Shown here piece by piece: positions 1 to 64,000 of a DNA stretch of 64,000 nucleotides (positions are counted from its first letter, which is position 1; every line of letters begins with the position of its first letter). The notes under the pieces were generated by a model, which searched no databases, had not been told where the DNA came from, and saw only the letters and a list, made by a program, of their open reading frames with translations. This stretch comes from Desulfosoma sp. (lineage in GTDB: Bacteria > Desulfobacterota > Syntrophobacteria > Syntrophobacterales > DSM-9756). The stretch covers positions 117,235 to 181,234 of the forward strand of contig JBBFKY010000003.1 of NCBI GenBank assembly GCA_037481875.1, written 5' to 3'. Both the position numbers and the translations under genes were made by a program.

Positions 1-1413
1 ATCAAGGCAGGCATCCAGATTTATGAAAACCTGGTGAAATTTGGGGACAATTCCATGGATATCGAACCTCAGCTGGCCACCTCTTGGGAAGTCAGCGAGG
101 ACGGTCTCACTTGGACATTTCACCTGCGTAAAGGAGTCACGTTTCACGACGGCACACCCTTCAATGCGCAAGCTGTCTATGATTCCTTTGCACGGGTGAT
201 CGACAAAAACCATCCCTTTTATGGCTACGGCAAATGGGCTTACCTGAACCTTTCGTTGGGCATGGTGGACCAGGTCAAGGTGGTCGATGAATACACCGTG
301 CAACTGGTGACCAAGAAACCTTACGCTCCGCTCCTTAACAACCTGGCCCTTTGGCTCTGCCCTATCGTGTCCCCCAAGGCTTTGGCTGAATACAAGGACC
401 AAATCGGTATGCATCCGGTGGGAACGGGTCCCTTTAAATTTGTCAGCTGGGTCAAAGATGATCAAATCATTTTGGAGCGAAACGAAAATTATTGGGGTGA
501 CAAGGCCAAGGTGGATCGTATTATCTTGAAGTCGATTCCCGAACCTTCGGCACGCCTTATGGCCCTTCAGTCGGGGACCGTGGATATCGCCGACGATCTG
601 GATCCCGATTCCATTTCTTTGGTCAAAAAGGATTCGAACCTGAAAGTGATCGAGCGGCCGAGCATCAATGTAGGCTATCTGGCGTTCAACACCGAAAAGC
701 CAGCCCTCAAAGACCCTCGTGTGCGCCAAGCTATCAGCCATGCCATCGATAAGGACACCTTGATCAAGGCCATCTTTCAAGGCTTAGCGATTCCGGCCAA
801 GAACCCTTTTCCGCCCACTATTTGGAGCTATAACGACAGCATTCAACCTTATGAATACAATCCTGAAAAGGCCACAAAGCTTTTGAAAGAAGCCGGTTTT
901 GATTTCAACACGGAACTGGAACTGTGGGCCATGCCCGTTTCACGGGCTTATATGCCGGAGCCGATCAAGACGGCTGAGCTGATTCAAGCGTATCTCGCAG
1001 CCGTTGGAGTGAAAGCCAAGATCGTTCGCTACGACTGGGGCACCTACCTCAAAAACACCAGTAACGGTGAGCACGATATGTGCATGCTTGGCTGGCTTGG
1101 AGGGAACGCGGATCCTGACAACTTCCTTTACGGTCTCCTTTCGGCGGATACAGCCGTCACTCCCGGTGCCGCCAATGTAGCCCTTTGGAAAAACAGCGAA
1201 TTCACGGAGCTGGTCACGAAAGCTCAAAAAATCTTTAACAAAGACGAGCGTGCCAAGCTCTACATGAAAGCGCAAGAAATCTTTCATCGGGATGCCCCGT
1301 GGGTGCCTCTGGCCCATTCCACCATCGTGCGCTGCTATAGCAAGAAACTACACGATGTTCCGCTTCGACCCAACGGCTTGAATTCCTTTCAAATGGTCTG
1401 GAAGGAAAAATAG
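1..1413 (+). CDS. ABC transporter substrate-binding protein, peptide type (5' partial)
   Basis: Periplasmic binding protein of the DppA/OppA family (SBP_bac_5), delivering peptides or a related small solute to the membrane permeases encoded just downstream. The frame is open from base 1, so the signal peptide and start codon lie outside the window. About 470 residues are visible. Family-typical stretches are VSEDGLTWTFHLRKGVTFHDG near the left edge and the later DPRVRQAISHAIDKD segment. It is the first visible gene of a five-gene operon, with 15 bases to the next start. The ligand cannot be read from sequence: dipeptide, oligopeptide, nickel or opine-type specificity are all possible. Confidence 0.92.
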   Translation: MKAGIQIYENLVKFGDNSMDIEPQLATSWEVSEDGLTWTFHLRKGVTFHDGTPFNAQAVYDSFARVIDKNHPFYGYGKWAYLNLSLGMVDQVKVVDEYTVQLVTKKPYAPLLNNLALWLCPIVSPKALAEYKDQIGMHPVGTGPFKFVSWVKDDQIILERNENYWGDKAKVDRIILKSIPEPSARLMALQSGTVDIADDLDPDSISLVKKDSNLKVIERPSINVGYLAFNTEKPALKDPRVRQAISHAIDKDTLIKAIFQGLAIPAKNPFPPTIWSYNDSIQPYEYNPEKATKLLKEAGFDFNTELELWAMPVSRAYMPEPIKTAELIQAYLAAVGVKAKIVRYDWGTYLKNTSNGEHDMCMLGWLGGNADPDNFLYGLLSADTAVTPGAANVALWKNSEFTELVTKAQKIFNKDERAKLYMKAQEIFHRDAPWVPLAHSTIVRCYSKKLHDVPLRPNGLNSFQMVWKEK

Positions 1414-1428
1414 AAGGATTCTCCAAAG

Positions 1429-2439
1429 ATGCCTTGGAGCTACGTGGGACGCCGTTTCGGACAACTGGTCTTGATCTTGTTCGGAGTTTCCCTTCTGGTC
1501 TTTCTCATGCTGCGCCTCATTCCGGGCGATCCTGCGCAGCTCCTGATCGGTGAATATGCGTCACCCGAAGAATTGGCACGGCTTCGCCACAAGCTGGGCC
1601 TGGATCGCTCTGTGGCGGTCCAATACTGGCTCTATTTGAAGTCCATCCTTCAAGGTGATTTGGGCATCTCCGCACGCACAGGCACACCGGTTCTCAAGGA
1701 AATCCTTCCTCGGCTGCTTGCCACCGCGGAACTGTCCCTGGCCGCCATGTTCCTTGCCACCTTTTTTGGAATGGCCGCCGGCGTCGTCTCGGCTGTACGA
1801 CAGTACTCTTTGTGGGATTACGCCGCCATGTTTCTGGCGTTGGTTGGAGTCTCGATGCCCATCTTTTGGTTAGGCCTGATGCTCATATACCTGTTTTCCG
1901 TCAAATACCCTCTCTTTCCCATGATGGGCAGGCTTGATATGGGCATGAACGCTCCCTTTCTAACGGGGTTTGTTCTCGTAGACGCCTTGCTTGTCATGCG
2001 CTGGAATGTTTTTTGGAACGGATTGCATCATTTGATACTGCCGGCCTTCACCTTGGCCACCATTCCCATGGCCGTGGTGGCCCGCATCACGCGTTCGAGC
2101 ATGCTGGAAGTCCTCAATAAGGACTATATTCGCACAGCACGAGCCAAGGGGATGGATGAAACGGTTGTCATTTTGCGCCATGCGCTTCGCAATGCCATGC
2201 TCCCCGTTGTCACCGTCCTCGGCCTGAATTTGGGACTCCTTCTCAGCGGCGCCGTGTTAACGGAAACCATCTTTTCATGGCCTGGATTGGGTCGTTACGT
2301 TGTGGATTCTCTCATGGGACGGGACTATGCCGCGGTTCAAAGTTGCGTGCTCATTTTTGCAGTGATCATGACCTTGATCAATCTTTTGGTCGACCTTGTC
2401 TATGTGGTTTTGGATCCCAGGATTCGCATCCATGAGTAG
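1429..2439 (+). CDS. Peptide ABC transporter permease, DppB/OppB type
   Basis: Inner-membrane permease, 336 residues, usual length for the family. It opens with the typical single N-terminal membrane helix (LVLILFGVSLLVFLMLRLIPGDP) and keeps the coupling motif region near RTARAKGMDETVVILRHALRNA, the EAA loop that docks onto the ATPases. It should pair with the next permease to form the transport channel. Its stop codon overlaps the start of the next gene by 8 bases, suggesting translational coupling. Confidence 0.93.
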   Translation: MPWSYVGRRFGQLVLILFGVSLLVFLMLRLIPGDPAQLLIGEYASPEELARLRHKLGLDRSVAVQYWLYLKSILQGDLGISARTGTPVLKEILPRLLATAELSLAAMFLATFFGMAAGVVSAVRQYSLWDYAAMFLALVGVSMPIFWLGLMLIYLFSVKYPLFPMMGRLDMGMNAPFLTGFVLVDALLVMRWNVFWNGLHHLILPAFTLATIPMAVVARITRSSMLEVLNKDYIRTARAKGMDETVVILRHALRNAMLPVVTVLGLNLGLLLSGAVLTETIFSWPGLGRYVVDSLMGRDYAAVQSCVLIFAVIMTLINLLVDLVYVVLDPRIRIHE

Positions 2440-3271
2440 ATCGGAACTCTTCAGAGATCTTCTACGACATCGAACAGCTGCCGCCGGCCTGTGCCTTATT
2501 TCGGGCATCGTCATCTTGGCCCTGCTAGGCCCTTGCCTGGTCCCTTATGATCCTTTGGTGCCGTCCCCATTGGAACGACTGCAACCACCTAGCCCCAAAC
2601 ATTTTTTCGGCACTGACAGTTTGGGAAGGGACATTTTTAGCCGAGTCATTCACGGAAGCCGTATTTCCCTGATGATCGGGTTCCTTTCGGTGACTCTTTC
2701 CCTCCTTCCCGGAACCCTTTTAGGTCTGGCAGCAGGCTATTTCGGGGATCCAGTGGATAGTGTCATCATGCGCATCATGGATGTTCTCTTAGCCTTTCCC
2801 GCCGTTCTTTTAGCTATTGTCATTACAGCGATTCTCGGGCCTAGCCTTCCCAACACCATGATTGCAGTGGGTATCGTCTATATTCCACACTACGCCAGAA
2901 TCGTACGCTCCAATGTCCTGTCCCTCAAGCAACAACTTTTTGTCCAAGCCATTCGGCATCTGGGCGGCAGTCATGCCCGCGTCCTCTTCTCGCACATTCT
3001 CCCCAACACCTTCGCCCCTATTATCGTTTATGCCACACTGGGAATGGGGACAGCTGTGCTTCAGGCGGCCGCTTTGGGCTTTCTGGGTCTAGGAGCCCAA
3101 CCTCCGCAGCCCGAATGGGGAGCTATGCTCAGCGAAGGACGTCAATATATTCAAATGGCCCCTCATGTAGCGGCTTTTCCCGGTTTGGCCATTTTGCTGC
3201 TGGTGCTCGGTTTCAACCTTTTCGGAGACGGGTTGCGCGACGTGCTCGATCCGTCCTTGAGGACCCGATGA
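2432..3271 (+). CDS. Peptide ABC transporter permease, DppC/OppC type
   Basis: Second channel subunit, 279 residues from the chosen ATG at 2432. This start overlaps the upstream stop and gives MSRSELFRDLL, typical of the cytoplasmic N-terminus of DppC. An earlier ATG at 2396 would sit deep inside dppB. Diagnostic segments are PPSPKHFFGTDSLGRDIFSRVIHGSR and the EAA loop around QAIRHLGGSHARVLFSHILPN. It overlaps the next gene by ATGA. Confidence 0.93.
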   Translation: MSRSELFRDLLRHRTAAAGLCLISGIVILALLGPCLVPYDPLVPSPLERLQPPSPKHFFGTDSLGRDIFSRVIHGSRISLMIGFLSVTLSLLPGTLLGLAAGYFGDPVDSVIMRIMDVLLAFPAVLLAIVITAILGPSLPNTMIAVGIVYIPHYARIVRSNVLSLKQQLFVQAIRHLGGSHARVLFSHILPNTFAPIIVYATLGMGTAVLQAAALGFLGLGAQPPQPEWGAMLSEGRQYIQMAPHVAAFPGLAILLLVLGFNLFGDGLRDVLDPSLRTR

Positions 3272-4245
3272 CGGCGATTCTTTTGCAAATTCAGGGACTT
3301 CGCACGGAATTTTTTACGCGGCGCGGGATCGTGCGCGGTGTCGATGGAGTGGACCTTGAGTTAAACGAAGGAGAGACTTTGGGAATCGTCGGGGAGAGCG
3401 GGTGTGGCAAAAGTGTGACGGCTCTCTCTATCCTCAGACTCATCCCCAAAACTCAGGGAAGCATCACTGCAGGGCGCGTTTTATATAAAGGCATGGACCT
3501 TCTCTCCATTCCGGAACGCGCCATACGTCGCCTTCGTGGAAACGAAATCTCTATGATCTTTCAGGAACCCATGACGTCTCTGAATCCCGTCTATACCGTA
3601 GGGTTTCAAATTGAAGAGGTGCTTCGCAAGCACAGGGGACTGACCAAGAGGGAAACTCGTCGCGAAACGGTTCACGCTCTGTCTCTCGTAGGCATCCCAG
3701 ATCCTGAATCACGAGTGAACCATTATCCGCACCAGCTGTCCGGAGGCATGCGCCAGCGCGTCATGATTGCCATGGCCCTGGCTTGTCGTCCACAGATTCT
3801 TATTGCCGACGAACCCACAACAGCCCTAGATGTGACCATTCAGGCCCAGATTCTGGATCTGATTCAAAGGCTTAAGGACGAAATCGGCATGGCTGTTCTG
3901 CTTATCACACATGATCTGGGGGTTGTGGCGGAAACATGCCGTCGCGTGGTGGTGATGTACGCAGGCAAGGCGGTCGAAGAAGCACATGTCCTGGACCTGT
4001 TCACGATGCCAGCTCATCCTTACACGCAAGGCCTTTTTATGTCGTTACCCAAGGTTGGTGGTAAGCACGGAAAACTCACGCCCATTCCAGGCACGGTCCC
4101 GAGTCTGCATCGACTTCCCCCCGGCTGTGCCTTCCAAGATCGGTGTTCACGAGCCGAAGGACCCTGTTTTACGGAGGTCCCAGGGTGGATTGAGATATCC
4201 AAGGGGCATCGAGTACGATGCTGGCACCCGGTGATTGACTCATGA
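3268..4245 (+). CDS. Peptide ABC transporter ATPase, DppD/OppD type
   Basis: Cytoplasmic ATPase, 325 residues, starting at the ATG that overlaps the dppC-like stop (ATGA). A longer in-frame start at 3115 would run through the dppC gene and is rejected. It shows Walker A GESGCGKS, signature LSGGMRQR, Walker [13 protein letters not shown] and the C-terminal oligopeptide-transporter extension with cysteines ([14 protein letters not shown]). In this ATPase subfamily such cysteines can carry an iron-sulfur cluster; that is family knowledge, not shown here. It works with the next ATPase as a heterodimer. Confidence 0.94.
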
Positions 4246-5216
4246 AGCATGTCCTCTGCGAAGCGAAGAATCTGGTCAAGGATTATCCCATTCAGAGCGC
4301 TGTCGGATTTGGAGCCAAAGGCTGTGTGGTCCGAGCTGTGAACGATGTGAGTTTCGTCATTGCTCACCGAGAAGTTTTTGCTCTTGTGGGAGAAAGCGGC
4401 TGCGGCAAATCCACTCTAGGACGTCTTCTGCTGCGTCTAGAAGAGCCCACAAGGGGTCAGGTTTTTTTCGAGGGCCAAAGCTTGGAGTCCTTAAGCCGTC
4501 GTGAAATCTTTCAGTGGCGTCGTCGGGCTCAGATCATTTACCAGGATCCCTATTCAGCCTTGAATCCTAGGAAAAAAATCGGACAACTCATCGAGGAACC
4601 CTTGGTGATTCATCGGCTGGGATCGCCTGCGGAGCGTCGCGAAAAGGTCGCCAACCTTTTGCAACGAGTGGGACTCAGGCCGGAACATGCCGAGCGCTAT
4701 CCCCATGAATTTTCAGGAGGGCAACGGCAGCGTATTGTGATCGCACGAGCTTTAGCCCTGAATCCCGTATTTTTGGTGGCCGATGAACCAGTCTCGGCCC
4801 TCGACGTGTCCATTCAGGCCCAAGTGATCAATCTTTTGGAAGAACTTCAGGAAGAATTGGCTCTCACTTACCTTTTTATTTCCCATGACCTGAGCGTGGT
4901 CGAGCACATAGCCCATCGCATCGGGGTTATGTATCTGGGGCGTCTTGTGGAAATCGGGCCTAAGGAAGCCTTTTTTGAAGAGCCTCTTCATCCTTATTCG
5001 CAAGCCCTCTTGTCCGCCGCTCCTATCCCGGATCCAAGAGCAGCCGCCAGGAAACAACGCATCCTTCTGGAAGGCGATGTCCCAAGTCCCATGAAACCTT
5101 CTCACGGTTGCCCTTTTCATCCTCGATGCCGGGAACAAACAGCCTTCTGCACCCAAGAGGTACCGCCATTGAGAAACATTCGCCCAGATCGCCTTGTCGC
5201 CTGCCATCAACGTTGA
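4242..5216 (+). CDS. Peptide ABC transporter ATPase, DppF/OppF type
   Basis: Partner ATPase of the DppD-like protein, 324 residues. It has Walker A GESGCGKS, signature FSGGQRQR, Walker B FLVADEPVSALD and the C-terminal cysteine-containing extension (CPFHPRCREQTAFC). It starts by ATGA overlap with the previous gene and closes the operon. The 139 bases after its stop hold no recognisable gene or terminator before sbcC. Confidence 0.94.
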   Translation: MKHVLCEAKNLVKDYPIQSAVGFGAKGCVVRAVNDVSFVIAHREVFALVGESGCGKSTLGRLLLRLEEPTRGQVFFEGQSLESLSRREIFQWRRRAQIIYQDPYSALNPRKKIGQLIEEPLVIHRLGSPAERREKVANLLQRVGLRPEHAERYPHEFSGGQRQRIVIARALALNPVFLVADEPVSALDVSIQAQVINLLEELQEELALTYLFISHDLSVVEHIAHRIGVMYLGRLVEIGPKEAFFEEPLHPYSQALLSAAPIPDPRAAARKQRILLEGDVPSPMKPSHGCPFHPRCREQTAFCTQEVPPLRNIRPDRLVACHQR

Positions 5217-5355
5217 AAAGAAGCCTCCCCCCTCAAGGGATCGACAGCAGCACGAATTTTTTTGTGATAAGGAAAGCCTTGACAAGCCAGCTGAAGATGA
5301 AAGGATCATGGCACACGATGACCGAAGATCTTGAACGATTCATGGAGTCTCGACC

Positions 5356-8300
5356 ATGAAGATACTCAGACTACGGTTCAAGAACATAAGCTCGCTTCGA
5401 GGGGAATGGGACATTCGCTTCGATGCGCCTCCTTTTTCCGACACCGGCCTTTTTGCCATCACCGGTCCTAATGGATCGGGAAAATCGTCTATTCTCGATG
5501 CCATTACTCTGGGGCTTTACGGTCAAACCGTACGGCTTCGACACCCGGAACAAGACATCACGAGCTGGCTCGAAGATGAATCTTATGCCGAAGTGACTTT
5601 TCAGGTGAGCGACAAAATCTATCGCAGTCGATGGTGGGCTCGAAAAAGCTCCAATGGGCTTCTTGGACCGGAAATGTCCCTTTCTTCGGTCAACGGCACG
5701 GAAGCAATCCTGGAAAACCGTATCCTTGGCGTGCGCTCTCGACTTAGTGAAATCACCGGCTTGGACTTCAAGCGATTCTGCCGTTCGGTTCTTTTGGCCC
5801 AAGGGGAATTTGCCGCTTTTTTGAACGCTCTGGAACATGAACGGTCTGAAATCCTTGAAATGATCATGGGCCCCGAAGTGACTCAGGATCTGGCTCAGGA
5901 TCTAGATCACCGCCTGAGCGCTGCTCGGGAACGTCTTCTTCAGCTTAAGGAACTTGCCGCCAACTACCCTCCTGTAGACCGCGAAGCTCGCCGCGAACTG
6001 GAAATCCAGCGAGAAGAAAAACGGGCCGAACTGGAAGATTTGCGTCGGCAGATCGGCGAACTCGAAGCCGCAAAAGAACGGCTGGAAACCCTGGAGCGCC
6101 TGCACGAAGAGCTTCGTCAATCCCAGGAACTCTTAAGCAACGCTGAAGCTGAAGACCATGCCGCTCAGGAAGAACTTCAACGCATGGAAACCCTTTTGGC
6201 CGCCCAAGCCGTTCTGGACTCTCTTCGCCACTATGTGACTCTGGAAACAACACGGAACGAGCTTCAATCCCGCCTGGAGACTCTTCGGCGAAAATCAGAC
6301 GGAGAAAAAAAGCAGCTGCAAGAAATTCAGGGCCTCTTGGCGGCTGCCGAAGCCTCCCTGGAAGCAGAGCGGCAAAAGCTGGCGGAGAACCGACAGATTT
6401 TGGAAGAGGCAAGCCGTAAGGAAAGAGATATTCAGCGCCATGTGCAAAAGCTTCAAGAGGCGTCGGCACGATCCATGGAACTGGAACGGGCTCGAAAGGA
6501 TATGCTGGCCCGCCGGGATCAAATCCAGTCAAACCTTGAACAAGCCGGCCTTCAAGCCGAATCCCTTCAGAAGCAGCTCACCGAAAACGCATCCGATGCG
6601 GCTTTGGAAAACCACATGCCAAAGCTACAGGAACTTTTGAAGCACCTGGAAACTCTACGACAAGAAGAAGCTCTTCAAGCAGCACGACTGTTGGAGACTC
6701 AAGAAAGCCTCAAAAAAGCAGCCGCGGCTCTGGAAAAAGCCCAATCCCGGGAACACTGGATGGAGGCCAAAATAGGGCAAGCTGTGCTTAAAAAAGAAGC
6801 CTTGGAACAGGAACTGAAAGAAATCCTAGGCGATAACACACCGACTTCCCTCAAAGAAAACATAAAGGAAAGAAAAAAAACTCTTGCCGCTTACAGAAAA
6901 CTGCTTTCCATTTCCCAACGCTTTCACCAACAAGGCCTGGCTTTTGACATTCCCGCAAAGAGGGAAGAAGTGACGACACGTCAACAAGACGTTCAAGCCT
7001 CTTTGAATGAAGCTCTGGCGGAACTGCGAAAGCATGAAGCCGACATCGCTTGGCGTGAAAGCTTTGAGCGCGTCAGCTCGGAGCGCTCCAAACTTCAGGA
7101 AGGCAGCCCTTGCCCTTTGTGCGGGTCTTTGACCCATCCCTTTGTCACGGAAGGACTTCCGGACCTTTCCCAAATCTACGGCCGAATCGATGCGCTTCAA
7201 GACCGTATCGTATCCCTTCGAGCCGAACTGACGGATCTGAACCTTCGAAGTGCCCAATTGGAAAAGCAGGCCGAAGCAGCGCAAAATTTGCTTGGAGAAT
7301 GGCAGGAAGTGTGCCGGCGGGCAGGATTGAGCCTTGCCATGGTCGAACCGAATGTTGTCGCGGAAACCATTCAAGGTCTCGAAGAAGACCTCAGGCATGA
7401 CAAAGCAGCCCTTCGCTCCAGCCGATGGAAACGATGGCGTTTGCAATGGGTGAAATGGAAACTTCACCGAAGAATGCAAGGATTCTCAGATCGGAAACAG
7501 CAACGCCGACAACTCGAAGAAAAGTTTCGAGAAAAACAAGCAGCCACGTCAAAAAACCAGCAGGATCTCCAACGAGTACGGGGCGACCTTCAAGCCGTGA
7601 GCAGCGATCTCCAAACGCTTTTAAACAGTTATGGGGAAAGATTCCCTGAAAAAGGAGAGGAAACCCTTCTTTTACAGCGTCGTCAGAGACGTCGCGAAGC
7701 CTATGAACGTGCCGTCCACGAACATAAAGATCTCTTGAACCGCAAGCGTTCCTTTCAAACGCAACTGGAATCCTTGGCTTTGGATTTGGCACGGCTGGAA
7801 AAGGAGGCGGAGGAGGCGGCTTCCCATGTCGATACCTTGCAATCCATCCTCGCTGCCATGAAAGAGGAACGGGAAGCCATTTATGCAGGCCCTGATGCGA
7901 CGGCGGAACTCCAGAGCATGGAAGAATCCGTTCACCGGTTGCGCCGCAACGTCGAGGAACTTCAGCAGCAAAGCGAAACCCTGCAACAGTCTCTAGTCTC
8001 CACGGCTCAAGAGCTCTCCGCTCTGGCGTCCGAGCTGGAAAGCCAGGACAAAACGTGCAATACGTTGCGAACCGACCTTGAAACAGAGCTTAAAAAAATT
8101 GGGTTGGATTCCCTGGAAGCCGCGGCATCCGCCCTCAAGGCTGTGGAAGAAGAGTCCGCCGTGCGACAAAGAGCCTTCGAAGCAAGTCAAAATCTGGCAA
8201 GAGCCAGGGGTCTTGTGGATGCGGCTGCGCAGGCGATCTCTGAGGTCTCGAAGGACGACGCAGATGTCGATCTATCGGCCCAAGAAATCGCCGATCGAAT

Positions 8301-8940
8301 TTCTCAATTACAAACATTCAGGGAAAAAGCACAGCGAGATTTGCAGGAACTGGAAAGCCGGTTGGATCGCATTCGTCAATCGGTTCAGGAACATCGAGAA
8401 CTGCTGCAGGCCGTGGAGGACCAAGAACGGCTTGTGGCGCAACTGAGCGCTGAGGCAAAGGCTTTTCGAGATGAAAAGAACGCGGAGGCTCGCGAAAAAA
8501 TCCGGCGAATCATGCTGGAGCGGCTCATGGAACAAGCCAACACTCATCTGGAACTTCTTAGCGGCCGTTATAGGCTTCGCCCTTTGCAAAACAACGGTTT
8601 TGGTTTGGCTGTTGAAGACCTTATGCAGCAGAGAAACCAACGTTCTCTGCGCACGCTTTCCGGCGGAGAAACCTTTGTGGTGAGCTTGAGCTTGGCCCTG
8701 GGCTTGTCAGACCTTGCAGCCCATCATCGAAGGATCGAATCCTTGTTTCTGGACGAAGGGTTCGGGGCTCTGGATGAAGAAAGCCTCTATAGAGTTATCA
8801 CAGCGCTTCGCAGGCTTCAGGCCAACGGCAAGATGGTGGGTGTCATTTCCCACGTGAAAAGGTTGGCCGAAGAGATTGAAACGCAAATTCGTGTGGAACA
8901 GGAACCGGGAGGAAGGTCCCGCATTATGGTTGTGCCTTGA
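5356..8940 (+). CDS. sbcC: Exonuclease SbcC-like SMC-family ATPase
   Basis: Large subunit of the SbcCD/Mre11-Rad50-type nuclease that opens and trims hairpins and blocked DNA ends. The 1194 residues show Walker A GPNGSGKSS (37-45), two long coiled coils, a zinc hook CPLC at 586-589, signature LSGGE at about 1101 and Walker B LFLDEGFGALDEES near 1130. A GGAG lies 9 bases before the ATG. The usual nuclease partner sbcD is not adjacent on either side in this window, which is unusual since the pair is normally co-transcribed. A tryptophan- and arginine-rich patch at about residues 692-705 interrupts the otherwise heptad-like coiled coil. Confidence 0.93.
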   Translation: MKILRLRFKNISSLRGEWDIRFDAPPFSDTGLFAITGPNGSGKSSILDAITLGLYGQTVRLRHPEQDITSWLEDESYAEVTFQVSDKIYRSRWWARKSSNGLLGPEMSLSSVNGTEAILENRILGVRSRLSEITGLDFKRFCRSVLLAQGEFAAFLNALEHERSEILEMIMGPEVTQDLAQDLDHRLSAARERLLQLKELAANYPPVDREARRELEIQREEKRAELEDLRRQIGELEAAKERLETLERLHEELRQSQELLSNAEAEDHAAQEELQRMETLLAAQAVLDSLRHYVTLETTRNELQSRLETLRRKSDGEKKQLQEIQGLLAAAEASLEAERQKLAENRQILEEASRKERDIQRHVQKLQEASARSMELERARKDMLARRDQIQSNLEQAGLQAESLQKQLTENASDAALENHMPKLQELLKHLETLRQEEALQAARLLETQESLKKAAAALEKAQSREHWMEAKIGQAVLKKEALEQELKEILGDNTPTSLKENIKERKKTLAAYRKLLSISQRFHQQGLAFDIPAKREEVTTRQQDVQASLNEALAELRKHEADIAWRESFERVSSERSKLQEGSPCPLCGSLTHPFVTEGLPDLSQIYGRIDALQDRIVSLRAELTDLNLRSAQLEKQAEAAQNLLGEWQEVCRRAGLSLAMVEPNVVAETIQGLEEDLRHDKAALRSSRWKRWRLQWVKWKLHRRMQGFSDRKQQRRQLEEKFREKQAATSKNQQDLQRVRGDLQAVSSDLQTLLNSYGERFPEKGEETLLLQRRQRRREAYERAVHEHKDLLNRKRSFQTQLESLALDLARLEKEAEEAASHVDTLQSILAAMKEEREAIYAGPDATAELQSMEESVHRLRRNVEELQQQSETLQQSLVSTAQELSALASELESQDKTCNTLRTDLETELKKIGLDSLEAAASALKAVEEESAVRQRAFEASQNLARARGLVDAAAQAISEVSKDDADVDLSAQEIADRISQLQTFREKAQRDLQELESRLDRIRQSVQEHRELLQAVEDQERLVAQLSAEAKAFRDEKNAEAREKIRRIMLERLMEQANTHLELLSGRYRLRPLQNNGFGLAVEDLMQQRNQRSLRTLSGGETFVVSLSLALGLSDLAAHHRRIESLFLDEGFGALDEESLYRVITALRRLQANGKMVGVISHVKRLAEEIETQIRVEQEPGGRSRIMVVP

Positions 8941-9109
8941 GATTCGTTTTGCGGACGGAACATTCTTCCATCTGCTTCATTTTCTCTTCGAGTTCCGTCA
9001 TGGTTCGAAACACCCATGTGCTGGGATCCGAAAAACAGTACACGGCCAAGGGGCACATGCTGCAATCTTCACGGCGATCATGTAAGGCGGTTTGAGAAAT
9101 CGATGTCAT
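8924..9109 (-). CDS. Small cysteine-containing protein (61 aa), function unknown
   Basis: Short gene immediately downstream of the HNH gene on the same strand (17-base gap). The 61-residue product begins MTSISQTALHDRRED and has a CSMCPLAVYC motif followed by a predicted helix (TMTELEEKMKQMEEC) ending in a fourth cysteine. The CxxCPxxxxC pattern suggests a metal or iron-sulfur site. Its end overlaps the 3' end of sbcC by 17 bases in convergent orientation. I do not recognise a named family. Composition and position favour a real gene over chance. Confidence 0.55.
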   Translation of the reverse strand: MTSISQTALHDRREDCSMCPLAVYCFSDPSTWVFRTMTELEEKMKQMEECSVRKTNLKAQP

Positions 9110-9126
9110 GTGTCACCTGTGCGTTT

Positions 9127-9450
9127 TCACGAAGATTTGGTCTCGGCACATCGCTTGAGATAGTCCGCCCATTCCACCGGCAGTAGATATTTCTTCTTGG
9201 AATTACAGTCCTTGCAACAGGGAACCACGTTGCCTTTGGTGCTGCGACCGCCGCGCACCAAGGGCACCACATGGTCCATGGTCAACTCCTTTGACGAAAC
9301 CGTCTTGCCGCAATAATGGCAACGCCCTTTGGCGAGCTGGCGTTGCCACCACTGTGTTTTTCTGAGTGCTCGAGCCTTTTCCTTTTCGCGCCGAATCTGT
9401 TCCGGCGAAACCGTCACTGTGAAAGGCTCGAGAAATCGGTCAAGATCCAT
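9127..9450 (-). CDS. HNH endonuclease family protein
   Basis: A 107-residue protein with a compact HNH nuclease fold. It has a CHYC zinc knuckle, the DHVVPLVRGG segment carrying the first catalytic histidine, a GNVVPCCKDCNSKK segment with the central asparagine and second zinc knuckle, and a short C-terminal tail. Such small stand-alone HNH proteins are common in bacteria and mostly uncharacterised; roles in restriction or DNA repair are guesses. Its ATG lies one base past the stop of the upstream gene, so it is probably translated from the same transcript. Confidence 0.85.
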   Translation of the reverse strand: MDLDRFLEPFTVTVSPEQIRREKEKARALRKTQWWQRQLAKGRCHYCGKTVSSKELTMDHVVPLVRGGRSTKGNVVPCCKDCNSKKKYLLPVEWADYLKRCAETKSS

Positions 9451-9451
9451 C

Positions 9452-10033
9452 CTAAGATTGCCCCAACATGCCTTTCTTCAGAGCGTCTGAGGCAGGCTTT
9501 TCACCGAGGAAAATGCCCCAGAGAGCCCGCATGAAATCGGCACCCGGCACAACGCCCTTTTCCTGTCCCTTGATCAAGACATGCGTTCCCACGCCGGGTT
9601 CGTACAGCAGCCGAATCTCTTCACCTTTCTGCAACGGCTCGGTGAAATAGCCCATAAAGGTGTCTATTCGGCTCTTGAGTGCTGCATCGGGATTGGGAGC
9701 CGTCTTTTCAAAGCCTTCCTTCCAGGTTTCTCCCAGTTTGGCGGCATCCACATTCTTGTACACGAAATGCATAATGATACCCTTGGGTTCGTCCGCCTGA
9801 ATGACGGCTTTGGCATCCGAGGATTTCTGTCTCAGGTACAAAGCTCCGTAGTAAACGTCCACGACCAGTTTTTGACGCAAACCGAACCCGTTGAGAAAAC
9901 AGGTCGTTTGGCCGATGGTGATTTGATTCGGAAAGCTCGGCACATCCGCAGCACTCAACGTGGCCGCCCCCAACAGCACGCACAAGAACCCCACAAGACC
10001 ATGAACTTTTCGCCCCCTCCGAACCTGACCCAT
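9452..10033 (-). CDS. Secreted chalcone-isomerase-like domain protein
   Basis: A 193-residue protein. The chosen ATG at 10033 has a strong AGGAGG site upstream and begins a clear signal peptide (VHGLVGFLCVLLGAATLSAA). The mature part matches bacterial chalcone-isomerase-like proteins: FLNGFGLRQKLVVDVYYGALYLRQ, then IIMHFVYKNVDAAKL and the C-terminal ALWGIFLGEKPASDALKKGMLG. These bacterial relatives are periplasmic proteins of unknown role, possibly lipid or fatty-acid binding; flavonoid chemistry is not implied. A longer frame to 10138 lacks a ribosome site. Confidence 0.82.
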   Translation of the reverse strand: MGQVRRGRKVHGLVGFLCVLLGAATLSAADVPSFPNQITIGQTTCFLNGFGLRQKLVVDVYYGALYLRQKSSDAKAVIQADEPKGIIMHFVYKNVDAAKLGETWKEGFEKTAPNPDAALKSRIDTFMGYFTEPLQKGEEIRLLYEPGVGTHVLIKGQEKGVVPGADFMRALWGIFLGEKPASDALKKGMLGQS

Positions 10034-10158
10034 TCTGTCACCCTCCTTTTTCTTTCCTTGATCCTTCGGGGCCGCTTTTTCGCGACCCCTCGTCCGTGCC
10101 AACAACCCCTCGACACCCGTGGGTTTCGGAAAAAACACATTGCAGGATCGCGAACCTT

Positions 10159-11613
10159 TCAGCTTTGCGGCATTTGCAGCACCACGTAAAAGGTTCGTTC
10201 ACCCCGTTTGATCAAAAGGAGCAAACTGCTCTTTTTTTCGACGCCTCTGATGGCCTGGTTGTAGTCCCTGAGATTCTGGATCTTTTTGCGGTTCACTTCC
10301 TTGATGAGATCTCCCGGCCGAAGTCTGGCTTCAGCCGCAGGACTGTCCGGTTCCACTTCCGTAATGATGACACCCCGCTCCGAAGCGTCCCACCCGAAAC
10401 GTTCGGCAAGTTCCTTGGTCATGTTCTGGACCGTGAGACCCCACACGTTTTCCACACTTTCAGGTTGTGCCGCAGCCGTTTCTTCATCGGGCATGGTCCC
10501 CAGGCTGATGGTCAAAACCTTCTTGGATCCATCACGAAGCAGGCCTATTTTCACGTTGGAATTGGGAGGTGTCGCCGCGACGCGTCGAGAAAGTTCATGG
10601 GCGTCCAGCACTTCTTCGCCGTTGAATTCCTGAATGATATCACCCACCTGAAGTCCACCCTTTTCGGCAGGACTGTCTTTGACCACATCGGAAACCAGAA
10701 CCCCTTTGGCCTCTTTAAGATTGAAGGATTCCGCTATTTCCGGCGTCACATCCTGAATCATGATTCCCAACCATCCACGTATCACCTTACCCGTTCGCAG
10801 CTGGGGTAAAAGGTCCTTAGCCACATTGATGGGAATGGCAAAACCGATCCCCTGCCCTCGAGCCACAATGGCCGTGTTGATACCCACCACTTCTCCGTGC
10901 ATGTTAAAAAGGGGTCCTCCGGAATTCCCCGGATTGATGGCGGCATCCGTTTGAAGAAAATCATCATAGGGCCCCGCGCCGATGATTCGGCCCTTGGCGC
11001 TGATAATGCCAACCGTGACCGTATGGCCCAATCCAAAGGGATTTCCCACGGCCATGACCCAGTCCCCGACACGCAAGGCAGAAGAGTCCCCCAAAACGGC
11101 GGGCTTGGGAAAATTCTTGTCGGGTTCCGTCTGAATAAGAGCCAGATCGGTCTTCGGATCCCGGCCCACGACCTTGGCGGCATATTCTTTGCCGTTTTGC
11201 AGCTTGATCCGGATTTCCGTCGCCTTTTCCACCACGTGGTTGTTGGTCAAAATGAGCCCTGAAGCGTCGATGACCACACCGGATCCCAGGGAATTGGTCT
11301 TCATGGAGCCTTTGGGCATGTCTCCGAAAAACCGCTTAAAGAACTCATCACCAAAAAATTCACGAAAAGGAGAATTAGGTTCCATAAACGGTTGCAAAGG
11401 ATGCCCCTTGATCACCTGAGTGGTGGAAATATTGACCACCGAGTCCTTGACTTTGTCCGCCAAGTCCGCAAAAGAAGGTGGAAGGTTCGAGCCGAAAAGG
11501 CTCGTGGCGGCGAAGGCTCCCTGAAGGAATCCCGCCGATGTGAGCATCACAACGGGAGTCAGAACTGCAATCATCCACGAAAAAACCATGAGACGCCTTG
11601 TTTTATGAAACAT
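10159..11613 (-). CDS. Periplasmic serine protease, HtrA/DegP (Do) family
   Basis: Envelope quality-control protease/chaperone, 484 residues from the ATG at 11613, which has AAGGAG at good spacing. It has a signal peptide (MIAVLTPVVMLTSAGFLQGAFA), a trypsin-like domain with triad His126 (LTNNHVV), Asp156 (TDLALIQ) and Ser231 (GNSGGP), then two PDZ domains (GVLVSDVVKDSPAEKGGLQVGD and GVIITEVEPDSPAAEARLRPGD). All catalytic residues are present. An upstream in-frame start at 11655 adds 14 residues without a better ribosome site. Confidence 0.94.
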   Translation of the reverse strand: MFHKTRRLMVFSWMIAVLTPVVMLTSAGFLQGAFAATSLFGSNLPPSFADLADKVKDSVVNISTTQVIKGHPLQPFMEPNSPFREFFGDEFFKRFFGDMPKGSMKTNSLGSGVVIDASGLILTNNHVVEKATEIRIKLQNGKEYAAKVVGRDPKTDLALIQTEPDKNFPKPAVLGDSSALRVGDWVMAVGNPFGLGHTVTVGIISAKGRIIGAGPYDDFLQTDAAINPGNSGGPLFNMHGEVVGINTAIVARGQGIGFAIPINVAKDLLPQLRTGKVIRGWLGIMIQDVTPEIAESFNLKEAKGVLVSDVVKDSPAEKGGLQVGDIIQEFNGEEVLDAHELSRRVAATPPNSNVKIGLLRDGSKKVLTISLGTMPDEETAAAQPESVENVWGLTVQNMTKELAERFGWDASERGVIITEVEPDSPAAEARLRPGDLIKEVNRKKIQNLRDYNQAIRGVEKKSSLLLLIKRGERTFYVVLQMPQS

Positions 11614-11749
11614 GCTGCAAGCTCCTTTCTTTCGAGCAGAATTTCCTGCACCCACATCTTTTCAGCCGTGCCCAAAATTTGGTATACACCATAAACCAAG
11701 CCCAAGAAAAATCAAGAACGAGGCACGGCAAGGAGGTAACAAAACCCCG

Positions 11750-12079
11750 ATGCAATCGATGACGTTGGTTGACGCATGTCGCTACAGCACCCAGATTTTG
11801 CAAAGGAATCCCGAACTGGCGGCCATTTATCGAGACGCCGTTCGTCGCTACGGGGAAGGCGAGCTTTTGCTCTCTTTAATGAACCTTATCGCTCAGGCCT
11901 ATGAAGATGGAAAACTGGAAGAAGATGTTTTCAAAAACCCGCATAGTCTTTTAAGTTTCTGTTGCGGGGCTTGGATTCAATTCCTTCTTGTGGAAGTGGC
12001 CGGCATCAAAAAAGCCGATCTCCATGCTGTAGCTCGAAAAATCTTTAAGGAAACCCACAGCAACCGCTCCCTCCATTGA
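11750..12079 (+). CDS. Hypothetical protein (109 aa)
   Basis: Small, mostly helical, soluble-looking protein read divergently from htrA. The ATG at 11750 follows an AAGGAGG site by 11 bases. It begins MQSMTLVDACRYSTQILQRNPEL and contains a CCGAWIQF segment near the C-terminal third. The stop lies one base from the end of the convergent SpoT-like gene. I recognise no family. An in-frame reading starting at 11612 would run through the htrA promoter region and is rejected. Confidence 0.7.
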   Translation: MQSMTLVDACRYSTQILQRNPELAAIYRDAVRRYGEGELLLSLMNLIAQAYEDGKLEEDVFKNPHSLLSFCCGAWIQFLLVEVAGIKKADLHAVARKIFKETHSNRSLH

Positions 12080-12080
12080 A

Positions 12081-14267
12081 TCAGTCCCCCAGGTCCAAGG
12101 CGGCGTCCAGGGATCCGTATTTATCCACAATGACGGTTCCGGGCTGAAAACAGCCGAAGAGCCGCCGAGCATCTTCAAAACCGCCCAAGAGCACCTGAAA
12201 CGACGCCCATTGGGGAAGGTCTTTCCGAAACTGCCCTTCCAGACGCCTCACCTCGATCCAGGACGGAATCTTTCCCAAAAGCGGCAATAAAGCCTGTTGA
12301 TCCCCGGCTGTCACCTTCACCCACATGGCCACAGGGCTTTCCCAGGGAGGATTTTCAGCCCACTGCACATCCAGCAGCTTGTGAGGGGGCAACCCGTGGC
12401 GTTCCGTCACATCGCTGCACCGGGCCCGATGAAAGGTGATCCCTCGTTCACTAAGCGTCGCCAGCACATGACTTTCTCCTGGATACGGATGACAACAGCC
12501 TGCAAACTTGTGCACCGCAGGATCTAAACCACTGACTTTCAGCACCTTCCGTTCATGACCCTGGTCTTCTTCTGCACGAAGCCTAAGTTTTCCCATGTTC
12601 TTTTTAGGAACATCCTGTAGGTAATAAAGAAAGGCCTTGGGGGAAATAAGATCCTGGCCGATCATGACAAAAAGATCTTCCAGTGATTTGACATTGAGCA
12701 CTTCCAAAATAAGGGGCACTTCCTCACGTTCCAGGGTCTCTTGCGGCAATCCATGTTGTGCCAGTTCCTGCATCAAAAGATCTTTTCCGACGTCATGAGC
12801 ACAGAGTCGACGGCGTCGTGCCATTTCTTTTGCAATGGCATTGCGAGCCTTTGGAGTCATACACAGGCGTTCCAAATCGGGATCAAAGCGTACCGGTGTT
12901 TCCGACTTGATCACCCGTACTGTGTCTCCGTCTTTGAGCCGATGGGTCGGTGGAACCCGCCTCCCTCCAATGACGGCTCCGATACAGTGATTGCCTAAAT
13001 CCGAGTGAATCTTGAAAGCAAAGTCCAGAACGATACTTCCCACAGGGAACGTATGAGCGTCACCGTGCGGTGTGTAAACTGTCACTTCCTCGGCTTCCGA
13101 CAATTGAATCAAGGTACGGCGCTGAGGCGGCGGACCTCCGTATTCGCCCACACTTCGCAAGAACTCGCTCACTTCCTTGAGGTAGGCTTCCGTAATCCTT
13201 TCTGGATGGTTCCATTGGCTCAAGACCCCATGGGTAGCCCATTCGTCCATCGAGGCCGTACGCACCTTGACCAGGTAATTTTCCCCTTTGTGGTGAATCC
13301 GCGTATGCAGACTCATATAGCCGTTATTCTTTGGATTCGCAATAAAATCCCGTAGGCTTCTCGGTATGGGAGTTACAGTGGAATTTACCACACCCAAAGC
13401 ACAATAACAGGCATCCACATCGTTGGCAGTCAGCACCACCGTAAAGTCCACACGGTTTTCCGCGTTGGCCAATCTCAGGGTTCCTTTCGCCGCATCATAA
13501 TAGGTACCCAAGCCTTTGACTCGACTGCGAATGACGACGTCCATGTTTCGACGCGCAAAGGCTTCCCGCAGGCGTTCGGTAATTTCCGTCACACCGGCAT
13601 GGGCATAGAGCGAACGAAGGGTGTTAAGAATTTTTTTGCTTTTTTTCGGATACAGATAAGAAAGGGAAAGATGGTAGAGTTCGCGTTTGAGTGGAAAAAT
13701 GTTGAGTTTAGCGGCCAGGGGCGCGTATATTTCCACGGTTTCCTGAGCGATGCGTTGTTGTTTTGGCTTGGGAAGATAGTGCAGAGTGCGCAGGTTATGC
13801 AACCGATCCGCAAGTTTGATGACTAATACCCCCAAGCGCTGGCTGGCGGTCTGCAGAATCTTGCTGTGGGTCAAGTCCTTGAGGACCGCACGGTCCTGGT
13901 GGAGCCTGGTCATTTTGGTGCAGCCTTCCACCAGGTCGGCCACCACGGTTCCAAAGGCACTTTCAATAACTTCATAGTCAATGCGTGGAACGTCTTCAAT
14001 CACATCGTGAAGAATGGCCGCGGCCAGCATTTCCGGGTCTCGAATTCCCATCTCCTTGGCCAAAATGTAAGCCACCGCACAGGGATGGCTGATGTAAGGC
14101 GCCCCGGATTTTCGTATCTGCCCTTCATGCAAATCCTGCGCGTAGTCCAAGGCACGGTAAAACAACGCATTGCCTGGTTGCTGCGGCGGCAGAAGTTCTT
14201 CCATGCGCAGCCGGTACACGCTCAAATCAAATTGTCCAGGTTCTTCCGAGAGCAGTTGCTGAAACAA
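12081..14267 (-). CDS. RelA/SpoT-family protein, hydrolase intact, synthetase apparently degenerate
   Basis: A 728-residue protein with the layout HD hydrolase, synthetase-like region, TGS, cysteine/zinc-finger and ACT-like domains. The HD part keeps His61 (ISHP), His87-Asp88 (ILHDVIED) and Asp154 (KLADRLHNLRT). The synthetase-like part keeps NPKNNGYMSLHT, but the catalytic Glu of the EVQIRT motif is replaced (YLVKVRT, Leu332), the RVIV-type strand reads VDFTVVLT, and the closing AExGxAxHW motif reads ATHGVLSQW. TGS (EVTVYTPHGDAHTFPVG) and GCCHPYPGE are clear. I infer a (p)ppGpp hydrolase without synthetase. The start is a TTG at 14267 preceded by AAAGGGG; an internal ATG at 14204 is possible. 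Confidence 0.88.
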   Translation of the reverse strand: MFQQLLSEEPGQFDLSVYRLRMEELLPPQQPGNALFYRALDYAQDLHEGQIRKSGAPYISHPCAVAYILAKEMGIRDPEMLAAAILHDVIEDVPRIDYEVIESAFGTVVADLVEGCTKMTRLHQDRAVLKDLTHSKILQTASQRLGVLVIKLADRLHNLRTLHYLPKPKQQRIAQETVEIYAPLAAKLNIFPLKRELYHLSLSYLYPKKSKKILNTLRSLYAHAGVTEITERLREAFARRNMDVVIRSRVKGLGTYYDAAKGTLRLANAENRVDFTVVLTANDVDACYCALGVVNSTVTPIPRSLRDFIANPKNNGYMSLHTRIHHKGENYLVKVRTASMDEWATHGVLSQWNHPERITEAYLKEVSEFLRSVGEYGGPPPQRRTLIQLSEAEEVTVYTPHGDAHTFPVGSIVLDFAFKIHSDLGNHCIGAVIGGRRVPPTHRLKDGDTVRVIKSETPVRFDPDLERLCMTPKARNAIAKEMARRRRLCAHDVGKDLLMQELAQHGLPQETLEREEVPLILEVLNVKSLEDLFVMIGQDLISPKAFLYYLQDVPKKNMGKLRLRAEEDQGHERKVLKVSGLDPAVHKFAGCCHPYPGESHVLATLSERGITFHRARCSDVTERHGLPPHKLLDVQWAENPPWESPVAMWVKVTAGDQQALLPLLGKIPSWIEVRRLEGQFRKDLPQWASFQVLLGGFEDARRLFGCFQPGTVIVDKYGSLDAALDLGD

Positions 14268-14454
14268 AGTCCATCCCCTTTGTGATCATTCAGCGGCTGC
14301 CTCATCAAGGTTGCCGTGGTTTCAAATATACTCGATCTTTTGCGACACGCACAGTTGGAAACGGAAAAAGAAACCCATCAAAGGCGTTCGTGCCTGCCGC
14401 CTTGTTTGGGCCTTGACTTGGAGGAAACATTCCATTAGGTTTTCGGCACTGCGT

Positions 14455-14528
14455 TGGGGGATCGTCTAGCGGCAGGACGGCGGACTCTGGATCCGCTAGC
14501 CTAGGTTCGAATCCTAGTCCCCCAGCCA
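14455..14528 (+). tRNA. tRNA-Gln (anticodon CTG)
   Basis: Cloverleaf read directly: acceptor TGGGGGA pairs with TCCCCCA, anticodon stem GCGGA/TCCGC encloses loop CTCTGGA with anticodon CTG, T-arm CTAGG-TTCGAAT-CCTAG, discriminator G and an encoded CCA end (14526-14528). It lies 8 bases before the next tRNA, so the two are probably one transcript. Confidence 0.96.
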
Positions 14529-14536
14529 TTTTTTTT

Positions 14537-14612
14537 GGTCCCATCGTCTAGTGGCCTAGGATACTGGCCTCTCACGCCAGAGACACGGGTTCGAATCCCG
14601 TTGGGACTACCA
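14537..14612 (+). tRNA. tRNA-Glu (anticodon CTC)
   Basis: Acceptor GGTCCCA pairs with TGGGACT (first pair G-T), anticodon stem CTGGC/GCCAG encloses loop CTCTCAC with anticodon CTC, T-arm ACGGG-TTCGAAT-CCCGT, discriminator A and encoded CCA (14610-14612). An eight-base spacer ending in T residues separates it from tRNA-Gln. Confidence 0.96.
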
Positions 14613-14631
14613 CAAATCCTGCCCGGAATCC

Positions 14632-15792
14632 TTATACCAAGACATCCTGAAAAGTCCCTCGACGTAAAACGTCGCCCAAATCTCTGGCATGTACCTGGAG
14701 ACGCTTTAAAACCAAGGGACCTTCGTCGACGTCCACCACGAGATCTTCCTGAAGCAGGGAACCGACGGCTTCCCAATCCGAAGCATCAAAAGCTTGAAGC
14801 AGGCTCAGGATGTCACGAGCTGTCAGGGGTTCATAAGTGGAAGCCCCGTCGGTCCATCCCCGAAGAAAGCCGCGAACAACGGGCTCAAGCCATTGGGCTG
14901 AAGCCCACACCAGATCTTCGGTACCTCGGTGGCGATCCACACGCATGCGAAAGGTCAACACGAAAAAGAAAGCGGCCAACGCGGAAAAGCGCTCATGAAA
15001 CAGGGGACCAGACGGCATCAGCACGGCTCGGTTTCGAGCGGAAATAAGGCGTACGGAGAGTCCCCGGTCATCCACGGCAACCACGAAATCACCTGCTGCA
15101 TGGTGCCAGGGATAAATCTGAAAAAAATCTTTTCGGTCAAGAGCCAGGGTCAGAAGGTACGAGGCCTGTTCCATGAGCTCAGCCGTCTGGGTTGAAGAAA
15201 GAACTGTTCCCGAAGAAGATTCGTCCCAGACTCGAATGGTTGCAGCCGTTCCATCGTCTCCTTTTTCCATGTGCCACTCGTAAAACCCTTCAAACCACGT
15301 GGCCAGAAAAAACCCAAAAGGCCATATTGCCGCCTGGTCATCGTGCCACACCCCTTGCCCCACATAGAGGCATCGAGGCACATATGGCGCAACGGGTGTG
15401 TTCGCCAACCATTGCAAGGTTTTCCATTCTCGTTCGAGAGCCTTCTGCCTTTGAGGATGCATGGCCGAATTCATCACGAACGCATAGATTTGATCATTCG
15501 CCTGCACCTCGATTTTGGCCACATGATACAAGGCTCCATGCTTGACGCTGTCAATACGGACTCGGGAAATTCCCTTGGAAGTCCAACTCGTTCCCGTAAG
15601 GGTTTCCAGGCTTTCACAAAGAGGTTTCCAGCCGTTCTTCTGTAAAGCCTCTCGAAGCGCCTCAAAGTACTGTGTGTAATTCATGGACGGTGCATCAGAG
15701 GTCAAACCTGTGGGAAGCGGACACTTAAGCGCCTCTGAGTCAGCAGGGATTCCATTGATGCAAAAGATGACCGTCGAAGTCGCCCCTGTCAT
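14632..15792 (-). CDS. Hypothetical protein, possible kinase-like fold
   Basis: A 386-residue soluble protein. The ATG at 15792 is chosen because GAGGAG lies 5 bases upstream; a frame to 15852 and an internal ATG at 15684 are weaker. Visible stretches include VAPYVPRCLYVGQGVW and FGFFLATWFEGFYEW, which loosely resemble the hinge region of aminoglycoside-phosphotransferase-like kinases, but I cannot find a clear HxD catalytic loop. It is therefore best left as unknown. It ends 19 bases beyond the tRNA-Glu gene on the opposite strand. Confidence 0.72.
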   Translation of the reverse strand: MTGATSTVIFCINGIPADSEALKCPLPTGLTSDAPSMNYTQYFEALREALQKNGWKPLCESLETLTGTSWTSKGISRVRIDSVKHGALYHVAKIEVQANDQIYAFVMNSAMHPQRQKALEREWKTLQWLANTPVAPYVPRCLYVGQGVWHDDQAAIWPFGFFLATWFEGFYEWHMEKGDDGTAATIRVWDESSSGTVLSSTQTAELMEQASYLLTLALDRKDFFQIYPWHHAAGDFVVAVDDRGLSVRLISARNRAVLMPSGPLFHERFSALAAFFFVLTFRMRVDRHRGTEDLVWASAQWLEPVVRGFLRGWTDGASTYEPLTARDILSLLQAFDASDWEAVGSLLQEDLVVDVDEGPLVLKRLQVHARDLGDVLRRGTFQDVLV

Positions 15793-15938
15793 GAGGGCTC
15801 CTCGGAAGGCGGTTTGGTGGGCTCTTCTTTTTCTGAACCCACCGCCGGACATGGAGCAGGCTTAAAGGGAAAAGCGCTGGTTTTCTCGGTGAGCACTTTT
15901 GTGGCATCCAGCCACCAGTCGGCAAACCCGCATCCCAG

Positions 15939-16073
15939 TCAATGCCTCGAGCGACTCAGGCACCCCTGTAAAGCCTCTTCCAGCTCCTGAACACGTCGGC
16001 GCAAAAAGTCGAGTTCTTCTTCCAAAATACGAATGGTTTCCTGATACCGCGACTCCATGTCTTTGTCTTTCAT
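15939..16073 (-). CDS. Very small coiled-coil protein (44 aa)
   Basis: A 44-residue product, MKDKDMESRYQETIRILEEE and onward, ending LQGCLSRSRH. It has near-perfect heptad spacing of Ile/Leu/Phe/Val, so it should form a short coiled coil like SlyX-type proteins, though I do not claim homology. The ATG is preceded by AAGGAACGGCTC, a fair ribosome site. It lies 32 bases downstream of a same-strand gene and is probably part of its transcript. Confidence 0.55.
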   Translation of the reverse strand: MKDKDMESRYQETIRILEEELDFLRRRVQELEEALQGCLSRSRH

Positions 16074-16105
16074 GAGCCGTTCCTTAAAAGGAAAGACACC
16101 TTTTG

Positions 16106-16432
16106 TCAGGTCAAACCGTGCTCTTCAAAAAGCTTTTGAAGGAAACGGGCCTCCTTGCCCTTTTGCTCGCAGGGATCATCGCCGTTCCGGCTGACTTCCT
16201 CCACATGAAACACACAGTCCATCAGGATTTCATAAGGCGTCACCGTGGTGTGACTCCTCAAGAAACCGTTCCCATTGGGCTGATATACATGAAGAAAAAG
16301 ACTTTTGCGCTGTCGCATTGCTTCCTGAAGTTTAGCTTGAAAGCAGTCCCGATCCATGTCCGTATAGATCCGAATGCAGCATTTTGTGCGCTTGAAAATG
16401 ATATAGACGCGGCTCATCACAGAAACTTCCAT
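16106..16432 (-). CDS. Hypothetical protein (108 aa)
   Basis: Soluble alpha/beta-looking protein beginning MEVSVMSRVYIIFKRTKCCI. The start at 16432 follows GAGGGAG by six bases, better than the upstream ATG at 16504, which lacks a ribosome site and overlaps the previous gene. It contains a TPYEILMDCVFHVEEVSR segment and a charged C-terminus. No family recognised. It follows the DUF169 gene on the same strand, suggesting co-transcription. Confidence 0.62.
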   Translation of the reverse strand: MEVSVMSRVYIIFKRTKCCIRIYTDMDRDCFQAKLQEAMRQRKSLFLHVYQPNGNGFLRSHTTVTPYEILMDCVFHVEEVSRNGDDPCEQKGKEARFLQKLFEEHGLT

Positions 16433-16497
16433 TAGCACTCCCTCACGAAACCGGACATATTCGGCCCCAACCTTCCTCGGTGTAAGAGGCTTCCTCG

Positions 16498-17343
16498 CTA
16501 GCATGCGTTATTTTTTTTGGCAACCATTAATCGGTCGCGCAGCTGGCTCCATACCGATCGGTCCGCAAAACTTCCCGAAACGTTCTCTTCAAGTTCCAGG
16601 AAGAGCTTCCATGGAGCGGCAAAAGTGAACACATGGTCCCCCATGGTTTTGCATACATGGAGGCGAGCGGAAAGATCCATCTGCCCAATGACACCCCGGG
16701 GCTTTTCCCTTTGTCCTTCGCTGTAAGCATAAATCCCGATGCTTTGGCAACCCGCCGCAAAGGGAACGATCACATTCTCATTGCCTTCCCGACCATAATT
16801 GGTGAGGACCACCAGGGCTGCCAATTGATGCGGTTCAACCCAAAACACCACCACCTGAGGCGGGTTTTGTGTGGCATCCACGGCCTTAAGGGGTTGAAAG
16901 ACCACGTAGCGTGACGGAATATCCATGATGGGAAGATCTTGTATGAAACGTTCCACCAGGTGAGGGTCCTTGAGGTAACCTTCGCCGTCTCGAAAATCTT
17001 CGACAAAGGATCCACCTTCGGAAGCTTCCATTTTTTCACAAAGGGCGCGTCCCTGATCCCAATGCCTGTTTCCGATGGACAAGAAATAGTGAAAACATGC
17101 CTCGCCGCCCGGAAAGACCTTATATTGGTTGCCAAAACCCAAACCAACACCGCCGCCCCAGCAACCGTAGGATTCTCGATCGAACACGGCCGGTTTTCCT
17201 CGGGAAGCTCCCGCGAGCATCCACATGACACAACCCCATTTGCCCGGACGAAACATGGAAGCCCCTTCCGGTTTTTCTTCGGTCCAAAGAACAGACACAG
17301 GTTCATGCCTCATGGCTAAAGCCTCCGCCACCTTGCTTTTCAT
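16498..17343 (-). CDS. DUF169 family protein
   Basis: A 281-residue protein of the DUF169 family, which is abundant in anaerobes and has no settled function. Characteristic features are the early EALAMRHEPVSVLWTEEKPEGA, the Gly-rich CWGGGVGLGFGN, FPGGEACFHYFLS and the later VVVFWVEPHQLAALVVLTNYG and AGCQSIGIYAY. The ATG at 17343 is supported by GGAGGAGGGACCC upstream; a GTG at 17356 is in frame but is part of that ribosome site. Cysteines near the conserved glycine segments could bind metal, but this is speculative. Confidence 0.85.
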   Translation of the reverse strand: MKSKVAEALAMRHEPVSVLWTEEKPEGASMFRPGKWGCVMWMLAGASRGKPAVFDRESYGCWGGGVGLGFGNQYKVFPGGEACFHYFLSIGNRHWDQGRALCEKMEASEGGSFVEDFRDGEGYLKDPHLVERFIQDLPIMDIPSRYVVFQPLKAVDATQNPPQVVVFWVEPHQLAALVVLTNYGREGNENVIVPFAAGCQSIGIYAYSEGQREKPRGVIGQMDLSARLHVCKTMGDHVFTFAAPWKLFLELEENVSGSFADRSVWSQLRDRLMVAKKNNAC

Positions 17344-17573
17344 GGGTCCCTCCTCCACTCTGATTCATGTCATTTAGTGGTCCTTCATAAAAATCCCTGA
17401 AAAAACAGGCTTTGCTCACTCAGCACTGACGCATCTCAGCCTATTTTTCCTAAACTTTACAGGAACACCATCCTTTGGCACTATTTAACCCGTGAAAGCT
17501 TGACAATTGGAAATCCCCATCGATCGGACCGAGGGCATGGATCCTCATTGCACGCAACCGAAAGCGGACATCT

Positions 17574-18188
17574 TTGGACGGTTACCTGTCTTTTCAAGAG
17601 CTCAAAGTTCATGAAGTTTCCGGACGCGACTATGTGATTGAGTGGCGCACAGGGCGATCCGGCCTTACACTTATGGCCCTTCACGGCGGCGGCATTGAAC
17701 CGGGAACTTCCGAAGTGGCTCGAGCCGTCTCCAAGGGTGTCCATGCTTTCTATCATTTCGACGGGCTCAAAAGAAAGAACAACGGCGTGCTTCACATTAC
17801 GAGTTCACGATTTGACGAACCTGTGGCCTTGTCCCTTGCCGCCCAATCCTGGAAAGTGATCACCGTGCACGGGTGCACCAATGGAGGGGCTGATCTTTTT
17901 GTGGGCGGGCTGGACATTGAACTTCGATCCCGGTGCCGAGAAGTGCTGTACCAGGCAGGATTTTCCATAGGAAATCATCCTGTTTTTCAAGGGTTGCAGC
18001 CGGAAAACATGTGCAATCGAGGCCGAGCCGGTTGCGGGCTGCAGTTGGAGTTGTCATTGAATCTGCGCCGTCGGCTTTTTGTGAGCCTCAACCGATGGGG
18101 ACGTCGATACCCAACACCGATCTTTCATGACCTGGTGCATGCTTTGCGCCAAGTGCTCGCCATGGAGACCGTTCCTCGAGGCTTTTGA
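17574..18188 (+). CDS. Poly-gamma-glutamate hydrolase-like zinc protein (DUF867/PghP family)
   Basis: A 204-residue protein matching phage and Bacillus poly-gamma-glutamate hydrolases, zinc-dependent amidases related to carboxypeptidases. It keeps the zinc motif HGGGIE (His37, Glu42), LHITSSRFDEP near 73-83 and VHGCTNGG (His99). The product is probably cytoplasmic, since I see no signal peptide. The start is uncertain: only a TTG at 17574 with a poor ribosome site precedes the conserved region. Genes of this family are often phage-borne, but no phage genes are near. Confidence 0.78.
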   Translation: MDGYLSFQELKVHEVSGRDYVIEWRTGRSGLTLMALHGGGIEPGTSEVARAVSKGVHAFYHFDGLKRKNNGVLHITSSRFDEPVALSLAAQSWKVITVHGCTNGGADLFVGGLDIELRSRCREVLYQAGFSIGNHPVFQGLQPENMCNRGRAGCGLQLELSLNLRRRLFVSLNRWGRRYPTPIFHDLVHALRQVLAMETVPRGF

Positions 18189-18226
18189 ACACCAAAAGCC
18201 ACCATGCCTTGTGGAGTTGCTGAAAA

Positions 18227-19351
18227 GTGAAAATCCTTCATTATTGCCAGCATGTTTTGGGCATCGGGCATTTTTTGCGAAGCATGGAAATAGCCTCAGC
18301 CTTTTTCGAGCATGAAGTGTTTTTCGTTGAGGGAGGCCAGCCACTTCCAGGTTTTGAAGCACCCCCGCATGTCCATCGTCTGGCTCTTCCCGCTCTGATG
18401 ATGGATCCCGAATTCCGACACTTGGAAACCCAAGAAGGCGATGTCCGTCACACTCAAGAAGAGAGAAAAAAAAGGCTGTTGGAAATCTACCAAACCGTTC
18501 GGCCTGACGTGGTGCTCATTGAACTTTTTCCTTTTGGACGCAAGCGGTTCCAGTTTGAACTGATTCCGCTTCTTGAAGCCAACCGCACAGCACCACATTC
18601 GGCTTTCGTGGTCTGCAGTCTGCGAGACATTTTGGTGGAAAAGGCTGATCCGGACGCTTATGAAGAAAATGTTGTCCGCCGGGTCAACCGGTATTTTCAT
18701 CTGATCTTGGTTCACGCTGATCCCACATGCGTCCGATTGGATGAGACCTTCAGCCGTGTTCACCTCATTGAGCCACCTATGGTGTATACGGGTTACGTAA
18801 CCCGCACGGGCCCGAATCCTCCACCGCCGCGTTTAAACCATCGAATTGTTTTGAGCACCGGTGGCGGAAGGGTCGGGATTGATCTTATTCAGGCGGTCTG
18901 TCATGCCTTTTCCTATATTTTCAGGGATGACCTTCGCCTCGAGATCTATGAAGGTCCATTTATGACCCCCGAGGACAAACATCATCTTCAGGCTCTGACC
19001 AGCAAGGATTTCCGCATTGCCTGGAAGCCTTTTACACCTCATTTTCTGAAGGAATTGTTTCAGGCCGGGCTTTCCATCAGCATGGCCGGCTATAACACCT
19101 GCATGGATGTTCTCTCTTCCGGGGTCAAAGCTCTCGTGTATCCTTTTCCACAAAATCGAGAACAAGCCCTTCGAGCCGAACGGTTGGCGTCTCGAGGAGC
19201 TCTCAGGGTCCTTCGGTCCTTGGATGCAAAGAATCTGGCCGTGGAGATTCAGGCCGCGCTGGATGCTCCGCCCCCCAACCCCTTGGTTCTCAAAACCGAC
19301 GGAGCGCAAGAATCCGTTCGAGCCATTGAAAAGCTCATCTTGAAGGCTTAA
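18227..19351 (+). CDS. MurG-like predicted glycosyltransferase (COG4671 type)
   Basis: A 374-residue GT-B fold protein. The N-terminus MKILHYCQHVLGIGHFLRSMEIA is the family start; the C-terminal half has VLSTGGGRVGIDLIQ and the nucleotide-sugar site AGLSISMAGYNTCMDVLSSG followed by VYPFPQNREQALRAERL. The start codon is GTG with GGAG about 10 bases upstream. The donor and acceptor are unknown. It heads a run of same-strand genes for envelope transport, so an envelope glycan or lipid role is plausible but inferred. Confidence 0.85.
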   Translation: MKILHYCQHVLGIGHFLRSMEIASAFFEHEVFFVEGGQPLPGFEAPPHVHRLALPALMMDPEFRHLETQEGDVRHTQEERKKRLLEIYQTVRPDVVLIELFPFGRKRFQFELIPLLEANRTAPHSAFVVCSLRDILVEKADPDAYEENVVRRVNRYFHLILVHADPTCVRLDETFSRVHLIEPPMVYTGYVTRTGPNPPPPRLNHRIVLSTGGGRVGIDLIQAVCHAFSYIFRDDLRLEIYEGPFMTPEDKHHLQALTSKDFRIAWKPFTPHFLKELFQAGLSISMAGYNTCMDVLSSGVKALVYPFPQNREQALRAERLASRGALRVLRSLDAKNLAVEIQAALDAPPPNPLVLKTDGAQESVRAIEKLILKA

Positions 19352-19410
19352 AGAAGGAAGGAAGCCTTCTCCGGTAATAACTTCCGGTTCCGTGACGTGA
19401 GATCTAACCC

Positions 19411-20067
19411 ATGGCGAAACGTATCGACAGACAGATCGTTCTTCCCTGGTCTCAGGTGCTTCGCATTTCCTTCAATGCTCTTCGAGCCCGTCTGTTTCGG
19501 TCCCTGATCACTACGTTCACTTTGGTTCTGGCCGTGGCTTTTCTTACTTACACCTTCGCCGTTTATGTCCTGCTGGAAGGGCTTTGGCCGGCAGCGAGTG
19601 CGGCTCTTCAAGACAAGATTCTTGCCGCCGGCTTTCTGCCCATCGATGGCCATTTCGGCAGCAATGCTAAAGACAGATGGCTCGTCGTGCTTTCCCTTTT
19701 GGTCTGCACCGTAGGAATCGTCAACGCTCAACTTATGGCCGTCACCGAACGTTTTCGTGAAATCGGTACCTTGAAGTGTCTGGGGGCCCTGGACAGTTTC
19801 GTGATCAAACTTTTCGTTCTCGAAGCGGCTTATCAGGGAATTCTAGGAGGCTGCCTGGGAAGTCTTTTGGGACTGATCACGGCTGTGATCACCCTCGCCG
19901 TACGCTTCGGCACGGTCGTCTTTGTCCATCTGCCGGTGGTTTCCCTGGCTACCCTTCTTTTAAAATCTTCAGCGCTTGCGGTGGCTCTCAGCCTGATCGG
20001 TGTCATGTACCCGGCGTGGGTGGCGGCGCGCATGGAACCGGCTATCGCCTTGAGATCGGAGCCTTAG
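19411..20067 (+). CDS. Small FtsX-domain ABC permease
   Basis: A 218-residue inner-membrane permease of the MacB/LolC/FtsX type, much shorter than usual (about 400) because the large periplasmic domain is nearly absent. There is one N-terminal helix after LRISFNALRARLFRSLITTFTL and then a FtsX core with three helices, including FREIGTLKCLGALDSFVIKLFVLEAAYQGILGG and the closing MYPAWVAARMEPAIALR. It is five bases upstream of the ATPase gene and should form a transporter with it, perhaps as a heterodimer with the giant permease that follows. Confidence 0.87.
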   Translation: MAKRIDRQIVLPWSQVLRISFNALRARLFRSLITTFTLVLAVAFLTYTFAVYVLLEGLWPAASAALQDKILAAGFLPIDGHFGSNAKDRWLVVLSLLVCTVGIVNAQLMAVTERFREIGTLKCLGALDSFVIKLFVLEAAYQGILGGCLGSLLGLITAVITLAVRFGTVVFVHLPVVSLATLLLKSSALAVALSLIGVMYPAWVAARMEPAIALRSEP

Positions 20068-20072
20068 TTTCT

Positions 20073-20807
20073 ATGAACGGGAACGGCACACACAATGTGG
20101 TTCGTTTGGTGGACGTGGTGAAGGTGTTTCGCATGGGTCAGGAAGAAGTCCATGCCCTTCGGGGCATTTCCCTGGAAATCAAAGCGGGAGAATACATGTC
20201 CATCATGGGGCCGTCGGGATCCGGCAAATCCACTTTGTTCAACATGATCGGCGCTTTGGATAAACCCACCTCCGGGCGCGTCTTTATCGACGAGGTGGAC
20301 GTGGCGCAGCTGGATGCCTATGAGCTGGCATGGCTTCGATGTCGCAAAATCGGCTACATTTTTCAAACCTTTAATCTCATTCAAGTGATGACGGCCATCG
20401 AGAATGTGACTTTACCCATGATCTTTGCCGGCATGGGCCGAGACGAATACATGGACAAAGGCATGGAACTGCTGAAACTGGTAGGTCTGGCCGAAAGGTA
20501 TCAGCACAAGCCCAGCGAACTTTCCGGAGGTCAGCAACAAAGGGTGGCCATCGCCAGAGCTCTTGCCAATGATCCAGCCATCATTTTGGCCGATGAACCC
20601 ACAGGAAACCTGGACCTCACTACCGGCGAAGAAATCATCGGACTGCTCAAGGAACTGTCCCAAGAACGAGGGGTGACCATTATTTCGGCAACCCATGACC
20701 TCAAGATGATCAATGTGTCTGATCGCGTCGTGTGGATTCGAGACGGTCGCATCGATCGCATCGAAGATCGCGAAAGACTTCAGATTTCCATAGGCCAGGT
20801 TTTGTGA
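20073..20807 (+). CDS. ABC transporter ATPase, MacB/LolD type
   Basis: A 244-residue ATPase energising the adjacent FtsX-type permeases. It shows Walker A GPSGSGKST, Q-loop YIFQTFNL, signature LSGGQQQR, Walker B IILADEPTGNLD and the H-loop ISATHD. This subgroup drives mechanotransmission machines that move lipoproteins, drugs or peptidoglycan-linked signals across the envelope. The ATG at 20073 is chosen; longer in-frame readings lie within the upstream permease. The final TGA overlaps an ATG at 20807. Confidence 0.93.
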   Translation: MNGNGTHNVVRLVDVVKVFRMGQEEVHALRGISLEIKAGEYMSIMGPSGSGKSTLFNMIGALDKPTSGRVFIDEVDVAQLDAYELAWLRCRKIGYIFQTFNLIQVMTAIENVTLPMIFAGMGRDEYMDKGMELLKLVGLAERYQHKPSELSGGQQQRVAIARALANDPAIILADEPTGNLDLTTGEEIIGLLKELSQERGVTIISATHDLKMINVSDRVVWIRDGRIDRIEDRERLQISIGQVL

Positions 20808-21097
20808 TGGATCGTCTCATGGGCCACGTGTCGTCACCGGTCTGCCGTGTTTCCAATCAGGGCTCTGCTCGCGTCACGGATCTTTTTCCAGGAACATGTT
20901 GGAGAAGGCATATCTGCCCGAGAGAGCCGGGGGCCCGCTTGCACAAACGGCGGACCAATGGGCCGCGCTTTGTAGATAACCAATCCTTTATCTCATTGTT
21001 GGGCAAGCTCGCGGAAAGATGTTCAACAGTGTGGAAAGGTGCGGCTTTTCCCGGGACCACAGGGGTCCGATCCGCTTCTCATGCAGGCGAGACGCCG

Positions 21098-24000
21098 ATG
21101 TCTGCAGGGATTCAATCGTTTGCGAAAATGCTCCCCGGCGAAACATTCTGGGTAAGTCTTCTTGTGATCTTATGTCTTTTCGGCGCCCTACGGAGCCAAG
21201 CCCATGCATCGGCTTCCCAGGCCATGGGGCCACATCTCCAAGCGCTGATCCAAGCCGAAGATCGATCCACCGGCACACCTGGCTGTGACGCCGCCGCCGA
21301 CTATATTGCCCAGACCTTTCAGCGGTTGGGACTGAAAAACGTGGGACGTCAGGGTTTCTTTGTCCCTGTGCCCGTCTTGGATGAGGGGCACATCACGGTG
21401 GGTTCGGCACGTTTTCCGCTTTATCCTTGGGCTCCCAATATGGCCATGATGTCTCAAACCCCTCCCGAGGGACTGGAAGGACCGTTGGTGGACGTCCACG
21501 ACGGGGCTTTAACTCGGTTCAACGGGCTTAACATCGAAAACGCTCTTGTTTTGATGGATGTTGCTTCCGGCGACAACTGGTGGCTGGCGGCTCAGCTGGG
21601 AGCCAAGGCCGTAATCTTTCTTGGGCACGATGAGGATACACGTGACCAGTTTGTGAGAAAAAACATTCCGACACCCTTGGATTTTCCACGTTTTTACGCT
21701 CCTTCAAAAGTGGGGGCGGCGTTACGTCAAGCCGCCGCGCAAGGTGCTCGGGCACGAGTGTCGGTTCGCAGCCATTGGGAAAACCGTATGGTTTTCAATG
21801 TTTACGGCGTGGTTCCTGGATCTTCACCTCAGCTTTCCAAAGAATTGGTCATCATCGAAGCATCCTACGATGCCGCATCCTCTGTGGTGGGTTTGGCCCC
21901 TGGAGCGGATCAAGCGGTTTCGGCGGCCATGTTGCTGCAATTGGCCGAATTCTTGGCATCGCATCCACCGGAACGCACCGTCCTTCTTGCAGCCGTCTCC
22001 GGCCACGGTCAAGGGCTTCTGGGCACGCGCCATTTTGTCTGGACATTGGAAGGCCCTCGTAGAAATCTTCGCACTGAACAAAAATTCCTCGAAAATAAAA
22101 GAGAACGCCTCAAACACCTTCACACGCTTCTCACACGCCCCGAGCCTTTCAAGGCGGAAACCGATCAGCCGCTTTCTCAAGACCAGATCTGGTCCTATGT
22201 GGTGGGATGGGCCAAGGATGAAGCGGATCTTTTGACGCAAGAAGCTCGCGGGAAGCAGGAACTCATGGCCCTGGCGCTCAAGTTTCGTCGTTTAAGCTGG
22301 AAAGAGGCGAATGATCCGCTCAGAGAGGAAGAGCGCTTCCTGGCCATGAAACTGATTGAACGGGGTCTCGAGAATCTCAAAAGTGAGCTGGCTGAGATAG
22401 ATGCACGATTAAAGGCCGTGAAGTCCTGGATCGCGCTTCGTAACGTGGTGGAGGAATACGATCGAGTGCTTCATTTGGGACTGTCCCTGTCTTCCCGATC
22501 ACCGCTTGTGACCCTCAGTGAATGGGGTGGCACCTTCCCTTTACGCGAGCAGGTCTATCGTATGGTTCGCAACGTGGCCCTGGCCGAGATCTTTAGGCAC
22601 GCCGCGGAAGAACTGGCTCAGGAAATCAAGGATTCACCCGTTTTTGCGGAAACCAGCCGACATGGGGGTACCGCGGGTGCCCATGCCGTGGAAAGCCTAA
22701 GACCCATGTGCTTGGCATGCGATATTGGAGCCCTTTCCGCATGTCCTTCATTTGCCCTCATCAGCGCTAACAATCACCGCACTTATTGGGAAACCCCCAA
22801 TGATAGCCCGGAACGGCTGGACATCCATGGTGTGGAACGACTGGGAAAAGTTATTCCTAAGCTTCTGGCCCGAGTCCTTGCCGATCCCAAGCTCAGGGAA
22901 AGGTGTCGAGCCGGTTTTGAAGGGCTGGCATCTGTGGAAGGGCGGGCCATGTTTATTCGGCAAGGGGAACTGTTTCCGGATAAGCCGGCTCCAGGAACCC
23001 TGGTCTGTGTCCTGCAAGGGAATTCACTTGTGCGGGTCATGACCTTTCAAGACGGGTCTTTCTTCATTCCGGCGGTGGCCAACAAACGTGTGGCTTTTCA
23101 AAAACTCATTCTCGAGCCCTACGGGGTCGACCCACAGACCGGCAAAATTCGATGGGCGGCCGACAAGGTGCAAACATCCAAGGACAACTACCGGCTCAAC
23201 ATTAAAGGACGCATCGCCACCACTACCCTCGTCATGTTCCAATGCCGACAAAGTGACATCGTCGGTGTTATGAACCCTCAACGCATGGATTACTTGACAA
23301 AAATCACCCTTTTGGACGGAGTCACTGAAGCTCGGCCGCTTCGTTATTGGTACAGCCGTGTGGATGGTCGGGACACCTTTGCCGTTTCCGTTTTTTTAGA
23401 ACCGGGCAGCCGTTTCAAACTCATTCTTTCCGACACACTTTTGCGCAAGGAACTTTTACTGCTGAACGGCACGGCAGCCAACCCAACAGGATCTGGGTAC
23501 ATCATCGGAGAACCTGCACTCCTTACCAAAACCTTCGGCCGTGTGGCCGACGATCTTATCCATCTGGTCGGGGAACGCCTGGAAAATCTTACCAGGCATG
23601 GAATCAGCAACCGCTTCTTGGAAAACCTGTACGAAGAAGCCGTACAGGAGCGCCAACGAGCCCTTCAGGATGAAACCTTCCTGCAGCACAGCCGATCTTG
23701 GGAAGGTACGGTCTCGGCCTGGGCCAAATTGAACACGGTTTACAACGAAATCGAAAACACGCAAAGAGATGTTCTTGGGGGCGTTATGTTCTTCATCGCC
23801 CTTTTTGTCCCCTTTGCGTACTGCCTGGAACGTTACCTTTTCTGCTTCCGGAATATCTACAAGCAGCTTACAGCCTTCTTTGTGCTCCTTATCGCCACCA
23901 TTTTGACCATTCGCGCCCTGCATCCGGCCTTTCGCCTGACCTATAATCCCATGGTGGTGATTCTTGCCTTTTTCATCGTGGCCTTAAGCGTCACCGTCGC

Positions 24001-25900
24001 CTGGATTCTCTTCGTTCGCTTTGAACGGGAAATGGCCGCTTCTTCAGCCTTGCCCGGAACCGCCTCGGCGAAAGACAGTGTCAACAAGTGGCAGGCCTTT
24101 GGAGCGGGTTTCGCCATCGGCGCCTCCAACCTTAACCGCAGACGTCTGCGCACCGCTCTCACCTCTGTCACCCTTATCATCCTCACCTTTACCATTATGT
24201 CTTTCACGAACGTGAAAAGCCTTACCAAAACCACCATGACTCGAGTCGGTGAGGCCCCTGCTTACTCAGGTGTGCTCGTGCGACATCCTCTTTGGCTTCC
24301 CCTGACGTCGATCTCTCTGGAAAGCCTTATAGCCCGCTATGAAAATCGTGCTGTCCTGTGGCCCCGTTCTTGGATCGATCCGGCGCATCCATCTTTGCGA
24401 GCCGTGGCTTCTGTGCGTGCCGCCTCGATAAGCGTTCCGGTGGAAGGCGTGCTCGGTGTAGGAGCCAACGCTCCGGAATCTTTCAAGGACATCGTGAGCT
24501 CAGGCAGATGGTTTCAGAAAGACGACGTGCGGGCCGTGTTACTTTCCACACATCTTGCCCATAAGTTAGGTCTCGATCCATTCCGCGATCTAGGAACTTC
24601 CGTGCACCTTTGGGAAGTGCCTTTCGTCGTTGTAGGCTTCTTTGATTCGAACCGACTGGAAGCCTTTATGGATTTGGATGGATCCCCGGTAAAACCCGCC
24701 TACATGGATATCGCTCCTGACCAGGAACTTTCTGAAGCGGAAATTGAAGCGATGGAAGGGGGGGAAACCGTTACGCCGATGATCGAAAAATTTCGTTCGG
24801 CATCCAGCGAAGCGACGGTTTTGATTCCTCACAGCACGTGTCTGTCGCTTGGAGGAACACTACGGGCGGTGACCCTTCTCACCCCTGGACCTTCAAAGGC
24901 TTTGGAATTGGCTGACGATCTTACGCGTCGTCTCACTTTTCCTTTGTTCGTGGGAGCTGATGTCACCTACTTTCATTCCGCATCAAAAACCTTGCGATAT
25001 CAAGGAGTCGCCAACCTTCTCGTGCCCATGCTTATTGTTGTTTTCATTTGTCTGAACACCATGATAGGCCATGTGCATGAAAGGAAATCGGAAATCGGTG
25101 TCTACACTTCCGTGGGACTAGCACCCAACCATGTGGGTTTTCTCTTTATCGTCGAAGCCCTTTCTCTGGCCGTGCTCTCCACAGTCATCGGCTACATTCT
25201 GGCGCAGCTCACAGCATTCTTTCTCGGCAAAACAAGCCTTTTTGCCGAACTCACGTTCAATTATTCCTCTTTGGCCAGCGTGGCCTGCATGGTTTTGGTG
25301 TTTTCCGTGGTTCTTCTGGCGTCCCTGTATCCGGCACGTCTGGCGGCCGCTTTGGCCATGCCCGATGTAACCCGCACATGGACGGTCCCTCCGGCTCAGG
25401 GGGATCTTCTCGAACTCCGCCTGCCCTTTCTGCTCAAGCCGGAAGAAGAAGCGGGAATCATGGCGTTCTTGACCCGATTCATTCGAGACCATCAGGATGT
25501 GGCTCAAGGTCCCTTCATCGTGGACGATGTGAGCCTCACACCGGTGGCTTCCAGCACCGATGGGGCACAGCTTCCCGAACCCGTTTGTCTGTGGTTGTAC
25601 GCCAATGTGTGGCTGGCTCCCTTTGACTTCGGTGTCAAACAGCGATTGCGTCTGCACTGTTGTCCGTCTTCGGATGATCCCGGGTATATGGAGGTCGCCC
25701 TGCACATGATACGGCTTTCCGGAGAACGCACCACATGGCAGAGGGCCAACCGCAATTTTATCAAGGTCATGAGAAAACAGATGCTTCTGTGGCGGCTTCT
25801 CGATGCGGAAACCAAGGCCTCCTACGGTCTTCCCATAAAACCTCTCGATGCGGAAGGACTTCAAGACCAGCCGCAAGCCGCTTTTTCAAGCCAAGGATAG
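21098..25900 (+). CDS. Giant FtsX-type ABC permease with degenerate M28-peptidase-like domain
   Basis: About 1600 residues from the ATG at 21098, followed by a signal-peptide/anchor (SLLVILCLFGALRSQAHA). The frame is open back past 20807, where an ATG overlaps the ATPase stop, but residues there look non-coding. Residues about 40-320 resemble an M28 aminopeptidase (DAAADYIAQTFQRLGLKNV; SAAMLLQLAEFLASHPPERTVLLAAVSG), yet AHYDS reads ASYDA and the EEQGLLGS motif reads GHGQGLLGT, so metal ligands are lost. Three helices lie near 891-990, then NLNRRRLRTALTSVTL, a second periplasmic part, a FtsX core (about 1308-1424) and a cytoplasmic tail. Probable periplasmic binding or scaffold permease. Confidence 0.8.
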   Translation: MSAGIQSFAKMLPGETFWVSLLVILCLFGALRSQAHASASQAMGPHLQALIQAEDRSTGTPGCDAAADYIAQTFQRLGLKNVGRQGFFVPVPVLDEGHITVGSARFPLYPWAPNMAMMSQTPPEGLEGPLVDVHDGALTRFNGLNIENALVLMDVASGDNWWLAAQLGAKAVIFLGHDEDTRDQFVRKNIPTPLDFPRFYAPSKVGAALRQAAAQGARARVSVRSHWENRMVFNVYGVVPGSSPQLSKELVIIEASYDAASSVVGLAPGADQAVSAAMLLQLAEFLASHPPERTVLLAAVSGHGQGLLGTRHFVWTLEGPRRNLRTEQKFLENKRERLKHLHTLLTRPEPFKAETDQPLSQDQIWSYVVGWAKDEADLLTQEARGKQELMALALKFRRLSWKEANDPLREEERFLAMKLIERGLENLKSELAEIDARLKAVKSWIALRNVVEEYDRVLHLGLSLSSRSPLVTLSEWGGTFPLREQVYRMVRNVALAEIFRHAAEELAQEIKDSPVFAETSRHGGTAGAHAVESLRPMCLACDIGALSACPSFALISANNHRTYWETPNDSPERLDIHGVERLGKVIPKLLARVLADPKLRERCRAGFEGLASVEGRAMFIRQGELFPDKPAPGTLVCVLQGNSLVRVMTFQDGSFFIPAVANKRVAFQKLILEPYGVDPQTGKIRWAADKVQTSKDNYRLNIKGRIATTTLVMFQCRQSDIVGVMNPQRMDYLTKITLLDGVTEARPLRYWYSRVDGRDTFAVSVFLEPGSRFKLILSDTLLRKELLLLNGTAANPTGSGYIIGEPALLTKTFGRVADDLIHLVGERLENLTRHGISNRFLENLYEEAVQERQRALQDETFLQHSRSWEGTVSAWAKLNTVYNEIENTQRDVLGGVMFFIALFVPFAYCLERYLFCFRNIYKQLTAFFVLLIATILTIRALHPAFRLTYNPMVVILAFFIVALSVTVAWILFVRFEREMAASSALPGTASAKDSVNKWQAFGAGFAIGASNLNRRRLRTALTSVTLIILTFTIMSFTNVKSLTKTTMTRVGEAPAYSGVLVRHPLWLPLTSISLESLIARYENRAVLWPRSWIDPAHPSLRAVASVRAASISVPVEGVLGVGANAPESFKDIVSSGRWFQKDDVRAVLLSTHLAHKLGLDPFRDLGTSVHLWEVPFVVVGFFDSNRLEAFMDLDGSPVKPAYMDIAPDQELSEAEIEAMEGGETVTPMIEKFRSASSEATVLIPHSTCLSLGGTLRAVTLLTPGPSKALELADDLTRRLTFPLFVGADVTYFHSASKTLRYQGVANLLVPMLIVVFICLNTMIGHVHERKSEIGVYTSVGLAPNHVGFLFIVEALSLAVLSTVIGYILAQLTAFFLGKTSLFAELTFNYSSLASVACMVLVFSVVLLASLYPARLAAALAMPDVTRTWTVPPAQGDLLELRLPFLLKPEEEAGIMAFLTRFIRDHQDVAQGPFIVDDVSLTPVASSTDGAQLPEPVCLWLYANVWLAPFDFGVKQRLRLHCCPSSDDPGYMEVALHMIRLSGERTTWQRANRNFIKVMRKQMLLWRLLDAETKASYGLPIKPLDAEGLQDQPQAAFSSQG

Positions 25901-25903
25901 ACT

Positions 25904-27886
25904 ATGAAAGGAAGAAGACTGCGCTGGGGTGTGGTTGCGTTGGGTCTTTTGTTGTCCGCTCTTCTGTGCGCCTTCACTCCTTACAACAATGTGCGTCTCC
26001 AAAACACGCCCCTTGCCGGCGGCCATTTTCCCTTGGCTTCTTTCGCCGTTCTCTTGTTTTTTGCCGTCTTCTACAATCCCTTGGCCCGTAAAATTCACCG
26101 AAACATCGTCTTGAGCGCTCATGAATTGCTCCTTCTATGGGCCATGGTCACTGTGGCTACCGGTGTCGCCTACACCGGCCTTTTTCGAACCTTTCTCATC
26201 AACATCACCACACCCGGTTGGATGGTTTCCACGGGACACCCCGCCGGCAAAATGCTCATCGAACTTCTCCCGGAAACCCTTTTCCCTCGAGATCCCGAGC
26301 TGTTAGGGCTTCTTTACCGAGGTTTGGAAGGCGGACGTCACCTTACTTGGTGGCAAGTCCTGACCCAGATTCCCTGGTCCCAATGGACGGCCCCACTCAC
26401 CTTGTGGGGAATCTTTGTGGCATGCATTTACGCCGCCTTCCTGGGGCTCTCTGGCCTTTTCAGCCATCAGTGGATCGAAAACGAAAAGATGAACTTTCCC
26501 CTGCTGCGTGTTCCCATGGAAATCAGCGAAGAATCGGAACAGGGGGCCCTACGGCCTTACCTGCTGCATAAATTCTTCCTCATAGGCTTTTTCATTCCCG
26601 TACTGCTGCACCTCTTCAACGGTTTGCACACGTACTATCCTCAGGTTCCCCACATTCCCGTGTTGTTTCTTGCGCAACCCTACATTCCCGCAGAAGGGCT
26701 TCTGTCCGGATTTTCCAAGGTCAAGATTTATCTTTATCCGTCTTTCATCGGTTTTGCGTACCTGACATCCAAACAGGTGTCTTTCAGTTTGTGGTTTTTT
26801 TTCCTGCTTGGGGGACTGCTGCCGGGCTTACTGCAACTTGTGGGCTGGAGGCTTCCGTCGGCCGCCTTGGGGACAACTTTTGGTCCGGTACTGGCTCGAG
26901 TGGAAGAAATGCAGATGATCGGAGCCTTTGCGGTGTTTTTCTTCTTTATCCTGTGGTTGGCTCGGTTTCATCTCAAGGAGGTTCTGTCCGGTTTTCGAAG
27001 GCACCCTCCAAGTGTGGAGGAACCTTCCAAGAGTCTTATCCATCCAAGGAAGGCTCTGATCCTTTTCCTAGTAGGATCTCTCGGAGCGGTGCTCTGGATG
27101 GTGTCTTTTGACATGAATCCTCTTCCGGCCATTCTGTTTCTCGGTGTGTGCTTTATGCTACATCTGGTGGCGGCTCGTTTGATTTGTCAAGGCGGTCTTC
27201 CCTACTTTACGCTTACGGCTGCTCCGTCCGACGGTTTTCTTTCCATGGTGGCCACCAAAACCATCGCTCCTTTGACCCTGGCCCTAGGATTGGCGGTGCA
27301 AAAGCTGACCTTTGTGGATGTGCGGGAATCCTTGTTGCCATCGTTGTTTCACGCCACCAAAACGGCGGAAGGTGGACACACCCAGCGACGGTTTTTCATC
27401 GGCGTGCTCGCCGCTCTCGTTTTTGGAGCCGTTGTCTCCTGCGTGGCTATGCTCATCTTGAGCTTTCAATACGGCATTTCCATGCTTCCAGACGATTGGG
27501 CGGTGGAAACTAGTCGCCGTGTTCATGAAGGGGCGGCGCAGCTGTTACGTTATCCTGAAGAACCGAAAAGGTGGAGCATGGTGTTTGCCGGCGTGGGAGC
27601 CGCTGTGATGGCCTTGTTGGTTTTAGGATACCGGCGGTTTTTATGGTGGCCTCTGCATCCCATTGGGTATCTGACTACCTACAGTTCGGCCCTGCGCATT
27701 TTATGGTTCAGTTTTCTTATCGGCTGGCTGTGTAACACCTTGATTCTGCGCTACGGCGGTGTCAAAGCCTTTAAAGAAGTGCGACGCCTGTTTGTGGGTC
27801 TTGTGGTGGGGGACACGGTCATGGCCATCGCTTGGCTTATTGTGGGGCTTTTTACGCCTGTCAGCTATCACGTGCTTCCCCTCTAG
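25904..27886 (+). CDS. Polytopic membrane protein, DUF6785/OPT-like
   Basis: A 660-residue integral membrane protein with roughly a dozen helices. The start ATG is three bases after the previous stop. Notable segments are the N-terminal TPYNNVRLQNTPLAGGHFPL, HQWIENEKMNFPLLRVPMEI and FKEVRRLFVGLVVGDTVMAIAW near the end. The pattern matches bacterial DUF6785-type proteins related to the oligopeptide transporter (OPT) fold, which have no assigned substrate. It is paired with a second protein of similar size and should be considered a unit with it. Confidence 0.7.
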   Translation: MKGRRLRWGVVALGLLLSALLCAFTPYNNVRLQNTPLAGGHFPLASFAVLLFFAVFYNPLARKIHRNIVLSAHELLLLWAMVTVATGVAYTGLFRTFLINITTPGWMVSTGHPAGKMLIELLPETLFPRDPELLGLLYRGLEGGRHLTWWQVLTQIPWSQWTAPLTLWGIFVACIYAAFLGLSGLFSHQWIENEKMNFPLLRVPMEISEESEQGALRPYLLHKFFLIGFFIPVLLHLFNGLHTYYPQVPHIPVLFLAQPYIPAEGLLSGFSKVKIYLYPSFIGFAYLTSKQVSFSLWFFFLLGGLLPGLLQLVGWRLPSAALGTTFGPVLARVEEMQMIGAFAVFFFFILWLARFHLKEVLSGFRRHPPSVEEPSKSLIHPRKALILFLVGSLGAVLWMVSFDMNPLPAILFLGVCFMLHLVAARLICQGGLPYFTLTAAPSDGFLSMVATKTIAPLTLALGLAVQKLTFVDVRESLLPSLFHATKTAEGGHTQRRFFIGVLAALVFGAVVSCVAMLILSFQYGISMLPDDWAVETSRRVHEGAAQLLRYPEEPKRWSMVFAGVGAAVMALLVLGYRRFLWWPLHPIGYLTTYSSALRILWFSFLIGWLCNTLILRYGGVKAFKEVRRLFVGLVVGDTVMAIAWLIVGLFTPVSYHVLPL

Positions 27887-27915
27887 ACCCACGGATCGAC
27901 ACAGGGAGACGTGGC

Positions 27916-29880
27916 ATGATCGAGGACAAAGAACTCAAGGAATATCGGGATCTCCTCTCACCACCGGAACAGTTTCGAGACGGGTTCGGATGGAAATCGG
28001 TGATCGGGGCTATCTTTATTGGATTTCTCATGATGCCCGGCTCCATGTATCTGGGCCTGGTGATCGGCACAGGCATCGGTCCTGCGGCTCGCTGGGTGAC
28101 CGTCATCCTTTTTGCGGAAGTGGCCAAAAGGGCTTACACGCGTCTGAACCAGCAGGAAATTTTCGTGTTGTATTACATGGCCGGAGCCGCCATGGCCTCG
28201 CCCTTTTCCGGGCTTTTGTGGAATCAATACCTGGTGCAGTCGGAAGCCGCTCGCATGTTGGGTCTCACCCAGTACATTCCTTCCTGGGTGGCGCCTCAGC
28301 CCGGCTCCGAATCCCTCATCGAAAGAACCTTTTTCCATAGAGATTGGCTGGTTCCCATTCTTCTCATGGTGGGCTTTGAACTGATTCAGGCCGTAGACCA
28401 TTTCGGATTGGGTTACGCCCTGTATCGTTTAACCTCCGATGTGGAAAAACTTCCTTTTCCCATGGCTCCCGTAGGAGCTTTGGGCAACATGGCTCTGGCC
28501 GAATCCACGGAAAAAAAAGAAACAGGATGGAAATGGCGCCTGTTTTCCATCGGGGCCATGATAGGTTTGTGTTTCGGAGCCATTTATGTGCTTTTGCCTG
28601 CCGCTTCCGGCGTGATCCTCACGGAACCGGTGCGTCTTCTTCCCATTCCCTGGATTGAACTGACCCCTGTGACCGAAGAAATTCTTCCCGCCGTGGCCAC
28701 CGGCATTCAGTTGGACCTGGGGCTTCTGTTCATCGGCATGGTGTTGCCGTTCTGGGCGGTGGTGGGAGGTGCTGTGGGATTTCTTATCACTCTGGTGGCC
28801 AATCCCATTCTTTATCAGCACGGTATCCTGCAAAGGTGGCACAAGGGAATGGGGACGGTGGATACGGTTTTTGCCAATAATTTCGATTTTTACATGAGTT
28901 TCGGTATCGGTATCGGGCTGGCCATTGCTTTGGTGGGCTTTGTGCAGGTTTTTCGAGGGCTGCGCTCGGAAAGCATGGCACCTTTTCGAGAACGCATGAA
29001 AAGACTTTTTGAACCGCCCAAGGGCCGAGGGGATTTCAGTATCTGGATTGCCATCGCCATCTATGTGGGCAGCACTTTAGTTTACGTGATTTTGTGTTCC
29101 TTTCTGGTTCCAGGCTTTCCATGGATCTTTTTGGTGGCTTACGGCTTCATTTACACACCTTTTATCAGTTATGTTTCGGCGCGAATGGAAGGGATTACCG
29201 GACAGTTCGTGAGTCTTCCCATGGTGCGGGAAGCGAGTTTTATCGCAGCCTCCAAGTTTTTCGGCTATCATGGTATCGGGATCTGGTATGCGCCGATTCC
29301 TTTTCACAATTACGGCAAAGCTACGGTTCGATGGCGCGAAATCGAACTTACGGGAACCAGTTTTCGAAGCATCATTAAAGCGGAAATTCTCGTGTTTCCG
29401 GTAGTCATGATCGCCAGCTTGCTGTTTTCCCAATACATCTGGCGCTTGGCTCCCATTCCTTCCAGTCAGTACCCATATGCTCAGGAACTCTGGCATCTGC
29501 AGGCGCTCAATACCTTGTTGCTGCAAAGTGCCACCCTGGAGGGGTATTCACCTTTTTTTGAAGCCCTTAAGGGCCAATATGTCTTGTGGGGACTGAGCCT
29601 CGGTGTGATTGTCTACTGGGCTCTCAACCTTCTTCACTGGCCGGTCCTTCTTATTTATGGTGTGGTTCGAGGTCTTGGACAATCGACACCTCATGGTATC
29701 TTTCTGGAAATCATTGGGGCCCTGCTGGGGCGTTTTTATTTTTCGAAGAAATATGGGCTGGCCTGGCGTCAGTATGCCCCGGTGTTGCTGGCAGGCTTTT
29801 CTTGTGGCATGGGCCTCATGGGCATGCTCGCCATGGGCTTCACCCTCATCATGCGCTCCCTGGGAAGCCTGGCCTACTGA
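27916..29880 (+). CDS. Polytopic membrane protein, OPT-like, second of pair
   Basis: A 654-residue membrane protein with a short cytoplasmic N-terminus (MIEDKELKEYRDLLSPPEQF) and at least 12 helices. Its C-terminal half has PIPSSQYPYAQELWHLQALNT, reminiscent of OPT-family peptide or metal-siderophore transporters. The ATG at 27916 has GGGAG at good spacing; a longer frame from 27832 overlaps the upstream gene. It shares the segment KLPFPMAPVGA with the family and MNFPLLRVP in its neighbour, suggesting related proteins that may form a heteromer. Substrate unknown. Confidence 0.75.
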   Translation: MIEDKELKEYRDLLSPPEQFRDGFGWKSVIGAIFIGFLMMPGSMYLGLVIGTGIGPAARWVTVILFAEVAKRAYTRLNQQEIFVLYYMAGAAMASPFSGLLWNQYLVQSEAARMLGLTQYIPSWVAPQPGSESLIERTFFHRDWLVPILLMVGFELIQAVDHFGLGYALYRLTSDVEKLPFPMAPVGALGNMALAESTEKKETGWKWRLFSIGAMIGLCFGAIYVLLPAASGVILTEPVRLLPIPWIELTPVTEEILPAVATGIQLDLGLLFIGMVLPFWAVVGGAVGFLITLVANPILYQHGILQRWHKGMGTVDTVFANNFDFYMSFGIGIGLAIALVGFVQVFRGLRSESMAPFRERMKRLFEPPKGRGDFSIWIAIAIYVGSTLVYVILCSFLVPGFPWIFLVAYGFIYTPFISYVSARMEGITGQFVSLPMVREASFIAASKFFGYHGIGIWYAPIPFHNYGKATVRWREIELTGTSFRSIIKAEILVFPVVMIASLLFSQYIWRLAPIPSSQYPYAQELWHLQALNTLLLQSATLEGYSPFFEALKGQYVLWGLSLGVIVYWALNLLHWPVLLIYGVVRGLGQSTPHGIFLEIIGALLGRFYFSKKYGLAWRQYAPVLLAGFSCGMGLMGMLAMGFTLIMRSLGSLAY

Positions 29881-30125
29881 TGAGCTTGAGGGTTCTCGTC
29901 ATCTTTGCATGCGACCCAAATCCCGGCCAGGTCAAGACGTGCCTGGCAAAACATTTGGGGCATCAAGCCGCCTGCGACCTCTACGAAAAACTGCTTCGGT
30001 TCACCTTAGGCATCGCCTATGATTTTCAAAAGCGTCGGCCGAAAACGCATGTCAATGTTGGGCTCATACCTTCGGACTGCAGGGACTCTCTGACGAATCA
30101 TCCGACTTTCTCCGGTTATCTTTGA
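29880..30125 (+). pseudogene. Truncated DUF2064/TIGR04282-type glycosyltransferase remnant
   Basis: The 81-codon reading begins with an ATG overlapping the previous stop (TGATG) and reads MSLRVLVIFACDPNPGQVKT and then AKHLGHQAACDLYEKLLRFT. This matches the N-terminus of DUF2064 (TIGR04282) proteins, where the motif is normally FARYPEPGKVKTRLA. Intact members have about 200 residues; here the frame stops after 81 and only 87 bases remain before the next gene, so the catalytic core is missing. The KTRL motif itself reads KTCL. I call it a degenerate fragment, though translation of a short protein cannot be excluded. Confidence 0.6.
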
Positions 30126-30212
30126 GGACTTTCCAACGCCGTTTTTTATGGAAAATATAACCAATGAGGGTCCGCTCGGCGGAAAGGCCGATAAAGAGTC
30201 CAGGAGCTGCTC

Positions 30213-31355
30213 ATGCACATTAGGAAGTTTTCCATACCGGAAATCATCTTCGGGCGTGGCGCCTTGAAATACGCGGGTTTGTGTGCCAAACGCCTTGGTG
30301 CGGAAAAGCCCATGGTAGTCAGTGATCCGGGTCTGCGAGAAGCGGGATGGGTGTCGCAATTGTTGGATGTGCTCGCCGCAGAAGGAATGGACTGGTGCTA
30401 CTTCGAAGACGTTGTCAGTAACCCTCGGGACACTCAGGTGGCCCATGGAGCCCTTTTTTATGCACAACATCAGGCGGATGTGATCATAGCGCTGGGCGGA
30501 GGCAGCCCCATGGATGCGGCCAAAGGGATCGCCGTGGTGGTGGGAAACGGCGGAAGCATACACGATTATGAAGGGGCCAATCGCATCCATCGTCCTTTGC
30601 CCCCCATGGTTTTTCTTCCTTCAACCGCGGGAAGCGGCTCGGACATTTCCCAGTTCGCCATCATCACGGACACACGCCGTCGGCTCAAAATGACCATTGT
30701 CAGTCGAACCCTTGTTCCCAACATTTCCATCATCGATCCCATGGTGCTGACCACCAAACCACGGCATCTCGTTTTGGCGGCCGCCGTGGATGCGCTGGCT
30801 CACGCTATTGAATCGTACGTCTCCATCATCGCTTCTCCTTTTACGGAACTCCAATCCTTAAAAGCTATCGAAATGATCAGCACCCATTTGCCCTTAGCCG
30901 CGCAGGAACCTTCACTGGAAGTTCTGGAAGCCTTAAGTATCGCCAGTACCGCAGCAGCAATGGCGTTCAGTAATGCCAGCTTGGGAGCGGACCACGCCTT
31001 GGCGCATTCTCTTGGAGGCATGTTAGATGTGCTGCACGGAGAGGTGCACTCCGTCCTTTTACCGGCTGTCATGCGCTACAATCTGGAGGCGGCTCTGCCT
31101 AAGATGGCTCAAATTGGAAACATTTTGACCGGAAAACACTTTCGCAACAGCCGCAAAGCAGCTCAAGCGGGCATTGAAAGTCTGGAAAATCTCTTTGCGT
31201 CTTTGGGCATGAAACATAGGCTTCGCGACTTGGTTTCGGACCCTTCCCATCTGCCACAACTGTGCCGCATGGCGGCCCAGGATGCCTGTTTGCTGACAAA
31301 TCCGAAACCGGCCACGTGGATGGATCTGCTGAAAATTTGCGAAGAGGTTTGGTGA
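30213..31355 (+). CDS. Iron-containing (group III) alcohol dehydrogenase
   Basis: A 380-residue NAD(P)-dependent alcohol dehydrogenase. The nucleotide site is GGGSPMDAAKGIAVV, and the metal ligands are visible: Asp and His in DALAHAIE, and two His in HALAHSLGGMLDVLHGE. The ATG follows CCAGGAG. The next gene, a histidine kinase, starts on its stop codon (TGATG). It is a paralog of the enzyme at 34.2 kb but clearly divergent (for example STAGSGSDISQFAII against TTAGTASEMTRFCII). Natural substrates may be short alcohols or aldehydes. Confidence 0.92.
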   Translation: MHIRKFSIPEIIFGRGALKYAGLCAKRLGAEKPMVVSDPGLREAGWVSQLLDVLAAEGMDWCYFEDVVSNPRDTQVAHGALFYAQHQADVIIALGGGSPMDAAKGIAVVVGNGGSIHDYEGANRIHRPLPPMVFLPSTAGSGSDISQFAIITDTRRRLKMTIVSRTLVPNISIIDPMVLTTKPRHLVLAAAVDALAHAIESYVSIIASPFTELQSLKAIEMISTHLPLAAQEPSLEVLEALSIASTAAAMAFSNASLGADHALAHSLGGMLDVLHGEVHSVLLPAVMRYNLEAALPKMAQIGNILTGKHFRNSRKAAQAGIESLENLFASLGMKHRLRDLVSDPSHLPQLCRMAAQDACLLTNPKPATWMDLLKICEEVW

Positions 31356-32548
31356 TGAAAGCTCCCCCATCTTTAGAAGACTTGATCGGCATTGAATATT
31401 CCAAGCTAGGTTTTTTCCGTGAAGCCCAGGAAAAGATCGCTCAATTGCACGCCTCCACACTGGAACTGGAACGTCGGCGTCAGCAGATTCAAGCCATTTT
31501 GGATGGAATTACGGACGTCATGGCGGTTATCACGCCCGAAGGACGTATCACCTCTGTTAATCGCGTTTTTTATGATGTCTTTGGTGGCAGTTCTCCGGTT
31601 GGAAAGAAATGCTATAGTGTTTTTCGAGGCTCCGATAAGAAGTGCCAGCCATGTCCGGCAAGCATCGCCTACGAGACCAACCGCGTGTGCCGACAGGAAC
31701 ACATCGTGACCGTGAACAATTCCACGCGTCACTTTGAAATTACGGCTTCCCCTTTGAGGAATCCCCAAGGGCTTCCATGCCATGTTTTGTTACTGAAACG
31801 TGATGTGACGTTAGAGCGCGAATACCAGGCAAAACTGAACCACGCCGAAAAAATGAGCGCCGTGGGTTTGCTCGCCGCCGGCGTAGCCCACGAAATCAAC
31901 AATCCCCTCACGGCCATTCTGGGATTTGTGCAAGCCATACGTAAACGCCTTCCTGAAGTGAGGGATCGGCTGCCTCAAGAATTTCGAGCTATTTTAGAAG
32001 AATATACGGAAATCATCATGGATGAATGTGCACGTTGTCAGGAAATTGTACAGGGTCTTTTGAGCTTCAGTCGACCCTACTCGGGCACAATGACCGTCGT
32101 AGACTTAAACAAATGCGTTCAGGAAACCATCAAGCTTGTGCGTCATCGATTCCAAGAATTTCCCGAGCTTCAGTTTGAGCTAGAGTTGGAGACGAAACCA
32201 CTCCGTATTCAGGGCGCTCCATCTCAGATCAAGCAACTCTTACTCAATCTTCTTCTCAACGCTTTGGACGCCCTGCCCGACGGAAAAGGATCTGTGCGTG
32301 TGCGCACCTTTGTGCGGGATGGGCACGGAGCGTGCCTTGAAGTTCAAGACACCGGCCGCGGTATTCAAAGGGAAAGCCTGGGAAAAATTTTCACTCCTTT
32401 TTTCACCACCAAACCAGTAGGCCGTGGCACCGGTTTGGGGCTTTCCATGTGCTACTCCATCGCGCAAGCTCACAATGCTGCCATTGAAGTGGAAAGCGAA
32501 CCCCACAAGGGATCCACCTTTCGAGTCGTGTTCGAGAAAATGCCATGA
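31355..32548 (+). CDS. PAS-domain sensor histidine kinase
   Basis: A 397-residue cytoplasmic kinase without membrane helices. It has an N-terminal helix, a PAS domain (about 45-150) carrying a cysteine cluster Cys86, Cys97, Cys100 (KKCQPCPA), phospho-acceptor His180 (AAGVAHEINNPLTAIL), and an HATPase domain with NLLLNALDALPDG, DTGRGI and GRGTGLGLS. The cysteines could form a redox or metal sensor, which is an inference. It overlaps the alcohol dehydrogenase before and the response regulator after it (ATGA), so the three are one operon. Confidence 0.92.
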   Translation: MKAPPSLEDLIGIEYSKLGFFREAQEKIAQLHASTLELERRRQQIQAILDGITDVMAVITPEGRITSVNRVFYDVFGGSSPVGKKCYSVFRGSDKKCQPCPASIAYETNRVCRQEHIVTVNNSTRHFEITASPLRNPQGLPCHVLLLKRDVTLEREYQAKLNHAEKMSAVGLLAAGVAHEINNPLTAILGFVQAIRKRLPEVRDRLPQEFRAILEEYTEIIMDECARCQEIVQGLLSFSRPYSGTMTVVDLNKCVQETIKLVRHRFQEFPELQFELELETKPLRIQGAPSQIKQLLLNLLLNALDALPDGKGSVRVRTFVRDGHGACLEVQDTGRGIQRESLGKIFTPFFTTKPVGRGTGLGLSMCYSIAQAHNAAIEVESEPHKGSTFRVVFEKMP

Positions 32549-33894
32549 AACCCATGCGTGTCCTCGTCATTGACGACGAAGTGTCCATTCGAAAACTCGT
32601 GGAAAAAGAACTGGCGGCTCCTCATCGAAAGATCGTTACGGCGGATTGTGTGGCTGCAGCCAAGAAACGGATCTCCGAGGAATCCTTTGACGTTATCGTC
32701 GCGGATATTCGACTCCCTGACGGTGACGGGTTGGAGCTCCTAGGTTTTTTTCGGCAAGTCTTGCCCGATGTGGAGGTGGTTTTCATAACGGGGTACGGTA
32801 CTGTGGAAGGCGCCCTCAAAGCCATGAAACTGGGCGCTTATGACTATGTCACCAAGCCTTTTGACTTAGAACGGTTGGAAGTAGTCCTGGACAAAGCCTT
32901 TGAGCGGGTTTGCCTCAAAAGAGAAAACCGTCGACTTCTTCAAGGACTGAGGGGTGTGGACGCTCCACGCCTTGTCGGTCGTTCATCGGCCGTACGTCAC
33001 ATCACAAGGCTGATCCAAAAAGTGAGCCAACATGATACTTCGGTGCTTATTACCGGAGAATCGGGGACCGGCAAAGAGGTGGTAGCGCGAAACATCCATG
33101 CTCTAAGCCCCCGTGCGCAGCGCCCTTTCGTGGTTAAGAATTGTGCTGAACTGCAAAAGGATCTTCTGCGCAGTGAACTTTTTGGTTACGTCAAAGGAGC
33201 CTTTACGGGGGCCTTGGAGACACGGGAGGGCCTTGTCAGCCTGGCCGATGGAGGCACTCTGTTTCTTGATGAAATCGGAGAAATGCCCATGGAACTGCAA
33301 GGCGCCTTGCTACGCCTCCTGGAAACCAAAAGGTTTCGAAGGGTTGGAGATCAACAGGAACGCTATGTGGATGTCCGATTCCTTTTTGCCACTCATCGGG
33401 ATCTGAAAAAAGAAGTTGACGCTGGTCGTTTTCATGAGGCCCTCTACCACAGGCTGAACATTTTTCGTATTCACTTACCTCCTTTGAGGGAAAGGATCGA
33501 AGATATTCCCTTACTGGTAGAACATTTTTTGGGGATTCTCAGTCGGCCCGGCACTACCTACAAGGTGCCGGATGAAACTTTGGCCTATCTCATGGCCTAC
33601 GCCTGGCCGGGCAATGTACGGGAACTTCGAAACGTCCTGGAAAGATGTCTGATTCTCAGCGAAGATAAAATCATTCTGCCTGACACCCTTCCACGGGAGC
33701 TTGTCCAAAGAGTACCATCAGCCGGAACCACCGACTTCCCATGTCTGCCCCTCCACGAAGTGGAACGCCTTCATATCCAAAACACCTTGGCACGGTTTTG
33801 CGGCAACAAAGTCGAAACCGCTCGAGCTCTAGGGATCAGCCGCCGAACCCTCTACAGAAAAATCAAAGCTTATGGCCTGGATGATGTGTCTTGA
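32545..33894 (+). CDS. NtrC-family sigma-54 response regulator
   Basis: A 449-residue transcription activator: receiver domain with Asp54 (IVADIRLPDG), AAA+ domain with Walker A GESGTGKE and the sigma-54 contact motif GAFTGA, and a C-terminal Fis-type helix-turn-helix (KVETARALGISRRTLYRKI). It is coupled to the upstream kinase by an ATGA overlap and should be its partner. A candidate sigma-54 promoter lies 270 bases downstream, before the second alcohol dehydrogenase, making that gene a likely target. Confidence 0.94.
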   Translation: MKPMRVLVIDDEVSIRKLVEKELAAPHRKIVTADCVAAAKKRISEESFDVIVADIRLPDGDGLELLGFFRQVLPDVEVVFITGYGTVEGALKAMKLGAYDYVTKPFDLERLEVVLDKAFERVCLKRENRRLLQGLRGVDAPRLVGRSSAVRHITRLIQKVSQHDTSVLITGESGTGKEVVARNIHALSPRAQRPFVVKNCAELQKDLLRSELFGYVKGAFTGALETREGLVSLADGGTLFLDEIGEMPMELQGALLRLLETKRFRRVGDQQERYVDVRFLFATHRDLKKEVDAGRFHEALYHRLNIFRIHLPPLRERIEDIPLLVEHFLGILSRPGTTYKVPDETLAYLMAYAWPGNVRELRNVLERCLILSEDKIILPDTLPRELVQRVPSAGTTDFPCLPLHEVERLHIQNTLARFCGNKVETARALGISRRTLYRKIKAYGLDDVS

Positions 33895-33917
33895 TATCTG
33901 GCGATAGGCTCATTCCC

Positions 33918-33934
33918 TGTGACATCATGACACA
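33918..33934. promoter_or_regulatory. Imperfect palindrome, candidate activator site
   Basis: TGTGACATCATGACACA is a 17-base near-palindrome, with two mismatched arm pairs around a central C. It lies in the 353-base spacer between the sigma-54 regulator gene and the second alcohol dehydrogenase gene, about 230 bases before the candidate sigma-54 promoter, a distance typical for enhancer sites of NtrC-type activators. Binding is inferred. The rest of the spacer holds no gene that I can support. Confidence 0.4.
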
Positions 33935-34164
33935 TTCGGAAGAACGCCGTGGACAAAACAGCACACGACGCTCAGAGTGTGTGAAAAGCCCCTCGGAAAC
34001 CGTCCTGAAAAATCAACTCATTAATTTTCAAGTCAAAAAAGAAAGCTCAAGATTCAGATCGCCTCGCCCGTGATCCTTTTGAACGATGCCAATCTTGCAC
34101 GGCTTCGAGACCGAATCCTGGCTCTCCTATTATAACATGTTGTTTTATCTTTGTTTTAGTCGAT

Positions 34165-34180
34165 GGCATTAGTCTTGAAG
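34165..34180 (+). promoter_or_regulatory. Candidate sigma-54 promoter (-24/-12)
   Basis: TGGCATTAGTCTTGAA matches the sigma-54 consensus TGGCAY-N5-TTGCW at correct spacing, with one deviation in the -12 element (TTGA for TTGC). It is 67 bases upstream of the alcohol dehydrogenase ATG at 34248 and close to a gene for a sigma-54 activator. The region around it is AT-rich, as expected for a promoter. Confidence 0.5.
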
Positions 34181-34247
34181 TGAGTGTGAGAATGCAGCTT
34201 CAAGGGGAAGTTGCGTACGAAAACTTCTTAAACAAAGGAGGCGTATC

Positions 34248-35414
34248 ATGGCGGTCAGAGAGCAAGTTTACGGTTTTTACATTCCCACGGTGACCTTGAT
34301 GGGCATTGGTGCTCACAAAGAAATCGGCAAACAGATTCAAGTACTTGGTGGTAAGAAGCCTTTTCTATGCACCGATAAGGGCATTGTTTCGGCCGGTATT
34401 GCGGATCAAATCATTGAGTTGATCAAGAAAGACACCGGACTGGATGTGGTTGTTTTCGATGAAACGGTGCCGAATCCCACAGACAAGAACGTGCATGACG
34501 GCCTGAAACTCTTTAAGGATAAAGGCTGTGACCTTATTATCTCCCTTGGCGGGGGAAGTGCCCATGACTGCGCCAAAGGCATTGGTATTCTGGCTACCAA
34601 CGGGGGTAACATTCGCGACTACGAGGGCATCGACAAATCCAGCAAAGCCATGCCGCCTTTTATTGCAATCAACACCACGGCGGGAACCGCTAGTGAAATG
34701 ACTCGCTTTTGCATTATCACTAACACCGACACCAAGGTCAAAATGGCCATCGTGGACTGGAGGGTTACACCCAATGTGGCCATCAATGATCCTCTTCTCA
34801 TGATGGGCATGCCTCCGGCGCTGACGGCCGCCACCGGTATGGACGCACTGACCCATGCCGTGGAAGCCTATGTGTCCACTATTGCCACGCCTGTGACCGA
34901 TGCCTGCGCTCTTAAGGCCATAGAATTGATTTCTCAGAATTTGCGAGCTGCCGTCGCCAACGGCGCCGATATGGAAGCACGGGACAAAATGGCTTACGCT
35001 GAATACCTTGCCGGTATGGCTTTCAACAATGCGAGCCTCGGTCATGTGCATGCCATGGCTCATCAGCTCGGCGGGTTCTACGACTTGCCCCATGGGGTCT
35101 GCAACGCGATTCTTTTACCTCACGTGGAACGGTTCAACATGATTGCGAAAATGGACCGTTTTGCCGATATCGCCGTGGCCATGGGTGAAAACATCAGTGG
35201 ATTGTCCGTACGATGCGCCGCAGAAAAAGCTTTGGATGCGATCGTTACTCTGTCTCGGGATGTGGGCATTCCTCGAGGACTGGCCGAATTGGGAGTCAAG
35301 GAAGAAGACATTCCCATCATGGCTCAAAACGCCCAAAAGGATGCCTGCGGCCTGACGAACCCTCGATGCCCGACCTTGAACGATGTGATTGAAATCTACA
35401 AAAACGCTCTGTAA
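34248..35414 (+). CDS. Iron-containing alcohol dehydrogenase
   Basis: A 388-residue type III alcohol dehydrogenase, close to the well-studied enzymes of sulfate reducers. It shows GGGSAHDCAKGIG for NAD binding and metal ligands in DALTHAVEAYV, HVHAMAHQLGGFYD and LPHGVCN. The ATG has AAAGGAGG at ideal spacing. Good ribosome site and own promoter suggest high expression. With the AOR downstream it would form an alcohol to aldehyde to acid oxidation pathway, or the reverse. Confidence 0.95.
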   Translation: MAVREQVYGFYIPTVTLMGIGAHKEIGKQIQVLGGKKPFLCTDKGIVSAGIADQIIELIKKDTGLDVVVFDETVPNPTDKNVHDGLKLFKDKGCDLIISLGGGSAHDCAKGIGILATNGGNIRDYEGIDKSSKAMPPFIAINTTAGTASEMTRFCIITNTDTKVKMAIVDWRVTPNVAINDPLLMMGMPPALTAATGMDALTHAVEAYVSTIATPVTDACALKAIELISQNLRAAVANGADMEARDKMAYAEYLAGMAFNNASLGHVHAMAHQLGGFYDLPHGVCNAILLPHVERFNMIAKMDRFADIAVAMGENISGLSVRCAAEKALDAIVTLSRDVGIPRGLAELGVKEEDIPIMAQNAQKDACGLTNPRCPTLNDVIEIYKNAL

Positions 35415-35489
35415 TAAAAAGCAACTCTGTCAGCTGAAGTTGTTTTCAGAGTGAGTCACTGGCCCTCTGCACCCCACTAGAGCATCTTT

Positions 35490-35534
35490 CCGCTGCATCT
35501 TCGAAACCCGGTCAATCTCTCGAAGATGCAGCGG
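35490..35534. repeat. Perfect 15-base inverted repeat (strong hairpin)
   Basis: CCGCTGCATCTTCGA (35490-35504) and its exact complement TCGAAGATGCAGCGG (35520-35534) are separated by 15 bases. Outer bases GAGCA and TGCTC can extend the stem past a bulge. There is no T-tract, so it is not a standard intrinsic terminator. It lies 75 bases after the alcohol dehydrogenase stop and may be a processing signal, mRNA stabiliser or protein-binding site. Confidence 0.7.
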
Positions 35535-35689
35535 TGCTCACTGACTTGAAGCTTCAGCGCACTCCTTGACTTCGTTCAGAAAATGTGATTTGTATGCGAA
35601 ATAAAGGGATTGGGCGAATCTTGGATCTGCGCTGTTCGAGAGAACTATGGTTTCGGCATTGACAGAAAGCCTCTTTGGGAGGACATTTC

Positions 35690-35992
35690 ATGCCGCAGCA
35701 TCCAAATCAAAATCGACCGTCCCTTATCCTTTATAGTCTACTTACATGTCCCCGTTGCCGACGCGTAAAAGAATTTTTGGAGCAACATGCGGTTCCCTTT
35801 AAGCTTTATCTCGTGGATCTTCTTATTGGTGAAGAACGGTCCAAGGTTTTGGCTGAGATTAAGTCCAGAAATCCTGCCGTCACTTTCCCCACTCTTGTGG
35901 TGAAGGATGTTGAGGATCGTGTCGTTGTGGGGGACCGGCTCAAGGATATTGAACAGGTTTTGCGCGATTTAAAATGGATTCAGGATAAGTAA
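35690..35992 (+). CDS. Glutaredoxin-like protein
   Basis: A 100-residue thioredoxin-fold protein with active site CPRC (SLLTCPRCRRVKEFL), a cis-proline segment (VTFPTLVV) and a VVVGDRLKDIEQVL C-terminus. GGGAGGA precedes the ATG at 35690 by seven bases, preferred over an ATG-less longer reading at 35675. It is related to the protein at 51,081-51,335. A role in electron or disulfide transfer for the adjacent AOR/ADH enzymes is possible but unproven. Confidence 0.88.
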   Translation: MPQHPNQNRPSLILYSLLTCPRCRRVKEFLEQHAVPFKLYLVDLLIGEERSKVLAEIKSRNPAVTFPTLVVKDVEDRVVVGDRLKDIEQVLRDLKWIQDK

Positions 35993-36081
35993 AGCTGATG
36001 TGAAAGGTTCGTGGAGGGTTTTGCAGGTTTGAATCCCGGAAAGAGGCCAAGAATCCAAAAAAGAAATGAGGAGACGCAGCC

Positions 36082-37818
36082 ATGGATAAAATTCTTCGTG
36101 TTGACATGGGAGCTCCCGAAGGGCCCAAAGTTAGTGTGGAACCACTGGGAGAGTATGCGGGTTTGGGTGGTCGAGCCTTGACATCGGCCATTGTATCTAA
36201 GGAAGTGCCGCCCACGTGCCATCCCTTGAGCGCTGAAAACAAGTTGGTGATTGCTCCGGGGCTTTTGAGCGGCACCACAGGTGCCATGACGGGACGGATC
36301 TCCGTGGGATGTAAGAGTCCTCTTACGGGAACCATTAAGGAGGCTAACGCCGGAGGTCAACCAGCTCAGGTGCTGGCACGTTTGGGATACGCAGCCATTG
36401 TCTTGGAAGGCAAACCCAAGGACGACACCCTTTACAAGATCGTGATCAATCCGGATGGAGTCAAGATTCTTCCCGCCAATGAACTGAAGGGGCTCGGCAA
36501 TTACAAGACTGTGGAAAAGGCCAAGGAAGAGTACGGGGACAAGATCGCCTGTATTTCCATCGGCCAGGCCGGTGAAATGAAGTTGGCCGCCGCTTCTGTG
36601 GCCTGCACTGATCCGGAACTTCGCCCGACACGCCATGCGGGCCGTGGTGGTGTAGGAGCCGTCATGGGAGCCAAGGGCGTAAAACTCATCGTCTTGGATG
36701 ATACAGGCATGAAGATGCGCTCCCCAAAGGATCCCGAGAAATTCAAAGATGCCAACAAGCGCTTTGTGGAAGGTTTACGGCGTCATCCGGTCACGGGCCA
36801 AGGGCTTCCGGCCTATGGAACCAACGTTCTGACGAACGTGATCAACGAGGCCGGAGCTTACCCCACATATAATTTTAAGGAAGGGCGTTTTGCCGGAGCC
36901 GCCAAGATCAGTGGAGAGACCCAGGCGGAAACGGAAAAGGCTCGAGGCGGCAATCCCACTCATGGTTGTCATCGAGGCTGTGTCATTCGGTGTTCGGGTA
37001 TCTACGTGGATAAGGACGGAAACTACATCACCAAGCAACCTGAATACGAAACCGTGTGGGCTCACGGCGGCAACTGCGGCATTGACGACTTGGACGCCAT
37101 TGCCCAATTGGACTTCTTGGACGACGATACGGGTTTGGACACCATTGAAATGGGTGCCACCATCGCAGTGGCTATGGAAGCGGGACTGGCCAAGTTCGGA
37201 GACGCTCAAGCCGCCATCGAATTGGTCAAAGAAGTGGCCAAAGGCACACCTCTCGGCCGTATTCTCGGAAGCGGGGCTGCCGTTACGGGAAAGGTCTTCG
37301 GCGTGGAGCGCGTCCCGGTTGTCAAGGGTCAGGCCATGCCCGCCTATGACCCCCGAGCTGTCAAGGGCATCGGCGTGACCTACGCCACCAGCACCATGGG
37401 GGCGGATCATACGGCAGGCTATGCCGTGGCCACCAATATTCTCAAGGTGGGCGGCAATGTGGATCCTCTTTCTCCACAGGGCCAGGTGGAACTGTCCCGC
37501 AATCTTCAGATCGCCACAGCGGCTCTCGACTCCACGGGCATGTGCTTGTTTGTCGCCTTTGCTCTTCTGGACCAGCCCGATACTTTTCAAGCTCTGGTGG
37601 ACATGATCAACGCGTTCTACGGACTTAACATGACCGCGGATGACGTCACCGCTTTAGGTAAGAAAGTGCTTCAAATGGAACGGGACTTCAACCTGAGGGC
37701 AGGCTTCACGTCCAAGGACGATCGCTTGCCGGATTATTTCAAGAAAGAAGCTCTACCGCCGCACAATGTCACTTTTGATGTTCCCGACGAGGAACTGGAC
37801 AAAGTCTTTAACTGGTAA
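36082..37818 (+). CDS. Aldehyde:ferredoxin oxidoreductase (tungsten family)
   Basis: A 578-residue AOR-family enzyme oxidising aldehydes to acids with ferredoxin, using a tungsten-bispterin cofactor and one [4Fe-4S] cluster. Cluster cysteines are Cys296, Cys300, Cys304 (HGCHRGCVIRCSG) and Cys488 (STGMCLF). The CxxxCxxxC spacing differs from the CxxCxxxC of archaeal AOR but is seen in some bacterial relatives. The N-terminal YAGLGGRALTSAIV and PGLLSGTTGAMTGR segments are typical. GAGGAG precedes the ATG, and an intrinsic terminator follows. Confidence 0.93.
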   Translation: MDKILRVDMGAPEGPKVSVEPLGEYAGLGGRALTSAIVSKEVPPTCHPLSAENKLVIAPGLLSGTTGAMTGRISVGCKSPLTGTIKEANAGGQPAQVLARLGYAAIVLEGKPKDDTLYKIVINPDGVKILPANELKGLGNYKTVEKAKEEYGDKIACISIGQAGEMKLAAASVACTDPELRPTRHAGRGGVGAVMGAKGVKLIVLDDTGMKMRSPKDPEKFKDANKRFVEGLRRHPVTGQGLPAYGTNVLTNVINEAGAYPTYNFKEGRFAGAAKISGETQAETEKARGGNPTHGCHRGCVIRCSGIYVDKDGNYITKQPEYETVWAHGGNCGIDDLDAIAQLDFLDDDTGLDTIEMGATIAVAMEAGLAKFGDAQAAIELVKEVAKGTPLGRILGSGAAVTGKVFGVERVPVVKGQAMPAYDPRAVKGIGVTYATSTMGADHTAGYAVATNILKVGGNVDPLSPQGQVELSRNLQIATAALDSTGMCLFVAFALLDQPDTFQALVDMINAFYGLNMTADDVTALGKKVLQMERDFNLRAGFTSKDDRLPDYFKKEALPPHNVTFDVPDEELDKVFNW

Positions 37819-37835
37819 GGATCCATCATGGACAT

Positions 37836-37863
37836 GGGGCGGTGTCAAACCGCCCCTTTTTTT
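37836..37863 (+). terminator. Rho-independent terminator after the AOR gene
   Basis: GGGGCGG, a seven-base loop, CCGCCCC and then seven T residues, starting 18 bases after the AOR stop codon. Stem and T-tract are both clear on the plus strand. Confidence 0.92.
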
Positions 37864-38049
37864 CGCAAATCCTTTTCTTGCTCCGCCGGGAATGAAACCT
37901 CAAAGGCTTTCGGAGAAGGCTCGAAACGACCTTTCCATAGGTATCCTTGGGAAAGGAAAAGAGGTGCAGCCCCTTCATCAGTCTTTCATTCCATTGGCTG
38001 TGAAAAAGGTGTCTCTACGAGCTTTACGAAGGGGTCCGAATGACGAGGA

Positions 38050-38499
38050 TCAAGTGTGAGGGATTTCGTCCGCCGCTTTAGCTTTCGGAAGGGTTTTGCC
38101 GCCGCTGACCACCTCATGGTCAAAATCGGCTAGAATGTGCCGTACCATGGTTTGAATTTCCCATGGGGCATAGGGTTCCACGATACATCCGTAGACCCCG
38201 GCTTCCATGGCTTCTCGAATAAGTCCGCGCGACTCTTGGGCGCACAAAAGAATCACACGGCACGTCTTACACGCCGCTCGCAGGCGCCCATAGATGGTCG
38301 CCCCATGCCGACGGACGACTTCGCTGTCCAAAATGACGATCCCGCGGCCTACTTCGGCAAGGCTTTCCATGAGGGCCGAAACGCTTTCGACGCTTTGTGT
38401 TGGGGCCCCCACATCAGCCAAGGCTTCGAGCGCGTGCGCACGAACCTCCTCGCGGGAAACCCACAAAAATACTTTTGAGGGTTCCTTTCTGACGGCCAT
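38050..38499 (-). CDS. Atypical receiver-like domain protein (149 aa)
   Basis: A stand-alone protein with the beta-alpha pattern of CheY-like receivers. It keeps an Asp at the usual phosphorylation place (GIVILDSE, Asp58), but the acidic pair near the N-terminus is replaced (FLWVSREE) and the conserved Lys-Pro reads GCIVEPY. Phosphorylation in the usual way is therefore doubtful; it may be a pseudo-receiver acting by protein contact. The C-terminal tail is not conserved-looking. The ribosome site is weak. It faces the AOR operon convergently. Confidence 0.68.
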   Translation of the reverse strand: MAVRKEPSKVFLWVSREEVRAHALEALADVGAPTQSVESVSALMESLAEVGRGIVILDSEVVRRHGATIYGRLRAACKTCRVILLCAQESRGLIREAMEAGVYGCIVEPYAPWEIQTMVRHILADFDHEVVSGGKTLPKAKAADEIPHT

Positions 38500-38610
38500 T
38501 TTTTCTTTTCACCGCCGCGCTCGCGGGCTTGCACACGCCCGGGCACCGCGAAAGTAAATTCTATGATTCCAGGCGTCGCGCCTTTACATCCGAGCCGTGC
38601 AAATCCCTCT

Positions 38611-39837
38611 CTAGGTTCTGGCTGACGCCTTTTGCAGAAGTTCTTCCTTGAAACGCCCCACAAATTCGTTTCGAAACTCTTCTATGTCCATGGCTTCATC
38701 ATGCCGCCCCGCAAGGTGCAGGGCCATGCCTTTGTACACCAAAGCTTCCTTGATAGTTCCGCAGCGCCCGACAACTTCATCAAAAGCCGCCACTGCTTCC
38801 TCGTAGCGCTCCAGACCCATAAGGGCATAACCCATGGCCATGGACTGAAAGGAATCTCCTTCCTCGTCCTTGCCGCCGCCCAAAAGGTTTTTCAAAACTT
38901 CCAAGGAATTCAGAGCCTCCTGAAAGCGACCCATATCGTTGAGACACAAAATCTTGAGACGCAAAGCCTTGGCATCTGAAGGATTGTATCGTAGAGATTT
39001 TTCAGCGCAATAGAGCGCTTCGTTCAAACAACCTTTGCCAATCAGGTGCTGAGCCGCCTCCTCACAGGACAGCTCGCGACTTGTCCCCAAAAGATGTTTG
39101 ATCATTTCTTCATAGCTGGCTTCCAGAAGCCTTCGTCCATGGAGAAAAACAGGCCAACCGTGCCCCGGAAGCACATGGAGAATCTCCTGCTGTAACAAAA
39201 GCCGAAAAGTCTGCAGCATGTGGTCCAGACGCCCGCCGCCGTGTTTGTCCGGAGCCGAAAGTCCGTAAGGGAGCACCGCATCACCGCTGAAAAAGCTTCG
39301 ACTATCCCTGTGGTAAAGGCTTATGCCGTCAAAGGTATGACCAGGAGTGTGGATGATTTCCAAGGAAAAACGCCCGGTGTCGACCACTTCCCCGCCAGAA
39401 ACCAACCGTACGGGAAAAGCCAGTGGCTCAAGATTTTTCTTGAGCTCTTCGGGCCCGGCTTCATGCATGACGATTTCCATGGAACCTTTTTCACGTATGC
39501 CTTTGTAGTTACACAGCTCCAAAACGCCCATGGCGTGATCAAAATGGCCGTGCGTGATAACGACGCGCTTAACCTGAGCCGGATCAAAGCCCAGGTCGAA
39601 AAACTGCAGGTAGGCCGTGTAGTCGTTTCCGGGATCGATGACCGTAAGGCCGTCATCTTCAATGACGTAAATGTTGGAAGAAAAATTGTAGCCTTCCAGA
39701 AACCAGGTGCTTTGAAAAAGAGGCTCTTCGGTGTCGACCATGTCAGCCAGCCGTGTCCAAGCTTGGGTAGGCTTTTCTAAGTCGTAGGGAGTGCATTGAA
39801 GGTTGTCGTGTTCCTTTTCCTGAGGGGTCGCTTGCAT
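38611..39837 (-). CDS. MBL-fold metallo-hydrolase with C-terminal TPR repeats
   Basis: A 408-residue protein starting at the ATG at 39837, with AAAGGA eight bases upstream. The N-terminal half is a metallo-beta-lactamase fold of the glyoxalase II type: THGHFDHAMG (the HxHxDH site), HTPGHTFDG, FFSGDAV and LPGHGWPV supply all zinc/iron ligands. The C-terminal part has at least three TPR-like helical pairs (CLNEALYCAEKSLRYNPSDAKAL, MGRFQEALNSLEVL, LERYEEAVAAFDEV). Thioester hydrolysis is plausible next to CoA-transferase genes, but the substrate is unknown. Confidence 0.87.
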   Translation of the reverse strand: MQATPQEKEHDNLQCTPYDLEKPTQAWTRLADMVDTEEPLFQSTWFLEGYNFSSNIYVIEDDGLTVIDPGNDYTAYLQFFDLGFDPAQVKRVVITHGHFDHAMGVLELCNYKGIREKGSMEIVMHEAGPEELKKNLEPLAFPVRLVSGGEVVDTGRFSLEIIHTPGHTFDGISLYHRDSRSFFSGDAVLPYGLSAPDKHGGGRLDHMLQTFRLLLQQEILHVLPGHGWPVFLHGRRLLEASYEEMIKHLLGTSRELSCEEAAQHLIGKGCLNEALYCAEKSLRYNPSDAKALRLKILCLNDMGRFQEALNSLEVLKNLLGGGKDEEGDSFQSMAMGYALMGLERYEEAVAAFDEVVGRCGTIKEALVYKGMALHLAGRHDEAMDIEEFRNEFVGRFKEELLQKASART

Positions 39838-39919
39838 GTGAGCATCCTTTCCGTGCACTGATGGCTCCTGATCACGCGGTGACCACTGGCATCGCAACTT
39901 ACCAGGATTGGGCAGGAGA

Positions 39920-40035
39920 TGCCGACCGGGAGGGAGAGTTGTCGTCGGTCGGCACACGACTCGTCAAGGCATGCCGACCGTCCAGTTTTATTGATTACTC
40001 GAAGGGCCTTCCTTGCGCTTCGAAGAGCAAGGAAG
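39920..40035. repeat. Cluster of inverted repeats between two minus-strand operons
   Basis: TGCCGACCG occurs at 39920-39928 and 39972-39980, with its inverse CGGTCGGCA at 39946-39954. A second hairpin pairs CTTCCTTGC (40008-40016) with GCAAGGAAG (40027-40035). Neither has a T-tract on either strand. They sit directly after the CoA-transferase operon and may stop or process its transcript. Confidence 0.55.
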
Positions 40036-40052
40036 ACCCTTCCCAGTGCGTT

Positions 40053-40472
40053 CTACGGCGCCGCATAGGGCAGGAAGTAGCTCAGTTTCATCTTTTCCTT
40101 GGGCCACCACTTGGTCCTCTTTTCCTCACCAGGATACACATCCACCTCGTTGATCTTATTGATCACCAGTTCAATGAAATGGAACTCGGTGAGTTCGTAC
40201 TTGGTGATGACCTCGGGAGGCAGCACCACCGCATAACCGGTTTCTTTGCTGGCTTCCCAGCGAAAGTCTTCGTTGGGCTCCGCCGTCTTTTCCCCTTTGG
40301 GATTGTAAACGGCCAAGAGCCTGCCGATCACCTTATCGCCGGGTTTTACCTTGAAGTCATTGTACACGTCATCAGGCAAATACCACCACAGGGCCCGATA
40401 GCCCGTCTTCACATAACCCCGGACCAGCATGGGGTCAAATCCGCACACGCTCACTCGGCATTTTTCGGGCAT
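40053..40472 (-). CDS. Small partner protein of the CoA-transferase operon (139 aa)
   Basis: Last gene of the six-gene operon; the ATG is preceded by GAGGAGGG. The product starts MPEKCRVSVCGFDPMLVRGY and looks rich in beta strands, with a DDVYNDFKVKPGDKVIGRLLAVY segment that resembles a swapped-hairpin or OB-like barrel, and ends KLSYFLPYAAP. There is no signal peptide or membrane helix. I do not recognise the family. Position after four other small genes and two CoA-transferase subunits suggests a structural or regulatory subunit. Confidence 0.75.
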   Translation of the reverse strand: MPEKCRVSVCGFDPMLVRGYVKTGYRALWWYLPDDVYNDFKVKPGDKVIGRLLAVYNPKGEKTAEPNEDFRWEASKETGYAVVLPPEVITKYELTEFHFIELVINKINEVDVYPGEEKRTKWWPKEKMKLSYFLPYAAP

Positions 40473-40485
40473 GCTTACCCTCCTC

Positions 40486-40770
40486 TCACGTCGATAGAAG
40501 CGACCGCAGGTCCTTGACCTGATTGTAACAAAAGTCCCAAAAAGCGTTCACCTGATCGTCATCCACCTGCTGGGTCATGTGCAGTCGGCGCACAAAGGGC
40601 CCCATGTATTCCTCGATCTCATGAACGAATTCCCACACCAGGAATTCGTCGGAGCCGTCGCCGTCCGCCATGTCCACATAGCTGGCCTTCCAGGTAAGCA
40701 CCATGGACTTCAGGCGTTCCAGTTCCTGGGCCGCATAAATTCGAGCCTGTTCCAACATCACGTCGTGCAT
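40486..40770 (-). CDS. Small helical protein of the CoA-transferase operon (94 aa)
   Basis: Predicted all-helical protein starting MHDVMLEQARIYAAQELERL. The ATG at 40770 has AGGA five bases upstream; one at 40776 is also in frame and overlaps the upstream stop region. It is acidic in the centre (DMADGDGSDEFLVWEFVHEIEEYMG) and aromatic-rich near the end (NAFWDFCYNQVKDL). Family not recognised. Gaps of under 20 bases on each side point to co-translation with its neighbours. Confidence 0.72.
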   Translation of the reverse strand: MHDVMLEQARIYAAQELERLKSMVLTWKASYVDMADGDGSDEFLVWEFVHEIEEYMGPFVRRLHMTQQVDDDQVNAFWDFCYNQVKDLRSLLST

Positions 40771-40780
40771 AGGCATCCTA

Positions 40781-41005
40781 CTATTTGGCCTCAAAGGCGT
40801 AGCACTTTTTCACCACATTGAAATCCGCCACACACCAATAATGGGGCCAGTGAATCTTCTTGCACCAGCCGATGATATCGGCGGGAGGAAACTTGGATCC
40901 CTTGAGAGCCGGTTTGAGATGCAGGCAGTGCCAGCAAATATGGTCACTCTGCTTCTCGGGCACCAGGACGGTGTCGAGAAATTGCCGCGGGGTCAACTCT
41001 GCCAT
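40781..41005 (-). CDS. Small cysteine-rich protein of the CoA-transferase operon (74 aa)
   Basis: A 74-residue protein with five cysteines: Cys24, Cys27 (HICWHCLHL), Cys48 (GWCKK), Cys58 (HYWCVADF) and Cys68 (KKCYAF). The pattern resembles the small iron-sulfur (HiPIP-like) accessory subunits of fumarate-adding glycyl radical enzymes, but no radical enzyme is in the window, so this is only an analogy. A zinc or iron-sulfur site is likely. AAAGGAG precedes the ATG at 41005. Confidence 0.75.
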   Translation of the reverse strand: MAELTPRQFLDTVLVPEKQSDHICWHCLHLKPALKGSKFPPADIIGWCKKIHWPHYWCVADFNVVKKCYAFEAK

Positions 41006-41025
41006 GGTCGCACCACTCCTTTCTT

Positions 41026-41493
41026 TTACCATTCACTCACTTCGCCCTTTTTGATCTTTTCCTGGTATTCCTGCCAGACTTCAGGCGAAAGTTTTTGAAT
41101 GTCCCACGTAAAACCGCAGGATCCCGCCACACCGGTGGACGGTGGCTGCGGACGCCATCCTCGCACTGGACGGCCGCGGGCGCTGAATTTGACCATATCG
41201 GCCTTGCCTAGGTAGATGTGGCGCGGCAAGCAGTTGTAAGGGCGCGTCTTTCCCGGAGTTCCCGGTAGAATCTGCTCATAGCCGTCGTTGGGCTTGTCGG
41301 CGTACACGGGCAAAATATCCGGTTTTTCACCGGCCTTCTTTTCCGGCCCTTTGTACATATGACCTTGAATCATGTAGATATAGTAGACGTTTTCACAGCC
41401 GGCACACTTGATCTTTCCTTCCCAATTCCAGAAGTAATACGGGTCCAGGTAATTGACCGTATCACAATCCTTGCACCAAATGATGTCACACAT
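41026..41493 (-). CDS. Zinc-ribbon protein of the CoA-transferase operon (155 aa)
   Basis: Begins MCDIIWCKDCDTVNYLDPYY and carries two CxxC pairs, Cys7/Cys10 and Cys30/Cys33 (KIKCAGCEN), spaced as in a zinc ribbon or rubredoxin-like knuckle. The remainder is rich in aromatic residues and prolines and ends in a charged helix (EVWQEYQEKIKKGEVSEW). GGGGAGGAG precedes the ATG at 41493. No catalytic motif is apparent. It follows the second CoA-transferase subunit by 16 bases and probably belongs to its complex. Confidence 0.77.
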   Translation of the reverse strand: MCDIIWCKDCDTVNYLDPYYFWNWEGKIKCAGCENVYYIYMIQGHMYKGPEKKAGEKPDILPVYADKPNDGYEQILPGTPGKTRPYNCLPRHIYLGKADMVKFSARGRPVRGWRPQPPSTGVAGSCGFTWDIQKLSPEVWQEYQEKIKKGEVSEW

Positions 41494-41509
41494 CGGCGGC
41501 TCCTCCCCT

Positions 41510-42922
41510 CTAGATGAGGTTCTTCTCGTACCATTCTTCAATCTTGCTCATGGGGTACCCGAGCATTTCGTGGTAAATCTTCACATTGTCGGCCCCCACC
41601 GGCCGCCACAGCCAGTTGACACGGCGAGGAGTTTTGCTCATCAAACCGCAGCTGTAGCCGCTCTGGATCAAAAGGTCGCCAAAGACCGGATCATCCAACC
41701 ACCGAATGGTTCCCCTCTGACGGAAGTGTTCGCATTCGTACACTTCCTTATCATTCATGACGGGCATGGCCAGAAGACCGGCATCGGTCAGGGTCTTCAC
41801 CACCTGGGAGCGTGTCTTGTCTGCAGCCCATTCTTCCAGAGCTTTGTAGATGGCGATCTGAGCCTGAGGCCGCACACGATCCTGCAACGTCTTATACTGA
41901 TCCCACAGGTCGTTTCGGCCGATAATGGCGCACAGTTCTTTAAAATCGGGATCGTTAAAAGCACTCACCACCGCATAGCGGGCTTCGTATTTGAGCTGCG
42001 GGTTGGGTTCATCGGGATAATCGCTCTTGCCGCACAGAATGATGCCATGGACACACAGTTGCGTATCCCAGTTCCCCCAACGTTGACGGACAATCCCGAA
42101 ACGGCCGTAAAGCGGGACCGTATAACCAAGGCAGCGCGTCGCCGCCTGGACTTGGGAAAACTCGATCATGGTGCCCAGTCCCGTTTTTCGACGCCAATAA
42201 AGGGCCGCCAGAATCGCCACCGTGATCTGGGTTCCGGAATACCAGTCGATACACCAGTTGGAGTGCTTGGTGCAGTGGCCGCCGAAATCTTCATGGAAAC
42301 CGGTGACACTGGCCAAGCCCGCATGAGCCTGTCCGAGAATGTCGTAGGAGCCTCCGAAAACCTTGGGACCGTAGCCGAAACCACCGCCCCAGACATAGAT
42401 GAACCGAGGGTTGAGCTCCTGCAGGTAACGGTAGCTCTGTTTCCATCGGTCAAAAGTTCCAGGACGATAGCATTCGGTAAGGCCGTCGGAAAGCTTAACG
42501 AGCCGGTAGAAGGCCTCCTTCATTTCCGGCACGTGATAGTCCATGGTGATGTAGTATTCATTGCTGTTAGCATTGGTGAAACCGAGCCCTGTCCCTGTCA
42601 TGGGACGCGAGTCATGCAGGGGATAAAGATAACACTCGTTAAAAGGTGACGTGTGCCGCATGGGGTCACCCATTCTTGGCATTTCCACCTTGATGCACTC
42701 CGCCCCTAGTTCGGCCAGGTTGGCCACCGAATGGGGGGTGAAGATATACATGGTGGTGCTAAGCCATCGAATGCCTTTGAGGGATTCCGGCTTGGTCTTT
42801 TCTTGTCCAGGAGAGAAGACCTTTCGGCAATACTCCTCATAGGGCATCTTCATCTCTTCCAGTTCCCCTTGACTCTTGGGCCCTGGCAGATCTTCGATTC
42901 GAGTCACTCTCTGATCTTTCAT
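41510..42922 (-). CDS. CaiB/BaiF (class III) CoA-transferase, second subunit
   Basis: A 470-residue class III CoA-transferase subunit. Recognisable parts are [22 protein letters not shown] for CoA binding, [35 protein letters not shown] and the candidate catalytic Asp226 in [22 protein letters not shown]. It is 50-70 residues longer than typical family members because of an N-terminal extension. Its ATG lies one base past the stop of the first subunit gene. The two together recall benzylsuccinate CoA-transferase (BbsEF) or phthalate CoA-transferase pairs, but the acid substrate is unknown. Confidence 0.88.
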
Positions 42923-42923
42923 T

Positions 42924-44411
42924 TTAGACCACTCCTTGTTCCTTGAGTTCCCTCAATTCGCTCTGCCCCAAGCCGATGTACTTCATGAAAACTTCGGCGT
43001 TGTCCTTGCCCAGAGGCCGACCGAGCCATTTGACGCGGGCCGGTGTACGCATCTGGTAGGCGTTGGTCGATTCGGCGTACAAGAGGGTCCCGTACTCTTC
43101 ATCCTCGAGGACATTGACCCACGGCCGATATTTGAAGTGCGGGAACTCGGCCACTTCATCGATGTAAAGCAGAGGACCGGCGGCGATTTCGTATTGCATG
43201 AGCTTTTCTTCGGCTTCCACGCGGTTGATGTTCCGAAGCCACATGGTGGTCATGGTGTAGGTCTTGGTAAGGGCTTGTAAGGCGTTGCGGGCGGCCATCT
43301 CTTTCAATAGAGGGTCTTCATGAATGAGACGACCGAAGATGGGAAGCTCCCTCTCAATACACATACCAATGCGGTACCACAGACGGTCGGTCTGGCCACC
43401 GATCATCATGTAACCGTCTTTACACGGGTTCCAGGCATACTGGTTCAGGTTGGGGTCCCAACCGCCAGTGCGGGCTTTGATGCTCTTGTTGAATCCATAC
43501 CACGTGATGTCAAAGTCCAATATGTCCATGAGGGCTTCGGCCGCCGTGGTTTCAATGAATTGGCCTTCCCCGCTGAACTCATCGCGCCAGTACAGCGCTG
43601 CTAAAGCATTGACCGCCGTCTGTTCTCCGGCCACATAATCGGCAAACCAGACACCCGAACGCGTCGGATCACCGCCCTTGCCGCGCGGTAACAAGTCTTC
43701 GGGAAAACCGGTATTATGGATGAACGAACAGGCCGCCTGGCCAAAGGGATCCAACATCCACTGGCCGTATTTGGACACCCGGTCCTTCATAGGCCCCCAC
43801 TGGCCGTGCTCACCTATCCAACAGTAAATGAGTCTGGGATTGATTTGGGAAAGTTGGCGATAGCCGATGCCCCGTTCATCCATGTATCCAGGAGGGTATT
43901 CTTCGATGAGAATATCGGCGTGTTGAGCCAGTTTGGTGTAAAGCTCGCGACCCTTTTCCGTTTCCAAATTGATGGTCACAGAATAGGCGTTGCGCAGCTC
44001 ATGAATAAAATCCAGTCCACATTTTTGGCCGCTCTTGTCCTCCAGCATGTATTCTTCACGGCCAAAAGGGGTCAGCTTACGCAAAGGATCTCCTTCAGGC
44101 GGTTCCACATTGATCACTTCAGCGCCGAGCTCGCCAAGAAGTCCCGCAGCGAACTTGTGGCCCATGCGCCAAAGACCGCAGGACAAAACTCGAACCCCCT
44201 GCAAGGCTTCCGGTTTTCCCTTCGCGTATTCAATGCGCAGATTGTCTTCGCACCATTTACCGAATTCTTCCGCCTTTCTTCGGGCATAGACGGCGGCCAC
44301 TTCCTCCGGAGAAGGAGGCGGCGTGACCGGCCATGGCCGAACATCCGGCCCCATCAATGTCAGGGTATCCTCCCGACTGTTAATCTCCACTTCCCGAAGT
44401 TTTTTCGCCAT
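42924..44411 (-). CDS. CaiB/BaiF (class III) CoA-transferase, first subunit
   Basis: A 495-residue class III CoA-transferase subunit and first gene of the operon, with AAGGAGG upstream of the ATG. It shows [23 protein letters not shown], the [19 protein letters not shown] segment and the candidate catalytic Asp258 in [23 protein letters not shown]. An N-terminal extension of about 70 residues is charged and partly helical. Both subunits keep the Asp, unlike heteromers where one partner is dead. Family reactions move CoA between carboxylic acids through an aspartyl-CoA intermediate. Confidence 0.88.
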
Positions 44412-45189
44412 CTTTTGACCTCCTTGAGTTCCGGAACCTTACCACCCCATGAGCTCCGTGGAATCCTTCGGGCTTCTGAACGCTCCCACCGCCTCGACAA
44501 GGCCTTTTCTACGTTCCGAAGTCCCGCTGCTTCATGCAGCCCTTTCGCCTTCTCCCACCCCCTTTCCTGACAGACTTTGCCACTCCCTACCGCACAATCA
44601 TCTTGAATCCTCGGAAACCAGCCCGACACGCCACATGGCAACACGGGCGTTTCTTGGCACGCCTCAGCCGCCTCCTTCGCCAGGGGGAAGCTTGAGGACT
44701 CCCTGTGCCACGAGCCTTTGCCCAAGACCGACCGGAACGAGCCCGCCCTTTCTCAGGTCATGCAAAGTATGGATGCTTCGCTGCTATGGAAAAAGAACAA
44801 CCGTCCGATGTGGAATGAGGAATGGGTGCGCCGCCTCATCGAAAGAAAGGGAAGCATGAGAAAGGATGTCCGCCTGGAAAAACCGGCTTCGAAACCACCT
44901 TCCGATGCTACTTCGCCTTGAATGGTATCACCGCCCTTTCCTCTTACAAATTCCGAGCCAAACACCCTCGTTTATGTTGTGCTTCATTTCACGCATTCTC
45001 TTTCAAGGTGTTTTTAGATTCTTAGGAAGTTCAAAACCTCTTCGCTTTTCCTGTCGCTCGGTCCTTAAGACCGAAAGGATGCTGGGCTTTAGACTGAAAT
45101 ACGACAGCATACTTTGTTTCTATGATGCATCTTCTTAATAATATGGCATATAGTGAAGATGTTTTAGATCCGACCCAGTGTTCCACACT
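44412..45189. other. Intergenic region (778 bases)
   Basis: Lies between the CoA-transferase operon and the sigma-54 activator gene, both on the minus strand. The left part is GC-rich, the right part (45,000-45,180) is AT-rich. I find no convincing -24/-12 promoter for the operon, although the neighbouring activator predicts one. One doubtful small gene is listed separately. CAGTGTT (45176-45182) and AACACTG (45193-45199) form a weak hairpin across the activator stop codon, without a T-tract. Confidence 0.6.
44760..44921 (+). CDS. Possible tiny protein (53 aa), doubtful
   Basis: From the ATG at 44760 the frame reads MQSMDASLLWKKNNRPMWNE and on for 53 codons; an upstream TTG at 44718 extends it. 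The basic, tryptophan-bearing centre NRPMWNEEWVRRLIERKG looks protein-like and resembles RRPLWMTHWG in the small gene at 47,793. There is no good ribosome site, so confidence is low. Confidence 0.25.
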   Translation: MQSMDASLLWKKNNRPMWNEEWVRRLIERKGSMRKDVRLEKPASKPPSDATSP

Positions 45190-47436
45190 TTAAACACTGT
45201 TTTCGGGCCGAAGTCCGTAGCGTTGAATCTTGCTGTATAGGGTGCTTCGACTCACCTGAAGCTTTCGCGCCGCTTCGTGTTTGTTCCATTGGGTTTGTCG
45301 AAGCACCTGAAGAATCAAGCGCTTTTCGTTTTCCATTAGAGACGCGGAGGTAGGAGTCGGGTCGTGGGCATGGAATAAAAACCGGGGCAAGTGTTGGCGC
45401 CGAATGGTGTCTTCCTGGGCCAGAATGACGGCATGGCTTACGGCGTTTTCCAGCTGCCGCACGTTTCCCGGCCAATCGTAGTCCATCAAAGCCTGAAGGG
45501 CTCCGGAAGAAAAGCTGGTGACGGTCTTTCCTTCCTTGGCACTGTATTTCTTGAGAAAATAATGGCACAAAAGAGGAATGTCCTCTTTGCGTTGCCGCAG
45601 GGGAGGCAGATGAATGGAGATGACGTTCAGTCGGTAGTAGAGATCATCTCGAAAACGGCCGCTTTCCACCTCTTCCAGAAGGTTTCGATTCGTAGCTGCC
45701 AGAACTCGAACATCCGCCTGCAGGGTCGATTCTCCGCCGACGCGTTCAAAGCGGTGGTCCTGAAGAAACCGCAACAGCAAAACCTGGGTTGCAGGGGCAA
45801 TATCACCGATTTCATCCAAGAAGAGGGTCCCTCCCTGGGCCCTTTCGATTCGGCCCATTTTACGGCGAATGGCTCCCGTAAAGGCCCCCTTTTCGTGGCC
45901 GAATAGTTCGCTTTCCAGCAAGGTAGGAGAATAGGCCGAACAATGGGCGACCACGAAGGGTCCTTTTTTGCGATGGCTTCTCTGATGAATGGCGTGAGCC
46001 ACCAGTTCTTTTCCCGTGCCGTTTTCCCCTGTGATGAGCACAGTGGCGTCGGAGGCGGCCACAAGATCGATGAGTTCGAAGACTTCAAGCATTTCCTTGC
46101 TGCGACCGATAATGCCGTCTCGTCCAACCAACGCAGCTTCGTGAAAGGAAGGGCTGGCGACGGCCGTCTCTTCCACAATGAGGCGGTTTACGGCTCCAAA
46201 GCTTAAGGAAAAAAGAGCGTCCATATAGCCGCGCAGATCGTCCGAAAGAGACTGAAGCACACCGGAGATGGCCACATACATGGCGAAATCTTTTCGGGGA
46301 ACGTCGAAAAGACCAAAACTCACAATATTTCGTGGAGCCGCCCATCTGCACAGAAGACCGTGAATGGCTTCCAAGGCAGAAGCCTTCTCTTCGACACGCT
46401 CTGGATCACGTAGTTTATCGAAATGACGGCTCGAACGTTTCGCTTCAAACAGCATGTTTTTTAAATTTTGAAGCTCTTGGGATGAAATGTTTGAGGATTC
46501 GGAAAGGACCAAATAATCTTTTCCTGCGGCATCGGGAAGAACAAAAACCAAATCCATGGGTCCCACATCCTGGTGTACGGCTTGAGAGAGCACGCTCAGA
46601 AGGGTTTTAAGGGTCGGGGCTCGTGTGGCCTTTGAAACCACCTCTTGCAATCGTATGTAGGTGGGAGCCCTTGTGGTCTTTGTCCTCTCCCCGGCCTTGA
46701 AAGCTTCCCCATTGGCTTGACTTATGAACGCCCGCTCCGAAGAGGCCCATTCCATGCCGGCCACATAGAACCCCTCTCCGTCGTGACGCAAAGGCGTCAA
46801 GCGTACCAGGGTGGTCCCATTAGGGCTTCCTTCTCCATTAGGGCAAAAGGCGGGAAACGCGTCGGAGTCCATGGATTCCAGCGGACACCTTCGCCCCATG
46901 GAACTGCAAGAATCCACAAGCCCTAGAACAGCTTGGTAGCACCTCTTGCCCACGGCCAATGGGGGTCTAAGCCCACGTTTTAAATGAAAGGCTTCGTTGG
47001 CATACACAATGATTTTGGATCGGGCTTCCACGACAAAAAAACCATCCCGTAGACCGTCCACGATCCATTGCATCAAGCCAGTCCCCTCTGTTTTTGGGGA
47101 CTCGTAGGGTGAGGGAAGGTTCCCCCGATGAATCAACCCCACCAACACCATCTTGCCCTTGACCGGCACCTGCTCCAAGACCAGATGCAAGACTTGATTT
47201 TCGGAAGGGGAGCGCCCTTGGTAGTATAGAGATTTTCCCGAGGCGCGGCGCAAATCGGCGACCAGCTGCCGTGGTGTTATGGAGCATTGCAGCGCCTTGA
47301 AGAGTTTTTCCAAGCTCCAGCGCTGCGATGGAAACCCGTTGCCGATCCCAAGGCTTTGTTTGCACGCTTCGTTCATGTGGACAATGTTGAACTTGGAATC
47401 GACAAGGAAAAAACCTTGAAAGGTCTCTCCGGCCAT
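45190..47436 (-). CDS. PAS-containing sigma-54-dependent transcription activator
   Basis: A 749-residue activator starting at 47436, where GGAGGG is six bases upstream. Domains: PAS (about 8-110), a second PAS (about 125-245) with cysteines at GKRCYQAVLGLVDSCSSMGRRCP, a linker GAF-like region, the AAA+ domain (Walker A GENGTGKE, GAFTGA motif) and a Fis-type helix-turn-helix (KHEAARKLQVSRSTLYSKI). There is no receiver domain, so it senses a ligand or redox state directly. The CoA-transferase operon, next downstream on the same strand, is the likely target. Confidence 0.92.
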   Translation of the reverse strand: MAGETFQGFFLVDSKFNIVHMNEACKQSLGIGNGFPSQRWSLEKLFKALQCSITPRQLVADLRRASGKSLYYQGRSPSENQVLHLVLEQVPVKGKMVLVGLIHRGNLPSPYESPKTEGTGLMQWIVDGLRDGFFVVEARSKIIVYANEAFHLKRGLRPPLAVGKRCYQAVLGLVDSCSSMGRRCPLESMDSDAFPAFCPNGEGSPNGTTLVRLTPLRHDGEGFYVAGMEWASSERAFISQANGEAFKAGERTKTTRAPTYIRLQEVVSKATRAPTLKTLLSVLSQAVHQDVGPMDLVFVLPDAAGKDYLVLSESSNISSQELQNLKNMLFEAKRSSRHFDKLRDPERVEEKASALEAIHGLLCRWAAPRNIVSFGLFDVPRKDFAMYVAISGVLQSLSDDLRGYMDALFSLSFGAVNRLIVEETAVASPSFHEAALVGRDGIIGRSKEMLEVFELIDLVAASDATVLITGENGTGKELVAHAIHQRSHRKKGPFVVAHCSAYSPTLLESELFGHEKGAFTGAIRRKMGRIERAQGGTLFLDEIGDIAPATQVLLLRFLQDHRFERVGGESTLQADVRVLAATNRNLLEEVESGRFRDDLYYRLNVISIHLPPLRQRKEDIPLLCHYFLKKYSAKEGKTVTSFSSGALQALMDYDWPGNVRQLENAVSHAVILAQEDTIRRQHLPRFLFHAHDPTPTSASLMENEKRLILQVLRQTQWNKHEAARKLQVSRSTLYSKIQRYGLRPENSV

Positions 47437-47792
47437 CCTATCCCTCCGGTCCGTGCCGGCCCATGGCCTTTGGGTGCCATATCTCCGTGAGGTATTCCCG
47501 GTTCGCAAGAAAACCCTCTATGCAGAAAACCGACACGAGATTTTGCGCTTCCAAGACCGAAATGCCGTAAGGAGCGAGACAGGGATTGGTCGCCACCAAC
47601 ATGGACAAGGAAAACCGCTCGATTGTGTCTATGATGGCACCGGTCGACGGCTTCTGTCAACCAGCTTCGCCCCTCAAACGCTTCTTTCATCAAAACATCG
47701 CCCCACCCCCTTGATCTTCAGGAAAAAGGATTTAGGTTAGGAGCAAGAAAAAAATCGAGAAAGATTTCTCGAAAAGATAAAGGAGGTTAACC
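47437..47792. other. Divergent intergenic region (356 bases)
   Basis: Separates the sigma-54 activator (minus) from a tiny plus-strand gene. Readings through it look non-coding. The right end is A-rich and contains the palindrome listed separately; TGGCAC occurs near 47637 but has no matching -12 element. Confidence 0.6.
47755..47772. promoter_or_regulatory. 18-base perfect palindrome before a tiny gene
   Basis: TCGAGAAA, GA, TTTCTCGA: two exact eight-base arms about the centre GA. It ends seven bases before the AAAGGAGG ribosome site of the 47,793 gene. It could be a repressor operator or a leader hairpin affecting translation. Confidence 0.55.
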
Positions 47793-47975
47793 ATGGTGAC
47801 ACTGAACATTGAGGAACTTCGAAAGGAACGTCGGCCGCTGTGGATGACCCATTGGGGCGTGGAAAATGTGGCTGACTTTTTAGGTGGCGGTGGAGATGTC
47901 TGGATGGATCGGCTCCATGCCGAATGGGCTCGAGATGCGGGAGAAGAAGTGACCGAAAGCTCTTCTACTCACTAG
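47793..47975 (+). CDS. Tiny protein (60 aa), function unknown
   Basis: The ATG follows a near-ideal AAAGGAGG site. The product starts MVTLNIEELRKERRPLWMTH, continues through a glycine run (DFLGGGGDVWMD) and ends acidic. There is no signal peptide, membrane helix or cysteine. An intrinsic terminator follows 26 bases after the stop, so this is a self-contained transcription unit, which strongly supports a real gene. No family recognised. Four tryptophans in 60 residues is unusual. Confidence 0.72.
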   Translation: MVTLNIEELRKERRPLWMTHWGVENVADFLGGGGDVWMDRLHAEWARDAGEEVTESSSTH

Positions 47976-48000
47976 AAATTCACCATTCCTGATGCATTCG

Positions 48001-48030
48001 AAAAGCCCGGCCTTCAGCCGGGCTTTTTTT
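48001..48030 (+). terminator. Rho-independent terminator after the tiny gene
   Basis: AAAAGCCCGGC, loop CTTCA, GCCGGGCTTTT with a T-run to 48030. Strong on the plus strand; the A-run at its left also lets it work for the convergent minus-strand HDOD gene. Confidence 0.93.
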
Positions 48031-48101
48031 GGTCCTTTTTAAACCTTCTGGTGGGCTCAAGCCCGAGGATGAGCCATTCTGCTTCTATATGGGATGGAGG
48101 T

Positions 48102-49631
48102 CTAAGTTCGCCTTAACAGGGCAAAACCAAGGGTTGTCAGGTCGCAAAAACGCCGAAAGGCAAGAAAAGCCTTTTCATCTATAGGCCAATTCTTTGCAAG
48201 GCGTTCGCCGGCAAGCACTCCTGCCGGGTGCGCCGGCATCCCTACGCGCCCCACAAGGAATTCTCGAGAGGAAAAGAATTGCAGCACCTCTGGAGTGACA
48301 AGGCTCTTAACACTGGCTGGACTTTTCTCATGCACCCACAACCATGGAGGACCTCGAAGCACATGGGCAAAGATGTTGGGATAAGAATCCACGGGCACGA
48401 GAAGCCCTTGCAAGCGTCCGTCAAAGGGGCCGTAAAGAGACTTCACTTCCAAAAATCTTTCATCTGGGGTTACACGAAAGTAAATTACGCGGTCCAGACC
48501 AACTCCTTCCAAAAGCCCTTGTGCGGCCCGATCCAGAAGACCCTGAGTGTGGGCACGGCTAGAATCCACCAAGTAGGTGATCATATCGTCCAAAAGTTCC
48601 AATTGTCTTTCGGCATCAGCCGGAGCCCGAGGCAACTCTTCCAAAACCAAGAACTCCGGTGCCTGGATTACGTTGGACTGCGCAAGTCCTGGTGCCATAT
48701 GGGCCAACGGTGTCGCGGGACCTTTCGGCTCCGGCAGCTTCCCCTCCAAAAGCGGAAGCTCAGAGGAAAATTCTCGTGCCTTATTTTCAGCCGCATGCAA
48801 GAGGCGCAGCACAGAAGCTTCGGGAATTTTCAGGCGATCCACGGCCGTTTCAAGCGCCGCGCTCAGGGCCGCCGCATCGCGACCTTCCTCAAAAGCCGCC
48901 GTAAGTGTCGCCCCAAGTCGCACACAATGAACTCTTATCTCCACATCCTCACGGTCCTGAGCCGCCCTTTTCACCAAATCGCCCAAGCTCCATTCATCGG
49001 CAAGGCGCACACTGAGTCGTCGTGCCTCAAAACCGAACACCTCTTTTTCCACCAAAGCTTGCTCAAGAACAGGACAACGCGAACTTTTTTCCGTGAAAGC
49101 CGTTACGGCTTCTGTGGGAACCACGCATAAAAGACCCAGGAGCCCGATGTCTAAGAGGAGCCCGGCCGTAAACAGCTCCTCCGGAGAGCCGTCTCGAAGG
49201 GTCTCACCTAACCATTGCGCTAAAAGAGCCTGCTTATAAGCGCCGACAACACGCCGCAAAATTGCCTGAAGCCGCGCTCCACTATAGGTTTCCTCTATAA
49301 AGCGTGCCGAATGGCAGACCTGACGCACAGCATCAAAACCCACGACGACCACGGCTCTTGGAATGGCCGTGACTTTCTTAAGCCCAGGATTGTAATAAGC
49401 ACTGTTGGCCATGCGAAGGATTCGAGCACTCAAGAACGGGTCTTTGGAAACCGCTTCCGCCATGGCCGAGGAAGAAGTGCCCGCCTGGGTAAAAACTCGC
49501 GCAATGGCCATAACCGTTGGGCGAAGCACCGGCAACTCTTCGCGCCCCACTTGGCGAGCCCAATAATTAGTCCCTCGAAAACCGGACATTTCAGAACCGC
49601 TTCCGGGTGTCCCTTTTTCCGACTCTTTCAT
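48102..49631 (-). CDS. HDOD domain signalling protein
   Basis: A 509-residue protein. The N-terminal half is an HDOD domain (ELPVLRPTVMAIARVFTQ, DPFLSARILRMANSAYYNPG, IPRAVVVVGFDAVRQVC, LFTAGLLLDIGLLGLL), a degenerate HD-GYP relative that lacks catalytic residues and works in signalling. The C-terminal part (about 330-505) resembles a GAF-like sensor (LVDSSRAHTQGLLDRAAQGL, GLDRVIYFRVTPDER). The ATG at 49631 lacks a strong ribosome site; 49589 is an alternative. It lies 25 bases after dus and may be co-transcribed. Confidence 0.87.
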   Translation of the reverse strand: MKESEKGTPGSGSEMSGFRGTNYWARQVGREELPVLRPTVMAIARVFTQAGTSSSAMAEAVSKDPFLSARILRMANSAYYNPGLKKVTAIPRAVVVVGFDAVRQVCHSARFIEETYSGARLQAILRRVVGAYKQALLAQWLGETLRDGSPEELFTAGLLLDIGLLGLLCVVPTEAVTAFTEKSSRCPVLEQALVEKEVFGFEARRLSVRLADEWSLGDLVKRAAQDREDVEIRVHCVRLGATLTAAFEEGRDAAALSAALETAVDRLKIPEASVLRLLHAAENKAREFSSELPLLEGKLPEPKGPATPLAHMAPGLAQSNVIQAPEFLVLEELPRAPADAERQLELLDDMITYLVDSSRAHTQGLLDRAAQGLLEGVGLDRVIYFRVTPDERFLEVKSLYGPFDGRLQGLLVPVDSYPNIFAHVLRGPPWLWVHEKSPASVKSLVTPEVLQFFSSREFLVGRVGMPAHPAGVLAGERLAKNWPIDEKAFLAFRRFCDLTTLGFALLRRT

Positions 49632-49656
49632 AGGATCCGGCTCATTTTTTTTCAGT

Positions 49657-50649
49657 TCACATCATCAAGGGCCGCACGGGGTAGTCGGGAAGCGGTTCTC
49701 GGGACAAAAAGCCGTGCAGGGTCTCCACCATGGCCTGAAAATTCGAGGCGCGGCACGATGTATGGTAGTAGTATGCTCCGTAGCGAAAATTTTGGCATAT
49801 CCAAAAAGCGAAAAGCCGAAAACGCCGCACCGCCTCGGGTTCCAACAAACGCGACGACAGAAGTTCAGCGTAGGCAACGATAACTTCGGCGACATTTGGA
49901 GGATCGGGCACGGTGCCTGTTTTAGAAAAATGGTTGACATCGAAAAAGATCCACGGCCGCATCAGGGCCGCACGGCCGATCATGACCCCGTCGCATCCGC
50001 TCTCTTCCATCATACGCACGGCACCGTGCGGCGAAAAAACGTCCCCGTTTCCGATAAGCGGCTTGGAAAAGGCGCTCCTGAAACGCTTCAGGGCCTTCCA
50101 TCGAGCAGGCCTTTTAAAAAGATCTCGAGCATAGCGCGCGTGGAACACCACAGCATCCACTCCACACTCGTCAAGCAGATCCGCCCAATGTTCCGGCGGC
50201 CCATCCCCATCTTCGGGAATTCTCATTTTTACCAGGAGTGGTCCTTGCAGTTCGCGCCGGACTTTCTTAAGAATTTCTCGTACCCGATGCGGTCGCTTTA
50301 GAAGAGCCGCTCCCCATCCGTGCCGAGCCGGCAGACCTCGGGAACATCCCAGATTGAAATCAAAGGCATCAAATCGGCCAAGTTCCTGCAACTTACCAAA
50401 AGCTTTGGTCACGATCGTGGGATCATCCCCCACAACTTGGCACGCTCTAGGCCTGTCCTGCCTGCCGGCGTCACAGTAAGGATCTTTCTCCGGATTTGAA
50501 GACGCCACAATCCGGGCATTGAGCATTTCCGTATAATAGAGGCCGCACCCACCCCACTGAGCCACCAGATCTCGAAAACAGGCATGGGTCAAATTCGCCA
50601 TGGGGGCCAAAATCCACGGCGTTTGAACTTTCAGGTTTCCAAGAAGCAA
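49657..50649 (-). CDS. tRNA-dihydrouridine synthase
   Basis: A 330-residue FMN enzyme reducing uridine to dihydrouridine in tRNA D-loops. It shows the flavin-binding start PWILAPMANLTHACFR, the NLGCSRGLPARHGWGAALL segment with the catalytic cysteine (usually GCP, here GCS), KMRIPEDG, FHARYARDLF and NGDVFSPHGAVRMMEESGCDGVMIGRAAL. Start is a TTG with GAGGA nine bases upstream. Subfamily (A, B or C) is unclear; the GCS variant is a mild deviation. Confidence 0.9.
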   Translation of the reverse strand: MLLGNLKVQTPWILAPMANLTHACFRDLVAQWGGCGLYYTEMLNARIVASSNPEKDPYCDAGRQDRPRACQVVGDDPTIVTKAFGKLQELGRFDAFDFNLGCSRGLPARHGWGAALLKRPHRVREILKKVRRELQGPLLVKMRIPEDGDGPPEHWADLLDECGVDAVVFHARYARDLFKRPARWKALKRFRSAFSKPLIGNGDVFSPHGAVRMMEESGCDGVMIGRAALMRPWIFFDVNHFSKTGTVPDPPNVAEVIVAYAELLSSRLLEPEAVRRFRLFAFWICQNFRYGAYYYHTSCRASNFQAMVETLHGFLSREPLPDYPVRPLMM

Positions 50650-50748
50650 TGGAACCGAATCCTCAAAGCTTTCTCAAATCGGCAGGGGGAAACCAACCGT
50701 CCCTTTTCGTCCCAAGGTCCCCCCGGCCCTTTGACACTTTCTTATGTC

Positions 50749-51084
50749 TCAAGCAAAAATCTTTTCCACAGGTCTCCTTTCAGGAACTGTGATGTGCGCT
50801 ATTCTTCCTTCGTTCCAGTCTTTTGAAACATAGAGACCGCAATAACAACTGCCGTATTCGGCCACATCAGGATCTCGATACACACACGGGCAGATGATAT
50901 CCCGGTCCTTTTCGCGATCGCCGGACGCCAATCGGCACGGGCACACCATGTACCCGTACCGTTCCTTGTTGATAAGGAGGCTCTCCAGAAGAGGAAAGGT
51001 CATGCCTTCAAGATCTCGATTGAAATAATATCCCTTGGCCTCCTGAATGGGACGCAGCTTTTCGTAGAGCTCGGCGGCTGTCAT
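50749..51084 (-). CDS. Ferredoxin:thioredoxin reductase catalytic (beta) subunit
   Basis: A 111-residue protein with the full cysteine set of FTR-beta: MVCPCRLASGD, IICPCVYRD and GSCYCGLYVSKDW, which hold a [4Fe-4S] cluster next to a redox disulfide. Plant-type FTR uses an alpha subunit, absent here; anaerobes often lack it. It starts by ATGA overlap with a glutaredoxin-like gene, so its electron-accepting partner is probably that protein rather than thioredoxin. It would pass ferredoxin electrons to protein disulfides. Confidence 0.93.
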   Translation of the reverse strand: MTAAELYEKLRPIQEAKGYYFNRDLEGMTFPLLESLLINKERYGYMVCPCRLASGDREKDRDIICPCVYRDPDVAEYGSCYCGLYVSKDWNEGRIAHITVPERRPVEKIFA

Positions 51085-51335
51085 GAGTTCAAAGCCTCCT
51101 CAATCTCGTCCTTTCGAAACCCAACGATGACCTTGTCCCCGATAAGAATGGTCGGAAAGGTGCAGTTGGGGTTGAAACGTTTGACTTCTTCGATCATTGC
51201 CTGGCGTTCTTCCCCTTGTAAGGTATCCACTTCCACGCAATCATATGTAACACCGCATTCATTGAGAAAATCCTTTGTGTGACGGCAATGAATGCAGGTG
51301 CTCAGGGCGTAAAGCTTAACCGACTTATTCGACAT
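51081..51335 (-). CDS. Glutaredoxin-like protein, FTR partner
   Basis: An 84-residue thioredoxin-fold protein with active site CIHC (LSTCIHCRHTKDFL) and cis-proline CTFPTILIG. AAAAGGAG precedes the ATG at 51335; an extension to 51440 is unsupported. It overlaps the FTR-beta gene, implying equal expression. It resembles the glutaredoxin-like protein at 35.7 kb (RNPAVTFPTLVV against FNPNCTFPTILI), so the genome has at least two of this NrdH-like type. Confidence 0.9.
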   Translation of the reverse strand: MSNKSVKLYALSTCIHCRHTKDFLNECGVTYDCVEVDTLQGEERQAMIEEVKRFNPNCTFPTILIGDKVIVGFRKDEIEEALNS

Positions 51336-51465
51336 GGCGCTTCTCCTTTTCGTCAAGTGCATCGTCGCAATCATCTCAGTAGCTGCCCTTGTAACATAAA
51401 GGCCGAGCTTCTCCAATGCAAGTCCGGCTGTTTTTGTCATCGCTGACGGGGATTCTTGCCATAGG

Positions 51466-52206
51466 TTATTTTTTGCCGTTGATCAGGTGCTGTTCCAACT
51501 TACGCGTCAGGTAAGACAAGGGGTAGGTGAGGGCCAAGTAAAGCAGGGCCAAAGGCAAGTAGGCTTCAAAGGTCTTGTAGGTGCTGGCGTTGATCACTTC
51601 GGAGGCTTTGGTGAGTTCGCGAACGGAAATAACGGAAAGTAAGGATGAATCCTTAATCAGAGAAACAAATTGTCCGGTCACCGGAGGAATGATACGCCGA
51701 AAAGCTTGCGGCAAAACCACATAGCGCATGGTCTGGCGTTCGTTGAGCCCCGTGGATTTGGCCGCTTCGATTTGGCCGGGATCAATGGACTCAATGCCGG
51801 CACGCACCATCTCGGTGATGTAAGCCCCTGAAAAAAAAGCCAGGGTGACCATGCCGATGACGAGAGGGTTGTCATAGCGGACGGCCGTAGCCAAGCAGAA
51901 GTAAAAGATATAGATCTGCACCAGCAAAGGCGTGCCTCGAAACAGCTCCACATAATAGGACGCAAGCGCTTGAAACACTTCGCTTTTGGAAACCCGTGCC
52001 AAGCCTCCGGCAACTCCTATCACAAAGCCCAAGGCAATGGCCCCAAGCGAAATAAGGAGCGTGTAGACAAAGCCTTGGAAGAAAAGGCTTCGATACTGCC
52101 ATGGCACCCGCCAGTTCCAAGGGTACTGCAGTGTGGCCAGCAAAAGGGCCAAGGTCGCAACGACCAAGGCCCCGAGGACACAACGGACTACAACACGATA
52201 CATCAT
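51466..52206 (-). CDS. Polar amino acid ABC transporter permease
   Basis: A 246-residue permease of the GlnP/HisMQ family. It has an N-terminal helix, then FVYTLLISLGAIALGFVIGVAGGLA, RGTPLLVQIYIFYF, the EAA-type loop AAKSTGLNERQTMRYVVLPQAFRRIIPPVTGQF and KDSSLLSVISV, all typical. It overlaps the binding-protein gene by ATGA. No ATPase gene lies in the cluster, so the ATPase is encoded elsewhere or shared. Confidence 0.93.
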   Translation of the reverse strand: MMYRVVVRCVLGALVVATLALLLATLQYPWNWRVPWQYRSLFFQGFVYTLLISLGAIALGFVIGVAGGLARVSKSEVFQALASYYVELFRGTPLLVQIYIFYFCLATAVRYDNPLVIGMVTLAFFSGAYITEMVRAGIESIDPGQIEAAKSTGLNERQTMRYVVLPQAFRRIIPPVTGQFVSLIKDSSLLSVISVRELTKASEVINASTYKTFEAYLPLALLYLALTYPLSYLTRKLEQHLINGKK

Positions 52207-53012
52207 GGGTTGATCACGGCTCCAAGATGCTTTCGATACAGCTCGTCATAGCGGCCATCACCCTTGATGGTGTCCAAAAAAGTGTTCAGCCAATTCAGGA
52301 AGTCGAAGTCCCCCTTTCGAATGGCCATGGCAAAGGGTTCATAGGTGAAAGGCTTGAGAATGGCCCGCGTGGTCTCCTTGTTTTGACTGTGGTGTTTGGC
52401 AATGGAGATTTGATCATAGAAAAAGGCATCGGCCCGCCCGTCCACCACTTCCCGCACGCAGGCCGTCTCATCCTTAAAGCGATTGATGGTAGCGTTCGGA
52501 AAACGCTTTGTGGCCACAAGATCTCCCGTCGTGCCTGTCTTGACGGCAAGGATGCGACCTGGGGCATTGAGTTGATCCACGGTGTTCACATCGGCGGCCC
52601 TTTTGACACTCAGCAAGGCACACAAACCAGTGACGAAATACGGCTCCGTAAAGCTGACCGCTTTGGCCCTTTCCAGAGTGCGCGTCATTCCCGAAATGAC
52701 CATATCCACCTTTCCGCTTTGAAGCGCTGGAATCAAGCCGGTCCACTCAATGTCCTTGATTTCCACCTGGACTCCCAGTTCTTGAGCGATGAGTTTGGCC
52801 AGATCCACGTCAAAACCCATGGGATTGCCTTTGGTGTCGGCATATTCAAAGGGATAGTATTCCACTTCCATGCCGACGATCAGGGTGCCACGCTGGAGGA
52901 TCTTGTTCAGTGTGCTGGCCTGAAAAATATCGTGCGGCGTCACAGCTTGCACGGAAAAGGCCGCACAGACGACACCCACAATCACCAGAGCCATGCTTAG
53001 AAATCTTCGCAT
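52203..53012 (-). CDS. Polar amino acid ABC transporter substrate-binding protein
   Basis: A 269-residue periplasmic binding protein, family SBP_bac_3. The ATG at 53012 has AAGGAGGG upstream and starts a signal peptide (MALVIVGVVCAAFSVQA). Ligand-site segments include VGMEVEYYPFEYADTKGNPMGFDVDLAKLIA, WTGLIPALQSGKVDMVISGMTRT, RAKAVSFTEPY and KTGTTGDL, typical for neutral or polar amino acids. Its start overlaps the upstream DUF2400 gene by 16 bases. Confidence 0.93.
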   Translation of the reverse strand: MRRFLSMALVIVGVVCAAFSVQAVTPHDIFQASTLNKILQRGTLIVGMEVEYYPFEYADTKGNPMGFDVDLAKLIAQELGVQVEIKDIEWTGLIPALQSGKVDMVISGMTRTLERAKAVSFTEPYFVTGLCALLSVKRAADVNTVDQLNAPGRILAVKTGTTGDLVATKRFPNATINRFKDETACVREVVDGRADAFFYDQISIAKHHSQNKETTRAILKPFTYEPFAMAIRKGDFDFLNWLNTFLDTIKGDGRYDELYRKHLGAVINP

Positions 53013-53827
53013 TCTGTCCCTCCTTCGCTTGGTTTGTACCAACTGAATAAAATGTTTCTATCCCTCATGGCCATTCGAGTCAGCGAAAAATCGTAACGGC
53101 ACGGGTCCTCGGGCATGAGTCGCCGAAAGCCCTCGGTGATTTCCAAAGCGGTTTTCCAATCGTTGTGTCGGCGTTGCGTCAGGCCGCAGATTCGAGCAAC
53201 GGTGAACATATGAGTATCCACAGGAACCATGAGGCTTTTGGGGTGCAGACAGGACCAGCCGCCTGGATCCACAGTATCACAGCGCACCATCCATCTCAGG
53301 AAAAGATGCCAACGCTTACATGCGCTGCCTGAGGCGGGAATCGCCACCAAGCGGTTCCTCGTCGGTCTCTCATGAGGTCCCGAATACGCCATAAGGCCGG
53401 CAAAGTGATTTAAAGCCTCCAGCAATTCGCCTCGGGAACGCTTGAGGCACACAGCCATGGCCGATTCCAGGGATCCGTACTCTCCAAGCACAGAAGATAA
53501 GCGCTTCAAAAACGTTGCAAGATCTTCTTCGTTAAAGAAACGGTACCGAAACCCTCGACTGACCTCCTCCAGATTAACGGCATCGGCGTGTCGCAGAAAG
53601 TATGCGGGATGAGCTCCCATGCGAGGAAGAATGGCTTCCACCTGCCGAACAATGCTTTGAGCTCTTCCCACGGCCAGTGAAGCGGCAAGAAGGGCCACAA
53701 CTTCCCGGTCTGCTACGTCATCATAACCGTACAAGCACTGCAATGGGTCCGGAGGAACCAGTTCCCTTCGATGATACCGATGATAGACAAAATCCAAAAA
53801 AGCCTTCAGTCGCTCGCCGTCCTTCAC
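52997..53827 (-). CDS. TIGR02757 (DUF2400) family protein
   Basis: A 276-residue protein of the TIGR02757 family. Members have a helical core like base-excision DNA glycosylases, but function is unproven. Diagnostic parts are PPDPLQCLYGYDDVADREVVALLAASLAVGRAQSI, RNRLVAIPASGSACKRWHLFLRWMVR and VPVDTHMFTVARICGLTQRR. The start is a GTG at 53827 with AGGA seven bases before it. It is not functionally related to the transporter genes it overlaps. Confidence 0.88.
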   Translation of the reverse strand: MKDGERLKAFLDFVYHRYHRRELVPPDPLQCLYGYDDVADREVVALLAASLAVGRAQSIVRQVEAILPRMGAHPAYFLRHADAVNLEEVSRGFRYRFFNEEDLATFLKRLSSVLGEYGSLESAMAVCLKRSRGELLEALNHFAGLMAYSGPHERPTRNRLVAIPASGSACKRWHLFLRWMVRCDTVDPGGWSCLHPKSLMVPVDTHMFTVARICGLTQRRHNDWKTALEITEGFRRLMPEDPCRYDFSLTRMAMRDRNILFSWYKPSEGGTECEDF

Positions 53828-54047
53828 CGATTCGTCCTGTCGTCGTCCAGCTCCGTTATCGTCACAAAAATTTTTCTTTTCTTTAACGCATTCTGTGCTG
53901 ATGGCAAGGGCAGGTCCCGCGGCCGTCGGGGTTTCTTTTAAAAAATCAGCCTCTTTGACTTAAATCAAGGCACATGAAAAGAAAGGATCTTAAGTTACTT
54001 TTGCAATCACCGCGTGGGGCTCGATGCGCGAAAGGAGGATTCAGACC

Positions 54048-54749
54048 ATGAGATGTCCCGGACAAGATAGCCGATTTTGGAAACCGGGGGCCATTTTTGA
54101 GGCCAAGTGCCCTCAATGTGGTCAGACGGTGGAATTCTTTAAGGATGAAACCAGTCGAAAATGTCGAAACTGCGGCCATAAGTTCGTGAATCCTCACATG
54201 GACTTCGGGTGCGCGGCCTATTGCAAGTTTGCCGACCAGTGCCTGGGGGAGCTTCCGCCCGAACTGTTGGCCCAAAGGGAACATCTGCTTAAGGACCGAG
54301 TGGCTGTGGAAATGAAAAAGCACTTCGGGCGTGACTTCAAACGTATCGCCCATGCAGGGCGCGTCGCTCGGTATGCGGAAAAGTTGGCTTTGCCTTTGGA
54401 AGCCGATCCTGCGGTGGTCCTGATTACCGCTTTACTCCATGAGGCCGCGCCTGAAGGAGCGCCGGTTTCGGCGTCAGAGACAGCGAAAGAAATACTTTCA
54501 CGACTGGGAGCGCGCCCGGACTTAGTCCATGAAGTCTGCGCCATCATTGACGCCATGAGTCAACAGGGCGGAAAAGGAAGCGTCAATGAACAGTGTGTTC
54601 GAGACGCTCACCGCCTGGCAGAACTGGAAGAAACCCTGGCCAAACATCCAGAACAAGCCGCATCGCTTTTGAAAGGCCTTGAGGACCCGTTTTTTTCGGA
54701 AACAGCCCAATCCATGGCCGAAAGACTCATCGGCGGCGAAAGACTTTGA
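54048..54749 (+). CDS. Zinc-ribbon protein with atypical HD domain
   Basis: A 233-residue protein; AAAGGAGG precedes the ATG at 54048. The N-terminus has a zinc ribbon (Cys21/Cys24, Cys39/Cys42), then further cysteines Cys55, Cys59, Cys65 (FGCAAYCKFADQC). The second half is an HD-superfamily helical domain (FKRIAHAGRVARYAEKLA; ALLHEAA) where the defining His-Asp is His131-Glu132, so activity may be altered. It heads a three-gene plus-strand set with a ferredoxin and a cupin. Function unknown; a metal- or redox-dependent signalling role is a guess. Confidence 0.78.
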   Translation: MRCPGQDSRFWKPGAIFEAKCPQCGQTVEFFKDETSRKCRNCGHKFVNPHMDFGCAAYCKFADQCLGELPPELLAQREHLLKDRVAVEMKKHFGRDFKRIAHAGRVARYAEKLALPLEADPAVVLITALLHEAAPEGAPVSASETAKEILSRLGARPDLVHEVCAIIDAMSQQGGKGSVNEQCVRDAHRLAELEETLAKHPEQAASLLKGLEDPFFSETAQSMAERLIGGERL

Positions 54750-54798
54750 TCACTGACCTCACGAGCCTTTGAAATCAAAGACTGAAGGAGTAGGCATC

Positions 54799-55578
54799 AT
54801 GAAAGTGATGAGAAAAGTCATTGAAATCGATCAAGAGCGCTGTGACGGTTGCGGGCAATGTGTCGTCGCCTGCGCCGAAGGGGCTATTGAAATTATCGAC
54901 GGTAAGGCCGCTTTGGTCTCGGACGTCTATTGCGACGGCTTGGGTGCCTGCCTGGGCGAGTGCCCTCAAAGGGCGCTCAGGCTTGTGGAGAGGGAAGCCG
55001 AGGACTTCGATCCCGAGGCCGTGGAACGTTATCTGGAAAGCAAGCACTCGGCGAAAACCGAGGAACCCCGCGTGCCTCAAGGCGTGCATCAATGCCCATC
55101 GCAACAGATCCACACCTTGCAAAGTCCAATGGGTCGAGGGCAGATTTCGGTGCCCACGGCTTCCGCCCTGCAACACTGGCCCGTGCAGATTCGCCTGATT
55201 CCTCCCAATGCGCCCTTTCTTCAAGACGCCGATCTGCTGGTAGCCGCCGACTGCACGGCCGTGGCCGTTCCCGATTTCCACCAAAGATTTCTTAACGGTC
55301 GAGCTGTGATGATCGGGTGCCCTAAGTTCGACGACATTCTGGAATATGTGGATCGGTTCGCCAAAATCTTTTCCCGGAACACCATCCGCCACGTCACCGT
55401 CCTGTCCATGGAAGTGCCCTGTTGTTCCGCTCTGCTGAGTGTGGTCCGAAAGGGTCTGGAAAAAGCGGAAAAAGAAGTCCCGTTGACGGAGATTGTTCTC
55501 GGTATTCGAGGCAATGTGCTGGAAACAAGAAACCATCTCCCGAAAAGCGGCATCGAAACGACCCAAAAGCAAGCCTGA
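54799..55578 (+). CDS. Ferredoxin-domain protein with C-terminal cysteine region
   Basis: A 259-residue soluble protein. The first cluster motif is complete (CDGCGQCVVAC: Cys15, 18, 21, 25); the second, CDGLGACLGECP (Cys45, 51, 55), has Leu in place of one cysteine, so it may hold a [3Fe-4S] or a modified cluster. The C-terminal half contains AADCTAVAVPDFH, VMIGCPKFDD and VPCCSALL, suggesting another metal or redox site. AAGGAG precedes the ATG. Similar ferredoxin proteins occur widely in strict anaerobes next to cupin genes. Confidence 0.88.
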   Translation: MKVMRKVIEIDQERCDGCGQCVVACAEGAIEIIDGKAALVSDVYCDGLGACLGECPQRALRLVEREAEDFDPEAVERYLESKHSAKTEEPRVPQGVHQCPSQQIHTLQSPMGRGQISVPTASALQHWPVQIRLIPPNAPFLQDADLLVAADCTAVAVPDFHQRFLNGRAVMIGCPKFDDILEYVDRFAKIFSRNTIRHVTVLSMEVPCCSALLSVVRKGLEKAEKEVPLTEIVLGIRGNVLETRNHLPKSGIETTQKQA

Positions 55579-55611
55579 TGGCACGATCGAGAGCCGGAAA
55601 GGAGACCAGTC

Positions 55612-55929
55612 ATGAAACAAATAAACCTTTTCAAAGCCAATGACTTTTCCGAAAAAGGCATGAAGCGGCTTCTGGTTCATGATTCCCCTTATTTCAAGAT
55701 TCTGAATTTCAACTTTCTTCCGGGTCAGGGGCTTCCGCTTCATGCCCATGACATCGAAGGGCAAGTCAGCCTTCTGATCCTGGAAGGCGAAGGAGAGTTT
55801 CTGGCGGGTGAGGGGCGAAATCTTCCCGTCATGGCCGGAGATATGCTGATCTGCGACATTGCGGAACCTCATGGCGTTCAAGCGCGCACCCCTATGCGCG
55901 TTCTGGTGACCATCGCTCCACCCATTTGA
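55612..55929 (+). CDS. Small cupin-domain protein
   Basis: A 105-residue single-domain cupin with metal-binding motif LPLHAHDIEGQVSLLILEGEGEF and a second motif ending in AEPHGVQA. Such proteins bind a metal and act as small enzymes or sensors. The start follows AAAGGAG. The stop codon lies inside the first unit of a 17-base tandem repeat. It is probably co-transcribed with the ferredoxin gene, 33 bases upstream. Confidence 0.88.
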   Translation: MKQINLFKANDFSEKGMKRLLVHDSPYFKILNFNFLPGQGLPLHAHDIEGQVSLLILEGEGEFLAGEGRNLPVMAGDMLICDIAEPHGVQARTPMRVLVTIAPPI

Positions 55930-55989
55930 TGCGGGCATCCGTTTGGTGGAGGTGTCCGTTTGATGCGGATAGCCATATGATGCAGGTAC
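55922..55989. repeat. Degenerate 17-base tandem repeat, four units
   Basis: Units are CCATTTGATGCGGGCAT, CCGTTTGGTGGAGGTGT, CCGTTTGATGCGGATAG and CCATATGATGCAGGTAC, at 55922, 55939, 55956 and 55973. The first unit contains the cupin stop codon. No spacer separates them, so it is a short minisatellite and not a CRISPR array. Confidence 0.8.
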
Positions 55990-56502
55990 CCACCATCCTC
56001 CTGGCTCGCGCCGGTGCATGCGCCCCCTGGATCTGTCGTGCCCCGCAGGAAGGAAATGTGGCACACACGTCCACATCTGAACGGCTGGAGCGTCTGTCGT
56101 TCCCCGAATGAGGGAATTGTCCTTGTTGGGGCGCACCGGTGTGTGCGTCCGTCCCCCCACCGTCCCGAATGTTTCGGGGCGCACACGTCGGTCCGCCCCT
56201 ACAGGGCCATGATTTTGTGTTGGGTTTCATCGCCGGGCGGGCATATGGGGCGGCCCCTACAGGGTTGTTCCTCCTGGGAAGGGAATAGAAACCGCCAGGT
56301 CCCATTAAGCTGTTTCAAACATGGATCATCTTCGACCTAAAATTTTGTTCCCATCAAATCAAGTTTCCGCTAAACTGGCCTCACGATTTTACATGGGCCC
56401 ATCTCGCGCATCATGTCTTCCCCTCCGCAAACGGGCATCCCGAAATGCATGCTCCTCGGGCCGACGCTGCACCGCAACGGAACACGCGACAAAGGAGGCA
56501 CG
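55990..56502. other. Repeat-bearing intergenic region
   Basis: No gene found. It is GC-rich with several GGGGCG...CGCCCC style imperfect palindromes. GCCCCTACAGGG occurs exactly at 56195-56206 and 56253-56264; its core GCCCCTAC reappears inverted at 57312. These look like short interspersed repeats. The final 20 bases hold the AAAGGAGG ribosome site of the next gene. Confidence 0.65.
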
Positions 56503-57111
56503 ATGGCAGGACATGACGACATCCACCTGGCTGTGAAGGCTTTGAAGATCGGACACAAAGTGCGGGAACTTCGCCAACAGAACAAGTACACCCTTCAGGA
56601 TCTCGCTCAAAAGACAGGGCTCTCCAAACCTTTTCTCTCGCAAATTGAAAACGACCACGTGGTTCCCCCGATCGCCACGCTCATGAAATTGGCTCGAGCC
56701 CTCAATGTCACCCTGGCACACTTTTTCCAAGAACAAGAAACCGAAGAAAAGATTTCCATCACGCGACCCGGCGAGCGTTCTCGACTGGAAAGGCGGCCTC
56801 ATCAGAGCAAAGGGGAAACCAACTACATTTACGAATCCTTGGAGTTTCGAAAGAGGTCCAAGCATATGGAACCGTTTCTCGTGGAATTCCCTTTGCAAAC
56901 GGCAAATCAGATGGTTTTTCAAAGCCATGAGGGGGAGGAATTCCTTTATATTTTGGAAGGGGAAGTGGAATTTCGAACTGTTGACCGCGTAGAGATTTTA
57001 CGACCGGGAGACAGCATTTACCTGGATTCGGACATCAGCCACAGTTTTCGGTGCGCGGGGGACAAGCCGGCCAAAGCTGTGGCGGTCCTTTACACTCCTC
57101 GCTCCACGTGA
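56503..57111 (+). CDS. XRE-family regulator with C-terminal cupin domain
   Basis: A 202-residue transcription factor; AAAGGAGG precedes the ATG at 56503. The N-terminal helix-turn-helix (KVRELRQQNKYTLQDLAQKTGLSKPFLSQIENDHVVPP) is followed by a cupin (SHEGEEFLYILEGEVEF; LRPGDSIYLDSDISHSFRC) that usually binds a small ligand. Relatives (PuuR/SutR type) control amine, amino acid or sulfur metabolism. Its own target is unclear: upstream is repeat-rich spacer, downstream 455 bases before folC. Confidence 0.92.
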   Translation: MAGHDDIHLAVKALKIGHKVRELRQQNKYTLQDLAQKTGLSKPFLSQIENDHVVPPIATLMKLARALNVTLAHFFQEQETEEKISITRPGERSRLERRPHQSKGETNYIYESLEFRKRSKHMEPFLVEFPLQTANQMVFQSHEGEEFLYILEGEVEFRTVDRVEILRPGDSIYLDSDISHSFRCAGDKPAKAVAVLYTPRST

Positions 57112-57566
57112 CAAATCTTAGAAACAATAGCCTTGAAGCGCTGTCCTTTTGGTACGGTTCGAGCCCCTAGGGTTTTTGCCAATAGATGGTTCTGGGGATG
57201 CGCCTGAGAGGCTGTCCGAAAGGGCATTTTCCCTTGGGAGTACGGGCGTCTCCGCCCGCCTCATGACCTGGCTGAAGAACCCCTTTGCCTGCAAAAGAAA
57301 GCATTTGGCATGTAGGGGCGAGGCGCCGCCTCGCCCCTGCCTATGACATAAAATGTGCTCATACCTTGGGTTCTCGGTCCTCGAACGAGCTCCTTGAGAA
57401 AAGCCGGCCCTGTCGCTTTTCTTTTTCACGACTTTTATCCCCTTTCAAACTGTGCTAGGAAGAATTGATTCACGGCGGTACGGAAAAGGAGGGACTCCAT
57501 CCCACACAGGGGTGATCTCACAGACTTTTGACCATATTTACACAACACGATGCATGGCTTAGGGAA
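57112..57566. other. Intergenic region with GC palindrome
   Basis: No supported gene. A hairpin of ten-base arms (GGGGCGAGGC 57315-57324, GCCTCGCCCC 57328-57337) has a three-base loop and no T-tract, and GTAGGGGC at its left is the inverse of the GCCCCTAC core near 56.2 kb. The stretch after 57,410 is T-rich and probably carries the folC promoter. Confidence 0.6.
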
Positions 57567-58877
<1,311 letters not shown>

Positions 58878-58882
58878 AAACC

Positions 58883-61114
58883 ATGGGCAAAAATCGGTTC
58901 ATGCTTCGCCTTCATTTCTTCGCGATAAGCTTCGCCCTGATATGCCTCGGGCCATGGCCGCTTTGCGCACAGACTTCAGCATCCACCACCTCGAAAAACC
59001 GAAACTTCTTTTCTCAAGGGAATGCACCTTGGACCATCGAAGCCCAAAGGCTTTACTACGACGCCATTAACCGTATCTACCAAGCTGAAGGAGATGTCCG
59101 CATCACGTCGGAAAACAAATCCATTCGGGCCGATTGGGCCCAGGTGGACCTGGAAAAACAGGAAGCCCAACTGGCTGGATCGGTCAGTATTCGATACGGA
59201 TCGGACTGGCTCACAGGAGATAAGGTCCTATGGCATCTGGACACCGAAACGGGCTGGGTCGACGGTGGCACGGTCTATTTTTCCGAAAACGGTTTTTATG
59301 TCACAGGAAGAAACATCACCAAACGTGGTCCCGACCGTTATCATGTGTCGCGAGGAACCCTCACGACCTGTGACCCGACTGCTCCGGATTGGTCTATCGC
59401 CTTTACGGAGATGGACATCACCGTGGACGGTTTGGGCTGGGCTAAGCATGGAAGGTTCCGGTTAGGAAAAGTGCCCGTGTTTTACTTGCCTTTTGCCCTT
59501 TTTCCCGTCAACCGGGAGCGCCAATCGGGGTTCCTCACGCCCACTTTCGGCACCAGCAGCCTTCACGGCCCCTATGTGGAAATCCCTTTTTACTGGGCAT
59601 GGCGTCAAGACATGGATTGGACCTTTTACGCAAACCTCATGGAAAAGCGCGGTGTGATGCTGGGCACCGAATATCGTATTCATCATGAGAAGATGGGTGA
59701 AGGAATATGGCTTTTGAACTTCCTCGAAGATCAGGCGGACTCAAGTCATCTGCAGAACAAAGGTTATCCCTTTCAGGAAACCGATCGTTACTGGTTGCGG
59801 GCCCGCCACACGATGAATCTGCCGCATCACCTCGAAATGTTCCTTGATGTGGATGTGGTCAGTGACCGGAACTTCCTCAAAGAATTCAAAGCGGGATCCG
59901 TGTCCCGCATGGAAACCAATCGGGCTTTTCGCCAAGTCAGTCAGAGGGAAATTCTCAACGACGAGACGGTGACGACGCGAGAATCCAATCTTTACATTCT
60001 AAGACGATGGGACTCGGCCGTGGCCAGCGTCGATGTGCGCTACTGGAACCAGCTCGACCGAAAGCTTGATGAAACAACACTGCAGCACCTGCCCTATGTC
60101 CGGGCCGACATGACACCGTCTCTTCTAGGGCTTGGATCGGCCTATTACACCTTGGGGGGCTCCGCCGTTCACTACTGGCGTCCCGAAGGGGAGACAGGCC
60201 TGCGCACCGATGTCTTTCCTGCTTTGGCCCATCCCATCCAGTGGTTTCCCTACTTGGCCCTGGAACCCTCCCTTGGACTGCGATCCACCCTTTATCAAGC
60301 GGACAAGGCCGACAAGGGTGCCGCTTTCGAATCCCGATGGGTTCCCGAGGCCCGTCTCGCCGCATCCACGCGCCTGGAACGCGTCTATCGCCCTTCGGAC
60401 ACTTTGGCACTGCAGCACGTAGTTCGCCCCGACTTTTCCTATGTTTTCATTCCCGATATCGATCAGGACGACCTACCACATTTTGACAACCTGGACCGCA
60501 TCGGACGTCAAAACACAGTCCTTTACGGTTTTTCTAGCTTTTTGACCGCTAAGAGAACCCAAACCTTACCCAACGGAGACCCCTACGCCGCTTATAAGGA
60601 ATGGGCAAGACTCGGCATCCATCAAGCCTATCTGATGGAAGAACCCATTCCAAAACCTCCCATTGAAACCCAACCCGGTAAACGCTTTTCCGATATCCTC
60701 TTCTCTCTGGACCTTACTCCGGAACGCTACCTGAACCTTTCTTATGACGTGACTTATTCGCCTTATGAGAACCGCGCCAATCTTCATAATTTGTCTGTGT
60801 GGCTCACTTCTCTTCGAGGCGATTCGGCTCAGGTCACGTATCGTTATCGGCAGGACATGGCGGTGGATGAAATTATCGGGAATATGCACGTCCAGGTGCA
60901 CCCGTCTCTGAGTTTATACGCCCTTTACGATTATTCCTTCGACAAGCAGGAGTCTTTCAAACAAACCTACGGAGTTCAATACCGTCATGGATGCTGGGGA
61001 ATTCGACTGAGTTATCGTGAAGAGGCTTCGGAAAAGGAAGTTTCTTTGGCCTTGATTTTGGTCGGTTTGGGTCGAATCGGCGGTACTTTTGCCAGAGACG
61101 ACAATCTCTTCTAG
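58883..61114 (+). CDS. lptD: LPS-assembly protein LptD
   Basis: Outer-membrane barrel that inserts lipopolysaccharide into the outer leaflet, 743 residues from ATG 58883. It has a signal peptide (FAISFALICLGPWPLCAQ), an OstA-like N-terminal periplasmic domain (APWTIEAQRLYYDAINRIYQAEGDVRIT) and the OstA_C barrel (LPFALFPVNRERQSGFLTPTFGTS; NLSYDVTYSPYENRANL). CDP at the Cys of LTTCDPTAPDW is a typical family motif. This gene shows the organism has an LPS outer membrane. The stop is 27 bases before the next gene. Confidence 0.93.
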   Translation: MGKNRFMLRLHFFAISFALICLGPWPLCAQTSASTTSKNRNFFSQGNAPWTIEAQRLYYDAINRIYQAEGDVRITSENKSIRADWAQVDLEKQEAQLAGSVSIRYGSDWLTGDKVLWHLDTETGWVDGGTVYFSENGFYVTGRNITKRGPDRYHVSRGTLTTCDPTAPDWSIAFTEMDITVDGLGWAKHGRFRLGKVPVFYLPFALFPVNRERQSGFLTPTFGTSSLHGPYVEIPFYWAWRQDMDWTFYANLMEKRGVMLGTEYRIHHEKMGEGIWLLNFLEDQADSSHLQNKGYPFQETDRYWLRARHTMNLPHHLEMFLDVDVVSDRNFLKEFKAGSVSRMETNRAFRQVSQREILNDETVTTRESNLYILRRWDSAVASVDVRYWNQLDRKLDETTLQHLPYVRADMTPSLLGLGSAYYTLGGSAVHYWRPEGETGLRTDVFPALAHPIQWFPYLALEPSLGLRSTLYQADKADKGAAFESRWVPEARLAASTRLERVYRPSDTLALQHVVRPDFSYVFIPDIDQDDLPHFDNLDRIGRQNTVLYGFSSFLTAKRTQTLPNGDPYAAYKEWARLGIHQAYLMEEPIPKPPIETQPGKRFSDILFSLDLTPERYLNLSYDVTYSPYENRANLHNLSVWLTSLRGDSAQVTYRYRQDMAVDEIIGNMHVQVHPSLSLYALYDYSFDKQESFKQTYGVQYRHGCWGIRLSYREEASEKEVSLALILVGLGRIGGTFARDDNLF

Positions 61115-61141
61115 GCATTTACACTTTCAGAAAGGACCGGC

Positions 61142-62089
61142 ATGGACAAGATACGGCTTGGGGTCAGTGCGTGTCTTTTAGGGCAGCCTGTCCGTTACGA
61201 CGGCGGGCATAAGCTCGACCGTTACGTGACGGACATTCTCGGAGCCTATGTTGAATACGTGCCTGTATGTCCTGAAGTGGAATGCGGCATGGGGATTCCT
61301 CGAGAGTCCATGCACCTGGAAGGAGACCCGGAAAACCCTCGTCTAATCACCACCCGCACCCGTCGGGACGTCACGGACCAGATGCTAGGGTGGGCGACGC
61401 AACGCCTGGAAGAGCTTAAGAACGAAAACCTCTGCGGTTTTATCTTTAAAAGCAATTCCCCCAGCAGCGGCATGGAACGGGTCAAGATTTTTGACGGCAA
61501 AGGCATGCCCCAAAAAAAGGGCGTGGGTGTCTTTGCCGGGCTCTTCATGAAAGCGTTTCCCTACCTTCCTGTAGAAGAAGAGGGCCGACTTCGTGATGAA
61601 GTTCTTCGGGAAAATTTTGTCGAGAGAATCTTTCATCGAAAGCGCTGGCACGATCATGTTCGTGAAGGCAAGGACCTGGGGCGGCTCGTTCAGTTCCATA
61701 CCGACCACAAGCTGTTGTACATGGCCCACAGCCCCAAGCATCACCGGGAACTGGGAAAATTGGTGGCGGAAGGCAAGTCCTTGCCCTTGGACATTCTTTA
61801 CCAGCGTTATGAAGAGCTTATGACGGAAGCCCTGAAACTCAAGGCCACCGTCAAAAAAAATACCAATGTACTCTTTCACTTAATGGGATTCTTCAAAAAG
61901 GATTTGTCTCCATCGGAGAAGGAAGAGCTTCGTGAAATCATCGAAGCCTATTATCGTGGCATCTACCCACTGATCGTTCCCATCACGTTAATCAACCACT
62001 ATGTGCGCAAATATGATCAGCCTTACCTGAAACGCCAGGTCTACCTGAACCCTCATCCTCTGGAGCTTAAGCTTCGAAACCATGCCTGA
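61142..62089 (+). CDS. DUF523-DUF1722 fusion protein
   Basis: A 315-residue protein: N-terminal DUF523 (GVSACLLGQPVRYDGGHK, CPEVECGMGIPRE, FIFKSNSPSSGMERVK) and C-terminal DUF1722/YbgA-like helical domain (QFHTDHKLLYMAHSPKHHRELGKLVAEG). DUF523 proteins such as TudS use three cysteines for a [4Fe-4S] desulfidase site; here the third, usually in SPSCG, is Ser, so that chemistry may be absent or altered. AAAGGAC precedes the ATG. Function of the fusion is unknown. Confidence 0.9.
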   Translation: MDKIRLGVSACLLGQPVRYDGGHKLDRYVTDILGAYVEYVPVCPEVECGMGIPRESMHLEGDPENPRLITTRTRRDVTDQMLGWATQRLEELKNENLCGFIFKSNSPSSGMERVKIFDGKGMPQKKGVGVFAGLFMKAFPYLPVEEEGRLRDEVLRENFVERIFHRKRWHDHVREGKDLGRLVQFHTDHKLLYMAHSPKHHRELGKLVAEGKSLPLDILYQRYEELMTEALKLKATVKKNTNVLFHLMGFFKKDLSPSEKEELREIIEAYYRGIYPLIVPITLINHYVRKYDQPYLKRQVYLNPHPLELKLRNHA

Positions 62090-62093
62090 ATCT

Positions 62094-63248
<1,155 letters not shown>

Positions 63249-63317
63249 TTATCCACAAGTCTTGTCAATTTTCCTTAACCTTTTGAACGCAATCAGCCGA
63301 ATGATCTAAGCGAAGAG

Positions 63318-64000
63318 ATGGCACATAAACCCCTAAACGTGGAGCACCCCATGCACGGAACAACCAAGGTCACAATAGATCATGATTGGTTCAAGGGTTT
63401 ACCGGGAATCCATGAAAAAGTTCTGATCGGGCTCTACAACGCAGGCGCTGTCAAGAATCTTGGCGCCGGGGATGTGCTGTTTCGTGAAGGAGAACGAGAC
63501 CGCACGATCCATCTCGTCCTCAAAGGAAGCCTCAGGCTTTTGAAACGTTCTGGAACCACGGCGCGCCAAATCGCCCAATGCCAGGCTGGAGACGTTTTCT
63601 GTGGAAGCCTGTTTTTCGGCAATTCCGGAACACTCACGGCGGCCGTCGCCGCTCAAGCCTCCCTCGTTCTTTCCTTTCCGGAAGCCGTTCTGGAAACCTT
63701 GGACCCTCCCCTAATCGCTTTTCTCACCAAGAAGCTATCGGATTTCTATCAAAGACGCCTTCATGAACATCAGGCCCGTGTGGAAAACCTTTCGGCTCAG
63801 TGTGATTTCATGACACGGTTTGCGCGCCGCAACATCGTAGAACGCACTCAGGATTACACGCAATCGGAAATGATTGTGGGTATGCTAAAAAAGGTGCCCC
63901 AGCTGCCCATGTACGCCAGCCGCCTGGCACAAATGCTTCTCGATGCCAACGTGTCGGCCAAGGAGGTGGCGGCCTTGGCCAAGAACGATCCGTCTCTGGT
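63318..64000 (+). CDS. cNMP-binding/HDOD protein (3' partial)
   Basis: Open frame from ATG 63318 to the right edge, 227 residues visible. The N-terminal half is a cyclic-nucleotide-binding-like beta barrel (VKNLGAGDVLFREGERDRTIHLVLKGSLRLLK; QAGDVFCGSLFFGNSGTL). After a helical linker (FYQRRLHEHQARVENLS) begins an HDOD domain (VGMLKKVPQLPMYASRLAQML; AKEVAALAKNDPSLV). The full protein is cut. It is the second HDOD protein of the window and probably a signalling hub linked to a nucleotide or other effector. Confidence 0.82.
   Translation, partial: MAHKPLNVEHPMHGTTKVTIDHDWFKGLPGIHEKVLIGLYNAGAVKNLGAGDVLFREGERDRTIHLVLKGSLRLLKRSGTTARQIAQCQAGDVFCGSLFFGNSGTLTAAVAAQASLVLSFPEAVLETLDPPLIAFLTKKLSDFYQRRLHEHQARVENLSAQCDFMTRFARRNIVERTQDYTQSEMIVGMLKKVPQLPMYASRLAQMLLDANVSAKEVAALAKNDPSL

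Follow-up and report, generated by a model that had tools for sequence, protein, structure and literature searches.

A putative pseudo-aminopeptidase domain fused to an FtsX-class ABC permease in a conserved gene unit of Desulfobacterota

Does a peptidase-like domain that is joined to an ABC permease still cut, and if not, what could it do there? The question is raised by a locus in a stretch of 64,000 nucleotides from Desulfosoma sp. (contig JBBFKY010000003.1, positions 117,235 to 181,234), here called the window. A first-pass annotation, made from the sequence alone, had described a degenerate M28 peptidase-like domain fused to an ABC permease at 21841-22060. This region was found to lie inside a single long open frame (21098-25900), which encodes a protein of 1600 aa. 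The start was taken as the ATG at 21098, and an alternative ATG at 21128 is possible. The features of the locus are collected in Table 1.

Table 1. Features of the pseudo-aminopeptidase/permease locus, in window coordinates
Feature	Position	Strand	Basis
Glycosyltransferase family 28-like protein	18227..19351	+	Pfam Glyco_tran_28_C 2.9e-7; frequent, not constant upstream neighbour
Small FtsX-type permease, 218 aa, almost without periplasmic domain	19411..20067	+	Pfam FtsX 4.4e-15; hydropathy; conserved neighbour
ABC ATPase, LolD/MacB/FtsE class (start ATG 20073 chosen)	20073..20807	+	Pfam ABC_tran 1.2e-34; NCBIfam; motifs
1600-aa PA/M28 pseudo-aminopeptidase-FtsX-type permease fusion (putative)	21098..25900	+	ORF; Pfam M28 5.4e-9, FtsX 4.1e-11; homologues
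Hydrophobic N-terminal segment	residues 11-29 of the 1600-aa protein		Hydropathy
M28 fold, N-terminal two thirds, with PA-like insertion (PA ~21476-21697)	21245..22057	+	Pfam; hhalign 98.3%; model vs 2ek8, 6hc6, 1amp
S256, at zinc ligand His97 position (AAP numbering)	21863..21865	+	His in 0/85 homologues
D271, equivalent of bridging Asp117	21908..21910	+	Retained in 83/85 homologues
H303-G304, at catalytic Glu151 and zinc ligand Glu152	22004..22009	+	Glu-Glu in 0/85 homologues
Helical insert interrupting the M28 fold (residues ~321-454, ~130 aa; 42-residue helix)	22058..22459	+	Model secondary structure; alignment with intact M28
M28 fold, C-terminal third (residues ~455-600)	22460..22906	+	Sequence alignments, homologues
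S463 (or P469), at Asp179 position	within 22460..22906	+	Alignment
E565, at His256 position	22790-22792	+	YWETPNDS vs YHTPxDT of active enzymes
Beta-rich region and two terminal helices (residues 605-880)	22910..23737	+	Without Pfam family; model
Three hydrophobic TM segments (residues 892-971)	23771..24010	+	Hydropathy; model helices
Permease core (residues ~1019-1410): TM1, MacB_PCD-like periplasmic part (below cut-off), FtsX C-terminal TM2-4	24125..25357	+	Pfam; hydropathy
C-terminal tail, 180 aa, predicted cytosolic	25358..25897	+	Sequence and topology, inference
DUF6785/DUF6784 membrane protein, 660 aa	25904..27886	+	Pfam 2.6e-142; model pLDDT 82
654-aa polytopic membrane protein	27916..29880	+	No Pfam/NCBIfam family; co-occurrence

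The M28 fold of the 1600-aa protein was evaluated by profiles and by structure prediction. The claim that the region keeps the M28 fold pattern was borne out by Pfam Peptidase_M28 (36.5 bits, with a cut-off of 21.3). This match spanned profile positions 1-77 only, because the strand and helix bearing the Glu-Glu equivalent are followed by the helical insert. hhalign against the intact M28 domain of a relative gave the probability listed in Table 1, and removal of the insert gave 98.5-99.3% across the whole M28 fold. A profile of 20 relatives retrieved 2ek8 from the PDB sequences at 1.1e-16, together with 6hc6, the transferrin receptor and nicastrin. When residues 40-960 were modelled with AlphaFold2 (pLDDT 83, pTM 0.83), the model matched M28 aminopeptidases in Foldseek (2ek8 at 1.5e-19), and VIA-align superposed it on 6hc6 (Z 26.1) and 1amp (Z 25.0, 2.6 A over 254 residues). 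A search of the viral structure library with the M28 model found nothing at E 0.001 or below. With significant fold matches from Pfam, hhalign and the model, the 1600-aa protein belongs to peptidase family M28 by fold and homology.

The metal site was then compared with that of the Aeromonas aminopeptidase (AAP), in which Zn1 is bound by Asp117, Glu152 and His256, and Zn2 by His97, Asp117 and Asp179 (PMC7522609). Equivalences were taken from alignments, not from superposed atoms. ASYDA (residues 255-259) and GHGQGLLGT (residues 302-310), which had been read in place of AHYDS and EEQGLLGS, were both in frame. The accompanying claim that the metal ligands are replaced was right for four of the five classic ligands and wrong for the bridging Asp, which is retained as D271; structural Asp residues of the M28 fold were kept along with it in the homologues. 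The catalytic Glu, which precedes the ligand Glu, is H303 in the 1600-aa protein, and none of the 85 homologues has Glu there. The equivalent of Asp179 is uncertain (S463 by strand extension, P469 by hhalign); Asp occupies the position in 2 homologues among about 85, and neither Ser nor Pro usually binds zinc. No His was found at the His256 position in the 85 homologues. E565, which stands there, is replaced by Asp or Gly in close relatives and is not conserved even within the genus; rescue of the site by E565 is therefore unlikely.

Thus, the set of five ligands (His, Asp, Glu, Asp, His) and the catalytic Glu of active M28 enzymes is not present in the 1600-aa protein. No alternative full ligand set was found in the window protein, and none was conserved family-wide in the homologue alignments. 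As an in-phylum control, the stand-alone M28 protein of a relative retained all ligands. Other M28 matches in Desulfobacterota were shorter frames with M28/PA coverage only; of two such proteins examined, one was an M1-M28 fusion and one was a stand-alone M28 with all ligands. A relative's M1-type/M28-type peptidase fusion with a PDZ-like C-terminal end (L162:5622-8966) had its M28 metal ligands intact. Among the Desulfobacterota genomes sampled, no permease fusion of the present kind with intact M28 ligands was found. The strong fold match and the missing ligand set agree with the first-pass annotation that the domain is a pseudo-peptidase, and the M28 domain of the 1600-aa protein is very probably a pseudo-enzyme.

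Another possibility considered was that a rebuilt site keeps the domain enzymatically active. Across Desulfobacterales, the residues D271, H303, H463, H467 and E542 hardly vary and might bind one metal, the subclade of the window having drifted. Outside this subclade, H303 was found in 52/64 and H463 in 63/66 proteins, and the title of PDB entry 2anp describes an E151H mutant of the Aeromonas enzyme as functional. However, the window protein has Ser, Arg and Asp at positions 463, 467 and 542, and the pocket is more variable in its own subclade than in Desulfobacterales. Given also that the four classic ligands are gone in nearly all members and that E565 varies within the genus, an active rebuilt site is highly improbable.

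Motifs that deviate from the M28 consensus could also come from a decaying gene or a sequencing artefact. This was ruled out, since the same changes were present in about 85 homologues, nearly all with open frames throughout, and dN/dS was about 0.1 (0.10-0.14 for the M28 fold between species of the genus). The large gene was split over two frames in some metagenome assemblies (L064, L127), by assembly error or recent frameshift. The nearest relatives of the window were Desulfosoma and Desulfacinum records, and relatives across Desulfobacterota include Desulfacinum, Desulforhabdus, Desulfoferrobacter, Desulfospira and Solidesulfovibrio. The homologue alignments show an M28-fold domain under purifying selection, whose predicted metal site has been lost across the whole family. 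The former active-site loops scored 3.20 bits of conservation versus 2.25 for the rest of the M28 fold, and 0 of 10,000 random draws were as high; the loop boundaries were hand-chosen around the ligand motifs, which double as structural motifs. As far as sequence can indicate, the conservation of these loops favours a binding surface.

We were also interested in the permease to which the domain is joined. The reported fusion to an ABC permease was confirmed by the FtsX match within the 1600-aa protein, for which 8 TM segments were predicted by hydropathy. MacB_PCD matched at 1.3e-4, with 22.8 bits against a cut-off of 27. The first-pass annotation had placed the domain on the periplasmic face of a MacB-type permease. 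The N-terminal hydrophobic segment and the topology uphold the periplasmic face and the FtsX/MacB class, and identity with MacB itself was rejected: the ATPase is encoded separately and PRK10535 gave 18.2 bits versus 966 for the large permease. LolCDE was rejected as well (lolCE 15.1 and 50.5 bits vs 362; LolD 227 vs 308, NCBIfam), and so was a YbbAP/ADOP permease (ADOP model 26.2 bits vs 622; 8 rather than 10 TM). The ATPase has intact motifs (Walker A GPSGSGKS, signature LSGGQ and H-loop), and its best NCBIfam matches were MacB, LolD and FtsE. An FtsX-type C-terminal domain in both permeases and an ATPase of the MacB/LolD/FtsE class are as expected of a type VII ABC transporter. These results show that the 1600-aa protein supplies one of the two unequal halves of an FtsX-class ABC permease.

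In type VII ABC systems, ATP drives movements on the periplasmic side, and the periplasmic partner typically sets the function (PMC12646458). The dead M28 domain could be a scaffold or mechanical lever, modelled on FtsEX acting via EnvC: its insert and surface would recruit or activate an envelope protein upon ATP hydrolysis, and the cleft would hold no small ligand. The long helices inserted in the M28 domain of the model fit such a role, as do the membrane-adjoining beta-rich region (residues 605-880), which is more conserved than the M28 fold, and the frequent regulation of periplasmic enzymes by FtsX-type permeases (PMC12646458). On the other hand, conservation within the M28 fold is highest in the former active-site loops, and no hydrolase gene was a constant neighbour among the loci compared. 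A scaffold without a ligand is therefore somewhat unlikely.

The partners of the 1600-aa protein were examined next. The gene order small FtsX permease, ATPase, 1600-aa protein, DUF6785 protein and 654-aa protein recurred in the majority of some 80 public loci, Desulfobacterota-wide, and the plasmid collection gave no match. Among 118 evenly sampled Desulfobacterota genomes, the same 8 encoded all three large proteins and the other 110 encoded none of them; 4 of the 8 positives came from one order, so that not every event counts as independent. Where the DUF6785 and 654-aa genes did not adjoin the 1600-aa gene, the 654-aa protein was encoded elsewhere in the genome (6/6 genomes), and in five such distant regions examined the DUF6785 gene lay beside the 654-aa gene. 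These regions offered no common functional clue beyond a secreted protein of ~200 aa in some. The pairwise distances of the three large proteins correlate (r 0.93-0.97), as expected under vertical co-inheritance.

The model of the DUF6785 protein (pLDDT 82, pTM 0.86) superposed on barley YS1 (7wsr, OPT family) with Z 22.1 (554 residues, 4.0 A), and the next fold had Z 5.4. No PF03169 match was found in this protein, and the hhalign probability for the OPT profile was 0.2%. Because there is no sequence-profile link to OPT, we name it OPT-fold, after the OPT-type transporter fold of its model, and not OPT family. For the 654-aa protein, hhalign against OPT gave a probability of 2.4% (E 0.02, C-terminal), and homology between it and the DUF6785 protein was not detected by profile. 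That it forms the second half of an "OPT-fold pair" is our assumption. For an uncharacterised membrane protein, the 654-aa protein shows unusual conservation, with 69-95% identity to relatives across Desulfobacterota orders and a mean column identity of 84%. A predicted secreted protein of ~200 aa without Pfam family is often encoded 3′ of the 654-aa gene in Desulfobacterales (L076:15762-16409, L178:5527-6273, L180:5808-6416), apparently also where the DUF6785/654-aa pair is distant from the ABC genes. In the window, the unit is followed at 30213-37818 by two iron-dependent alcohol dehydrogenase-like genes, a histidine kinase/response regulator pair and an aldehyde:ferredoxin oxidoreductase-like gene; in genome G012 (L182), similar genes adjoin the DUF6785/654-aa pair.

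Upstream of the unit, glycosyltransferases, a histidine phosphatase and a deacetylase-like protein are encoded in many genomes but are not constant, and pairs of GT4 genes and methyltransferase genes lie nearby as well. These neighbours would suit a complex that, on the outer side of the inner membrane, extracts or presents a molecule linked to lipid or glycan, with the M28-like domain as periplasmic acceptor and a substrate made by the glycosyltransferases, such as the GT28-like protein encoded upstream at many loci. LolCDE or YbbAP-TesA would be the precedent (PMC12646458). However, the sugar genes are missing beside the unit in several lineages, whereas the OPT-fold pair is constant, and an OPT fold speaks for a ligand that is small and soluble. 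A lipid or glycan role is thus unlikely.

The reading that we prefer, at a probability of roughly 0.4 as a whole, is a pseudo-aminopeptidase receptor in a type VII ABC complex that works with the OPT-fold pair. Two ATPases, the small permease and the 1600-aa protein would form a type VII (mechanotransmission) ABC complex, with the pseudo-aminopeptidase domain as its built-in periplasmic partner. The former active-site cleft may retain ligand binding without cutting. The ligand would most likely be a short peptide, a peptide-like compound or a metal chelate. ATP-driven movement of the permease could open and close the cleft and the helical insert, and the ligand may be exchanged, in either direction, with the OPT-fold pair that shares the membrane. 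Fold, ligand loss, fusion and co-occurrence rest on observation, whereas the ligand, the complex and the transport direction are what we infer here. The receptor for peptides or peptidoglycan fragments suggested by the first-pass annotation is plausible. A peptide-like or chelate ligand was considered more likely because the former active-site surface is conserved and the obligate partner has the fold of a peptide/chelate transporter; nothing in the evidence indicates peptidoglycan as the specific ligand. Several observations count against the receptor reading as a whole. Many genomes have sugar-transferase, phosphatase and deacetylase-like genes nearby, which points to a glycan or lipid role; the resemblance to OPT is one of fold alone; and the pocket varies more in the subclade of the window than in Desulfobacterales. 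The scaffold and the lipid or glycan readings are thus rivals to be taken seriously. Moreover, both metals are lost, and therefore the means by which an aminopeptidase holds the amino end of a peptide is gone. The more specific picture of a five-protein envelope machine of sulfate reducers, with the ABC-driven pseudo-aminopeptidase as a ligand-holding gate for an OPT-type pair, is a doubtful proposal. We know of no described type VII system in which ATP-driven motion is coupled to a secondary-transporter fold.

What the locus encodes is probably a conserved and previously undescribed inner-membrane machine of sulfate reducers, whose M28-type domain holds or binds rather than cuts. Neither DUF6785 nor the M28-FtsX fusion was mentioned in the literature searched, which covered few subscription papers, and novelty is thus not proven. 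The analysis brings to light a conserved unit with strict co-occurrence and recasts a bacterial M28 fold as a putative non-catalytic module of an ABC complex, with a parallel in the transferrin receptor and nicastrin of animals. With the candidate OPT-fold partner there is also a starting point for testing the role of DUF6785 and of a strongly conserved membrane protein without family.

Among known systems, the PA-domain M28 aminopeptidases (Aneurinibacillus AM-1 2ek8, Bacillus BSAP 6hc6 and Aeromonas AAP 1amp) share with the 1600-aa protein the PA and M28 folds, the order of secondary structure, the bridging Asp and the TP-x-D motif. The 1600-aa protein differs from them by the replaced catalytic Glu and four zinc ligands, by the 130-aa helical insert and by the fusion to an ABC permease. 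The transferrin receptor and nicastrin are M28-fold receptors without catalysis. Like the 1600-aa protein they carry an M28-related ectodomain on the non-cytosolic face (profile matches 3.7e-7 and 4.5e-4), but they are eukaryotic, lack an ABC permease and have different extra domains; the M28 domain of the 1600-aa protein likely has an origin independent of theirs. The barley OPT transporter YS1 (7wsr) resembles the DUF6785 protein by model superposition, whereas the latter has no detectable profile relation to OPT and is encoded by an ABC-adjacent gene. MacB, LolCDE and FtsEX have the ATPase class and the FtsX C-terminal permease domain in common with the window unit, and the NCBIfam scores of the window proteins are all below the cut-offs for these systems. 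No MacA, TolC, LolA or EnvC-like gene was recognised in the conserved unit. YbbAP-TesA is a type VII ABC system with a periplasmic hydrolase partner (PMC12646458), and it likewise combines an FtsX-class permease, a separate ATPase and a hydrolase-fold periplasmic partner. In the window unit, by contrast, this partner is fused in one chain and predicted to be catalytically dead, 8 rather than 10 TM segments are predicted, and a small second permease and putative OPT-fold companions are present.
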